A DNA stretch of 43,293 bases from Campylobacterales bacterium (GTDB lineage: Bacteria > Campylobacterota > Campylobacteria > Campylobacterales > Nitratiruptoraceae), in NCBI GenBank assembly GCA_027065825.1, contig JAMONM010000039.1:1-43293 (forward strand), written 5' to 3'. A program made the position numbers and the translations under genes. Shown here piece by piece: positions 1 through 43,293 of the stretch. The notes below the pieces were generated by a model. It saw only the letters and a list, made by a program, of their open reading frames with translations. It made no database searches and was not told the DNA's origin. Positions within the stretch are counted from its first letter, which is position 1. Each line of letters begins with the position of its first letter.

Positions 1-254
1 CAAAAAAAGAGGAGGAGAGCTTTCCGAAATTCAAAGAGCACGAAGTCGTAAAAGGGAGAGTCAAGAGAATCGCCAATTTCGGAGCTTTTGTCGAGTTGCC
101 GGGCGGCGTGGACGGTTTGATCCACATCTCCAAACTCTCAGATGGCAGAGTTAATCGAGTTGAGGATGTGGTACGAGAGGGAGACGAAGTTGAGGTTGAG
201 GTTCTCTCTCAAAAAGGGCACAAAATCGAGTTGGCTCTAAAAAGGGTTTTTTGA
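1..254 (+). CDS. pnp: C-terminal S1 domain, probably polynucleotide phosphorylase (partial, 5' end outside window)
   Basis: The reading frame is open from the left edge (first full codon at base 3) and stops with TGA at 252-254, leaving about 83 residues. They form one S1 RNA-binding domain: [20 protein letters not shown], then [20 protein letters not shown] and [20 protein letters not shown]. This glycine-rich pattern with DGLIHIS is typical of the S1 module that ends PNPase, the phosphorolytic 3'-5' exoribonuclease of RNA decay. An S1 module ending the protein, preceded by a Glu-rich stretch, fits PNPase better than ribosomal protein S1, but the catalytic RNase PH domains lie outside the window, so another S1 protein cannot be excluded. 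Confidence 0.7.
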
Positions 255-281
255 TTTATCTTGGTTTAACTAAATTTTTAA

Positions 282-287
282 TACAAT
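282..287 (+). promoter_or_regulatory. Candidate -10 box for atpE
   Basis: TACAAT lies about 90 bases upstream of the atpE start, preceded by T-rich sequence (TTGGTT at 261-266, spacing 15). Campylobacterota promoters often have a good -10 and a T-rich rather than consensus -35. Inferred from sequence only. Confidence 0.4.
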
Positions 288-293
288 CACATT

Positions 294-361
294 CGCAAAG
301 TGACAAGTAGGGATACGCAAGCCGAACGGACTTTGCGCGAAGGGCACGGCCCAATTTTTTT
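294..361 (+). promoter_or_regulatory. Structured 5' leader of atpE: long-loop hairpin followed by a small GC hairpin and U-tract
   Basis: CGCAAAGT (294-301) is exactly complementary to ACTTTGCG (330-337). Just downstream GGGC (342-345) can pair with GCCC (349-352) and is followed by AA and seven T (355-361), immediately before the AGGAGGT ribosome site (362-368). The second element resembles a short intrinsic terminator or attenuator. It could end the upstream transcript or tune atpE translation. The stem is only 4 bp, so termination strength is uncertain. Confidence 0.4.
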
Positions 362-373
362 AGGAGGTATTTT

Positions 374-679
374 ATGAAAAAGCTATTTTTTCTACTGGTA
401 GCTTTTGCCGGATTCGCGTTTGCGGCAGAGGGTGAAAGCATGATCAAAGCCTACAGCATAATCGCTGCCGGTGTAGGTCTGGGTATTGCTGCCGCCGGAG
501 GCGGTATCGGTATGGGACACACTGCTGCCGCTACCATAGCCGGAACCGCTAGAAATCCGGGTCTTGGCGGAAAACTTATGACTACGATGTTCATCGCGTT
601 GGCGATGATCGAGGCCCAGGTTATATATACCCTCGTTATCGCTCTGATAGCTCTTTACGGTAATCCGTTCCTGGGATAA
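374..679 (+). CDS. atpE: F0F1 ATP synthase subunit c
   Basis: This is the rotor-ring proteolipid of the membrane F0 sector, which carries protons through the ATP synthase. The 101 residues hold an N-terminal signal-like segment (about 1-18, ending AFAAEG), a first helix with the glycine pattern GVGLGIAAAGGGIGMG (33-48), the polar loop R60-N61-P62 that contacts the central stalk, and a second helix with the essential carboxylate E80 (ALAMIEAQVIY). Residues after E80 are Ala and Gln, not the Ser/Thr-containing set of Na+-type rings, so H+ coupling is inferred. A near-perfect AGGAGGT at 362-368 fixes the start. It stands alone, apart from other ATP synthase genes, with its own leader and terminator, which suits the high copy number needed for a c-ring. 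Confidence 0.95.
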   Translation: MKKLFFLLVAFAGFAFAAEGESMIKAYSIIAAGVGLGIAAAGGGIGMGHTAAATIAGTARNPGLGGKLMTTMFIALAMIEAQVIYTLVIALIALYGNPFLG

Positions 680-688
680 GAGGCGCGA

Positions 689-718
689 CGAAGGCTCTTG
701 CCTTCGCCCACTCTTTTT
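689..718 (+). terminator. Rho-independent terminator after atpE
   Basis: CGAAGGC (689-695), loop TCTT, GCCTTCG (700-706) form a perfect 7-bp stem. A T-rich tail (CTCTTTTT to 718) follows. It lies just after the atpE stop and before tRNA-Leu. The six-base gap before the T-run makes it moderate rather than strong. Confidence 0.6.
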
Positions 719-726
719 GATAAAAT
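717..726 (+). promoter_or_regulatory. Candidate extended -10 promoter for tRNA-Leu
   Basis: TTGATAAAAT resembles the TTGATATAAT extended -10 used by three other genes in this window. It ends 18 bases before the tRNA 5' end. Confidence 0.4.
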
Positions 727-744
727 TTTGCTTCCTAAATCGAC

Positions 745-832
<88 letters not shown>

Positions 833-852
833 TAACTCTTCTAAGGACCTCT

Positions 853-2832
853 TTGCGAGCACGTCTCTCACAGATTTTGGGATTATATAGATCTTTTTTG
901 GTTTTGATGGGTCTTTTCGCCCTTTTGATGAGTCTATTCCGCCTCCTCTTTTTCCTTTATCGACCGAGTAACTCCGAAGGCAGTTTGGAGGAGTATTTTT
1001 CCGCATTTTTGCTGGGGATTCGTCTCGATCTTTCATCGTTGGGATATATTTTCGCCGTGGCTTTTTTGATCACTTTTGCTCTTGTTTTTATTAGATCCCT
1101 TTCGGTGAAAACCGTTAAAAGAGTTTTGTACATCTATTTTTTTCTCGCTTTTTCCCTGTTGGCGATATTGCTGGTTTCCGATCTGCTATTTTTCTCCTAT
1201 TTCGGCGAGAGAGTCAACATTATGATTTTCGGAGTAATAGACGACGATACGGCCGCGCTGTGGGAGATAGCCAAAAAGAATTACAATCTCTTCGCCGCCG
1301 CCGTTTTAGCCGCATTGTATCTGTTTTTTTTGCGTTATGTTTTAAAAAGAGCTATTTTGGATGCCCGGGATGCGGGGATTTCCGTTGGAACTAAAGGGTT
1401 TGCCGCCATATCGTTTCTCTTCGCCGCCGCTCTTTTTTTGATAATCAGAGGCGGTTTCGGGATGTTTCCGATCTATCACTGGACTCGGGACGTGGCGGCT
1501 GATAGATTTTTAAATCAGATCTCAAAAAACGGGGTATATCTCTTCGTGGAGGCCTTGAAACAGTATAGAAAAAGCAAAAAAGATGAGATCGATTTCGTGA
1601 AAATCAGCGGCTTCGAGGGCAAAATAGAGGAGGCGTTCAAAACCGTTTCGCAAAGAGGCGAAGATTTTGGGGATTTATGGAGATACATCGAAAGAAAGAG
1701 TCCCCAAAAGGCTCCATTTGAGGGGTCTAACGTGGTTTTGGTGATGGTGGAGAGCTTCGGTATGCCTTTGCTGAAATATCAGAGCGAGCAATTCGACATT
1801 CTGGGCAGTTTGAAGCACCATTTCAAAGAGGATATCCTCTTTGAAAACTTTATTTCCACCTCAAACGGAACGATAGCCTCGATGGAGCCGACCCTTTTGA
1901 ATATAATTTCCAGGCCCTCGACTCTTCCTTACGGTCAGAGCGTATATCAAAACGTTTCGTTTGTCCAGGCGGCCGCGAAAGTTTTCAAAAGGGCCGGATA
2001 CAAGACGATTTTTCTTTACGGAGGGGATCTTTCATGGAGAAACGTGGGGAACTTTTTTTCCAAACAGGGATTCGATTACGTCTGGGGTAAAAGCAAAATT
2101 TTAAAAGAGCTATCTTTAGAACCGGAAAAATCGGTTCACGACTGGGGCGTATTTGACGAATATCTGTACAGTTTCATTTTAAAGACTCTTTCTGAAGCCA
2201 AAGAGCCTCTTTTTATATTTGCGATGACCACCAACAACCATCCGCCCTATACCGTTCCGGAACATTTCAAAAAAGAGCCGGAAATTCCTCCGAGTCTACA
2301 AAAGAGAATCAGAGGCGACGCGAAGCTGTTCCGAAAACGGATAAAGGATTACGCGTACGCGTTAGACGCTGCCGGCGATTTTTTGGACAGAATAAAAAGC
2401 TCCGATCTATTTAGGAACACTCTCGTCGCTATAACCGCAGACAACAATACCATCGAAGGCATGATGAGTTACGAAGACTATATTAAAGAGTCCAAAAAGA
2501 TTCCATTTTATATATTTTTACCGGGCGGAGCCAAACTGAGCTACGATTCAATGACGCCCGGTTCGCACGAAGATATCATGCCGACACTCTATAATCTGAC
2601 CCTTAGCGGAGTCAGATATTACGCTATCGGAGAGGATATGTTTGATCCCGATCTGCTCCATTGCGGTTTCAATGATAAAGGAATCGGAGTCGCTCCGGAC
2701 GGGTCCTTTTTGCTAAAAGAGCCCAAGACCGGATTGCAAAAGAGGTGCGCGAAACTCTATAAAGCCTCTTTGGCGGTTACCGATTTTATTGTAAAATCTC
2801 AGTTGAAAAAGGGCGTCGGAGAGAAAGAATGA
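853..2832 (+). CDS. LTA-synthase-family membrane sulfatase/phosphotransferase
   Basis: The protein has 659 residues. The N-terminal ~240 residues hold about five transmembrane helices, followed by a large periplasmic domain of the alkaline-phosphatase/sulfatase superfamily, as in LtaS and OpgB, which transfer phospho-alcohol groups onto envelope glycans. Visible active-site elements are the metal ligand E300 (VMVESFG), the presumed nucleophile T340 (SNGTIAS) and H463 (NNHPPY). The usual Asp-His metal pair is D530-N531 (ITADNNT), so the expected His is missing. The start is TTG at 853, with AAGGA at 843-847 as ribosome site, just after the tRNA. The stop overlaps the next gene by ATGA. In a Gram-negative the substrate cannot be lipoteichoic acid; modification of a periplasmic glycan, lipid A or peptidoglycan-linked sugar is possible. 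Family call firm, substrate unknown. Confidence 0.85.
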   Translation: MRARLSQILGLYRSFLVLMGLFALLMSLFRLLFFLYRPSNSEGSLEEYFSAFLLGIRLDLSSLGYIFAVAFLITFALVFIRSLSVKTVKRVLYIYFFLAFSLLAILLVSDLLFFSYFGERVNIMIFGVIDDDTAALWEIAKKNYNLFAAAVLAALYLFFLRYVLKRAILDARDAGISVGTKGFAAISFLFAAALFLIIRGGFGMFPIYHWTRDVAADRFLNQISKNGVYLFVEALKQYRKSKKDEIDFVKISGFEGKIEEAFKTVSQRGEDFGDLWRYIERKSPQKAPFEGSNVVLVMVESFGMPLLKYQSEQFDILGSLKHHFKEDILFENFISTSNGTIASMEPTLLNIISRPSTLPYGQSVYQNVSFVQAAAKVFKRAGYKTIFLYGGDLSWRNVGNFFSKQGFDYVWGKSKILKELSLEPEKSVHDWGVFDEYLYSFILKTLSEAKEPLFIFAMTTNNHPPYTVPEHFKKEPEIPPSLQKRIRGDAKLFRKRIKDYAYALDAAGDFLDRIKSSDLFRNTLVAITADNNTIEGMMSYEDYIKESKKIPFYIFLPGGAKLSYDSMTPGSHEDIMPTLYNLTLSGVRYYAIGEDMFDPDLLHCGFNDKGIGVAPDGSFLLKEPKTGLQKRCAKLYKASLAVTDFIVKSQLKKGVGEKE

Positions 2833-3797
2833 GAATCTTTGCAGTGATATCGATACTTTTTGTTTTAGGTTTTGCGGATAGCGATCTGCTGAAAATTTAT
2901 GAGCGTCAGGGAGAAAAAGCCGTCATAGAGGCGATGGACAAGATTTTGGAATCCGAAAGTTTTTGGGAAGAGAGGCTTAAAAACAGAGACGTTACTTTAG
3001 GATATTACTCCAAGAGCAAATTTTTGCTTTTGTGCGAAAAGAGCCAAAAGAGACTCCATCTATACCAGATCGTTCCGAAGGGATTTAAAAAGATAGATAC
3101 GATCGAGGTAATTTTAGGTAAAAACAGCGGAGACAAGATCAAAGAGGGAGATCTAAGAACCCCCGTGGGTGTTTACAGACTTTCCGCTAAACTGACAAAA
3201 GTGGATGATTATTACGGACCTTTTGCCTACGAGACTACCTATCCTAATCTGTTCGATAGGTTACAGGGCAAAAACGGACACGGCATCTGGATACACGGAA
3301 TGCCTTCGGACTGCGATGACAAAAAGGATACAAGAGGGTGTATCGCTATGCAAAACCACAGACTGAAGGCTTTGGAGGATCTTTTCGACTATACCAGCAG
3401 TTATCTGCTTATTTCGGAAGATCTGTTTAAAAAAGCCGATAAAAAGGATATTGTGGATATACTCTCTACACTCTACAAATGGAGAAACAGTTGGAAAGCC
3501 AGCGATTACGACAGATATATCTCGTTTTACCATAAAGAGTTCAAAAGATTCGACGGGAGTGATCTGGAGAGGTTTAAACGGTTTAAAAAGAGGGTTTTCG
3601 ATTCGAAAAAGGGCCAAAGAATAGAGATCATATTTAAAGATATCGAGATAATCCCCTATCAAAATCCGCAGGGAGCCAAACTTTATAGAGTGAATTTTTT
3701 TGAGATATACGATTCTGATAACTACCGTTTCAGGGGCGAAAAGGAGTTATATTTGAAAAAGGCCGACGAGGGATGGAAAATTTTGGTAGAAAAATAG
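2829..3797 (+). CDS. csd6: Csd6/Pgp2-like YkuD-family peptidoglycan L,D-carboxypeptidase/transpeptidase
   Basis: Protein of 322 residues with a signal peptide (about 1-17). A YkuD catalytic domain carries the family signature HG...T-R-G-C: H156-G157 (WIHGMP) and T168-R169-G170-C171, with C171 as the nucleophile. The C-terminal ~110 residues look like an NTF2-like domain (start near WRNSWKASDYDRYISFYHKE). This two-domain layout and length match H. pylori Csd6 and C. jejuni Pgp2, which trim tetrapeptide to tripeptide stems in the periplasm and help set helical cell shape. The gene overlaps the upstream sulfatase gene by 4 bases and the next (Csd4-like) gene by 25, so the three are almost surely co-transcribed. 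L,D-transpeptidase activity cannot be excluded from sequence. Confidence 0.85.
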   Translation: MRIFAVISILFVLGFADSDLLKIYERQGEKAVIEAMDKILESESFWEERLKNRDVTLGYYSKSKFLLLCEKSQKRLHLYQIVPKGFKKIDTIEVILGKNSGDKIKEGDLRTPVGVYRLSAKLTKVDDYYGPFAYETTYPNLFDRLQGKNGHGIWIHGMPSDCDDKKDTRGCIAMQNHRLKALEDLFDYTSSYLLISEDLFKKADKKDIVDILSTLYKWRNSWKASDYDRYISFYHKEFKRFDGSDLERFKRFKKRVFDSKKGQRIEIIFKDIEIIPYQNPQGAKLYRVNFFEIYDSDNYRFRGEKELYLKKADEGWKILVEK

Positions 3798-5086
3798 TCG
3801 CTTTTTTCTTTTTTCTATCTATCGCTTTGTACGGAGCGAGGCTGGATTTCGATCTGTACAAAAAAGGCGAAGCCGAACACGCTCTTTTGGTTATAGGCGG
3901 AATTCACGGAGACGAGCCGGGAGGATATTTTGCCGCCTCTTTTTTGGTGAAACACTATAAAATTACCGAGGGCGAGCTATGGGTTGTGCCGAATCTCAAT
4001 TTCGACTCCATAGTCAGATTCAAAAGAGGAGTTTACGGCGATATGAACAGAAAGTTTGCCGAAATCTCTCCCTCGGATCCCGATTACGAGCATGTAAAGA
4101 GAATCAAGGAGATAATTTTAAAGGAAAAGGTCCATCTGGTTTTGAACCTGCACGACGGGCGGGGCTACTACAGAAAAAGATGGGAAAACACCATATTCAA
4201 TCCGGCCGCGTGGGGACAGGCGTGTATTATTGATCAGGAGTTCGTGGACGGGTGTGAATACGGAAATCTCAGCGAGATGGCAAAAAGGGTCAACGAAAAG
4301 CTAAATAGAAAACATCTAAAGGAAAAGCACCATATCTTTAACATAAAAAATACCAGAACGAAATTCAAAGATGAGCAGATGAGGCTTTCGCTGACCTATT
4401 TCGCTATAACTCACAATAAACCGGCTCTAGCGATAGAGACTAGCAAAAATATCGAGGATCTGGCTACGAAGATCTACTATCAGCTCAGCGCAATTGAAGA
4501 GTTTATGAAAATTATGGGAATTGAGTTTCAAAGAGATTTTGAACTGTGTACTTCAAAAATCGAAGAGCTCATATCCAAAAGCGGCTCTTTCGTCGAAATT
4601 TCACGGGGATATATTTTGCCGCTAGACGGACTGAGATCGTATATCAACTACTTTCCGGTAATGGATAGAGGCGCCGTTTTGAAAACAAAAAGCGACGATC
4701 CTCTCGCCGCCGTCGTGAAAAGGGGAGATATATATACTCTCCAAAGGGGTCATCTGATCAGATCGCGGCTAAGGCCCCAATATTTTCAAAAGGGCGAAAT
4801 TTTAAAGAGCGTAGATGCTGAAATAGACGGAAAAGAGCAAAACATAAGTATACCTTCGATAGTGGACGTAAAAGAGAGTTTCAAAATTTTGGCTCCCTCG
4901 AATCTCAGAGTGAACGTGATTGGTTTTAGCCAAAAAGGTATACAAAACGAAAACAATATCGAAATAGGCCGCGACGAGATAATGAAAAGATACTCAGTCG
5001 ATAGCGAGGGGAGACTCTTTAGAGTCGAGTTTTATGAAAAAAAGAGCTTTAGAGGCTCTTTTTTGGTCCGTTTTCAGAAAAAGTAG
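3773..5086 (+). CDS. csd4: Csd4/Pgp1-like M99 peptidoglycan D,L-carboxypeptidase
   Basis: Protein of 437 residues with a hydrophobic signal segment (about 8-22). The zinc site is visible as H45-GD-E48 (GGIHGDEPGG) and H127 (VLNLHDG), with a later IETSKN segment holding the likely catalytic Glu. M99 enzymes such as H. pylori Csd4 and C. jejuni Pgp1 cleave tripeptide to dipeptide stems in the periplasm and are needed for helical shape. H. pylori Csd4 uses an atypical Gln as the first zinc ligand; this protein has the conventional His. The ATG at 3773 lies inside the end of the Csd6-like gene and gives a clean signal peptide. The two enzymes act in sequence on the same stem peptide. The 3' end runs 13 bases into the convergent Pel barrel gene. 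Confidence 0.9.
   Translation: MENFGRKIVAFFFFLSIALYGARLDFDLYKKGEAEHALLVIGGIHGDEPGGYFAASFLVKHYKITEGELWVVPNLNFDSIVRFKRGVYGDMNRKFAEISPSDPDYEHVKRIKEIILKEKVHLVLNLHDGRGYYRKRWENTIFNPAAWGQACIIDQEFVDGCEYGNLSEMAKRVNEKLNRKHLKEKHHIFNIKNTRTKFKDEQMRLSLTYFAITHNKPALAIETSKNIEDLATKIYYQLSAIEEFMKIMGIEFQRDFELCTSKIEELISKSGSFVEISRGYILPLDGLRSYINYFPVMDRGAVLKTKSDDPLAAVVKRGDIYTLQRGHLIRSRLRPQYFQKGEILKSVDAEIDGKEQNISIPSIVDVKESFKILAPSNLRVNVIGFSQKGIQNENNIEIGRDEIMKRYSVDSEGRLFRVEFYEKKSFRGSFLVRFQKK
5038..5064. terminator. Bidirectional intrinsic terminator lying inside the csd4 3' coding end
   Basis: AAAAAAGAGC (5038-5047), loop TTTAGAG, GCTCTTTTTT (5055-5064) form a perfect 10-bp stem with A- and T-runs on both sides. On the - strand it follows the stop of the Pel barrel gene (5074) and would end the Pel operon transcript. 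On the + strand it lies before the csd4 stop codon at 5086. Confidence 0.55.
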
Positions 5087-6771
5087 AAATAATAAATCAT
5101 ACTCTCGATATATTCTTGGTTGATGCCGTCGACGGCATTGGAGTAGCCTACGGAAAAACTGATATTGTCTTTTCTAAATAGCGGACCGCCTATACCGATA
5201 TTGGCGCTGAATCCTCCGTAAGTTACGCTGTTGTAATATAGCCCAAGATCCACAAACGGCCTCCATCTGCGCGTATATCTATATTTGTGGTCATATCCAA
5301 AAAGTATTCCTACGCCTCCTTCGTAGTACGAGTCAGGCAGAAACTGCGGATTATCCTCTACGCTGATCCTTTTAATCAGTTCGGTGGGGTAGTTTTTGGA
5401 GAAGATCGCCCTTTTTAGATAGGTTTTGTAGGTTATATCCGGATAGGCGGTTCTAGTTTTAAAGATATATCGGATCAGAAATTCCTTTGCGTTTCCCAAG
5501 GCTTTTCCCTCTTGGTCCTCTATCGATTTGTAGCCTAGTGCGGTTTCGAAATATCTTTTGTTATCCATTTTGTATGTTGTAAACAGTTCTACGGAGTCAG
5601 CTCTGGCGGCTACAATCGTATGGGAGCTCTCCTGTGTGTTTTCGTTGAGGGCAATTTTTACGTATGAGTCGATCTTGTCGGTACATCTGTTGAAATATAA
5701 CGCCTGGAAGCTCCAGTATCGGTTTATGTGGTCTTTGTAGCCGGCGTAAAGCTCGTAAAATCCTCTGTTTAGAAGCTCTTTGTAACCGAAACCGAACTCC
5801 TGCTGGGAGGAGGGGAGGTCTTTTAATATCTGGGAGTCGTAATCCTGAAACAGACTTTTTTTCGTCGCAAAGGTGAAGTAACGTTTTTGACTCCACTCTT
5901 TGGTTATCTGCGCCTCGTTTTGCAAGTAGCTCAGCGTTCCCCGATTGATATGGGTTAGCCGTAAATCTAACCTGGAAGCGTCGGTATGGATTATATCTAG
6001 AAACTGTTTATATAGGTGGTAGTCGTAGATATATCTGGACATGTAATCGAAGGCGTAGCTTTTTGAATCATCGTATCTTTGCAGCTCGAACAGCGCCTGA
6101 ACTTCGTCTCTGTGAGGCAATGTTTTTATATATTTTGACAAAACTCTTCTCATTCTCTCTTTGTCATAATCGTGCAAAGCTATATTTAAAAGCATCCACG
6201 GCTCTGGGAAGAAAAAGGGTTTTTTTCTTTTTTTGGTTAACTTTGTCGGTTTTTTTGTCTTTTTCGTTTCGACCGACTCCTCTTTGGACTGTTCGACTGG
6301 CTCCTCTTTGGGCCGATGTTTAGGCTTTGTTTGAGGCCGTTTTGAAAAAAGCTCTTTTTTTTGCGGCGGCTCTTTGCCGAATATTTGAGATAGAGTATTT
6401 TTTAGTTCTAGGTATGATTGCCGGTCGGAGCCGTTTTTTACTCTTTCAAGCAGGTTGAAAAAGGCTTTTTTGGCCTTTTGAGGATCCGTATTGACCACCC
6501 AGAACCCGCCTCTTAGGTCTTCGATTTTTAGATTTTTCGCTATTTTTCTAAGAGGCGTCGCTCTTTTTGACAGTAGATAGCGAATAGTGAGTCTGCCGGA
6601 ATCGGTTTTGTATATTATGGATCTGTTTTTGATCTTTTGCGGCAGACTCTCGTATATTTTGACAAGAGCCTCCATATTGTCGGAGGTTACCAGCTGGATC
6701 GAATAGAGCCTCTCTTTGGCCAGCAACGAGAGGTTAAAAACCAAGATCAACAGTAAGACCGTTCTTATCAT
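5074..6771 (-). CDS. pelB: Outer-membrane barrel part of a split PelB, with N-terminal SPOR-like domain
   Basis: Protein of 565 residues with a signal peptide (1-18). Residues about 20-100 fit the SPOR beta-alpha-beta-beta-alpha-beta pattern (LYSIQLVTSDN ... GRLTIRYLLSKRAT ... GFWVV). A Lys/Glu/Pro-rich linker follows (about 130-190), then a short helical region and a C-terminal region of alternating aromatic strands ending YYFYFF, the terminal-Phe signature of outer-membrane barrels. It corresponds to the C-terminal export porin half of Pseudomonas PelB, through which Pel leaves the cell. Its ATG overlaps the stop of the TPR gene before it (ATGA), and it is the last gene of the operon. The SPOR-like domain is absent from canonical PelB; such domains bind denuded peptidoglycan glycan strands. 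Barrel and context are well supported; the SPOR call rests on pattern only. Confidence 0.8.
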   Translation of the reverse strand: MIRTVLLLILVFNLSLLAKERLYSIQLVTSDNMEALVKIYESLPQKIKNRSIIYKTDSGRLTIRYLLSKRATPLRKIAKNLKIEDLRGGFWVVNTDPQKAKKAFFNLLERVKNGSDRQSYLELKNTLSQIFGKEPPQKKELFSKRPQTKPKHRPKEEPVEQSKEESVETKKTKKPTKLTKKRKKPFFFPEPWMLLNIALHDYDKERMRRVLSKYIKTLPHRDEVQALFELQRYDDSKSYAFDYMSRYIYDYHLYKQFLDIIHTDASRLDLRLTHINRGTLSYLQNEAQITKEWSQKRYFTFATKKSLFQDYDSQILKDLPSSQQEFGFGYKELLNRGFYELYAGYKDHINRYWSFQALYFNRCTDKIDSYVKIALNENTQESSHTIVAARADSVELFTTYKMDNKRYFETALGYKSIEDQEGKALGNAKEFLIRYIFKTRTAYPDITYKTYLKRAIFSKNYPTELIKRISVEDNPQFLPDSYYEGGVGILFGYDHKYRYTRRWRPFVDLGLYYNSVTYGGFSANIGIGGPLFRKDNISFSVGYSNAVDGINQEYIESMIYYFYFF

Positions 6772-8348
6772 TTTCTTATCCTGTAGCGTTCAATATAGTA
6801 TTGCGCGGTGTCGTAAAAGTTTTTCATCAGATAAAAGTTTACTTTTGAACTGAGGTTGAATCTAAAATCGTAATGCTTTTTAGCAAAAGAGAAGAGTTCG
6901 GCTATTTTGGGATAGTTTTCAAAATACATACTAAGTCTTAAAAAGTTGTAGAAAAAGTCAAAATCGTACAACAGGGCTCTCTCCTTTTTGAGCATACTCT
7001 TCATCATTCGGTATGTTTTGTATCTTATGTTGTCGCATTCTTCGAACTTTCCAACGGTATAGAGCAGATCGGAATATATTATCAACATGGAGAAGTCGTT
7101 GCCGTTTCGTTTTAATCTTTGTTTGATTATTTCGAGAGCCTTTTTTTCCTCTTTTAGAAAAAGATATAGCGAGAGGAGGGCTTCCTGCGGCAGTTTGTAT
7201 CTTTTTGAATACCGTTTTAAAAACTCTCTCATTCCCTCTATATCCTGAGTTTCGATCAAAAACCACATATAGGAGGTTACCAGCTCCTGCGAATCGGATA
7301 TCTCTTTTAGAGCTTTTTCGAAGGTTTTCTTGGCCGCTTCTACCTCTTTTAGTTCCATGTAGGCTCTTGCAAGCACTATCCGGTAATATGGGTTTAGGTA
7401 TATCTTTTCGTTTTTTATGGACTCGAGCAGTTTGACTATTTCTCTCCATCGGCCGCTCTTTTGAGCGCTCTGGATAAATAGGGATATAAAAATCGGATTT
7501 TTGCCTTTTTTATACTCTCTCAGGGCCATATCGGCGGCTTTGTCGAACTTTTCCCTTTTTATATAAAGGGTAATCAGCTGTGCAACGTAATAGTCTTCGG
7601 CTTTGCCGAGGGCGTAGAGCCGCTTTAACGTTTCGAAGGCCTTTTTTTCATCGTTTTGCAGTTTGGCCATGCCAAATAGCGTTTTTAGATAAAAGGGCGT
7701 CTCTTTGTCGGCTTTTTGCAAAATCTCGTACGCTTTTTGATACCTTTTGGCGGCCAGCTCTCTTTTGGAGAGATAAAGAGCTATTTCGGTGGGAATATTC
7801 CCGTACTCCCTTTCATAGCTCTTTGCGGTATTTTTTAATCCTTTTACGTCTCCGATTCGTTTGTAAAACTTGAAAAAGTATAGATACAAACTCTTTTTGT
7901 CCAGAAGATTTCCGTATCTTCTCAAAGATGACAGAGCTTTTTCGAATTCCGATTCGTAATCGTATATGTCCAGCAGCTTTTTTAGGCTTCGTACGTCGCC
8001 TTTTGCGGCTTTGTTAGATAGAATCTCCGTAGCTATATCGTATCTCTTTAGGGCAAGGGCCAGATCGAGTGCTTTTGTTTCGTACTCTTTTTTTCCGAGT
8101 ATCCGATAGAGTTTATGGTACTCCTTTAGAGCCTCCTGAGGCTTGTCGTTCCACAGAGCCAGCTTGGCGAGCCACTCTCGATAGTATATGTCGTTTTTGT
8201 CGAGTTTGTACACTAACTTTTTTGCGAGTCTGTATGCGCTTTTTATATCGTTGCTGTAGACGAACGATTTTAGCATCAGATCGTATTGATCCTCTTTCGC
8301 CAAAGCCGAAACGCACAGCATTATAAAAAGAGTTATCGCTTTTTTCAT
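6768..8348 (-). CDS. Secreted tetratricopeptide-repeat protein, middle part of a split PelB
   Basis: Protein of 526 residues: signal peptide (about 1-17, ending SALAKED) followed by TPR-like helical repeats to the C terminus, for example repeats around YRLAKKLVYKLDKNDIYY, KAYEILQKADKETPFYLKTL and EAAKKTFEKALKEISDSQEL. There is no barrel and no second membrane segment, so it should be a soluble periplasmic scaffold. In Pseudomonas a single PelB carries about 19 TPRs that bind PelA before the barrel; here this segment is its own gene, 2 bases after the anchored TPR gene and overlapping the barrel gene by 4. Function as part of the Pel export channel is inferred from position and fold. Confidence 0.75.
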   Translation of the reverse strand: MKKAITLFIMLCVSALAKEDQYDLMLKSFVYSNDIKSAYRLAKKLVYKLDKNDIYYREWLAKLALWNDKPQEALKEYHKLYRILGKKEYETKALDLALALKRYDIATEILSNKAAKGDVRSLKKLLDIYDYESEFEKALSSLRRYGNLLDKKSLYLYFFKFYKRIGDVKGLKNTAKSYEREYGNIPTEIALYLSKRELAAKRYQKAYEILQKADKETPFYLKTLFGMAKLQNDEKKAFETLKRLYALGKAEDYYVAQLITLYIKREKFDKAADMALREYKKGKNPIFISLFIQSAQKSGRWREIVKLLESIKNEKIYLNPYYRIVLARAYMELKEVEAAKKTFEKALKEISDSQELVTSYMWFLIETQDIEGMREFLKRYSKRYKLPQEALLSLYLFLKEEKKALEIIKQRLKRNGNDFSMLIIYSDLLYTVGKFEECDNIRYKTYRMMKSMLKKERALLYDFDFFYNFLRLSMYFENYPKIAELFSFAKKHYDFRFNLSSKVNFYLMKNFYDTAQYYIERYRIRK

Positions 8349-8350
8349 CT

Positions 8351-9403
8351 TTACAGCCTCTTTGCCAGTGATTTGGAAATTTCGTTGGCCAGTTTCAGAT
8401 CTCCGGCGGCAAGGGCCGCTTTTAACATCCAGTAGGCGCTCTCTTTGTCCGAAATAAAATCGTTTTTATACTCTCTGGCCATCTTCGCGGCCGTTTCGGG
8501 CTTGTTTCCCCACAGCAGAGATTTTATGGCCTCTACGAAATAGCGGCTCTTTTTCTCTTGTGAGACGCTTTTCATAGCCTTTAGATAGAGCTTCGAGGCC
8601 TTTTCGTACTCTTTGGCGGCCAGAGCGTATTTGGCGCTCTCTTCGAGCCACGCTGTTCTGTTTACCGGATCTCCTTCGGAGAGCTCTTCGAATATTCTCG
8701 AGGCCGAAGCGTATTGCTGATCAGCTATATATAGTTTGGCAAGTTTTAGCATATATAGATTTTTGTTGTTTCGATCCTCTTTTAGCAGCAGTTTCAGATA
8801 CTCGATAGCCTCTTTGGTATCTGAGGTCTGTATGGCCAGATCGTAGGCCTTTTCCAGCCATACCGGAGATAGGGTCGAAAGGGCCACACGTCTGATCGCC
8901 TCCTTGGCCAGAGGATATAGTCCGAAGGATAGCGCCTCTTGGTAAACTCTTTTGTAGGTTTCGTTCTTTCTGGAAGCGTTTAAAATCTCTCTCAGAGCCG
9001 CTGCGATTTTTTGTCTGATTCTGTTTTTCTCATCCTCGTCGTAGGATTTAAAATAGGCGATTTTTAACATTTTGTATCTCAAAAAAGGAATCTCTTCGTA
9101 AGAAGGGAATCTTTTTTTTATATACTCAAACTGCTCTTTGGCTCTATCGAGCGATCCGGTGGCTATATATTTGTCGAACAGCATCAGATTCATATCCAGA
9201 TCGGTATTGTAGTATCTTTTAATATTCTCTATGTATTTTATAATAAGGGTGTCGTTGCTTTTTTCTTTTTTTACCAGATTCACTATCTTGTCTTTCGGAA
9301 ACAGCAGATAAAGTACCGCACATACGATCAATACGAACCCGGCTATTTCGTACCATCTAAATAGTTTTTGGTGCGTCAGTTCACCGTTTACATCCGGTCT
9401 CAA
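8351..9403 (-). CDS. Inner-membrane-anchored TPR protein, N-terminal part of a split PelB
   Basis: Protein of 350 residues. A short cytoplasmic N terminus with Lys/His/Arg is followed by one transmembrane helix (about 19-38, WYEIAGFVLIVCAVLYLLFP) and then periplasmic TPR-like repeats (LDRAKEQFEYIKKRFPSY, YASASRIFEELSEGDPVN, YEKASKLYLKAMKSVSQE). This matches the start of Pseudomonas PelB, an inner-membrane anchor leading into TPRs. It overlaps the 3' end of pelA by 23 bases, so translation is probably coupled. It likely tethers the export apparatus to the inner-membrane synthase. The role is inferred from topology and operon context. Confidence 0.72.
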   Translation of the reverse strand: MRPDVNGELTHQKLFRWYEIAGFVLIVCAVLYLLFPKDKIVNLVKKEKSNDTLIIKYIENIKRYYNTDLDMNLMLFDKYIATGSLDRAKEQFEYIKKRFPSYEEIPFLRYKMLKIAYFKSYDEDEKNRIRQKIAAALREILNASRKNETYKRVYQEALSFGLYPLAKEAIRRVALSTLSPVWLEKAYDLAIQTSDTKEAIEYLKLLLKEDRNNKNLYMLKLAKLYIADQQYASASRIFEELSEGDPVNRTAWLEESAKYALAAKEYEKASKLYLKAMKSVSQEKKSRYFVEAIKSLLWGNKPETAAKMAREYKNDFISDKESAYWMLKAALAAGDLKLANEISKSLAKRL

Positions 9404-12041
9404 TTCTCACCTCTTTGATACTGTTTGATTTTATCGTAACGTATGATCCTTTTTTTGAGACTTTGACGCCTCTGGGGTATATATTGTATTCGCAGCCGTT
9501 TTTTATCTCGAATTTGGCGTAAATCGGTACGAACGATCGAAGTTTTACGAAATTTTCGCCGCTTTTTTGGACTATACCGTTCGCTTCGACAAGTCTAAAA
9601 TCGGGTTTGTCTCCTTTATAGGATATCCTATATCGCCCCTTTTCGTTTAGATGTATATAGTAACCGCTATTTTTACGATATTTGTATCCTAAAACGTTTT
9701 CGCTGCGGTCCGAAATCGGTTTTTGGGTTCTTAGCGTTTTTAGATTTTTGTTCGTAACCACTATCCAATCTCCTTCGAGATCCTTGGCGACGGCTAAATT
9801 TTCGAAATCCAAAACTCTTTTTATCCACATAGAGGCGAACATGGGATTGACCTTTTGCCCAAGAGCCCATCTGTAGACTCTGTGCAAGGCGTTCAAGGAG
9901 GCCTTTTTCGAGGCTGAATAGAAATGGTAATATATATCGATAGGTTTTAATCTTTTTGGATATTCGGTTCTCTTAAACGCCTCGATCGCCTTTACGTATC
10001 CGCCGTAATTGGTCCATTCGTCCGTAAATATGTTTTCGTTTTGGATAGCGCAATATACTTGAAAGTAATCTCCCCTGTATAGTCCCAACGGAGCCACGAG
10101 GGAGAGCCAAGGGTTCTCGTCGGTAATTACCGTATCTCCACCGTTGATGTTCAGTATACGGTTGTCGTAACAGATTTTGAGCGCCTCTTTGGAGGGTAGA
10201 CAGTCGCCGGTCCAGAAAAAGAGACGACATTTTTTATCTTTGGGCAAGAGCGAGTTTACGTATTTGACGGAACCTAAAATCTCTCTTTTTAGATCAAAAG
10301 AGTATCCTTTGATTTTTAGATTGTACCCTTCGATATTTTGCTCGCTCTTGCTCCATTTAAAAGGGTGGCTAAAGCTGTGGCTGGCCGGTTCTACGTACGA
10401 TAGGGAGAATATCTTTTTCGCTATTTCTTCCAGCTTGGCGGACTCTTTGGGATAGAGCCCCCAGGGGGCGATTTCGGCCTCGATAACCGATATCGAGTGG
10501 GGAATGGGGTATTTTTTCAACACCTTTTCAAACAGTACCTCGGCCGCATATTTTCCTCCGTCGAAAAACGCTTTTTCGATAAAACCGTCTCCGTCAATAT
10601 GGGAAAAGAGTATCCTTCTGCCGTTTTCGGTGGTGGTATCGGGTACGGGAATATCGGGCAGTGTTAGAGCCTTTTTGAAAAAAGTAAACGGATCTACCGC
10701 CCACAGATCGTAATTGAACAGATTTACTACGGCTCCTCCTGGCAGAGCAAAGCCGCCCCAGGGTGTATAGCCCGTCAGAGCGAATATGGCGCCTTCTCTT
10801 TCTATAGCCGCTACCGGTTTTAACTCTTTTCCCTTTAGGAGAAACTGCGAATCGAAAAAGTTGGGTTTGGTTTCGTATTCGGCCTCTTTGGCAAGGAGTA
10901 TTTTTGATTGAGAGCTCTTTTGTATCTGAAACATCTCAAGTCCCAGCCGCTCAAAAAGTTCCGGATTTTCGAATCCGAAACCGTTAATGAACAGAACTTT
11001 TACCCCCTGCTTTATATTCGATTCTATCCAATCGAAAAACTCCCGTTCGTTATTTAGCAGTCTCTGCTCCAATGCCACAACTATACCGGCGTAGCGGTCG
11101 AATATAGATGTTTTTGGCAGACCTTTTGAGAGGTTCCAGAGTCTGGGTACGAAACCCAAATACTCAATAGGCATGGAAAAGAGCGAATGCGCCTCGCTTT
11201 CGTTAGGGGGCAGATCGCTCATATACAGTATCAGAACATCTCTGGGCACGTATCTGACGGTGCTTACTCCGATATGTTTTAGATGTGGATCGGCTATATA
11301 GGGAATGAAACCCTCGGCCGCTATCTTTTTGGCCAGCTCTTCGGCTCCCAGAAACGGCGGTTCCATATAATCTACCACTATGACCGGTTTTGATTTGGCT
11401 ATCTTTTTTAGTTTCGGCAGCAGCCAGTTTCTATCCGCTATAGATACCGCGCGTATGCTTTTATCTACGGTATTTATGCCGCTATAGAGCGATTCGACCA
11501 AAAAGGCGTCGATTTCGTTTTGGATTCTGTCGTAGATTTCGAATCCGCGGTTTGTGATAATTATTTTGTTTGGAAACTCTTTTCTTAGTTTTTTGACGAA
11601 TTTAACAAGAGCCTCTTCATATTCGGCCCGCGCTTTTTTATCTTTTAGGGCTATCTGGTAAGAGTCGAGTGTATCTAGCATAAACCCGTCGAATTCTTTT
11701 AGGGTTTTCGCCTTTTTCAGCAGATCTTCGCGGACTTTGTCGATTCTGAGATCAACGATATGGCTGTTCCAGTCCCTGTTCTCTCCTATTTTTATCTCAT
11801 CCTCGGCTATATAGCTTTCGCCGACGCTGAGATAGGCGATAACTTTCGAGTCGGTATCGAGGTTTTCTATCTCCACCGAAGAGGGATCCACTATAACCCA
11901 GTCGAACAGCGAAAATATCTGTGCCGGGGGATTCGTGTCGTAATATATGGCTACGCTTTTTGGAGCTTTGGTTCCCGCCAACAGCAACCCGGTCATCAAA
12001 AAGAGAATCGATATAAATCTACTGCAACATAAACGTTTCAT
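9381..12041 (-). CDS. pelA: PelA, Pel polysaccharide hydrolase/deacetylase
   Basis: Protein of 886 residues with a signal peptide (about 1-22). Residues about 28-270 form a TM1410-like glycoside hydrolase domain (GH166 type in Pseudomonas PelA) with FDGFMLDTLDSYQ (D123, D126) and VESLY (E183). A middle region follows, then a carbohydrate-esterase-type deacetylase domain with D483/D485 (SHIDGDGF) and H555/H559 (ASHSFSHPF). The D485-H555-H559 spacing (70 and 4) equals that of Pseudomonas PelA D530/H600/H604. PelA partly de-N-acetylates the polymer in the periplasm, which gives Pel its positive charge, and its hydrolase domain can cut it. It sits between pelG and the TPR gene, overlapping both by 23 bases, whereas pelA is first in the Pseudomonas operon. 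Confidence 0.92.
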   Translation of the reverse strand: MKRLCCSRFISILFLMTGLLLAGTKAPKSVAIYYDTNPPAQIFSLFDWVIVDPSSVEIENLDTDSKVIAYLSVGESYIAEDEIKIGENRDWNSHIVDLRIDKVREDLLKKAKTLKEFDGFMLDTLDSYQIALKDKKARAEYEEALVKFVKKLRKEFPNKIIITNRGFEIYDRIQNEIDAFLVESLYSGINTVDKSIRAVSIADRNWLLPKLKKIAKSKPVIVVDYMEPPFLGAEELAKKIAAEGFIPYIADPHLKHIGVSTVRYVPRDVLILYMSDLPPNESEAHSLFSMPIEYLGFVPRLWNLSKGLPKTSIFDRYAGIVVALEQRLLNNEREFFDWIESNIKQGVKVLFINGFGFENPELFERLGLEMFQIQKSSQSKILLAKEAEYETKPNFFDSQFLLKGKELKPVAAIEREGAIFALTGYTPWGGFALPGGAVVNLFNYDLWAVDPFTFFKKALTLPDIPVPDTTTENGRRILFSHIDGDGFIEKAFFDGGKYAAEVLFEKVLKKYPIPHSISVIEAEIAPWGLYPKESAKLEEIAKKIFSLSYVEPASHSFSHPFKWSKSEQNIEGYNLKIKGYSFDLKREILGSVKYVNSLLPKDKKCRLFFWTGDCLPSKEALKICYDNRILNINGGDTVITDENPWLSLVAPLGLYRGDYFQVYCAIQNENIFTDEWTNYGGYVKAIEAFKRTEYPKRLKPIDIYYHFYSASKKASLNALHRVYRWALGQKVNPMFASMWIKRVLDFENLAVAKDLEGDWIVVTNKNLKTLRTQKPISDRSENVLGYKYRKNSGYYIHLNEKGRYRISYKGDKPDFRLVEANGIVQKSGENFVKLRSFVPIYAKFEIKNGCEYNIYPRGVKVSKKGSYVTIKSNSIKEVRIETGCKR

Positions 12042-13395
12042 AGTGAAGCCTTTTGAAATCTCTGTTTATCATTATCATACCTATTGCCGAGACTATCAAC
12101 AGCGATAGCGCAAAACCGTATCCGAAAAAGTAGGGACCGAGCCTGATCGATAGCAGAGTAAGCGCAATATTTAGGATCAAAAACAGGGCCGTCAGAACCA
12201 AAACGTTTTTTCTGCGATCCAGATAAAAGAGTATGGCCAAAAGCGACATGAAAAATAGCTGCAGTTGGGTGGCTACCAGATCGATATGAAACAGAGGCAG
12301 ATAAAGCAGCGGCATGCCGAGAATTTTAAATATCTCTTCGCTAAAAATTATCAGAATAATCGTTATTATACTCTGTACCCTCAAAATCTCCACCAGAGCC
12401 GTTCTGGCGCTCTGAATCATATCGTTTCCGTTTTTGTAGATGTGTTCCAAAGTGGCGCCTTCCCTGGCGGCGTCGTAGTACTCTTCATATTTTTTTGCGA
12501 ACTCCGTCTCTATTCTTAATAAAAATACCGCCATTCCCGGCGCAATGGCCAGATACGCCAAAAAAATGGGCAGGTCGTATATGGCGGAGTCTCTGAGCCA
12601 CTCTAGAACTTTTGAGCTGGTAAGAGGATGGTACCAGAATATAAATTTGTCAGCCCATATGGCCGCGTTGTAGAAAAAACCGGTCCATATCAGGGATCTG
12701 TACATTTTGCCTCTTAAAAAGTCGAACTCGACCAGTCTGTCAGATGGGTATTTTTTGAGTATCAATCCCACCAGCATAAAGAACAAAAAGGCGTGACCCG
12801 AAAAAAAGGCGCCCAGCATTGCATCGAGCCCGTATCGGGCGAGGAAAAAGACCATGATTAAAATTATTACGTAGGCAAAGAAAAAGGAGTAGATTATGAA
12901 TTTATAGTTTTTCAATCCAGATAGGACTACGTTGGCGATCCAGATTCCGCAAAAGAGAGCGAAGGTAAAAGCGAACAGAATCGAAAAGAGAATTCCCGCG
13001 CTCTTTAGAAACATTAACGAAAATGGCAAAATGAGTAAAAAACCGGCCACCATATTGATAAAAATGGCTCCCATCAGATTCGGAAGAATTTTGTCCTCTT
13101 TTTTTTCAAATATACGATCGGCGATATATCTGGTAAAAGCCAGTTGAAAAAAGCCTGTAAATATCAAAGAAAGTGCGATCAGATACGTAACTGTTACCTG
13201 AAACTGGGTGATTATCTCCTCGTTGTGTATAAAGCTTCTGGCAATATAACCGGCGATCAAAATACTCAAAATAGAGATCAGCCAGGGTCCGGAGCTGATG
13301 GCGGTGGAGTAGCTGTATGCCTTTATTATGGACATCAGCCTCTTTTTACTCAATATTTTTTTGAGTTCGAATCCGATTCCTGCCATATTAGCCAA
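12019..13395 (-). CDS. pelG: PelG, inner-membrane Pel polymer transporter
   Basis: Protein of 458 residues with about 12 predicted transmembrane helices and a Wzx/MATE-like layout. The N terminus MANMAGIGFELKKILSKK followed by AYSYSTAISSGPWLISILS is characteristic of PelG. With PelD, PelE and PelF it forms the inner-membrane synthase complex that makes and moves Pel across the membrane. It overlaps pelF upstream by 8 bases and pelA downstream by 23, consistent with one tightly coupled operon. Nothing in the sequence suggests truncation. Confidence 0.93.
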   Translation of the reverse strand: MANMAGIGFELKKILSKKRLMSIIKAYSYSTAISSGPWLISILSILIAGYIARSFIHNEEIITQFQVTVTYLIALSLIFTGFFQLAFTRYIADRIFEKKEDKILPNLMGAIFINMVAGFLLILPFSLMFLKSAGILFSILFAFTFALFCGIWIANVVLSGLKNYKFIIYSFFFAYVIILIMVFFLARYGLDAMLGAFFSGHAFLFFMLVGLILKKYPSDRLVEFDFLRGKMYRSLIWTGFFYNAAIWADKFIFWYHPLTSSKVLEWLRDSAIYDLPIFLAYLAIAPGMAVFLLRIETEFAKKYEEYYDAAREGATLEHIYKNGNDMIQSARTALVEILRVQSIITIILIIFSEEIFKILGMPLLYLPLFHIDLVATQLQLFFMSLLAILFYLDRRKNVLVLTALFLILNIALTLLSIRLGPYFFGYGFALSLLIVSAIGMIMINRDFKRLHYETFMLQ

Positions 13396-14872
13396 CCTCT
13401 TTGTATATTTTTTCGTAGCTTTTTAGAAATCTATCGAGAGTGTAGTATCTCTCTACTCTCTCTATGGCGCTTTTTGAGGCCTTTTCCCACTTGTTATCGT
13501 CGGTTAAAAGATCTATATAGGCTCTGGCCAGCTCCGAAGGGTTGGCTATCGGAACCACTTCGCCAGCTTTGCCTATCTTTTTATCCTCCTCGTCTATCCC
13601 TCCGTTTATGAGCTGAGAGCACGAGCCCACATCAGTGGTAACGGCCGGAACTCCGGCCGCGAAACCCTCTATGATGACCAGCGGCATCCCTTCGCTGATC
13701 GAACTGAGGGTGGCTATTTTTGTCTGAGGCAGTACCTCCTCGATATTTTTGAATCCCAAAAATTTGACCCTCTCTTCCAGTCCGAGGGCTTCTACTAGCA
13801 ATCTGCACTCTTTCGCGTACGTTTCGTCCTCGTTTTGCGGTCCGACTATCCAGCCCTCCGCCTCAGGAAGCCTGTTTATAGTGATTCTCATCGCTTTAAT
13901 GAAGGTTTTTATATCCTTTATGGGTACGACTCTGCCTATTAGGGTGATTATCTTTTTCTCTTTTCGCTCTTTTCTCAACGGTTTTAGTCTCTCCACGTCC
14001 ACGCCGTTTGGGATCACTTGCGTCTTATTCGGGTCGGCTCCGTACGAGATCTGTATCTCTTTGGCTTTGTCAAAGAGAGAAATAATCGGGTTGGCGGCTT
14101 CGTAGGAGACCTTTCCTATACCTTCGAAAAACTTTATCCACATATTTTTTATATGGCTCAGATCTCCCAGCTCTTTTTGGAAGACGGTTCTAGTATCTAC
14201 CAGCCAGTCGGCGTTTAACATATCTATTTTTCTCTCTCTGGTATAAATTCCGTGTTCGGTTAGAACGAAAGGTTTGCGGTAGTTAAAGTGTAGTAAAGCT
14301 CCCAAAAAACCGGCATAACCTGTAGAAGGCGAATGGATAATGTCGAATTTGTCCATTTTTTTGGCCGTCTGTGCCAGTTTCCATATAGGAGAGTGCATAT
14401 TCCTAACGGTCCAGAAATAGTCGATAAAAGCGCTCTGAGGACAAAAATGCAGATACTCCTTTTTGATATATTCCCAAGATCCGGTTCCGTATAGAAACTC
14501 CTTTTGCGTAATCTCTCGAAGATAGAAATCGAGACTCTTAAATTGAGCCGGAAATGCTGAATTTGCGCTTTTTTCTCTGAACCATCCGTGGAGGGCGGAA
14601 ATGGTCTCCTCAAACTCTTTTTTCGTTTTGGTAAAGTCCGGTTCCGGTCTTTCAACGTTATCGAATAGAAACTCGGCATGTATCTTTTTTAAATTTTTGG
14701 GCAGATCGTACTCTATCTCCCCGTAATCTTCTCTTTTGCTACCTATAAAAAGTATTTCGAAATCGTACATATATAGACCGGAAATCAACTGATGTATCCA
14801 GGTGGAGACGCCGCCTTTGATGTAGGGGTATGTTCCTTCGGCTATTATCAGGATTTTTTTTCTATCAGACAT
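13388..14872 (-). CDS. pelF: PelF, family GT4 glycosyltransferase for Pel
   Basis: Protein of 494 residues, cytosolic, GT-B fold. The N-terminal domain has IIAEGTYPYIKGGVSTWIHQ, a PelF hallmark with the KGGVSTW loop. The C-terminal nucleotide-sugar domain shows IPNGVD, IGRVVPIKD and the GT4 EX7E motif (SEGMPLVIIEGFAAG). PelF polymerises UDP-activated sugar into Pel with the PelD-PelE-PelG membrane complex. It overlaps pelE upstream and pelG downstream by 8 bases each. Length and motifs are those of an intact enzyme. Confidence 0.93.
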   Translation of the reverse strand: MSDRKKILIIAEGTYPYIKGGVSTWIHQLISGLYMYDFEILFIGSKREDYGEIEYDLPKNLKKIHAEFLFDNVERPEPDFTKTKKEFEETISALHGWFREKSANSAFPAQFKSLDFYLREITQKEFLYGTGSWEYIKKEYLHFCPQSAFIDYFWTVRNMHSPIWKLAQTAKKMDKFDIIHSPSTGYAGFLGALLHFNYRKPFVLTEHGIYTRERKIDMLNADWLVDTRTVFQKELGDLSHIKNMWIKFFEGIGKVSYEAANPIISLFDKAKEIQISYGADPNKTQVIPNGVDVERLKPLRKERKEKKIITLIGRVVPIKDIKTFIKAMRITINRLPEAEGWIVGPQNEDETYAKECRLLVEALGLEERVKFLGFKNIEEVLPQTKIATLSSISEGMPLVIIEGFAAGVPAVTTDVGSCSQLINGGIDEEDKKIGKAGEVVPIANPSELARAYIDLLTDDNKWEKASKSAIERVERYYTLDRFLKSYEKIYKEVG

Positions 14873-15872
14873 TTACGTCTCCTTCCCACAGAGTGGCAAT
14901 GGGATACAAAAACGGATCCAGTTTTAGATAGCGGTTTTTTATAAAAATGTCGCGAACTCTTGCGTATTCGCCTCTTTGATAGAGAATCTCCGCCAAAAAG
15001 GGAAGGGTTTTGTATTCCGCGGCCCCGTATTTTACGGCTTTTTGGAAGTACTCCATCGCGCTTTGGGTATCTTTTTGTCTAAGGGAGAGTTTACCCATCG
15101 TGATGTATAGATACGGATCCGTAGGAAGTTTTTCCAACGCTTTGAGCGCGTTTTGTTCTATCTGTTCGAAAATATATTTTTGATACTCTTCGTCGGCCAG
15201 TCCGATATAGATATATTCCCAGTAGAGTCTCGAGAGCTCCTTGTGTATTAATGCTCTTTCTTTTGGATCCTCGCATTTTTGTAAGAGCAGTAGCTCTTGG
15301 TGGATCTTGTCGTTTATCTCTTTTTCTAGTCGGTTGATTACGCTAAATGAGAGAAGTCTGATTTCGTCGTTGGGATCTTTGAGTCCCATTTTGATCAGTT
15401 CGATGCTTTTAGGGGTTTTCAATTCGGTCAGCAGTAAAAAAGCCTTGAGCCTCAGCTCGGTCGCCAGATCCTTTTTCATCGCGAAAACCTTCAAGGAGCT
15501 TTCGCCGTAGGTTCTTTTGTTGAGGACGATTTTTTCGAGAATAATTTCGCTAAAGTCGGCTTTTTTTACGGGCAGGTATATCGACTCTTTTATGCGCCTG
15601 AGAATTACGGCGTATACCAAAAACCCTATTATGGATAGAAGCGGAACTATAAAGCAGATTAGCGCTATTAGCATGTACGACAGCAGTTTGGGATTTTTAT
15701 ACTTTTTGGGAATGACCAACCAGATGGCGAATCCTATCAGCGCCGAAGCCAGTATATGCAAAACGAAAAAGAGTATCAGCGCGGCTATTTGGTTTTCGTG
15801 AGTCAATGCGCTCAAAGCCCCTATCTCCAATAGCAGCGATACCGAAGCCGCTTTATATTCCGTCGCCAGCAT
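14865..15872 (-). CDS. pelE: PelE, membrane and TPR subunit of the Pel synthase
   Basis: Protein of 335 residues: hydrophobic segments in the first ~105 residues (AALILFFVLHILASALIGF; MLIALICFIVPLLSIIGF), then a cytosolic helical region with TPR-like repeats (for example LPTDPYLYITMGKLSLRQKD). This layout and its place between pelD and pelF identify PelE, which bridges PelD to the glycosyltransferase in the Pseudomonas system. Start overlaps pelD by 20 bases; end overlaps pelF by 8. Sequence conservation is low in this family, so the call leans on topology and gene order. Confidence 0.82.
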   Translation of the reverse strand: MLATEYKAASVSLLLEIGALSALTHENQIAALILFFVLHILASALIGFAIWLVIPKKYKNPKLLSYMLIALICFIVPLLSIIGFLVYAVILRRIKESIYLPVKKADFSEIILEKIVLNKRTYGESSLKVFAMKKDLATELRLKAFLLLTELKTPKSIELIKMGLKDPNDEIRLLSFSVINRLEKEINDKIHQELLLLQKCEDPKERALIHKELSRLYWEYIYIGLADEEYQKYIFEQIEQNALKALEKLPTDPYLYITMGKLSLRQKDTQSAMEYFQKAVKYGAAEYKTLPFLAEILYQRGEYARVRDIFIKNRYLKLDPFLYPIATLWEGDVNV

Positions 15873-17136
15873 CTTGCTTAGTCAGCTCTTGGAGTGTGGT
15901 CGATAGTTGCGGTTTAACAAGAAGTATCTTTTTAGTTACGCTATCTTTAATGCCGGAAAACTCTCTGGCTATTAGGTTGTCTATTCTGTTGACGAAAGAG
16001 TCTGCGCCCAACAAAGAGGTTAGGGGCAGCAAAGTTACGATTTTGCATCTGGAGTCGTCGCACTGAGCGTACATTATATCCATTCCTCTCAATGACCGCT
16101 CTATTTTGGTGGATAAAAGCTCGTTTTCCGCAAAGAAGGGAAATTCGAATACTACCAGCGAGCTTTCGGTTTTGAACTTTTGGTTCAGCAGCGAAAGCCT
16201 TTGCAGCTCTTTAATAAAAAAGTCCGGAATTTCCGGATATTCTTTGTTGATATCTCCGAAGCTTTTATCGTTCAAATATATGTTTATAAAGTAGGTTAAA
16301 AAAAGCGCCAGGGTTAGCATATTGTCTCTGTTGAGATTCAAAAAGGAGATCTCCTTTACCAGAAAAATCCCCATTATTTCGCCGTGAGTATCCACCGCGG
16401 GAACTACCGCCGTGTATCTGGTATGCTCCACGTTGGAGACCGCCAGATAGTTGGCGTTTTTGTTTTCTATGGCGTTTTCTACCAGCGGATCGTGCAGTAC
16501 CAGCTCTACGGCCGAATTTCCTATGTTGGAGACCTTTTTATAGATGGAACCCTCTTTTATATAAAAGGCCCCGCTCTCTATACCGCATACTCTCGATAGA
16601 AGCTTGGAAAACTCCTCAAAAGCGTTTTTGGGGTCTTTTCTGACGAGATCCTTGATCTCTTTTAGAGTCTCTCTGATGCTCATAGGTTTTAGAATATAGT
16701 TTTTTTCAAGCTGATCGTGGGAGGTTTTTATTACGAATAGATTAACGGCGTTCTCTTCGAGTCTGTCGTTTAGGAAATCGTTGATCTCCTCGTGCTCTTT
16801 CAGTTTTCTGTGCCAGTAAAAGTGAAATTCGCTCAGCACGAAGGCCAGCAGAATATAGAGTGAAAAGATCTCGTAGTGAAAACTTTCATAAAAAAAGAGC
16901 ATCGCAAGAGCCATCACCGACAAAATGATGACCGCCGCCGAGAACCCGTAAAATAGCGTAATGATGGTAACCACGAAAATAAAGTATGAAAAAGGCTTTT
17001 GCAAAAGCAGAGGATCTTCCGGAGAGAAATACCATCCGATCGCAATGGCGAAAACGGTAAAAAGAGCCGTTTCCAAATAGGCGGCCAGGTCCTCTCTAAA
17101 AGAGAGTCTCTCTTTTAGCGGTTCCAAAAATCCCAT
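15853..17136 (-). CDS. pelD: PelD, c-di-GMP receptor of the Pel synthase
   Basis: Protein of 427 residues. About four transmembrane helices occupy residues 18-110, followed by a coiled segment, a GAF domain (about 155-300, with GAFYIKEGSIYKKVSNIG and EIMGIFLVKEI) and a C-terminal degenerate GGDEF domain lacking the GGDEF signature. The allosteric I-site motif RxxD is present as R350-G-M-D353 (ERSLRGMDIMY), matching R367/D370 of Pseudomonas PelD, which binds c-di-GMP and switches on Pel synthesis after translation. The gene follows pelC by 12 bases and overlaps pelE by 20. An EAL phosphodiesterase encoded at 29685-31403 could lower its ligand. Confidence 0.9.
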   Translation of the reverse strand: MGFLEPLKERLSFREDLAAYLETALFTVFAIAIGWYFSPEDPLLLQKPFSYFIFVVTIITLFYGFSAAVIILSVMALAMLFFYESFHYEIFSLYILLAFVLSEFHFYWHRKLKEHEEINDFLNDRLEENAVNLFVIKTSHDQLEKNYILKPMSIRETLKEIKDLVRKDPKNAFEEFSKLLSRVCGIESGAFYIKEGSIYKKVSNIGNSAVELVLHDPLVENAIENKNANYLAVSNVEHTRYTAVVPAVDTHGEIMGIFLVKEISFLNLNRDNMLTLALFLTYFINIYLNDKSFGDINKEYPEIPDFFIKELQRLSLLNQKFKTESSLVVFEFPFFAENELLSTKIERSLRGMDIMYAQCDDSRCKIVTLLPLTSLLGADSFVNRIDNLIAREFSGIKDSVTKKILLVKPQLSTTLQELTKQDAGDGI

Positions 17137-17148
17137 GACCGGCCGCTT

Positions 17149-17682
17149 TTAAAAGAGACTCAAAATTCTGTTTTTGTTCTTGTCGGTTCCGTACAGCATC
17201 GAGGATACGAGCTCCTCTATGGATTCTTGGGCTATCGTTCCTACCGATTCGTAGCTCCATCCGGTTTTCGAGGCGACGCCTCTCCAAATAAATCTTTTCT
17301 CTTTCGTATCGTACACTTTTATAGTGACGCTTACAGCCGGCTCTCCGTCTATGCCTGTTTTATAGCGAAACTCGTTCACGTAGCCTGTAACCACGTAGTC
17401 GCTGTCTTTTGCGTCTTTGATTATTTTTTTGATCTCTTCAAAAGTGTAGTCGCGCTCTTCAAAGTCCCACAGACTACCTTTAACGGTAGCCACTTTGGAT
17501 TTTAGAACGCCTTCGGCTATCGAGGCAGCCCTGTAGCCGGCCATAGGGGTTTGGGTGAAATTCGCAAAAGGTACCACTCTGAAACTTCTGTTTTCGGCGG
17601 CTCCGGGGGGTTGAGTGTTGTATACTTCGCTGCAGCCGCTCAACAGTATCATCGCGGCGATAAACAGAAAAAATCTTCTCAT
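17149..17682 (-). CDS. pelC: PelC, outer-membrane lipoprotein of Pel export
   Basis: Protein of 177 residues with a lipoprotein signal: lipobox LSGC with acylated Cys at position 17. The mature part begins SEVYNTQPPGAAENRSFRVVPFANFTQTPMAGYRAASIAEGV, resembling PelC and the CsgG-like periplasmic fold. In Pseudomonas, PelC forms a 12-mer ring under the PelB barrel that funnels the polymer outward. Here pelC is the first gene of the operon, directly behind the promoter region at 17683-17830, rather than third as in Pseudomonas. Confidence 0.88.
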   Translation of the reverse strand: MRRFFLFIAAMILLSGCSEVYNTQPPGAAENRSFRVVPFANFTQTPMAGYRAASIAEGVLKSKVATVKGSLWDFEERDYTFEEIKKIIKDAKDSDYVVTGYVNEFRYKTGIDGEPAVSVTIKVYDTKEKRFIWRGVASKTGWSYESVGTIAQESIEELVSSMLYGTDKNKNRILSLF

Positions 17683-17733
17683 TTCCTATCCTTTTAACTA
17701 AAATTAATGTTAATTATATATTACATTTCTTAA

Positions 17734-17755
17734 ACAAATTATAAATTTGTGTCAA
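17734..17755 (-). promoter_or_regulatory. Candidate pel promoter with overlapping palindrome
   Basis: On the - strand a perfect -10 TATAAT lies at 17743-17738, about 55 bases before pelC. It sits inside a perfect 17-bp palindrome ACAAATTATAAATTTGT (17734-17750; 7-bp arms, 3-base centre), a possible operator. A TTGACA at 17755-17750 lies only 6 bases from the -10, too close to be its -35. Confidence 0.45.
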
Positions 17756-17756
17756 A

Positions 17757-17829
17757 TATTGCAAAAAACTTAACACATGCAGTTAAATGCCAAATTCTAA
17801 TCGAGAAGATTGCAAAAAGATTGCAAAAA
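17757..17829 (-). promoter_or_regulatory. TTTTGCAAT boxes upstream of pel
   Basis: Reading the - strand toward pelC, TTTTTGCAATC occurs twice in tandem (17829-17819 and 17818-17808, period exactly 11). A third copy, TTTTTGCAATA, lies at 17767-17757, 13 bases before the candidate -10. The same element occurs in tandem upstream of pgaA in the same orientation (39464-39496). Tandem sites with 11-bp period suit winged-helix response regulators of the OmpR/PhoB type; that is an inference. Confidence 0.5.
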
Positions 17830-17830
17830 T

Positions 17831-18475
17831 CTATTTTTTCAGTATAAATTCTACCGCTTTTGAGCAAAGCGCAAGGCCGAAGCTTCCGGTAACGGCTACG
17901 AAACTGCCTTTTTTGGGGGTCCTGGGTTCTTCCGGAGAGAATATGACCGGAAAATCCTTATCAAATCCGCTCTTTTTTAGTTCGTAACGGAATTTTTTAG
18001 CGAAGGGATCGCCGAAACTTTTCCAGATCGAATCGTATGCCATTTTCGTAGGATCGCATTTTCTGGCGCTTCCCGTGGAGGAAATCAGTTTATGGCTGCA
18101 TTTATGGGCCAAAGCAACCTTTGCCTTGAGGTCGTCTATCGCATCGAGTACCACGTGATAAGGATCGAAATCGAAACTCTCTATCCACTCCTTGTCTATT
18201 TTGGCTTTGAGGGGGGTTACCGTTGGATATAGCCTCTTTAGGACTTCGACTTTTATCTCGCCGACATGTTCGCTGCCTATTTGTCTGTTTTGGTTTGAAA
18301 TTTCGTATCGATCGAAGTCTACTATGGTAACGTCCGTTATTCCGGTTCTATAGAGGCAATCGAGACAAAAACTCCCAACGCCCCCGGTTCCGAGAAGTAG
18401 AATTTTCGCTGAGGTCAGTTTCTCGAAATCCTCTCCAAAGAGCATTTTAACGCGTTCATATCTCATTCGATCCAA
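17831..18475 (-). CDS. tcdA: ThiF-family tRNA threonylcarbamoyladenosine dehydratase (TcdA-like)
   Basis: Protein of 214 residues with an E1-like adenylation fold: LLGTGGVGSFCLDCLYRTG binds ATP, followed by VDFDRYEISNQNRQ, LDAIDDLKAK and, typical of TcdA/CsdL, SARKCDPTKM, DPFAKKFRYELKK and PVIFSPEEPRTPKKGSFVAV. TcdA converts t6A to its cyclic form in tRNAs reading ANN codons. It is shorter than the ~268-residue E. coli enzyme. The start overlaps surE by 13 bases, so the two are co-transcribed. The stop lies two bases beyond the pel TTTTGCAAT boxes. Confidence 0.82.
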   Translation of the reverse strand: MDRMRYERVKMLFGEDFEKLTSAKILLLGTGGVGSFCLDCLYRTGITDVTIVDFDRYEISNQNRQIGSEHVGEIKVEVLKRLYPTVTPLKAKIDKEWIESFDFDPYHVVLDAIDDLKAKVALAHKCSHKLISSTGSARKCDPTKMAYDSIWKSFGDPFAKKFRYELKKSGFDKDFPVIFSPEEPRTPKKGSFVAVTGSFGLALCSKAVEFILKK

Positions 18476-19248
18476 CTTTTTAACCTTTCTATATCTTCGT
18501 GGGCTGTCAAGTCCGCTTTGATTGGAGTGATTGAAACGTATCCCTCTTTTATGGCTTCGAAATCGCAGTCTCTGTTACTATTTGGTTTCCAGCGAAGAGG
18601 ATGCAGGCCGAGCCACCAGTATTCAAGTCCCCTGGGATTTCTGTGCAGATGGGCTTCGTTTGCGTAGAGACGGTAACCGGCTCTGGTGATTTTGTATCCT
18701 TTGCATAGGGAGGGTTTTATGGGAGGTACGTTTACGTTTAGGAATTTTCTCTTTTTTAAAGGAAAGTCTCCTTCGAGAATTCTTCGGGCGAGATCCAGGG
18801 TCGTTCTCAAAGCCAGATCGTATCCTATCTCTATTTCGGTCTTTTCGCAGTTGGAGTTGCATACCTGGCTTACGGCCATGGAGGGTATATCGTAAAGGGC
18901 TCCTTCCATGGCGGCCGCGGCGGTACCGGAATAGGTTATGTCCTCTCCCATATTGGCGCCCCTGTTTATTCCGCTGATTATGAGATCGGGTTTTTGGTTT
19001 TTGGGATAGAGGGCGTTTAGGGCCAAATAGACGCAATCTGTGGGAGTGCCGTCGTCCAGTCTGAAAAAGTTGTCGTCTATTCTGACGAATCTGAGAGGCT
19101 TTGTCAACGTTAAACTGTGTCCGCATGCGCTCTTTTCGCTGGTTGGGGCCACGGTCAGAACCTCTCCCAGCTCTTTTAAGCCCTCTCTCAGGACTCTCAG
19201 CCCTTCCGATTCGAATCCGTCGTCGTTTGTTAGGAGTATCCTTTTCAC
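18463..19248 (-). CDS. surE: 5'/3'-nucleotidase SurE
   Basis: Protein of 261 residues beginning MKRILLTNDDGFESEGLR, the SurE signature with the metal-binding Asp-Asp pair, then APTSEKSACGHSLT, PTDCVYLAL and SGINRGANMGEDITYSGTAAAAMEG, all standard SurE active-site blocks. It dephosphorylates nucleoside 5'- and 3'-monophosphates in the cytosol. A TTGATATAAT promoter lies at 19282-19273. It forms a two-gene unit with tcdA. Confidence 0.95.
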   Translation of the reverse strand: MKRILLTNDDGFESEGLRVLREGLKELGEVLTVAPTSEKSACGHSLTLTKPLRFVRIDDNFFRLDDGTPTDCVYLALNALYPKNQKPDLIISGINRGANMGEDITYSGTAAAAMEGALYDIPSMAVSQVCNSNCEKTEIEIGYDLALRTTLDLARRILEGDFPLKKRKFLNVNVPPIKPSLCKGYKITRAGYRLYANEAHLHRNPRGLEYWWLGLHPLRWKPNSNRDCDFEAIKEGYVSITPIKADLTAHEDIERLKSWIE

Positions 19249-19272
19249 GTCATTTCCTGAAAATTTTGCGAA

Positions 19273-19298
19273 ATTATATCAAATCATTGATTTGTCAA
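19273..19298 (-). promoter_or_regulatory. surE promoter with a palindrome between -35 and -10
   Basis: On the - strand TTGACA (19298-19293), 14 bases, then TATAAT (19278-19273) as an extended -10 (TTGATATAAT). A perfect 15-bp palindrome CAAATCATTGATTTG (19280-19294) fills the space between the elements, a position typical of a repressor site. The promoter overlaps the 3' end of the upstream transporter gene. Confidence 0.55.
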
Positions 19299-20201
19299 TC
19301 TCTTTATTAGGGGCATATATAGGAAAATCAGCCCCAAAAACAGAACGGAGGTGGTAAAGACGGCGGCGGTTACCTCTTTGGGTTTGCATTCGTACAGCGC
19401 GGATAGATTGACGTTCGTAATGGCCAGTGGGACTATTATCTCCATAAAGAGAACGCCTTTGGCCATAGGTTCTATGGACGAAGCGTCGACGATGAAATAC
19501 ATAACAGCCGGGATCAGCACGAACTTTATCGCCACTATCCCTATCTGCAGGGAGGTATTTATAGACTCTATTTTGACCTCTCTCAGATAGGCCCCGAATA
19601 TTATCAGTTGTAAAACGATGCTGCTGTACGCTCCCATTTTGAGAGGCTCTTCGAGAGCCTGGGGCAGTTTGGCGCCGCTGAGATTGAAAAGTATTGCCAA
19701 AACAGCAAACCATAGTATGGGGAGCTTGAATATGTTGATCAAGGAAGAAAGCGCGTCGTTTTTACCTCTTGAGTAGAAATATACGCCGAAACTGTACACC
19801 AAAAAGACGTTGGCGAGATTTATCAGCGTGGTGTAGGGAATCGATTCTTCGCCAAACAGAGCGATGCCGAGGGGAATTCCTAGGTTGCCGGTATTGCCTA
19901 CGACTGAGGCTACGGAGAGAATTGAGAGATCTTTTCTATCTTTGAAGAAAAGTCCGAAAACAGCATATATGAAAACGGCGATAAGGGCCATAGATACGAA
20001 AAATATCGCCGGAGTGAGGGCCAGATCCAGATCTATCTCTTTTTTCGTCAAGCCCCAAAAGACCAAAAAAGGTTGTAGAAAGTATACCGAAAGCAGTACG
20101 AGGCCCTTTTCCGAAATCTTGTCCTTAAACAGGGTTTTGGAGAAGAATCCTACGGCTATAAACGAGTATACTCCCAGTATCGAAAGCAGAGTTTCGTTCA
20201 T
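19284..20201 (-). CDS. AEC-family permease (auxin efflux carrier-like)
   Basis: Protein of 305 residues with about ten hydrophobic helices in two halves, typical of the AEC/BART superfamily. The motif VVGNTGNLGIPLGIALFGEE matches the family's conserved N-G-N-x-G-x-P segment, and a second half-repeat ends SALYECKPKEVTAAVFTTSVL. AEC proteins carry small organic anions such as malate, but the substrate cannot be read from sequence. Its ATG overlaps the gnnA stop (ATGA), so it is the last gene of the lpxB-gnnB-gnnA operon. A link to lipid A is not implied. Confidence 0.85.
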   Translation of the reverse strand: MNETLLSILGVYSFIAVGFFSKTLFKDKISEKGLVLLSVYFLQPFLVFWGLTKKEIDLDLALTPAIFFVSMALIAVFIYAVFGLFFKDRKDLSILSVASVVGNTGNLGIPLGIALFGEESIPYTTLINLANVFLVYSFGVYFYSRGKNDALSSLINIFKLPILWFAVLAILFNLSGAKLPQALEEPLKMGAYSSIVLQLIIFGAYLREVKIESINTSLQIGIVAIKFVLIPAVMYFIVDASSIEPMAKGVLFMEIIVPLAITNVNLSALYECKPKEVTAAVFTTSVLFLGLIFLYMPLIKRLTNQ

Positions 20202-21091
20202 TGGCCTTTGGCTATTTTGAGCGTTTCTATGCTGTCGGCAATCGAGGCCAGGTTGCCTCTATTTCCGCTTTTTAGATAATCAACGAAGGCCAAAAGTTCC
20301 ATCAGGAGCGGCTCCTCCTTTTTGATATGCAGCTCTTTTGTTCTATATGAGTTGTCGGTTCTGTAGTCGGAGTACTCCGTAACCTTTTGGCTTATTAGGT
20401 CCGCTTCGTAGTATACCTTTTCGCATGCCACCTCGATCTTTCTCTTTTTAAAGGGGGTCAGCCAGTTTGTCGTAATGGAAGCTATAACGTCGTTTTCGAG
20501 AATAAAATTCAAAACGGCGTTGTCTTCGTGATGGTTATGAATTTTTCTGGATTTGAACACCGAGCGATCAAGGATCTCTTTTTCGGTTATATACCTGATT
20601 AGATCTATATCGTGAACGGCCAAATCGGTTAATACGCCCACGTCGCTGATTCTGGGAGGAAAAGGTCCGACTCTGGTTATTTCTATGGTGTATACCGTTC
20701 TGTTTTTTAGCTCTTCTTTTAGCGCCGCAACCGCCGGATTGAATCTCTCTACGTGGCCTACGCAACTTTTTAGGCCGGCTCTTTCCGCGGCGTTGAGAAT
20801 CTCTTCGGCCTCTTGCGCGCTGGAGGCTGCCGGCTTTTCTATAAATAGGTGGCATCCCAGCTCTATCGCTTCGAGAGCAACTTTTTTGTGCAGATACGTG
20901 GGTACGGCTACTATTACGGCGTCCGGCCTATGTTTTTTTATCATCTCTCTCATATCGGTATAAAAAGGTACCGGAACGTTTTTTGGCTCCACGTCGCACA
21001 GAGCCGCTATTTGAACCTCGTCTATCTCGTTTAGGACTCTGTAATGGTTTTTACCCATCGATCCGAGTCCGATGACGGCTATTTTAATCAT
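20198..21091 (-). CDS. gnnA: Gfo/Idh/MocA oxidoreductase, probable UDP-GlcNAc 3-dehydrogenase
   Basis: I place the start at the ATG at 21091 (297 residues) because the Rossmann motif then sits at the N terminus (MIKIAVIGLGSMGKNHYRVL), 10 bases after gnnB; an upstream ATG at 21145 would only add residues overlapping gnnB. Further family blocks are VAVPTYLHKKVALEAIELGCHLF, the catalytic-type EKPAA and DLAVHDIDLIRYI. Together with the aminotransferase gene before it and lpxB before that, it fits GnnA, which oxidises C3 of UDP-GlcNAc so that GnnB can install an amino group. The C. jejuni pair does this for lipid A. A WbpB-like role in another amino sugar is the main alternative. Confidence 0.75.
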   Translation of the reverse strand: MIKIAVIGLGSMGKNHYRVLNEIDEVQIAALCDVEPKNVPVPFYTDMREMIKKHRPDAVIVAVPTYLHKKVALEAIELGCHLFIEKPAASSAQEAEEILNAAERAGLKSCVGHVERFNPAVAALKEELKNRTVYTIEITRVGPFPPRISDVGVLTDLAVHDIDLIRYITEKEILDRSVFKSRKIHNHHEDNAVLNFILENDVIASITTNWLTPFKKRKIEVACEKVYYEADLISQKVTEYSDYRTDNSYRTKELHIKKEEPLLMELLAFVDYLKSGNRGNLASIADSIETLKIAKGQ

Positions 21092-21101
21092 TGTATACGT
21101 C

Positions 21102-22205
21102 CTAGAAGGCTTTTGAAAGTGTTTTGATGACGTACTCTTGATCATCTTCGCTCAAAAAAGGGCTCATCGGAAGAGATAGAATCTCTTGGCTTATCTTTTC
21201 GGCTATTGGAAAATCCCCCTTTTTGTGGCCCAGGAACTCGAATGCCTTTTGCAGATGGAGCGGTTTTGGATAGTGGACTGCAGTTGGGATTCCGGCAGTT
21301 TTTAGTTTGTTTATTATCTCTTTTCTTCTTTCGGGGACCCTTATAGAATACTGTGCGAAGACCGAAGTTCTATCTTTCGATATTTGAGGTGTTATTACGT
21401 ACTGTTTTAACTCTTTTGTGTATCTGTCCGCGATTTCGGCTCTTTTTTTTAGCTCCTCTTCGAAATGTTCGAGTTTTACCAGCAAAACAGCGGCCTGAAT
21501 GGCGTCGAGCCTGGCGTTTAGTCCAACGATTTCGTGTTCATATCGTTTGGATTGACCGTGATTTTTCAACATAGCCGCCTTTTTGGCTATTATGGGATCT
21601 GACGTGAATAGAGCTCCGCCGTCTCCGTAGCATCCCAGCGGCTTTGAGGGAAAGAAACTGGTACAGCCTATATCCGAAAGGTTACAGCTCTTTTTTCCTC
21701 TGTATTCGGCGCCGAAACTTTGGCAGGCGTCCTCTATTACCCATATCTTGTGAGGAGCTGATGCGGCTATTTGGTTTATCTCTTCCATATCCGCCGGCTG
21801 TCCGTAGAGACTTACGGGTATGATGGCTTTGGTTTTTCCGGTAATCTTCTCTTCTATTTTTGTCGGATCGATGTTGTAGCTATTTTCCTCTATGTCAACA
21901 AAAACCGGTTTTGCCTTTAAAAAGGCGATTACTTCCGCCGTCGCTATAAAGGTAAAAGGCGTGGTTATTACTTCGTCGCCCTCCTGGACCCCGGCCGCCA
22001 AAAGAGCCAGCAACAGCGCGTCGGTACCGCTGCTGCAACCTATAACCCGTTTGCTTCCGGTATACTCTCCAAGACGACTTTCCAGTTTCGATACCTTTTC
22101 GCCCCCTATAAACACGGCGCTTTCGAGAACCTCTCCTATCTCCTTGTCTATCTCCTCTTTGTATGCTCTATATTGAGCCTTGAGGTCGATAAATGGTACT
22201 CTCAT
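21102..22205 (-). CDS. gnnB: DegT/DnrJ/EryC1 aminotransferase, probable UDP-3-keto-GlcNAc aminotransferase
   Basis: Start chosen at ATG 22205, which overlaps the lpxB stop as ATGA and begins RVPFIDLKAQYRAYKEEI, the family N terminus (367 residues). PLP-binding blocks are GCSSGTDALLLAL, IEDACQSFGAEYRGKKSC and SFFPSKPLGCYGDGGAL, in which K188 is the Schiff-base lysine. It is a fold-type I sugar aminotransferase. Sandwiched between lpxB and gnnA, it best fits GnnB, which makes UDP-GlcNAc3N for lipid A with amide-linked acyl chains at C3. WbpE- or VioA-like function cannot be excluded by sequence alone. Confidence 0.78.
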   Translation of the reverse strand: MRVPFIDLKAQYRAYKEEIDKEIGEVLESAVFIGGEKVSKLESRLGEYTGSKRVIGCSSGTDALLLALLAAGVQEGDEVITTPFTFIATAEVIAFLKAKPVFVDIEENSYNIDPTKIEEKITGKTKAIIPVSLYGQPADMEEINQIAASAPHKIWVIEDACQSFGAEYRGKKSCNLSDIGCTSFFPSKPLGCYGDGGALFTSDPIIAKKAAMLKNHGQSKRYEHEIVGLNARLDAIQAAVLLVKLEHFEEELKKRAEIADRYTKELKQYVITPQISKDRTSVFAQYSIRVPERRKEIINKLKTAGIPTAVHYPKPLHLQKAFEFLGHKKGDFPIAEKISQEILSLPMSPFLSEDDQEYVIKTLSKAF

Positions 22206-23245
22206 TCCTCTCCTTTTACTATTTGGGCCACTCTGGGGGAGCATCCTCCTTTTAAAAGACCCCTTAGCTTTTTTGATTTTTGTATGAACTCATCCGGATC
22301 GCTCTCGTTAAAAGCCTCGATCAGATTTTTTGATGATACCTCATTTTGTATGAATTCCGGATGAATGGTTTGATTTAACGCATCTTCGTATATTATATTT
22401 GCAAGACCGACGTATCGTAGATCTATCAGCGATTTAGCTACGAAATAATCAACTGGCGAGGCCACGTAAGCCAGCGCTAATGGAGTTCCTATCAAAGAGC
22501 TCTCCAATGTGGCTGTCCCGCTGCAGACAAATGCGAATTCGCTTTCGTAAAGAGCCTGCGTAGCATCGCGTCGCAGAGTGAAAGAGTCGATTTCTCCGTA
22601 TATGTTTTTTATATCCTCTTCGCTGAAGTGGGGCGGAACGACTAAAAGGGCCTCTTTGTCGATCTTTTCCCTAGTCTCTTTGAAGATTTTTATCAATCTT
22701 TTGATCTCTCCGGGTCTGCTGCCTGGTAAAAAGGCGATTTTGCCGCTTTTTGCGGGTTTGTTCTTGAAACGTTCGATCTCCTCCATCAAAGGGTTTCCCA
22801 CATACTCTATGGGAGCGTTCGGAGGGTAGAATTTTTTTTCAAAGGGCAAGATAGAGCAGAGTCTGTCGCAGTATTTCGTAAGATCTTTGATTCTGCCCCT
22901 TCTCCACGCCCATGCCTGCGGCAGGATATAGTATACGATCCTTTTTTTTGGATAGAGCTTTTTTATGCTTTTGGCCAGGGGGAGATTGAACCCTGAAGAG
23001 TCCATCAACAATACCGTATCGCAGTTTTTTGCCAGCGAAACCATCTCACGCTTGAGTTCGAAAAAAAGTGGCAGTTTTTTTACCGCCTCCACAAAGCCCA
23101 TTACCGCAAGAGACTGCAGATCCGCCAACGGGGTTCCCAGCTCTTTGTCGAATATACCGACCAGTTCGCACCCTTTTAGATATTTTGTAAGTTCCTTCAA
23201 ATGGAGATTCGAAGATTTTTCCAGCGCGCTGACGAGTATTTTCAT
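22202..23245 (-). CDS. lpxB: Lipid-A-disaccharide synthase
   Basis: Protein of 347 residues, GT19 family. Signatures are ILPQAWAWRRGRIKDL (the xPQxWAW block), CDRLCSILPFEKKFY, EYVGNPL and FLPGSRPGEIKRL, plus FVCSGTATLESSLIGTPLALAY near the C terminus. LpxB condenses UDP-2,3-diacyl sugar with lipid X to form the lipid A disaccharide at the inner face of the inner membrane. An AGGAGAAGG ribosome site precedes ATG 23245. It is divergent from greA and leads the operon lpxB-gnnB-gnnA-AEC permease. Slightly shorter than E. coli LpxB (382). Confidence 0.95.
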   Translation of the reverse strand: MKILVSALEKSSNLHLKELTKYLKGCELVGIFDKELGTPLADLQSLAVMGFVEAVKKLPLFFELKREMVSLAKNCDTVLLMDSSGFNLPLAKSIKKLYPKKRIVYYILPQAWAWRRGRIKDLTKYCDRLCSILPFEKKFYPPNAPIEYVGNPLMEEIERFKNKPAKSGKIAFLPGSRPGEIKRLIKIFKETREKIDKEALLVVPPHFSEEDIKNIYGEIDSFTLRRDATQALYESEFAFVCSGTATLESSLIGTPLALAYVASPVDYFVAKSLIDLRYVGLANIIYEDALNQTIHPEFIQNEVSSKNLIEAFNESDPDEFIQKSKKLRGLLKGGCSPRVAQIVKGEE

Positions 23246-23261
23246 GCCTTCTCCTGAAAGT

Positions 23262-23274
23262 TGATATAATTATA
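23262..23274. promoter_or_regulatory. Shared palindromic -10 for divergent lpxB and greA
   Basis: TATAATTATA (23265-23274) reads as TATAAT on both strands. On the + strand it is the end of TTGATATAAT (23261-23270) facing greA; on the - strand TATAAT (23274-23269) faces lpxB. The two starts are only 52 bases apart. Confidence 0.55.
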
Positions 23275-23297
23275 CACAAAAAAGATAAGGAGATAGA

Positions 23298-23792
23298 GTG
23301 CAAAAGGAGCCTATGACCGAATACGGCTACGCGAGACTCCAAAAGGAGCTCGAAGAGCTCAAAAACGAAAGGCCTAAGGTCGTCGAAGAGATTGAAAAAG
23401 CGAAAGAGCACGGAGATTTGAGAGAAAACGCCGAATATCACGCGGCAAGAGAGAGATTGGGATTTATCGATGCGAGACTGGCCGAACTTGCCGATCTGCT
23501 TTCGAGGGCTCAGGTTGTGGATCCCTCTACCCTAAATCACGAAAAGGTTAGTTTCGGATCAACGGTGAGACTGCTGGATATAGAGGAGGACGAGGAGATC
23601 GAGTATACGATCGTGGGGGCCGTAGAGAGTGATCCGGAACACGGTTTGATTTCATACAACACCCCTCTGGCCAGACAGTTAATAGGAAAAGAAGAGGGAG
23701 ACGAGATTACGGTCAAACTTCCAAAAGGGGAGATAGATTTTGAAATTTTGAAAGTCTATTACAAACCGATCGTATTTAACAAGAAGGATTAG
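23298..23792 (+). CDS. greA: Transcription elongation factor GreA
   Basis: Protein of 164 residues. The GTG start at 23298 is preferred over ATG 23313 because it gives MQKEPMTEYGYARLQKEL, the N terminus conserved in Campylobacterota GreA, and has AAGGAG at 23287-23292. The N-terminal coiled coil carries the catalytic acidic tip in EHGDLRENAEYHAARER. The C-terminal FKBP-like domain includes GSTVRLLDIEEDEE and PLARQLIGKEEGDEI. GreA enters the RNA polymerase secondary channel and stimulates cleavage of backtracked RNA. It leads an operon with argC (3-base gap) and lpxH. Confidence 0.96.
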   Translation: MQKEPMTEYGYARLQKELEELKNERPKVVEEIEKAKEHGDLRENAEYHAARERLGFIDARLAELADLLSRAQVVDPSTLNHEKVSFGSTVRLLDIEEDEEIEYTIVGAVESDPEHGLISYNTPLARQLIGKEEGDEITVKLPKGEIDFEILKVYYKPIVFNKKD

Positions 23793-23795
23793 GTT

Positions 23796-24806
23796 TTGAA
23801 AATCGGATGCGCAGTGATAGGAGCCTCCGGCTATACCGGGGTGGAACTGATAAAAATTCTATTGAGACACGAATTTTTCGAGATAACTTATTTCGCAGAC
23901 AGCAGCGGCGAAGAGAGAATAGAGCGTCTATATCCGGCTTTTAGGGGCGTTTTTGAGGGTAAAACCGAAAGGATCGACGTAGATCAAATAGCAAAAAGCT
24001 GCGAACTGGCTTTTTTGGCTCTGCCTCATACCAGATCGATGGAAGTGGTTCCCAAACTGTTGGATAGAGGCGTCAAGGTAGTCGATTTATCGGCCGATTA
24101 TAGATTGACTCTAAAAAATTACGAAAAAAACTACGTCAAACATACGGATCCACACAATATCCAAAGAGCCGTATACGGATTGCCTGAACTTTACAGGGAA
24201 AAGATCAAAGGCGCCGATTTGGCGGCCAATCCCGGATGCTATCCTACCGCCGCTATTTTGGCGTTGGCTCCCTTTGCCAAACATTTCGATAAAAACATGC
24301 CCGTTTTCGTCGACGCAAAAAGCGGAGTCAGCGGAGCCGGAAAAAAGTGTTCAACCAACACCCATTTCGTCAAGATCAACGAAAACGTTTTTCCCTATTC
24401 CCCCGTCGTGCACAGGCATGCGGCCGAAATTTCCCAAAAATTGGGCGAACTGACCGAAAAGGAGTTTGAGCTTACTTTCGTTCCGCATCTGTTGCCGGTT
24501 ACCAGAGGTATGCTGGTCGATTGCTATTTCGGTCTACAAAAAGATCTGGATCCGTTGGAGCTGCTATACGATTTTTACTCCAAGGAGCGCTTTATCAGAA
24601 TCGTAGACTCCCCTCCCGATGTGAAGTCGGTGGCCGGAACCCATTTTTGCGACATTTTCGCGATGCGGAACGGCTCTTCGGTATATATTTGCGCGGCTAT
24701 CGACAATCTATTAAGAGGAGCCAGCTCCTCGGCCGTGGCAAACGCCAATTTGATGTTCGATATAGAAGAGGGGCACGCGCTAAGTGAAATTGCCTATATC
24801 CCTTAA
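23796..24806 (+). CDS. argC: N-acetyl-gamma-glutamyl-phosphate reductase
   Basis: Protein of 336 residues starting at TTG 23796 (MKIGCAVIGASGYTGVEL, the NADP-binding motif at the N terminus), with AAGGA upstream inside the end of greA. The catalytic Cys is C148 in AANPGCYPTAAIL. Other blocks are DLSADYRL, SGVSGAGKK and NLLRGASSSAV near the C terminus. ArgC reduces N-acetylglutamyl phosphate to the semialdehyde in arginine synthesis. It overlaps lpxH by 23 bases. No other arginine gene is in the window, so the operon mixes unrelated housekeeping roles. Confidence 0.95.
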   Translation: MKIGCAVIGASGYTGVELIKILLRHEFFEITYFADSSGEERIERLYPAFRGVFEGKTERIDVDQIAKSCELAFLALPHTRSMEVVPKLLDRGVKVVDLSADYRLTLKNYEKNYVKHTDPHNIQRAVYGLPELYREKIKGADLAANPGCYPTAAILALAPFAKHFDKNMPVFVDAKSGVSGAGKKCSTNTHFVKINENVFPYSPVVHRHAAEISQKLGELTEKEFELTFVPHLLPVTRGMLVDCYFGLQKDLDPLELLYDFYSKERFIRIVDSPPDVKSVAGTHFCDIFAMRNGSSVYICAAIDNLLRGASSSAVANANLMFDIEEGHALSEIAYIP

Positions 24807-25494
24807 ACTGGAAGAGGGAGCCGTATTTTTGGCGGACTCTCACGTAAATAGTAAAAATAGACTCCATTTCGAAAGAGCGCTGAATTTTTTTGAGAGAGAG
24901 TCCCCGCCCCAGATATTCTGGATGGGAGATATTTTTGATCTTTTGATAGGAGGCTTGCAAAGCTCTTTGAGAGAGCACTCTGAATTGATAGAGAAAATGG
25001 AGGCCCTGGCGAAAGTTAGCGACTCGTTTTATCTGGAAGGCAATCACGACTTTTTTCTGGGAACGGTTTTTAAAAGCGTAAAAACCGTTCCTCGTACGGA
25101 TCAGCCTCTTATGTTGGAGTTGGGCGATCGACGTGCGGCTTTGCTGCACGGCGATCTTTGGACTACGAAAAGCTACGAGATCTATATCACTTTGCTGCAA
25201 AAAAGATTCGTAACCAAGGGCGTTTTATGGCTTAACGAGCTTTTGAACGACGCGATCGCCGAGGCGATCCGAAAATATACCCTTTCGAAAAAGATCTGCA
25301 AAAAAATCGATAATTTCGACAAGATCGTTAAAGATAGATTAAAAAAGATAGAGGCCGATACGATTATAGAGGGACATTTCCATCAAGGGGTATCTTTAGG
25401 CGGCGAAAGAGAGTATTACAATCTGCCCTCTTTTGCCTGCGACCGCTCTATAGGGGTATGGAGCGGTTCGAGGCTAGATTTTGTAAAAGTTTAG
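24784..25494 (+). CDS. lpxH: UDP-2,3-diacylglucosamine diphosphatase-like metallophosphoesterase
   Basis: Protein of 236 residues from GTG 24784 inside argC. Calcineurin-like metal motifs are in order: ADSHVN, GDIFDL, GNHD, LHGD and GHFHQG. The insert of helices in the middle (YITLLQKRFVTKGVLWLNELL) matches LpxH-type enzymes, which hydrolyse UDP-2,3-diacylglucosamine to lipid X just before LpxB in lipid A synthesis. The lpxB gene lies 1.5 kb away on the other strand, which supports this. If gnnA/gnnB are as proposed, its substrate would be the diamino-sugar form. Convergent with the kinase gene, overlapping by 4 bases. Confidence 0.82.
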   Translation: MKLPISLKLEEGAVFLADSHVNSKNRLHFERALNFFERESPPQIFWMGDIFDLLIGGLQSSLREHSELIEKMEALAKVSDSFYLEGNHDFFLGTVFKSVKTVPRTDQPLMLELGDRRAALLHGDLWTTKSYEIYITLLQKRFVTKGVLWLNELLNDAIAEAIRKYTLSKKICKKIDNFDKIVKDRLKKIEADTIIEGHFHQGVSLGGEREYYNLPSFACDRSIGVWSGSRLDFVKV

Positions 25495-27989
25495 TTGGCC
25501 GTGCTTTTTTTGAAACTTTTATCCAGTTCGGCGCCGAAATAGGGAAGCAGTCTAAAAACCTCCTCTTTGTTGTCGCTTTCAAAAGCTGTTTTTAGTTTTT
25601 TGATCAGATCTTGGAGCTGTTCTAAATTTAAAATATCAACGGCTCTATCCATTCCCTCGAGGTACTCGACCGCCTCTTCGTTTTTGGAATTTTCAATCAT
25701 ATACAGCAGTTTGATTTTTGCGTCTTTGTACGTTTCGTAAAAACTTTCCGCTCCGATATTTTCCTCTTTCGGTCTGATACCCAGATATTTTTCCACGATG
25801 TCGAAAAACTTTTCAATCTCAATCGGTTTGGGTATATAGTCGTCAAAATAGGAGTTGTTCTCCAGAGCTTCCATCTTGTCGCTATCGAATCCGCTGTGAG
25901 CTATTACCGGAAAATCGTCGCCTTTTAGCTCTTTTATAAGTCTCGCGGCTTCGTAACCGTCCATTTTCGGCATTTCTATGTCCAAAAGGGCCAGTTTGAT
26001 GGATTCGTTGTTTTTGACGGCTTCTACCGCCTCTTCGCCGTTTTCCACGAATACGGCCTCGATTTTGCTGTTTTTTAGCAGGGCTTTTATCAGCTGTCTG
26101 TTTATGCTGTTGTCTTCGGCCACTACTATCGTATATTTTTCCTCACTTTCCTCTTTTTCCTTTTCGACCGAGGGTTCCTTTTCTTCTTGGAACAGTTTTA
26201 TGATCGAATCAAATACCGACTGGTGGGTAAAAGGTTTTATCAGCATCGTATCTATTTTAAGGGCCTGCGCCGTCTCTTCCAAAGTGGTGTAGGTATCTTT
26301 GGTCAATGCCAGCTTGAATCCCTTCTCTTCTTTGAGTCTGTTGAGTTCGCCCACTACCACTTCGTCGAGATAGTTTTCGTCGATATATACGGCGTCGAAA
26401 CTGCTCTTTTGCAATTCTCTTTTCGCTTTGTCGAAAGATGCGCTGTGCGATACGATAAAGTGGAAATAGTCGAAAATGTTGCTAAGAGCCTTGTAGCTTC
26501 TGAAATTGTCTATTATCAATATGCGTTTGTTCAGCATCTTGTCCGTGGGAAGTCTATAGAGCCTTCTGTCTATATCGTTTTGCAGAGGCAGCTCTAACAC
26601 GAATTCCACTTTGGTTCCTTTGTGGTATTCGCTGGTGATATCTATCGTGCCGCCCATAGACTCTATTAGCTCTTTGGTTATAACGAGGCCCAGACCAGCT
26701 CCTTCGAAAGGAGAGTTTTCCGGAGTTTCGTTCGGTTTGGAAAATTTGTTAAACAGTCTGTCGATATCTTCGGGCTTCATTCCTATACCCGTATCTTCGA
26801 TTATGAACTTTAGTTTCAAGGATGAGTCGTTTTTATCCAAAAGCTCGATTTTCAAGGTTACGGACCCGTTTTGCGTATATTTGATGGCGTTGCTGAGTAA
26901 ATTGATCAGAATCTGCTTGATTTTTAGTGGGTCGCCCATTAGATGCGGGACCAGTCTTTTGTCGGTTTCGAATATAAATTCCAAACCCTTTTCTTTGGCC
27001 ATTATTGAGATTACCGAGGCTACGTTTTCGAGAATTTCGTTAAGATTGAATTTTCTCTTTTTCGGTTTTAGCTCTCCGGATTTTAGTCTGGAAAAATCGA
27101 TCATCTCGTTGACGAGATTTAACAAGATCTCAGATGAGTTGTTGATACGGCGCAGATTTTGCAGTATATATGGATCTTGGCACTTCTTCAGCGAAAGCTG
27201 CGTAAAACCTATGATAGAGTTTAGCGGCGTTCTGAGTTCGTGATTGAACTTGGTTAAAAACTCCTCTATTCTTTCTATCTCCGCGCGAAGCTTTTCGTTC
27301 TCTTTTAAAAGCGGCTCGTTTTTGTTCCCTCTTCTAAAGAGTAGCAAAAACAGAAGCGCTATTAATAAAATACCGAATAGATAGATCAAATATTTTTCGT
27401 TAAAGAATGATTTTGGAACAGCTGGATTGTCGGCTTTTGTGTTTTCGTACGAGGGAAGCTGCGGTCGGGAAACTTCCGGTTCGCTTTTAGAAGACGGAGG
27501 CTCTATATTTGCGGTTTTTTGTGCTGCAGGTTCGTTAATAGGGGCGTTTTGCGATGCAAAATCTTTGGGTTCGTTTTGGATGATATCTTTTATTTTAGGC
27601 GGCTCTTTGACCTCGGTTGGAAGAGGCTTTTGTTCCTCTTTCTTTTTGGGAGGCGGGGCCGTTGTTTTGACTTCGTTTCTGTTCCAGAAGGCGTCGGGGT
27701 AGTTGTTTCTTATTAGTCGTAGAATCTCCAGCATCCGCTCTTTGTCGTAAAAGGGCTCTATACTCAAAATATAGAATCTGCCCGACTCTCTGCTGATCGG
27801 TTTGGCTTCAGTTTTTAGCAGTTTGTCGTATACTCCTTCATTTTTTAAAAACAGGTTTAGTTTTGCGAGTCCCCTGTCCGCGTCGCTCTTGTTTAGATAG
27901 GAGGCTACGACGATTTTGTATTGCGTCTGAGCGTAAGAGAGCGAAACGGCGAACAACAGGGCAAAAAGAAGCCGAAAAAGAGCGCCCAT
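25491..27989 (-). CDS. Hybrid histidine kinase with periplasmic SPOR-like sensor domain
   Basis: Protein of 832 residues. Order: signal-type hydrophobic N terminus (1-20); SPOR-like domain (about 22-103: QYKIVVASYLNKSDADRGLA ... GRFYILSIEPFYDKERMLE); Pro/Lys/Glu-rich linker (about 108-195); transmembrane helix (about 200-218); short coiled coil; HisKA with phospho-acceptor H250 (FNHELRTPLNSIIGF); HATPase_c with NLLSNAIKYT, DTGIGM and GAGLGLVI; a degenerate receiver (KRILIIDNFRSYKALSN); and an intact receiver with phospho-Asp D670 (LALLDIEMPKMDG). The helical C-terminal tail lacks a His, so it is not a working HPt. It should sense something in the periplasm, possibly denuded peptidoglycan, and pass phosphate through D670 to a separate HPt or regulator not seen here. 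Confidence 0.85.
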   Translation of the reverse strand: MGALFRLLFALLFAVSLSYAQTQYKIVVASYLNKSDADRGLAKLNLFLKNEGVYDKLLKTEAKPISRESGRFYILSIEPFYDKERMLEILRLIRNNYPDAFWNRNEVKTTAPPPKKKEEQKPLPTEVKEPPKIKDIIQNEPKDFASQNAPINEPAAQKTANIEPPSSKSEPEVSRPQLPSYENTKADNPAVPKSFFNEKYLIYLFGILLIALLFLLLFRRGNKNEPLLKENEKLRAEIERIEEFLTKFNHELRTPLNSIIGFTQLSLKKCQDPYILQNLRRINNSSEILLNLVNEMIDFSRLKSGELKPKKRKFNLNEILENVASVISIMAKEKGLEFIFETDKRLVPHLMGDPLKIKQILINLLSNAIKYTQNGSVTLKIELLDKNDSSLKLKFIIEDTGIGMKPEDIDRLFNKFSKPNETPENSPFEGAGLGLVITKELIESMGGTIDITSEYHKGTKVEFVLELPLQNDIDRRLYRLPTDKMLNKRILIIDNFRSYKALSNIFDYFHFIVSHSASFDKAKRELQKSSFDAVYIDENYLDEVVVGELNRLKEEKGFKLALTKDTYTTLEETAQALKIDTMLIKPFTHQSVFDSIIKLFQEEKEPSVEKEKEESEEKYTIVVAEDNSINRQLIKALLKNSKIEAVFVENGEEAVEAVKNNESIKLALLDIEMPKMDGYEAARLIKELKGDDFPVIAHSGFDSDKMEALENNSYFDDYIPKPIEIEKFFDIVEKYLGIRPKEENIGAESFYETYKDAKIKLLYMIENSKNEEAVEYLEGMDRAVDILNLEQLQDLIKKLKTAFESDNKEEVFRLLPYFGAELDKSFKKSTAN

Positions 27990-28040
27990 TCCTTATCCTT
28001 GGAGAAAATTTGGTTAAACGAAAAAAATGGTAATGGAGCT

Positions 28041-28072
28041 ATTATAGCCAAAAAACGTTTCAAAAACGTTGC
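28041..28072 (-). promoter_or_regulatory. Candidate promoter of the SPOR kinase with tandem 11-bp repeats
   Basis: On the - strand GCAACGTTTTT and GAAACGTTTTT lie in tandem (28072-28062, 28061-28051), followed 4 bases later by a perfect -10 TATAAT (28046-28041). The repeats cover the -35 region. The start codon is 51 bases further on. The motif differs from the TTTTGCAAT boxes of pel and pga but shares their 11-bp period. Confidence 0.45.
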
Positions 28073-28078
28073 ATTGAA

Positions 28079-28993
28079 TCAAGAGTCCAATATTTTTTTT
28101 GCCAGATCGAATCTATTGGCCGTCATTATGTGTATTTTGGGGTGGATCTCCAAAAGGGTCGAAAAGAGTTCTCGACTCAGCTCAAAACCGGTTTCGAACT
28201 CCTCTTTTTGCGATTTTTTGTTGGCCTTGTAAAGGGCGTCTATCCATTTCGAGGGAACGTTGATTCCTGGAACGTGAGAGTGCAGAAACTGGGCGGTTCT
28301 GAGTTTGGTAATCGGAAAGTATCCCAAAATCAGTTCGCATTTGGCTTTTTCGTTGGAAAAGGCGCTTCTCGTTTCGTAAAATATCTCCAGAAGATTTTTT
28401 GCGTTTTCGGCCGAGAATACGGGCTGGGTAATAATGGCAAGAGCTCCGTGATCGATTTTTTTGTGAAATTTTTTGGCCAGGGTTTTGTAGTTTTTGGCAT
28501 ATGCGTTGCTAACGGCCAGCGGATAGATCCTTTTTGGCTTTTCCTTGAGAGGTTTTCCGCCGTAATCTATTCCCGCGTTGAGACACTTTATAATATCCAG
28601 CAAAAGAGTGCTGTCTCCTTCAAACACGCCTTTTGTTGAGGGCTGGTCGCTGATTTTGGCGCTGTCTCCCGTCAGAGCCAGAACCATGCGGACGTCGAAC
28701 TCGTTGGCTCCCAGCAGATCAGACTGCAGTGCCAGTTTGTTTCTGTCTCTCATACTCATTGTGGCGATGGCCGGCTTGCCGAATCTGTTTTGTAGCCTCA
28801 AAGCCGCCAGTACAGAGTTGTATTTTAGTCTGGCCAAAGGGTTGTCCGTAGTGGTAAATCCGTCAACCAGTTTCTCCAATCCTTCCGATTCTATTTTGTC
28901 TATTACCGGATCGAATCGCGGAGAGTGGGGCGGAGTTGTTTCTAGGGTGATTAACCGTTTTCCTCTGAGTTTTTTGACGAAACTCTCGAACAT
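28079..28993 (-). CDS. metF: Methylenetetrahydrofolate reductase family protein
   Basis: Protein of 304 residues with a TIM-barrel MTHFR pattern: LITLETTPPHSPRFDP near the N terminus holds the conserved catalytic Glu, followed by FTTTDNPLARLKYNSV, ATMSMRDRNKLALQSDLLGANEF, VLALTGD and AIITQPVFSAENAKNLLEIF. MTHFRs reduce 5,10-methylene-THF to 5-methyl-THF, the methyl donor for methionine synthesis. The sequence is divergent from E. coli MetF, so a second MTHFR-like enzyme elsewhere in the genome is possible. Divergent from serB, with an extended -10 promoter at 29030-29022. Confidence 0.78.
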   Translation of the reverse strand: MFESFVKKLRGKRLITLETTPPHSPRFDPVIDKIESEGLEKLVDGFTTTDNPLARLKYNSVLAALRLQNRFGKPAIATMSMRDRNKLALQSDLLGANEFDVRMVLALTGDSAKISDQPSTKGVFEGDSTLLLDIIKCLNAGIDYGGKPLKEKPKRIYPLAVSNAYAKNYKTLAKKFHKKIDHGALAIITQPVFSAENAKNLLEIFYETRSAFSNEKAKCELILGYFPITKLRTAQFLHSHVPGINVPSKWIDALYKANKKSQKEEFETGFELSRELFSTLLEIHPKIHIMTANRFDLAKKILDS

Positions 28994-29021
28994 TTTATCC
29001 TCTTGTCAAGAAATTTGGGGT

Positions 29022-29030
29022 ATTATAGCA
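29022..29030 (-). promoter_or_regulatory. Extended -10 promoter for metF
   Basis: TGCTATAAT on the - strand (TGnTATAAT consensus), 28 bases upstream of the metF start, in the 62-base divergent gap with serB. Confidence 0.5.
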
Positions 29031-29055
29031 TAGTTACCTATATCAAGGACCGTAT

Positions 29056-29679
29056 ATGAAGCTTTGCGTTTTCGATTTCGATTCAACTTTGATGGACGGG
29101 GAGACTATCGACTTTTTAGCCCAGGAGCTGGGTATAGGCGAAAAGGTTGCGGCAATTACCGATATGGCTATGAGAGGCGAACTGGATTTTTTCGAGTCTT
29201 TGACCACAAGGGTAAAACTTTTAGAGGGATTGGAGGTTAAGAGAGTCGACGAAATCTGCGCGAATCTGCCTATGATGCCGGGCGCGCAGGAGAGCGTGGC
29301 CGAATTGAAAAAAAGAGGCTATAGGGTGGTAGTGTTTAGCGGAGGCTTTAAAAACGCCACTACCGTAGCCGCGCAAAAGCTGGGACTCGATGCCGATTTT
29401 TCAAACGTGTTGCATCACAGAGAGGGCAGGCTGACCGGTTTGGTAGGCGGAGAGATGATGTTCGATTTTTCCAAAGGCGAGATGCTAAAGCGAATCCAAA
29501 GCATTTTGGGTATATCTCCTGAGCAGACGGTTGCGGTAGGTGACGGGGCTAACGACAGGAGTATGTTCGCACGCGCCGGAACGAAAATAGCCTTTTGCGC
29601 CAAGGAGATCCTCAAAAAAGAGGCCACTGCGGTCGTCGAAACCAAGGATCTGAGAGAGATTTTAAAACATATACCGTAA
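29056..29679 (+). CDS. serB: Phosphoserine phosphatase
   Basis: Protein of 207 residues, HAD superfamily. Motif I is FDFDSTLMDG with nucleophile D7 and acid/base D9. Motif II is VVVFSGGFKNAT, and VAVGDGANDRSMFARAG is motif IV with the metal-binding Asp. The helical cap (ELGIGEKVAAITDMAMRGELDFFESLTTRV) is the SerB type. It makes serine from phosphoserine. It lacks the N-terminal ACT-like extension of E. coli SerB, as is common. Convergent with the GGDEF/EAL gene, 5 bases apart. Confidence 0.92.
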   Translation: MKLCVFDFDSTLMDGETIDFLAQELGIGEKVAAITDMAMRGELDFFESLTTRVKLLEGLEVKRVDEICANLPMMPGAQESVAELKKRGYRVVVFSGGFKNATTVAAQKLGLDADFSNVLHHREGRLTGLVGGEMMFDFSKGEMLKRIQSILGISPEQTVAVGDGANDRSMFARAGTKIAFCAKEILKKEATAVVETKDLREILKHIP

Positions 29680-29684
29680 GCCTT

Positions 29685-31403
29685 TTAGCCGCTGACGCTT
29701 CTTTTTCGTTCTAGTAGATAGTTTTTGAAATCGACTCTGTTTAGTGGTTTGCATATGAAAAATCCCTGAGCCTGATCGCATTCCAGTTTTTTTACTATAT
29801 CCAGCTGCTCCTTGGTCTCAATACCTTCGACTACTGTTTGAAATCTCAGCCTTTTGGAGAGGGTGAAAATAGTGTGCAAAATTATTCGGTCTTTAATGTT
29901 TTTGTGATCTTCAATAAAAGTTTTATCTATCTTTATTTTGTCAAAAGGGTATTTCGATAGAAACTGCAAAGAGGAGTAGCCGGTTCCGAAGTCGTCCAGA
30001 GAGAGACAGATACCCAGCTTTTTAAGACTCGTCAAAACGTGCCATGTTGTTTTGTCGTCCTCCATCAGCGAGGATTCGGTTACCTCTATTTCGATCATAG
30101 AGGGGTCAATTTCGTACTCTTTTATATATTTTTCGAAGAGTTTGGGCAGCTGTTTGTTCTCTAGCTGTTTTTGGGAGATGTTTATGGCCAGTTTAACAAG
30201 GGGCCCGTTCTCCTTTTTTAGATTGTTCAAAAACTCAAAAGCCGATTTGATTACGTACTCTCCGATTTTTATGATGTCTCCGGTCTCTTCGGCTATGGGA
30301 ATGAAGGTTGACGGCGATATGGGTCCCATAGAGGCGTTCGGCCATCTGATTAGAACCTCCGCCGATTCGATTTTGCCGTTTTTGAGATCGAGTTTCGGTT
30401 GCAGATAAATATCAAATTCTCTCTTTTTGATCGCCGAGGGGAGCGAGTTTTTAATAAAGTCTATCGTTTCGAGCTCTTTTTTCAGCTTTGGAGTGAATAT
30501 AACCATGTCCGCACCGCTTTTTTGGGCTTTTAGAAGGGCGAAATTGGTATATCTGTGTAGAGTCTCTCTGTCTGTGGCGCTATATGGAAAAAAGGAGACT
30601 CCGGCTTTGAGATTCAGGTAGATTTCGTGCCCTTTAACCCTCATTGGATGTCTAAATTTTTCCATAAAGGGCTCTATTTTCTGGCGCATATTCTTAACCC
30701 TATGGCAGTTTCTCATAATCAGGGCGAATTTTGAGCCCGAGATTCTGGCTATAAATCCGTGATCTTCGAGCATCATCTTGAAAACCGAAGCGAACCGGGC
30801 GACCATTTCGTCTATGAACTCCATTCCGAAAAGATTTAGAATGTTTTGGTAGTTGGTAATATCGAAATAGATCAGCGCGAAATTCTCTTCGTGAAATCTG
30901 CTTCTGGCCAGGGAAATGTCCAGCTCCTCGAAAAATATGTCGGTGTTGTAAAGTCTTGTAGTTTTGTCGTAAAACTTTGATTTTTCCAGCACCTTTGCGT
31001 AACTCTCTTCGGCGCTGAGATCTTTTATGAAAAAGATTACGAAATTTTTCACGAGTTTTACCCTGATGTTTGCCGAGAACTTTCCTTTTGGGGTAAAAAG
31101 GAGGCTTTTTGTAGATCTTTTGTTGAATTTTCTCATATGGCGGAACAGGGGCTCTTTTATATCGTTGTGCATTATTTTCAAAAAGTTGTCCAAAGGGGCC
31201 CCTTCGACTATTTTTTCGAAGCTCTCTTTCGATTTTTTGTTAAGGTAGAATATTCTACCCCTTTCGTCGGTAACTATAATGGCCTTTTGCAGATCTTCGC
31301 ATATCTCTTTGAAAAGCTCGGCAGGCAAAGCGGCGGAAAAGTTCAGTACTCTATAAAGCCAGTAGACTGTCAGGGCGTTTAAGAGCAACAGAAAATAGAC
31401 CAT
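29685..31403 (-). CDS. PAS, degenerate GGDEF and EAL protein, probable c-di-GMP phosphodiesterase
   Basis: Protein of 572 residues: one N-terminal transmembrane helix (about 2-20), a PAS-like domain (about 35-130, AIIVTDERGRIFYLNKKS), a GGDEF domain whose signature is degraded to SGSKF (RISGSKFALI), and an EAL domain with motif EVL at E349 (SAEVLIRW). EAL catalytic blocks look intact: LAINISQKQL, EVTESSLMED, DDFGTGYSSLQFLSKYPFDKIKIDK, VVEGIET and DQAQGFFICKPL. It should therefore hydrolyse c-di-GMP but not make it; the bent GGDEF may bind GTP as a regulator. It directly follows a methyltransferase gene with no gap. Lowering c-di-GMP would oppose PelD activation. Confidence 0.88.
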   Translation of the reverse strand: MVYFLLLLNALTVYWLYRVLNFSAALPAELFKEICEDLQKAIIVTDERGRIFYLNKKSKESFEKIVEGAPLDNFLKIMHNDIKEPLFRHMRKFNKRSTKSLLFTPKGKFSANIRVKLVKNFVIFFIKDLSAEESYAKVLEKSKFYDKTTRLYNTDIFFEELDISLARSRFHEENFALIYFDITNYQNILNLFGMEFIDEMVARFASVFKMMLEDHGFIARISGSKFALIMRNCHRVKNMRQKIEPFMEKFRHPMRVKGHEIYLNLKAGVSFFPYSATDRETLHRYTNFALLKAQKSGADMVIFTPKLKKELETIDFIKNSLPSAIKKREFDIYLQPKLDLKNGKIESAEVLIRWPNASMGPISPSTFIPIAEETGDIIKIGEYVIKSAFEFLNNLKKENGPLVKLAINISQKQLENKQLPKLFEKYIKEYEIDPSMIEIEVTESSLMEDDKTTWHVLTSLKKLGICLSLDDFGTGYSSLQFLSKYPFDKIKIDKTFIEDHKNIKDRIILHTIFTLSKRLRFQTVVEGIETKEQLDIVKKLECDQAQGFFICKPLNRVDFKNYLLERKRSVSG

Positions 31404-31985
31404 CTACCTCTCTTTTACCATCGTCAATAGAAACACGGGATACTCTTTTGCTTTTTTTATTACGAAAACTTTCGAAATATCGAAAATTCCAAAGCCTTTT
31501 TCCGAAAATATACCGCCCAGTCGCGAGGGGTCGAAACCGAAATGGGCAACATCCTCGTTGCCATCCTCGTGGAAAGTTCCGTCTTCGCTATATAGATCGG
31601 CTATACATAAAAACGTTCCGGGTTTTGAAAGCTCGGAAAACTTTTCGGCGACACTTTTTAAATCGTGTATATGGTGCATAACCATAGACGACACTATAAG
31701 ATCGAATTTACCCGAGGGAAAGGTGGTCGCGGCCGCCATATTTTTCCTCTCTTTGAATTTAGAATTGAACACTCTGACCATCTCTACAGAGGTGTCCATT
31801 CCAACGATTTCGGCCGCTATAGGGATCAGTTCCGAAGAAACCAGGCCCGTTCCGCAGCCGAAATCAAAAATTCTCGCTCTCTTTAATTGTACAATATTTT
31901 TGATCTTTTCGGCCACTTTTTTTGATAATTCGACCCGTAAGGTTTTTTTGTCCCAGTTTTTGGCTTTTGCGTCGAATCTATTCAG
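31404..31985 (-). CDS. Class I SAM-dependent methyltransferase, probable CTG start
   Basis: SAM-binding motif I is IFDFGCGTGLVS, followed by GMDTSVEMVRVF, FDLIVSSMVMHHIHDL and FLCIADLYSEDG, a UbiE-like small methyltransferase. The first standard codon in frame is GTG 31916 (170 residues), but the frame stays open upstream and encodes NRFDAKAKNWDKKTLRVELS, the usual FDxxAxxWD leader of this family. The best start giving that leader is CTG at 31985-31983, with GGAG 7-10 bases upstream, overlapping the previous gene's stop by 8 bases. I therefore give 193 residues. No ATG, GTG or TTG lies upstream of 31916 before the in-frame stop at 32006. Substrate unknown. It is followed without gap by the EAL gene. 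Confidence 0.75.
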   Translation of the reverse strand: MNRFDAKAKNWDKKTLRVELSKKVAEKIKNIVQLKRARIFDFGCGTGLVSSELIPIAAEIVGMDTSVEMVRVFNSKFKERKNMAAATTFPSGKFDLIVSSMVMHHIHDLKSVAEKFSELSKPGTFLCIADLYSEDGTFHEDGNEDVAHFGFDPSRLGGIFSEKGFGIFDISKVFVIKKAKEYPVFLLTMVKER

Positions 31986-32208
31986 GTTTGACTCCGAGCG
32001 CGTTTATAGCTATTCCTCTGATCTTTCTGGCCTGGTAATCCAGTTTGAAGAACAGATCGAACATCTCTTTTGCCTCAAGAGGTTTGGCGGCCTCGAAATC
32101 GTAGGTTCCGTCCGGTTTTTTGGGTATCTTTTTTTCGAACAGATCGTATATCTCCATTCTCATTTCCTCGTACCGTTTGAACTCTTTTATAGCCTTTTCT
32201 TTCTCCAT
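31978..32208 (-). CDS. Hypothetical protein, 76 residues, charged and helical
   Basis: Start chosen at ATG 32208, preceded by a strong AAGGAGGG ribosome site (5 bases away) and a good promoter at 32258-32231; an upstream ATG at 32274 would put the start upstream of that promoter. The product is soluble and rich in Lys/Glu (KEKAIKEFKRYEEMRMEIYD ... ARKIRGIAINALGVKPE). I do not recognise a family with a known function. Its stop overlaps the methyltransferase CTG start, so the two are probably translationally coupled. Confidence 0.75.
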   Translation of the reverse strand: MEKEKAIKEFKRYEEMRMEIYDLFEKKIPKKPDGTYDFEAAKPLEAKEMFDLFFKLDYQARKIRGIAINALGVKPE

Positions 32209-32230
32209 TTGGCCCTCCTTTATGAGTGAA

Positions 32231-32258
32231 ATTGTATAAAAAAACGATTTTTTGTCAA
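32231..32258 (-). promoter_or_regulatory. Sigma-70-type promoter for the 76-residue gene and its operon
   Basis: On the - strand TTGACA (32258-32253), 16 bases, TACAAT (32236-32231), about 22 bases before the start codon. Confidence 0.6.
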
Positions 32259-32292
32259 TAAGAGCGGCAACCAAAACATTATATAAGCAAAA

Positions 32293-32321
32293 TTGACATA
32301 AAATATTGCAATTGTTAATTT
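32293..32321 (+). promoter_or_regulatory. Candidate oadGAB promoter
   Basis: TTGACA (32293-32298), 17 bases, then TAATTT (32316-32321) as a weak -10. A GGGAG ribosome site and the oadG ATG follow at 32332-32345. Confidence 0.4.
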
Positions 32322-32342
32322 TACTCTAAACGGGAGACTCTC

Positions 32343-32558
32343 ATGGTATTGGAAGCCCTCAAATATATGGTTCTGGGAATGGGGATCGTCTTTTTGTTCC
32401 TCTATTTGATGGTCGTCATTCTCAACTGGCAGCACAAGCTGGTGGAGAAATATTTTCCTCAGAAGGAGGAGCCCTCAGCTACACCCTCCAAAAGGGACAA
32501 ACTCAAAAAAGTCGCGGCGATTACTGCCGCTATCGCCCATATGAAAAAATCCAATTAA
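32343..32558 (+). CDS. oadG: Oxaloacetate decarboxylase gamma subunit
   Basis: Protein of 71 residues: one transmembrane helix (about 9-28, MVLGMGIVFLFLYLMVVILNW), then a charged, Lys-rich cytosolic tail. OadG anchors and assembles the alpha and beta subunits of the Na+-pumping decarboxylase. Size, topology and its place directly before oadA and oadB support the call. The GMGIVFLFL segment is the family's conserved part. Confidence 0.88.
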   Translation: MVLEALKYMVLGMGIVFLFLYLMVVILNWQHKLVEKYFPQKEEPSATPSKRDKLKKVAAITAAIAHMKKSN

Positions 32559-32568
32559 AGAGGTGGAG

Positions 32569-34365
32569 ATGAAGAAGAAGTTCATTGACGTTATGGACAC
32601 CACCTTCCGCGACGGATTCCAGTCGGTATTCGGAGGAAGGGTTTTGATGAAAGATTTCCTGCCCGCTCTCGACGCGGCTACCGAGGCGGGAATAACTCAC
32701 TTTGAATTTGGCGGAGGTGCCAGATTCCAGAGTCTCTTTTTCTATTTGAGAGAGAACGCCTTCGATATGATGGACGCTTTTAGGGAGAAGGTGGGTCCTG
32801 AAGCCAACCTGCAGATACTGGCTAGGGGAATAAATACGGTGATGTTGGACACGGGCAGCAGAGAGATGATCGATCTATTCGCGAAGCTTTTCGCCCGACA
32901 CGGGACCACCACCGTTAGGAATTTCGACGCGTTGAACGACGTTGACAATCTGGAATATAGCGCCAAATGCATCAAAAAATACGGAATGAAGCACGAAGTG
33001 GTAATAACCATAATGGATCTGCCGCCCGGATGCGAGGGCGCTCATACGCCGGAGTTTTACGAAAAGACTCTGCGAGAGATTCTTGATAGGGGAATAGAGT
33101 TCGACTCTTTGGCCTTTAAGGACGCCAGCGGAACCTCAAATCCGCAAAAAGTATACGAAACCATCAAGATGGCCAGAAGAATTTTAGGTGACGATGTACA
33201 TATCAGACTCCATACTCACGAAACGGCTGGAGTCAGCGTGGCATGTTATCTGGCCGCACTCGAAGCCGGCGTGGACGGTATAGATCTGGCCGCCTCTCCG
33301 GTCAGCGGCGGTACGAGTCAGCCTGACATAATAACCATGCTGCATGCGGTAAAGGGCAAACCTTACGATCTGGGCGGTTTGGATATGGAGAAGATCCTCG
33401 ATTACGAGGAGGTTCTAAAAGAGTCGCTAAAAGAGTATTTTATTCCGCCAGAGGCTACGCAGGTTAGCCCTATGATACCTTTTTCTCCGATGCCTGGAGG
33501 GGCTTTGACAGCTAATACCCAGATGATGAGAGACAACAACATTTTGCACAAATATCCCGAAGTCATCAAAGCCATGAGAGAGGTGGTGGAAAAAGGGGGT
33601 TACGGTACCAGCGTAACGCCGGTAAGCCAGTTTTACTGGCAGCAGGCCTTTAATAACGTGATGTTCGGCGAATGGAAGAAGATAGCTCCGGGCTACGGCA
33701 AAATGGTGCTCGGGTATTTCGGAAAGACTCCCGTGGAACCGGATCCCCAGGTGGTAAAACTGGCCAGCGAGCAGCTGGGGCTTGAACCTACCAAGGAGAA
33801 TCCTCTAGACATAGCCGACAGGGACGAGACGAAATCGATAGCTTACTGGCAGAAGAGACTCGAAGAGGAGGGCATAGAGACCAGCGAAGAGAATATTTTC
33901 ATTGCCGCCTCATGCGGCGACAAGGGAATCGCTTTCTTAAAGGGCGAAAGTCCGCTTATGATTAGAAAAAAAGAAGACGAGGAGAAAAAGAGCATGGGTA
34001 AAAGCAACGGAATCTATACGGTAATAGTTGACGGCGAAAAGTTTGTGGTAGAGATCGCGGAGGGAGAGGTGGAGCTAAAACCTCAGGCCGCTCCGGCAAA
34101 AGAGGCTACCAGCAGCGAAGAGCCTCAAGCTATGGGCGAAGCCGCTCCCGGTATGACCGAAATAAAGGCGGCGGTTCCGGGCAACGTGTGGAAAATACTC
34201 GTAAATCCGGGCGATCGTGTTAAAGCCGGCGACAAGATCATGATTCTTGAGGCCATGAAGATGGAGATTGACGTTCCCGCTCCCAAGGACGGCGTTATAG
34301 CCCATATAGCCGTTAGGGTCAACGACACGGTTCAAGAAGGTCAGGTTCTGGCCACTATGGAGTAG
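32569..34365 (+). CDS. oadA: Oxaloacetate decarboxylase alpha subunit, biotin-dependent
   Basis: I prefer ATG 32569 (598 residues), with AGAGGTGG just upstream; the GTG at 32563 in the same frame would add two residues. The carboxyltransferase TIM barrel starts [15 protein letters not shown] (metal-binding Asp), with [11 protein letters not shown] (carboxylated-Lys region), [14 protein letters not shown] and [13 protein letters not shown]. An Ala/Pro/Glu-rich linker leads to a biotinyl domain with AMKM, K564 being the biotinylated lysine, 35 residues from the end. The enzyme decarboxylates oxaloacetate and passes CO2 via biotin to OadB. Nearly adjacent to both partners, it is clearly one operon. 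Confidence 0.94.
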
Positions 34366-34369
34366 GCAG

Positions 34370-35695
34370 ATGAAAAAGAGACTGATCGGATTTGTGCTGG
34401 CGCTGTTAGTGGTGATGATACCAATAGGCGCCATAGCAACCGTTTCTCATATGACCGATGAGAATAAAAGCGCCGTTCATCACGAAGAGCATCAGGAAAA
34501 GAGCATAGGCTCTTTGATAGAGGGTTTTTACAAGCAGACGGGCATCTACGCTATTTTCAATCCTCAAGAGGGCGCCAAAAACGCTCTTGGCGAGGAGATG
34601 AGCACTTTTCATCAAAGTTTCGGTCGAATTATAATGATCGGTATAGCCTTTTTGCTCTTTTATTTGGCGATAGCAAAAGGGTTTGAGCCGCTGCTTTTGA
34701 TTCCTATAGGTTTTGGCGGGCTTTTGGCCAATATTCCTCTGGCCAATATTATAGGGGATCACGGTTTTATAGGGGAGTTGTACAAGGCCGGTATAGCGAA
34801 CGAACTATTTCCCCTGCTGATATTTATGGGCGTTGGAGCCATGACCGATTTCGGTCCTTTGCTGGCCAATCCGAAAACCGCTCTTTTGGGAGCGGCGGCA
34901 CAGTTCGGTATTTTCGGAACGCTGGTGGGAGCGGTGGCTCTGAGCCAGATGGGCGTTTTTGATTTTACGCTCCAAGACGCCGCAGCTATTTCTATTATAG
35001 GAGGAGCCGACGGTCCGACATCTATCTTCATTGCGAGCAAACTCGCTCCCGATCTACTGGGCGCGATAGCGGTGGCCGCTTATAGCTATATGGCTCTCGT
35101 TCCGGTGATTCAGCCTCCTATTATGAGGGCGTTGACCACTCCCGAAGAGAGAAGAATCAAGATGAAAACCACCAGAGAGGTTAGAAAGCTGGAAAAAATT
35201 CTGTTTCCATTGACCGTCTTGGTTTTGACTATTTTGATTTTGCCGGAGTCCTCTCCTTTGATAGGCGCTTTGACTTTCGGCAACTTCGTAAGAGAGTCCG
35301 GAGTGGTCGAGAGACTCTCAAAAACCATGCAGAACGAGCTGATCAATATCGTTACTATATTTTTGGGATTGGCGGTCGGTTCCAAACTGGCGGCCGAAAA
35401 GTTTCTTGTTCCAGAGACGCTCGGTATTTTGTTGCTGGGTCTGGTCGCTTTTGCCATCGGCACCGCGGCGGGCGTTATTATGGGCAAGATCATGAACAAG
35501 TTCTCCAAAGAGCCTATTAATCCGTTGATAGGAGCCGCCGGAGTCAGCGCCGTACCTATGGCCGCGAGGGTAGCAAACAAGGAGGGAATGAGAGAAGACC
35601 CTACAAACGTTCTGTTGATGCACGCCATGGGGCCGAATGTTGCCGGAGTAATTGGTTCTGCGGTCGCTGCCGGGGTTCTGCTCTCTATTTTCTAG
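34370..35695 (+). CDS. oadB: Oxaloacetate decarboxylase beta subunit, Na+ pump
   Basis: Protein of 441 residues with many transmembrane helices. It couples decarboxylation of carboxybiotin to Na+ export across the inner membrane. The conserved re-entrant region [17 protein letters not shown] carries the essential Asp, and [20 protein letters not shown] and [20 protein letters not shown] match the C-terminal sodium-path signatures. The N terminus has an extra signal-like helix and a His/Glu-rich stretch (HHEEHQEK). The gene starts 4 bases after oadA and ends at a clear terminator. Confidence 0.94.
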
Positions 35696-35699
35696 TTCA

Positions 35700-35722
35700 A
35701 AAAGCCGCTTCGGGCGGCTTTT
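35700..35722. terminator. Bidirectional terminator between oadB and a convergent operon
   Basis: AAAAGCCGC (35700-35708), loop TTCGG, GCGGCTTTT (35714-35722) form a perfect 9-bp stem with T-runs in both directions. It follows the oadB stop and, on the - strand, overlaps the stop codon of the small secreted protein gene. Confidence 0.85.
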
Positions 35723-36032
35723 ACCCAATGGGAGAGCGAGAATAGATCGATAGTCTCCGAATAGTTTTAATCAGCTTTTTAAATTGATCCTTGGTTAAAA
35801 CATTTTCTTTTTTCAGATTTGTCAGCTCCTTGGATAATTCCTTTTTTTCGAAACCGTATCCGTTTAGGGCGTTTTGAATGGTTTTGTATTTTTGCGGAAC
35901 GATTTTTTTATAAACCGAAGCCTCTTCGTAAAGATCCAGCATAAAGTTTGAATGAGTCTGATCGGCGTTCGCCGCTATCGACGAAACGCTCACAAGAGCG
36001 ACGAATATGGAGTTAAATACCGTCTTTTTCAT
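35721..36032 (-). CDS. Small secreted hypothetical protein
   Basis: Protein of 103 residues: signal peptide (about 1-23, ending AANA), then about 80 charged residues, probably helical, rich in Lys/Glu (NALNGYGFEKKELSKELTN). I recognise no family. The start overlaps the alpha/beta hydrolase gene by 20 bases, so it is probably the last gene of the polyamine-hydrolase operon. The stop lies within the bidirectional terminator. Base composition matches its neighbours. Confidence 0.65.
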   Translation of the reverse strand: MKKTVFNSIFVALVSVSSIAANADQTHSNFMLDLYEEASVYKKIVPQKYKTIQNALNGYGFEKKELSKELTNLKKENVLTKDQFKKLIKTIRRLSIYSRSPIG

Positions 36033-36810
36033 CGGATATGGCCTTTAGAGCTTCTTTGAAAACGGGCAAAAAACCGCTTTGGTTCAAGATAGTGGAGTGG
36101 TTTGATACGGGAACTACCTTTTGATAAACCAGATTGTGAATATTTCCCAGCAGATTTTTAAGACTTTTCGGAGGTATTAGATCTTCGTACTGGGCGGTTA
36201 TTACAGCAACCGGAGCGTAAGTCAAGGAGATATATTCTGCTGTTTCGAAAGGGTGTTTTAAAATCAGAGATACCGGTAGATAGGGGTATCTCTTTTTTGC
36301 CAACGTTTTTAGCGAATCAAACGGCGTTATCAGAACTACGCCGGCTGTGGATCTTTGCGACGCTACGTAGGAGGCTACGGCGCTGCCCAGACTTCTGCCC
36401 ACTAGATAGACCTTCGGGAATCTTTTGCCGTAGGTATCGAATATCTCCAAAGCGTCCGAAAATATGTTCTGTTGAGAGGGTTCCCCTTCGGAGTTGCCGT
36501 ATCCTCTGTAGTTGCAGGTTAGGAAGCTGTACTCTTTTATATCTCGGACTATGTTCATAAAATTTAGAGCGTTGTTGGCGTTGCCTCCAAAATATATAAC
36601 CAACGGTTTCTCTTCCTTGTTCTCCGTAATGGCGCATTCGAGTTTTGTATAATCCGAAGTGGTGTGAAAGAATCTTTTGATATTTTTGTCGTGAAACGTG
36701 ACGCTTTTGCGGGAAAGCTCTTTTTCAAATATCTGTTCATCCTGGGAAAAATATACCCACGCGGCGAACATGAGATACAAAGAGCCCAGAAATATTACGA
36801 TCAGTTTCAT
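36013..36810 (-). CDS. Membrane-anchored alpha/beta hydrolase
   Basis: Protein of 265 residues with an N-terminal signal anchor (about 1-21). Blocks of the BEM46/ABHD-like serine hydrolases are visible: VIYFGGNANNALNF (oxyanion region), NYRGYGNSEGEPSQ, the nucleophile elbow VGRSLGSAVASY (GxSxG), a late Asp region (AQYEDLIPPKSL) and the terminal His (VPVSNHSTI). It should act on an ester or similar bond in the periplasm; the substrate is unknown. It lies 10 bases after the carboxynorspermidine decarboxylase gene and overlaps the next gene, so it is part of the same transcript. Confidence 0.82.
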   Translation of the reverse strand: MKLIVIFLGSLYLMFAAWVYFSQDEQIFEKELSRKSVTFHDKNIKRFFHTTSDYTKLECAITENKEEKPLVIYFGGNANNALNFMNIVRDIKEYSFLTCNYRGYGNSEGEPSQQNIFSDALEIFDTYGKRFPKVYLVGRSLGSAVASYVASQRSTAGVVLITPFDSLKTLAKKRYPYLPVSLILKHPFETAEYISLTYAPVAVITAQYEDLIPPKSLKNLLGNIHNLVYQKVVPVSNHSTILNQSGFLPVFKEALKAISDEKDGI

Positions 36811-36820
36811 ATATCAACCT

Positions 36821-37987
36821 TTAGGAGAGTCTGTTTTTGTAATCCTCGTAACCGAATTTTCTAACCACTTTCAAAGTACCGTCGCTTTTTAGCAGAGCCA
36901 GCGACGGAAGCCTGAGTCCGTTGAAGGTGGTGTTTTTGACGAACGTATAGTGAATCATATCCTCAAGAACTATCTTGTCGCCTATGTTTAAAGGTTGATC
37001 GAAACTGTAATCCCCTATGATATCCCCGGCCAAACAGCTGTTGCCGCCCAGTCTGTAGGTGTATCTCTTTTTATGAGGTGCGGCCGCCCCTTTGATGCGC
37101 GGTCTATATGGCATAGCCAGTACGTCCGGCATATGCGCTTCTGCTGATACGTCCAAAATCGCGATTTTCATTCCGTTTTCTATTATATCGATAACCGAAG
37201 CCACGAGCGGACCAGTTTCCCAGCCGACAGCCTCGCCGGGTTCGAGATAGACCTCTACCCCGTATTTTTTGGAAAACTCTAATATAATAGAGATCAGTTT
37301 TTCTATGTCGTATCCCTCTTTTGTTATATGGTGCCCTCCCCCGAAGTTTACCCATTTGCATCTTTTGATATACGGGGCGAACTTCTCTTCCACCGCCTTT
37401 AGAACCTTTTCGAGAGAGTCCGCGCTCTCTTCGCACAGGGCGTGAAAGTGCAATCCGTCTATTATCGAGTCGAATTCTTCTTTTTTGAACTCTTTGAGGG
37501 TCACTCCCAGCCTGCTAAATGGCGCGCACGGATTGTAAAGCTGAGCCGGAGCGGCGGAGAATTCCGGATTTATTCTAATGCCGATCGAAATATTGGGATT
37601 TACTTCTTTTACGATGGTTTTGTATCTTTTTAGCTGGCCGAAGGAGTTGAATACGATATGATCGCTCAAAGAGGCTATTTGCTCTATTTCATCCTCTTTA
37701 AAGGCTGGAGAGTATGTGTGCACCTCCTTGCCCAACTCCTCTTTTGCCAGTTTCGCTTCCCAAAGTCCGCTGGCGCACGCTCCATCAAGATACTCTCGGA
37801 CCAGACCGAAAGTGCTCCACATCGCGAACCCTTTGAGAGCCAGCAGAATTTTGGCGCCGCTTTTTTGTTTTACGTATGCGAGAGTTTGTAGATTTTGTTT
37901 TAACAGCTCCTCTTCGCATACGTAGCTTGGAGTCTCTATCAGTTCCAGAATCGACTCTATCTTACTCTCTTTATCGGGTTTTTTCAT
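36821..37987 (-). CDS. nspC: Carboxynorspermidine/carboxyspermidine decarboxylase
   Basis: Protein of 388 residues, PLP-dependent alanine-racemase-fold decarboxylase. The Schiff-base lysine is K52 (ILLALKGFAMW). Further blocks are SRLGVTLKEF, DGLHFHALCEESAD, WVNFGGGHHIT, YLEPGEAVGW and YRLGGNSCLAGDIIGDY (active-site Cys). It removes CO2 from carboxy(nor)spermidine, the last step of the aspartate-semialdehyde route to spermidine or norspermidine. It overlaps the dehydrogenase gene by 4 bases. Campylobacterota typically make spermidine this way instead of using SpeE. Confidence 0.93.
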   Translation of the reverse strand: MKKPDKESKIESILELIETPSYVCEEELLKQNLQTLAYVKQKSGAKILLALKGFAMWSTFGLVREYLDGACASGLWEAKLAKEELGKEVHTYSPAFKEDEIEQIASLSDHIVFNSFGQLKRYKTIVKEVNPNISIGIRINPEFSAAPAQLYNPCAPFSRLGVTLKEFKKEEFDSIIDGLHFHALCEESADSLEKVLKAVEEKFAPYIKRCKWVNFGGGHHITKEGYDIEKLISIILEFSKKYGVEVYLEPGEAVGWETGPLVASVIDIIENGMKIAILDVSAEAHMPDVLAMPYRPRIKGAAAPHKKRYTYRLGGNSCLAGDIIGDYSFDQPLNIGDKIVLEDMIHYTFVKNTTFNGLRLPSLALLKSDGTLKVVRKFGYEDYKNRLS

Positions 37988-39204
37988 TTAGATGGAACCT
38001 CGAACGTTTCCTCTGGATCCATCTCTATTACGTGCCACGGCAGTCCCTGTTTTTGTAGCTCTTGCATGAAAGGATCAGGATCGAACTGTTCCATGTTCCA
38101 TACTCCGGGACTGTACCATTTTTTAGTGAGCATCATTTTCGCTCCAATCATTGCCGGTACGCCCGTAGTATAGCTGACGCATTGGCTGAAAACTTCCGCG
38201 TAGGCCTTTTCATGGTCGCAGATATTGTATATGTAGACCTTTTTTCTTTCTCCGTTTTTGATACCTTCGCAAACAACCCCGATGTTCGTTTTGCCTTTTG
38301 TTTTGGAACCCAAAGATGCCGGATCCGGCAGCAGAGCTTTGAGCAGATGCAAAGGTACCACTTTGCATCCGTCCACTTCCACGGGATCGATACGGGTTAG
38401 TCCCACGTTGTCCAAAACTTTCAGATGGGTCAGATAGCTTTGGGAAAATGTCATCCAAAATCGTATTCTCTTTAGCCCTTTTATATGTTTTACGAGCGAC
38501 TCCTCCTCTTCGTGGTAGAGCAGATAGCTCTCTTTTGGACCGATTTCAGGATAGTTCCAAACCATTTTGATCTCCATGGGCTCTGTTTCGATCCACTTAC
38601 CGTTTTCCCAGTATCTTCCTTTTGAGTTAACCTCTCTGATATTGATTTCCGGATTGAAGTTTGTGGCAAACGGGTATCCGTGATCTCCGGCGTTACAATC
38701 GAGGATATCTATATAGTGTATTTCGTCAAAATAGTGTTTTTGGGCATAGGCCACAAATACGTTCGTAACTCCCGGATCGAAACCGCTGCCAAGCAGCGCC
38801 ATGACTCCCCGTTGCCTGTAGGGATCGTCAAAGGCCCACTGCTCTTTATATTCGAATTTTGCCGTATCGGGATGTTCGTAATTTGCCGTATCCAGATAGT
38901 CGGTTTTCGTCTCCATGCATGCTTCCATGATCGTCAAATCCTGATAGGGAAGCGCCACGTTGATTACTATATCGGGTCGAATGAGATTTAACAGATCCAC
39001 CAGCTCGTTTAGATTGTCCGCATCGACGCGTGCGACGTTGATATCTATATTGTATCCGTTTTTAATCTCCTGCTTGATCTCCTCGCACTTTTGAAGAGTC
39101 CTGCTGGCCAGCGTTATCTCTTGGAAAACGTCGCAGTTTTGAGCGCATTTGTGTGCCACGACTCTTCCTACGCCGCCAGCTCCGATTATCAAGACTCTAC
39201 CCAT
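37984..39204 (-). CDS. Carboxynorspermidine/carboxyspermidine dehydrogenase
   Basis: Protein of 406 residues, saccharopine-dehydrogenase-like. N-terminal Rossmann motif VLIIGAGGVGRVVAHKCAQN, then ITLASRTLQKCEEI, VINVALPYQDLTIMEACMET and GFDPGVTNVFVAYAQ are typical of CANSDH/CASDH. It condenses a diamine with aspartate semialdehyde and reduces the imine, feeding nspC next to it. A GAAAGGAG ribosome site and a TTGATATAAT promoter (39238-39229) precede the ATG. Whether putrescine or diaminopropane is used cannot be told from sequence; spermidine is the likelier product. Confidence 0.92.
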   Translation of the reverse strand: MGRVLIIGAGGVGRVVAHKCAQNCDVFQEITLASRTLQKCEEIKQEIKNGYNIDINVARVDADNLNELVDLLNLIRPDIVINVALPYQDLTIMEACMETKTDYLDTANYEHPDTAKFEYKEQWAFDDPYRQRGVMALLGSGFDPGVTNVFVAYAQKHYFDEIHYIDILDCNAGDHGYPFATNFNPEINIREVNSKGRYWENGKWIETEPMEIKMVWNYPEIGPKESYLLYHEEEESLVKHIKGLKRIRFWMTFSQSYLTHLKVLDNVGLTRIDPVEVDGCKVVPLHLLKALLPDPASLGSKTKGKTNIGVVCEGIKNGERKKVYIYNICDHEKAYAEVFSQCVSYTTGVPAMIGAKMMLTKKWYSPGVWNMEQFDPDPFMQELQKQGLPWHVIEMDPEETFEVPSK

Positions 39205-39228
39205 GAAACTCCTTTCGGTTTTTTTATG

Positions 39229-39238
39229 ATTATATCAA
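39229..39238 (-). promoter_or_regulatory. Extended -10 promoter of the polyamine operon
   Basis: TTGATATAAT on the - strand, 24 bases before the dehydrogenase start; identical to the extended -10 of surE and greA. Confidence 0.55.
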
Positions 39239-39248
39239 CTTTTCGACT

Positions 39249-39422
39249 CTACGCGTAAAGATCTATTCCTCCCTCTTTTTTTCTTTTGCCGCCGCTTTCC
39301 TTCTCTTTGAGATCACTCTTTTTTTTTCTCTTTTCCTGCCTTTTGACCCAGGTTCTAAACGGCGATTTTTCCTCTTTGATTCTAAATACCCTGTAGACCT
39401 CTTCAATATTTAGCGGAGCCAT
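39249..39422 (-). CDS. Small basic hypothetical protein, 57 residues
   Basis: ATG at 39422 with AAAGGAGA seven bases upstream opens a frame to TAG at 39251-39249. The product begins MAPLNIEEVYRVFRIKEEKS, continues with PFRTWVKRQEKRKKKSD and ends in a Lys/Arg/Gly-rich tail (KRKKEGGIDLYA). No signal peptide or membrane segment; the charge suggests nucleic-acid or ribosome contact, but I do not recognise a family. It is divergent from pgaA, sharing the 127-base gap that holds the TTTTGCAAT boxes, and lies upstream of the polyamine operon on the same strand. Confidence 0.6.
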   Translation of the reverse strand: MAPLNIEEVYRVFRIKEEKSPFRTWVKRQEKRKKKSDLKEKESGGKRKKEGGIDLYA

Positions 39423-39463
39423 AGTTTCTCCTTTTTTCTAATTTTATCCAAAAAAGGGTGCCG

Positions 39464-39518
39464 TTTTGCAATCTCTTTGCAACCTTTTTGCCTCCTTTAA
39501 GGTTTACGGTGATAAATT
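39464..39518 (+). promoter_or_regulatory. TTTTGCAAT boxes and candidate -10 of pgaA
   Basis: Three consecutive 11-bp units TTTTGCAATCT (39464-39474), CTTTGCAACCT (39475-39485) and TTTTGCCTCCT (39486-39496) lie in perfect phase. TG-A-TAAATT (39510-39518) follows as an extended -10 with the last repeat covering the -35 region. The start codon is at 39550. The same repeat in the same orientation lies upstream of pelC (17829-17757). Confidence 0.5.
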
Positions 39519-39549
39519 AAAAATAGATAAATAATTAAAAGAGGTTCAA

Positions 39550-41928
39550 ATGTTAAGGATAAACCTGTTAATTCCGCTGATGGCAGTTTTGACAATCAAT
39601 AGCCTCTGGAGCGAAGAAGGATACGATTCTTTAATAGAGCGCGCCAGAAAAGGCGAGGCCGGCGCGGTTTTACCAAAGATAGAGAGATTTTATCTTCAAA
39701 AGGGGACAAAAACCGTTTTTGAAGATCTCATCGCCGTTTCAGTATGGGCGGGCGAAGATTCTAAAGCCGTAAAGCTGTATGAGGGTTCAAAGCTAGATCT
39801 TGGTGATTTCGCTTTGGAGATGGTGGCCAAAGCGTACAGAAATTTGGGCAGTTTCGATAAGGCCGCCCAAATATATAGGGAATGTTTTACTAAAAACGGC
39901 TCTAACTACGAGTGTTACGCAGGTTATATTCTCTCTTTGGCCGACATGGGCGAAGCGAAGAGGGGGTTGGAGTTTGTGGAGAGTCTAAAAAACTCTATCG
40001 GTTTTTGCAGATACGCTTTTTTAAAGGGGTACGCCTATGAAAATCTCAAAAGATTTTACGATGCCTTTATATGGTATCAAAGAGCCTACGCCTGCTCGGA
40101 TAGGAACGAAGATGCGATAAAAGGTTACGTTAGAGTTCTCAATATTTTGGGTCTGCCATCTTTGGCCTTGGAGATTGCTCAAAAAGAGGGGATATCGAAT
40201 GAAGAGATATGCGTCTATAGGGAAAATAGAGCGGCGTTTTTCGTCAGATGGGGGGAGCTTTACGTAAAAGATCCATCAAAGAGATTCCAAGATACCGACA
40301 AAGCCTTGAAGATGCTCCGACGGATCGAGCTTGAATGCCCCTATCCCGAGGTCAAGAAAAGAGCCAAATTCGACGAAATTGTAGCGTTAAGAGACCGTTT
40401 CGAGATGGAAAGAGCGGTCGAAAGATTCGAGCGGATAGGGAACGGGGCTCCGTATTATGTGCTAAACGCGGCCGCCGACGCCTATTTATATTTGCAAAAA
40501 CCGGAAAAAGCTTTGGTTTTGTACGAAGAGTCTCTCAAAAAAAGACCCGATTATTTAGAAAGCAAACTGGGAAAGTTTTACGCCTTGTCCGAAGCGTTCG
40601 AAATAGATAGAGCTATAGAGTGGATAGAGAGAGTCGATAATAAAGAGCCGCCGTTTTTGCCCGATGGGTATGAAAACGAATACAAAATTCAAACAGCGAT
40701 AGCGAGAGCTCAAGGGTACTATTTCGGAGACTATCTGCAAAAGTCTCAGGAAATATTGGAGAGTCTTTGGGAAAAAGCTCCGGCAAATACTGATATAGCT
40801 GCCGAGTTGGCTTCGCTTTATAGAGCAAGAGGATGGCCCGTTAAGTCTTTGAGATTAGCGCGATTCGCTCTCGGTTACGAAGATGATCACAAAGGATTGA
40901 AAACCGCCTCTTTCTACTCCAATATGGATAGATACAGCTTCAAAGAGGCAAAAGATCTCAAAGAGTCTCTAAAAAGCTCGTTTCCCTACGATTTGGCCGT
41001 AAAAAGGATAGAGCGGATATACTCCATCTACGAGGATCGTCGCGAACTGCTGGTAGAGGCGCGTTTGGGCAAGAGCGGCTCTCCTGAAATCGGCAGCAGA
41101 TACGGATATTTAAAAAGCGAGCTCTATACAGAGCCTATACGCTACAACTACAGGCTTTTTTTAGAATCTTTTTACTCATACGCAAATCTGCAGGAGGGCA
41201 AGGAGATCTTTAAAACTATCGGAGCCGGAGCGGAGTATAAAAAAGATGGACTGATTTTCAAAACAGGCGTCAGAACGACTAAAAATCCGGCCCTCGGAGC
41301 GGTTTTTGCAGATTTGAGATACGATGTTTCCGATTATCTTAAATCAGAGGCGTCTTATGAGAGTTTTAGTATAAAAACCCCTCTTAGGGCTTTGATAAAC
41401 GGTGTTAGAGCCGACAGAAAGAGTATAGGGTTTGAGTGGTACGAAAGCGAATCGGCATCTACAGCTTTTAGTTACGATAGGATGGAGTTTACCGACGGCA
41501 ATCTGAGGCAAGGTTTTACACTAAATCGTTACGAGAGGTTGATAACCGGACCGTATTACAAACTAAATCTATACGCGAACTTCTATTTCGGTAGGAACGA
41601 TTTTGAAAGAGCTCTCTATTTCAATCCTAAAAGCGAGCTCTATTTCGGTGCGGAATTAGAAAACGTATGGGAGCTTTACCGCAGATATTCCAGAGCTTTT
41701 TCCCACAGTCTGGCTATAACCGTAGGCAGATATAGGCAAAAGGGTTTTGGCGAGGACGAGACGATAGATTACGGATTTTCGACTCCGTGGGCGATCAGGT
41801 ACGAGCATCGCTACGAGAGCGGATACGATTTTTATCTGACCTACGGAATCGCAAGAGGCAGGAACTATTACGACGGAGCGGGGGAGTTTGATACCTCGTT
41901 TTACGTAAGTCTTGATTGGAGGTTTTGA
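39550..41928 (+). CDS. pgaA: PgaA-like PNAG export porin
   Basis: Protein of 792 residues (E. coli PgaA has 807). Signal peptide (about 1-21), then a long run of TPR-like helices (for example GSFDKAAQIYRECFTKNGSN, KAPANTDIAAELASLYRARG) to about residue 490, and a C-terminal region of alternating strands ending FYVSLDWRF, the outer-membrane barrel signature. The repeats bind the polymer and PgaB in the periplasm; the barrel exports poly-beta-1,6-N-acetylglucosamine. It is directly followed by pgaB (1-base overlap). AAGAGG at 39538-39543 is the ribosome site. The barrel and TPR halves are in one protein, unlike the split PelB in the same window. Confidence 0.88.
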   Translation: MLRINLLIPLMAVLTINSLWSEEGYDSLIERARKGEAGAVLPKIERFYLQKGTKTVFEDLIAVSVWAGEDSKAVKLYEGSKLDLGDFALEMVAKAYRNLGSFDKAAQIYRECFTKNGSNYECYAGYILSLADMGEAKRGLEFVESLKNSIGFCRYAFLKGYAYENLKRFYDAFIWYQRAYACSDRNEDAIKGYVRVLNILGLPSLALEIAQKEGISNEEICVYRENRAAFFVRWGELYVKDPSKRFQDTDKALKMLRRIELECPYPEVKKRAKFDEIVALRDRFEMERAVERFERIGNGAPYYVLNAAADAYLYLQKPEKALVLYEESLKKRPDYLESKLGKFYALSEAFEIDRAIEWIERVDNKEPPFLPDGYENEYKIQTAIARAQGYYFGDYLQKSQEILESLWEKAPANTDIAAELASLYRARGWPVKSLRLARFALGYEDDHKGLKTASFYSNMDRYSFKEAKDLKESLKSSFPYDLAVKRIERIYSIYEDRRELLVEARLGKSGSPEIGSRYGYLKSELYTEPIRYNYRLFLESFYSYANLQEGKEIFKTIGAGAEYKKDGLIFKTGVRTTKNPALGAVFADLRYDVSDYLKSEASYESFSIKTPLRALINGVRADRKSIGFEWYESESASTAFSYDRMEFTDGNLRQGFTLNRYERLITGPYYKLNLYANFYFGRNDFERALYFNPKSELYFGAELENVWELYRRYSRAFSHSLAITVGRYRQKGFGEDETIDYGFSTPWAIRYEHRYESGYDFYLTYGIARGRNYYDGAGEFDTSFYVSLDWRF

Positions 41929-43293
41929 TGAGGGCGATTATTTTTGCCGTATTGATCGTAACTATTGCGGCGGCACAGGAGAGATTTTTGGCCTTTTGTT
42001 ATCACAATATCCAAGAGAGCCCCTCGGATCCGAAAATTATGAGCCTAAAGAGCGACAAATTTTTGCAGCAGTTAAATTGGCTAAAAGAGCACGGTTACGT
42101 TCCGGTTTCTCTTGATGATCTGATCAAGGCCAGGGCCGGAAGAAAAAAACTTCCTAAAAAAGCTGTGATATTGACCTTTGATGACGGTTACGCCACGTTT
42201 TATACCAGAGTCTTTCCAGTGTTGAAAAGTTTCAACTATCCGGCCGTATTGGCGCTGGTTGGAAAATGGATAGAAGCTAAGGGCGAATTTTTATATGGAG
42301 AGGAGAGAAGAGACAGGTCGCTGCTATTGAGCTTGGAGCAGATCAAAGAGATAGCTTCGAGCGGCCTTGTGGAGATTGTGTCTCACACTTACGATCTACA
42401 CAGGGGCGTTTTGGCCAATCCTTACGGCAACAAGGAGCCGGCGGCCACCAGCAGAATCTACGATCCAAAGAGTAAAACGTACGAGAGCGACGAAGAGTAT
42501 CGAAAAAGAGTCTACGAAGATCTTGTGAAAAACAGCGAGTTTTTGAAGAGAATTACCGGCAAAAAACCAAGAGCGATAGTTTGGCCCTTTGGCGAATACA
42601 ACGAGGAGATTCTACAGATAGCCAAATCGTTGGGAATGGAGATAGCCTTTACTCTCGATGACGGATCCAACGGTATCGAGGATCTAGACAGAATAAAACG
42701 TATATTGATATTCGGCAACGACGAACTGGGAGATCTCGTGTGGAGAGTGCAAAATCCGGACAAAGAGAAAATAAAGCGGGTTATCCATATCGATCTGGAT
42801 TATATTTACGACAAGAATCTTTCGCAGCAAGAAAGAAATTTGGGGGTTTTGCTGGATAGAATAAAGAGTTTCAAGATCAATACCGTATATCTTCAGGGAT
42901 TTAGCGATTTTGACGGCGATGGCGTGGCGGAAGCCCTCTATTTTCCGAACGATCAGATGAGAGTCAGATCGGATCTGTTAAACAGAGTGGCGTGGCAGAT
43001 AAGAACCAGATGCGGCGTAGAGTTTATATACGCGTGGATGCCGCTGCTGGCTTACGAATTACCGGGAGCCTCCTACGTAAAGAGTCTCGTTGGAAAAAAC
43101 GGCGAATATAAAAGAGTCTCCCCTTTTGATGAAAAATCCTTGCGAAGAATAGAGAAGATCTTTCACTCCTTGGGCAAAAACGCGCCCATTAACGGTATTT
43201 TGTATCACGACGACGCGTTTTTGAGCGATTACGAAGACTTTTCGGAGCCGGCTTTGGCCTTTTTGGCAGAGAACTCCTTGCCTATTTCGCCGC
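41928..43293 (+). CDS. pgaB: PgaB, PNAG N-deacetylase/hydrolase (partial, 3' end outside window)
   Basis: ATG 41928 overlaps the pgaA stop (TGATG); 455 codons are present before the window ends. After a signal peptide (about 1-15, MRAIIFAVLIVTIAAAQ) comes a CE4 deacetylase domain with TFDDGY (D85, D86) and SHTYDLH (H153, H158), matching E. coli PgaB D114/D115 and H184/H189, plus AIVWPFGEYNEEIL. From about residue 285 the C-terminal glycoside-hydrolase domain begins (RVIHIDLDYIYDKNL, INTVYLQGFSDFDGDG). PgaB partly de-N-acetylates PNAG before export through PgaA. It lacks the lipobox Cys of E. coli PgaB. The synthase genes pgaC and pgaD presumably follow outside the window. Confidence 0.9.
   Translation, partial: MRAIIFAVLIVTIAAAQERFLAFCYHNIQESPSDPKIMSLKSDKFLQQLNWLKEHGYVPVSLDDLIKARAGRKKLPKKAVILTFDDGYATFYTRVFPVLKSFNYPAVLALVGKWIEAKGEFLYGEERRDRSLLLSLEQIKEIASSGLVEIVSHTYDLHRGVLANPYGNKEPAATSRIYDPKSKTYESDEEYRKRVYEDLVKNSEFLKRITGKKPRAIVWPFGEYNEEILQIAKSLGMEIAFTLDDGSNGIEDLDRIKRILIFGNDELGDLVWRVQNPDKEKIKRVIHIDLDYIYDKNLSQQERNLGVLLDRIKSFKINTVYLQGFSDFDGDGVAEALYFPNDQMRVRSDLLNRVAWQIRTRCGVEFIYAWMPLLAYELPGASYVKSLVGKNGEYKRVSPFDEKSLRRIEKIFHSLGKNAPINGILYHDDAFLSDYEDFSEPALAFLAENSLPISP

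Follow-up and report, generated by a model that had tools for sequence, protein, structure and literature searches.

The closest described system is PelB of Pseudomonas aeruginosa (9h80; 1193 aa), a single chain that runs, in this order, from an inner-membrane helix through a TPR scaffold, two PelC-docking TPRs and a stalk to a 16-strand barrel, and that has PelA and PelC as partners in its operon. Published work takes this single chain to span from one membrane to the other, and one-chain PelB is the usual state in Pseudomonadota. Residues 1-36 are the proposed inner-membrane helix, TPRs 9-14 are required for PelA localisation and TPRs 9-15 are predicted to contact the PelA deacetylase domain (PMC12022489). 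In the cryo-EM structure of P. aeruginosa PelBC, PelB residues 762-802 are unresolved, while two TPRs from Gly-803 and the stalk lie inside the PelC ring; a barrel that lacks these two TPRs and the stalk does not hold PelC (PMC12141448). A second form of PelB is encoded by two genes, one for the N-terminal part (here B1, about 260-370 aa) and one for the fused middle and C-terminal parts (B2B3, about 915-1100 aa), and occurs in Campylobacterales, Geobacteraceae, Myxococcota, Elusimicrobia and some Pseudomonadota. A published mention of 'pelB fission' dates from 2020 (5 iii legend of PMC7112194); in the main text of that article we found no species, number of parts or break point. We found no description of a three-part PelB in the open-access literature. 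Split pelB is already known, and the three-part PelB that we describe here is a new variant of it, and a real one.

The window, by which we mean the whole stretch of 43,293 nucleotides that was analysed, carries a complete pel operon on the minus strand. It runs from 17682 to 9381 as pelC-D-E-F-G-A, and B1, B2 and B3 follow as its final three genes (5074-9403), so that PelA, PelC and PelDEFG are all encoded beside them:

17149..17682, minus strand: pelC, lipoprotein (profile match to PelC 9h80_C, E 1.7e-37; lipobox and near-invariant Trp columns)
15853..17136, minus strand: pelD (PF16963, E 1.8e-15)
14865..15872, minus strand: pelE, TPR membrane protein (from operon position; same gene in the pel loci of relatives)
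13388..14872, minus strand: pelF (NF038011, E 1.6e-190)
12019..13395, minus strand: pelG (PF16933, E 1.5e-145)
9381..12041, minus strand: pelA, 886 aa, deacetylase/hydrolase partner of PelB (phmmer to PelA 9cgy, E 3e-136)
8351..9403, minus strand: B1, inner-membrane-anchored TPR protein (PelB N-terminal part), 350 aa, TTG start
6768..8348, minus strand: B2, secreted TPR scaffold protein (PelB middle part), 526 aa
5074..6771, minus strand: B3, outer-membrane pore protein (PelB C-terminal part), 565 aa

The three intact open reading frames that the original prediction had placed here are indeed present. The genes are tightly packed, with an overlap of 23 bp between pelA and B1, a gap of 2 bp between B1 and B2 and an overlap of 4 bp (ATGA) between B2 and B3. 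On the plus strand next to pelB (2829-5086) lies a cell-shape gene pair, a YkuD/Cds6-type L,D-transpeptidase (2829-3797) and an M99 carboxypeptidase (3773-5086). In two genomes of the same genus a different cluster stands beside this pair (L145 6629-17612, L146 3804-14784). We ruled the two genes out as pel partners because in these genomes, which lack a PelB barrel, the pair adjoins that other cluster.

Homology to one-chain PelB was assessed with hhalign, where profiles built solely from the split proteins of the window and of a second genome (G005) were aligned to a one-chain profile led by Stutzerimonas stutzeri PelB (1181 aa). B1 aligned to residues 3-276 of the fused protein (prob 99.6), B2 to 275-788 (prob 99.9) and the PelB-like part of B3, which begins at about residue 190, to about 798-1179. 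A local alignment of the B3 N-terminal region over the TPRs from 564 on has long gaps and is not read as homology. On P. aeruginosa PelB (9h80) the single B1 sequence matched residues 131-263 (phmmer, E 4.9e-8), and the profiles of B1, B2 and B3 matched 146-256 (E 5e-8), 286-739 (E 1.3e-66) and 810-1178 (E 1.9e-25), respectively; the B2 profile also matched the PelB TPR crystal structure 5wft. B3 is recognized by PF24604, the PelB C-terminal barrel family (E 3.8e-32, 112.5 bits against a cut-off of 31), B2 matches TPR_15 (E 3.5e-30) and B1 matches TPR_19 (E 6.3e-10). The profile searches proposed with the original prediction have thereby borne out its central claim that the parts of PelB lie on three genes, since all three proteins match PelB segments in order. 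Read from these alignments, B1, B2 and B3 tile PelB collinearly and completely, with no segment missing.

Within the three proteins the following elements can be recognized:

9296..9355, minus strand: B1 transmembrane helix, residues 17-36 (Kyte-Doolittle 19-aa window, 2.16 at residue 17)
8298..8348, minus strand: B2 signal peptide, residues 1-17, ...SALA/K (read from the sequence)
6718..6771, minus strand: B3 signal peptide, residues 1-18, ending ...LLA (read from the sequence)
6472..6717, minus strand: B3 small N-terminal domain, residues 19-100, SPOR-like by AF2 model and Foldseek
6208..6372, minus strand: B3 disordered basic linker, residues 134-188 (19 K/R, 8 D/E; pLDDT <50 over 135-179)
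5983..6204, minus strand: B3 two TPRs and stalk helix, residues 190-263 (AF2 model; matching element in 9h80)
5080..5973, minus strand: B3 16-strand beta-barrel, residues 267-564 (AF2 model)

The B1 helix has no obvious cleavage site, and hydropathy plots place equivalent helices in the other two three-gene loci (L038 in G005 and L149 in G201). The B2 orthologues of G005 and G201 begin with a hydrophobic signal sequence; B2 lacks both a membrane anchor and a lipobox. The hydrophobic start of B3 is likewise kept in L038 and L149. The claim of separate export holds in that each protein has its own membrane or export signal, but B1 is membrane-anchored and not secreted. The AF2 model of B3 (34 sequences, mean pLDDT 79.9) has 9h80_M as its top PDB match in Foldseek (E 2.4e-21, TMt 0.82). 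It predicts helices at residues 191-201, 204-214, 220-229, 233-246 and 251-263 in front of the barrel, and in the barrel a helix between strands 7 and 8 (383-388) and another between strands 11 and 12 (464-469), which match Plug-I and Plug-O of P. aeruginosa PelB in position (PMC12141448). The next-best matches after PelB are BcsC (6tzk, 9b8a) and the secretin 4y25 (PgaA barrel). These are polysaccharide export barrels too, but they serve other polysaccharides, share only about 6-10% identity and have no PelC ring. The locus hence has the 16-strand barrel, the TPR scaffold and, by hydropathy alone, the inner-membrane helix of a PelB. It differs from the P. aeruginosa protein in being three chains instead of one; we do not take the single chain to be a defining property of PelB, because two-gene forms are common.

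The positions of the two cuts can be compared with the functional map of PelB. The end of B2, extrapolated on 9h80 by about 60 residues past the aligned part, and the start of the PelB-like part of B3 fall in the unresolved stretch 762-802. The PelA-binding TPRs 9-15 fall within B2, and the cut between B1 and B2 lies near residue 275, where we claim no known joint. Since B2 and B3 part at the unresolved stretch, B2 contains TPRs 9-15 and B1 carries the N-terminal helix, the three genes coincide with the three proposed modules of PelB: one that receives the polymer, one that holds PelA and one that exports together with the PelC ring.

The three-gene arrangement recurs outside the window. In G005, a single-contig genome of the same family, the genes stand in the same order and encode proteins of 361, 548 and 573 aa. 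The third genome is the MAG G201 ('Campylobacterales bacterium isolate 356-284'), whose locus was assembled from three contigs (L055, L149, L150); its B1 has 350 aa, its B2 527 aa and its B3 at least 508 aa on L149, completed on L150, which overlaps by 167 bp. Two of the three genomes are draft assemblies. Pairwise identity of B1, B2 and B3 among the three genomes is 28-43%; PelG of the window is 75% identical to that of G005. Intact frames in three genomes at such identities show that the arrangement has been kept over a long divergence and is no sequencing error or pseudogene. With an own signal on each protein and the split kept in two further genomes, the locus is, as the original prediction stated, not a single frameshifted gene. 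As a separate observation, the other pel loci examined in the family to which G201 is assigned carry one-gene PelB; the three-gene locus of G201 may reflect gene transfer or a binning error.

Among 17 Campylobacterales pel loci inspected gene by gene, 14 have the two-gene form, with B1 and a fused B2B3 of 917-1044 aa, a single pelB gene of about 1210 aa is present in two (L040, L053), and three genes are present in one (L038). Two-gene PelB was also seen in named loci of Geobacteraceae, Myxococcota, an Elusimicrobium, two Betaproteobacteria and an Agitococcus, and one-gene PelB in most of the named Pseudomonadota loci; on the tree described below, two-gene forms make up 33 of 59 loci. The cut between B1 and B2B3 is therefore ordinary: it is found in most Campylobacterales and in the Geobacteraceae, Myxococcota and Elusimicrobia loci examined. 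These two-gene systems share the B1/B2 cut and the operon context with the window, but they keep scaffold and pore on one chain. The cut between B2 and B3, which separates the scaffold from the pore, is rare, with one origin and three genomes. The survey of pel loci suggested along with the original prediction thus confirmed that the three-gene arrangement recurs, but it also turned up fused pelB (L040, L053) and a commoner two-gene form. As the fused genes represent other states of the same evolutionary series, they do not refute the split. Barrel frame lengths in samples of four groups (Campylobacterota, Trichlorobacter's phylum, Pseudomonadota and Elusimicrobium's phylum, with the short frames G203 C5 and G1091 left out) established no further separate third barrel gene. 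Short barrel frames in G130 (L025) and G193 (L034) were rejected as further splits, as both run off contig ends. A scan of the named genomes with the single B3 sequence gave no match, although a PelG profile did work. Two other observations came from the survey. Sulfurimonas MAGs (L111, L113, L119) carry a second PelA-like gene of about 906-908 aa downstream of pelB, besides the usual pelA. PelB of Pseudomonas neustonica (L121 3111-5621) reads as 363 + 836 aa, which may be a natural split or a sequencing frameshift.

B3 has a signal peptide of its own, a SPOR-like domain and a basic linker that fused PelB lacks, and residues 19-100 of B3 have no counterpart at this place there. All three genomes keep this segment, at 44-50% identity to that of the window, and it is predicted to fold as beta-alpha-beta-beta-alpha-beta (best AF2 model pLDDT 81.7, pTM 0.76; two of five models above 70). 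The best Foldseek hits by probability and TM-score are the RlpA SPOR structures 6i09 and 6i05 (prob 0.84, TMt 0.57-0.58), at E values of 0.25-0.30 that are not significant, and a search of the domain from the window and G005 with Pfam SPOR (PF05036) gave no match. SPOR domains bind denuded glycan through a conserved Gln and a basic patch (PMC6895207); the three B3 sequences share an invariant Gln in strand 1 and an invariant Arg in strand 3, which might be the positional equivalents of the SPOR residues. In the models the domain looks SPOR-like, which we treat as a lead and not as a finding. While most two-gene systems lack such a domain, some carry a similar-looking one at the N-terminus of B2B3:

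L044 1576-4623; L045 1499-4615; L046 15949-19083: two-gene PelB with SPOR-like N-terminus, about 100 aa longer than usual
L111 11245-14346; L113 14946-18041; L119 12903-16028: two-gene PelB with SPOR-like N-terminus, about 100 aa longer than usual
L078 2218-5517; L101 2279-5530: betaproteobacterial two-gene PelB with SPOR-like N-terminus, about 100 aa longer

The L078 and L101 proteins give sub-threshold Pfam SPOR matches (E 0.018 and 0.046). Common descent of the B3 domain and the N-terminal domains of two-gene PelB was not supported when their sequence profiles were compared (prob 8%). It is conceivable, if somewhat doubtful, that a SPOR-like domain which binds the wall is gained repeatedly at the N-terminus freed by a cut in PelB, as a tether that would replace the covalent link across the periplasm; this reading covers B3 of the three-gene loci and B2B3 of the Sulfurimonas-type and some betaproteobacterial two-gene loci. 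If it were true, Pel export would sit at sites of denuded peptidoglycan.

How the split arose can be approached from a PelF+PelG tree of 59 loci, which is unrooted, comes from a quick search and has some long branches. The three-gene state forms one clade (100*) within a clade of six rows (96*), whose remaining members are two-gene loci of Myxococcota and Elusimicrobia and which contains no other Campylobacterales; the three-gene label needs one change on the tree. From this nesting and from the added N-terminal segment of B3 we infer the order two-gene to three-gene. B1 would have separated first. The cut between B2 and B3 would have followed as a single event, at the flexible joint that precedes the unit bound by PelC, and B3 would have acquired its own signal peptide, SPOR-like domain and basic linker. 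PelF and PelG of the window (12019-14872) group with the Myxococcota/Elusimicrobia loci L056, L057 and L061 and not with other Campylobacterales. This grouping hints that the pel operon may have entered the lineage from outside, by transfer between phyla.

Taken together, B1, B2 and B3 probably form a PelB in three parts that serves a complete Pel operon as its exporter across the envelope, with the parts stacked non-covalently; this state would have arisen stepwise. Assembly into one channel, the contacts, the roles of the parts and the production of Pel are what we infer from this. B1 would be anchored in the inner membrane, its first TPRs taking the polymer from PelD-E-F-G. B2 would be a periplasmic TPR superhelix that holds PelA and along which the polymer is carried past it, and B3 the outer-membrane pore, with the PelC lipoprotein ring built on its two TPRs and stalk. 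Most likely the three would join end to end at their TPR faces, and with PelA and PelC, into a bridge without covalent links between its parts, where Pseudomonas has a single chain. Against such a stack speaks B2, where the absence of anchor and lipobox means that nothing in its sequence predicts an attachment to B1 or B3.

The same lack of any anchor in B2 would fit an arrangement with no single bridge, in which B1 would serve the inner-membrane synthase alone, B2 would be an unattached carrier of PelA, and B3 together with PelC would be a pore complete in itself, tethered to the cell wall through the SPOR-like domain. Each part corresponds to a published functional module, and B3 could be anchored independently by its additional N-terminal domain and its basic linker. 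However, no segment has been lost from the tiling of TPRs, which would be expected of a superhelix that still has to be continuous, and the genes are adjacent, overlapping or near-touching in all three genomes; we regard independent modules as unlikely. Far less probable is that programmed frameshifting at the overlaps joins the three genes into one PelB chain. The B2/B3 overlap of 4-7 bp lies in A-rich sequence in the window and G005, but the third genome has no A-rich run before it (gtttcgagATGA), a fused chain would bury a signal peptide mid-chain, and the B1/B2 junction of the window is a gap. That a single pelB was broken by sequencing or assembly errors, or is a decaying pseudogene, is hardly credible: the window genome is a draft of 116 contigs and neighbouring lineages have longer PelB genes, but the divergent frames recur with their own starts and export signals, and error could not create the approximately 170 B3 residues between signal peptide and PelB-homologous part, for which fused PelB has no counterpart there.

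The three-part PelB bears on whether PelB has to span the two membranes without interruption, and on the role of each segment. Here evolution has cut PelB at two places, and every part can be removed, exchanged or purified by itself. The detached pore unit suggests a smaller target for structural studies, and the cut sites mark where a PelB-type scaffold tolerates a break.
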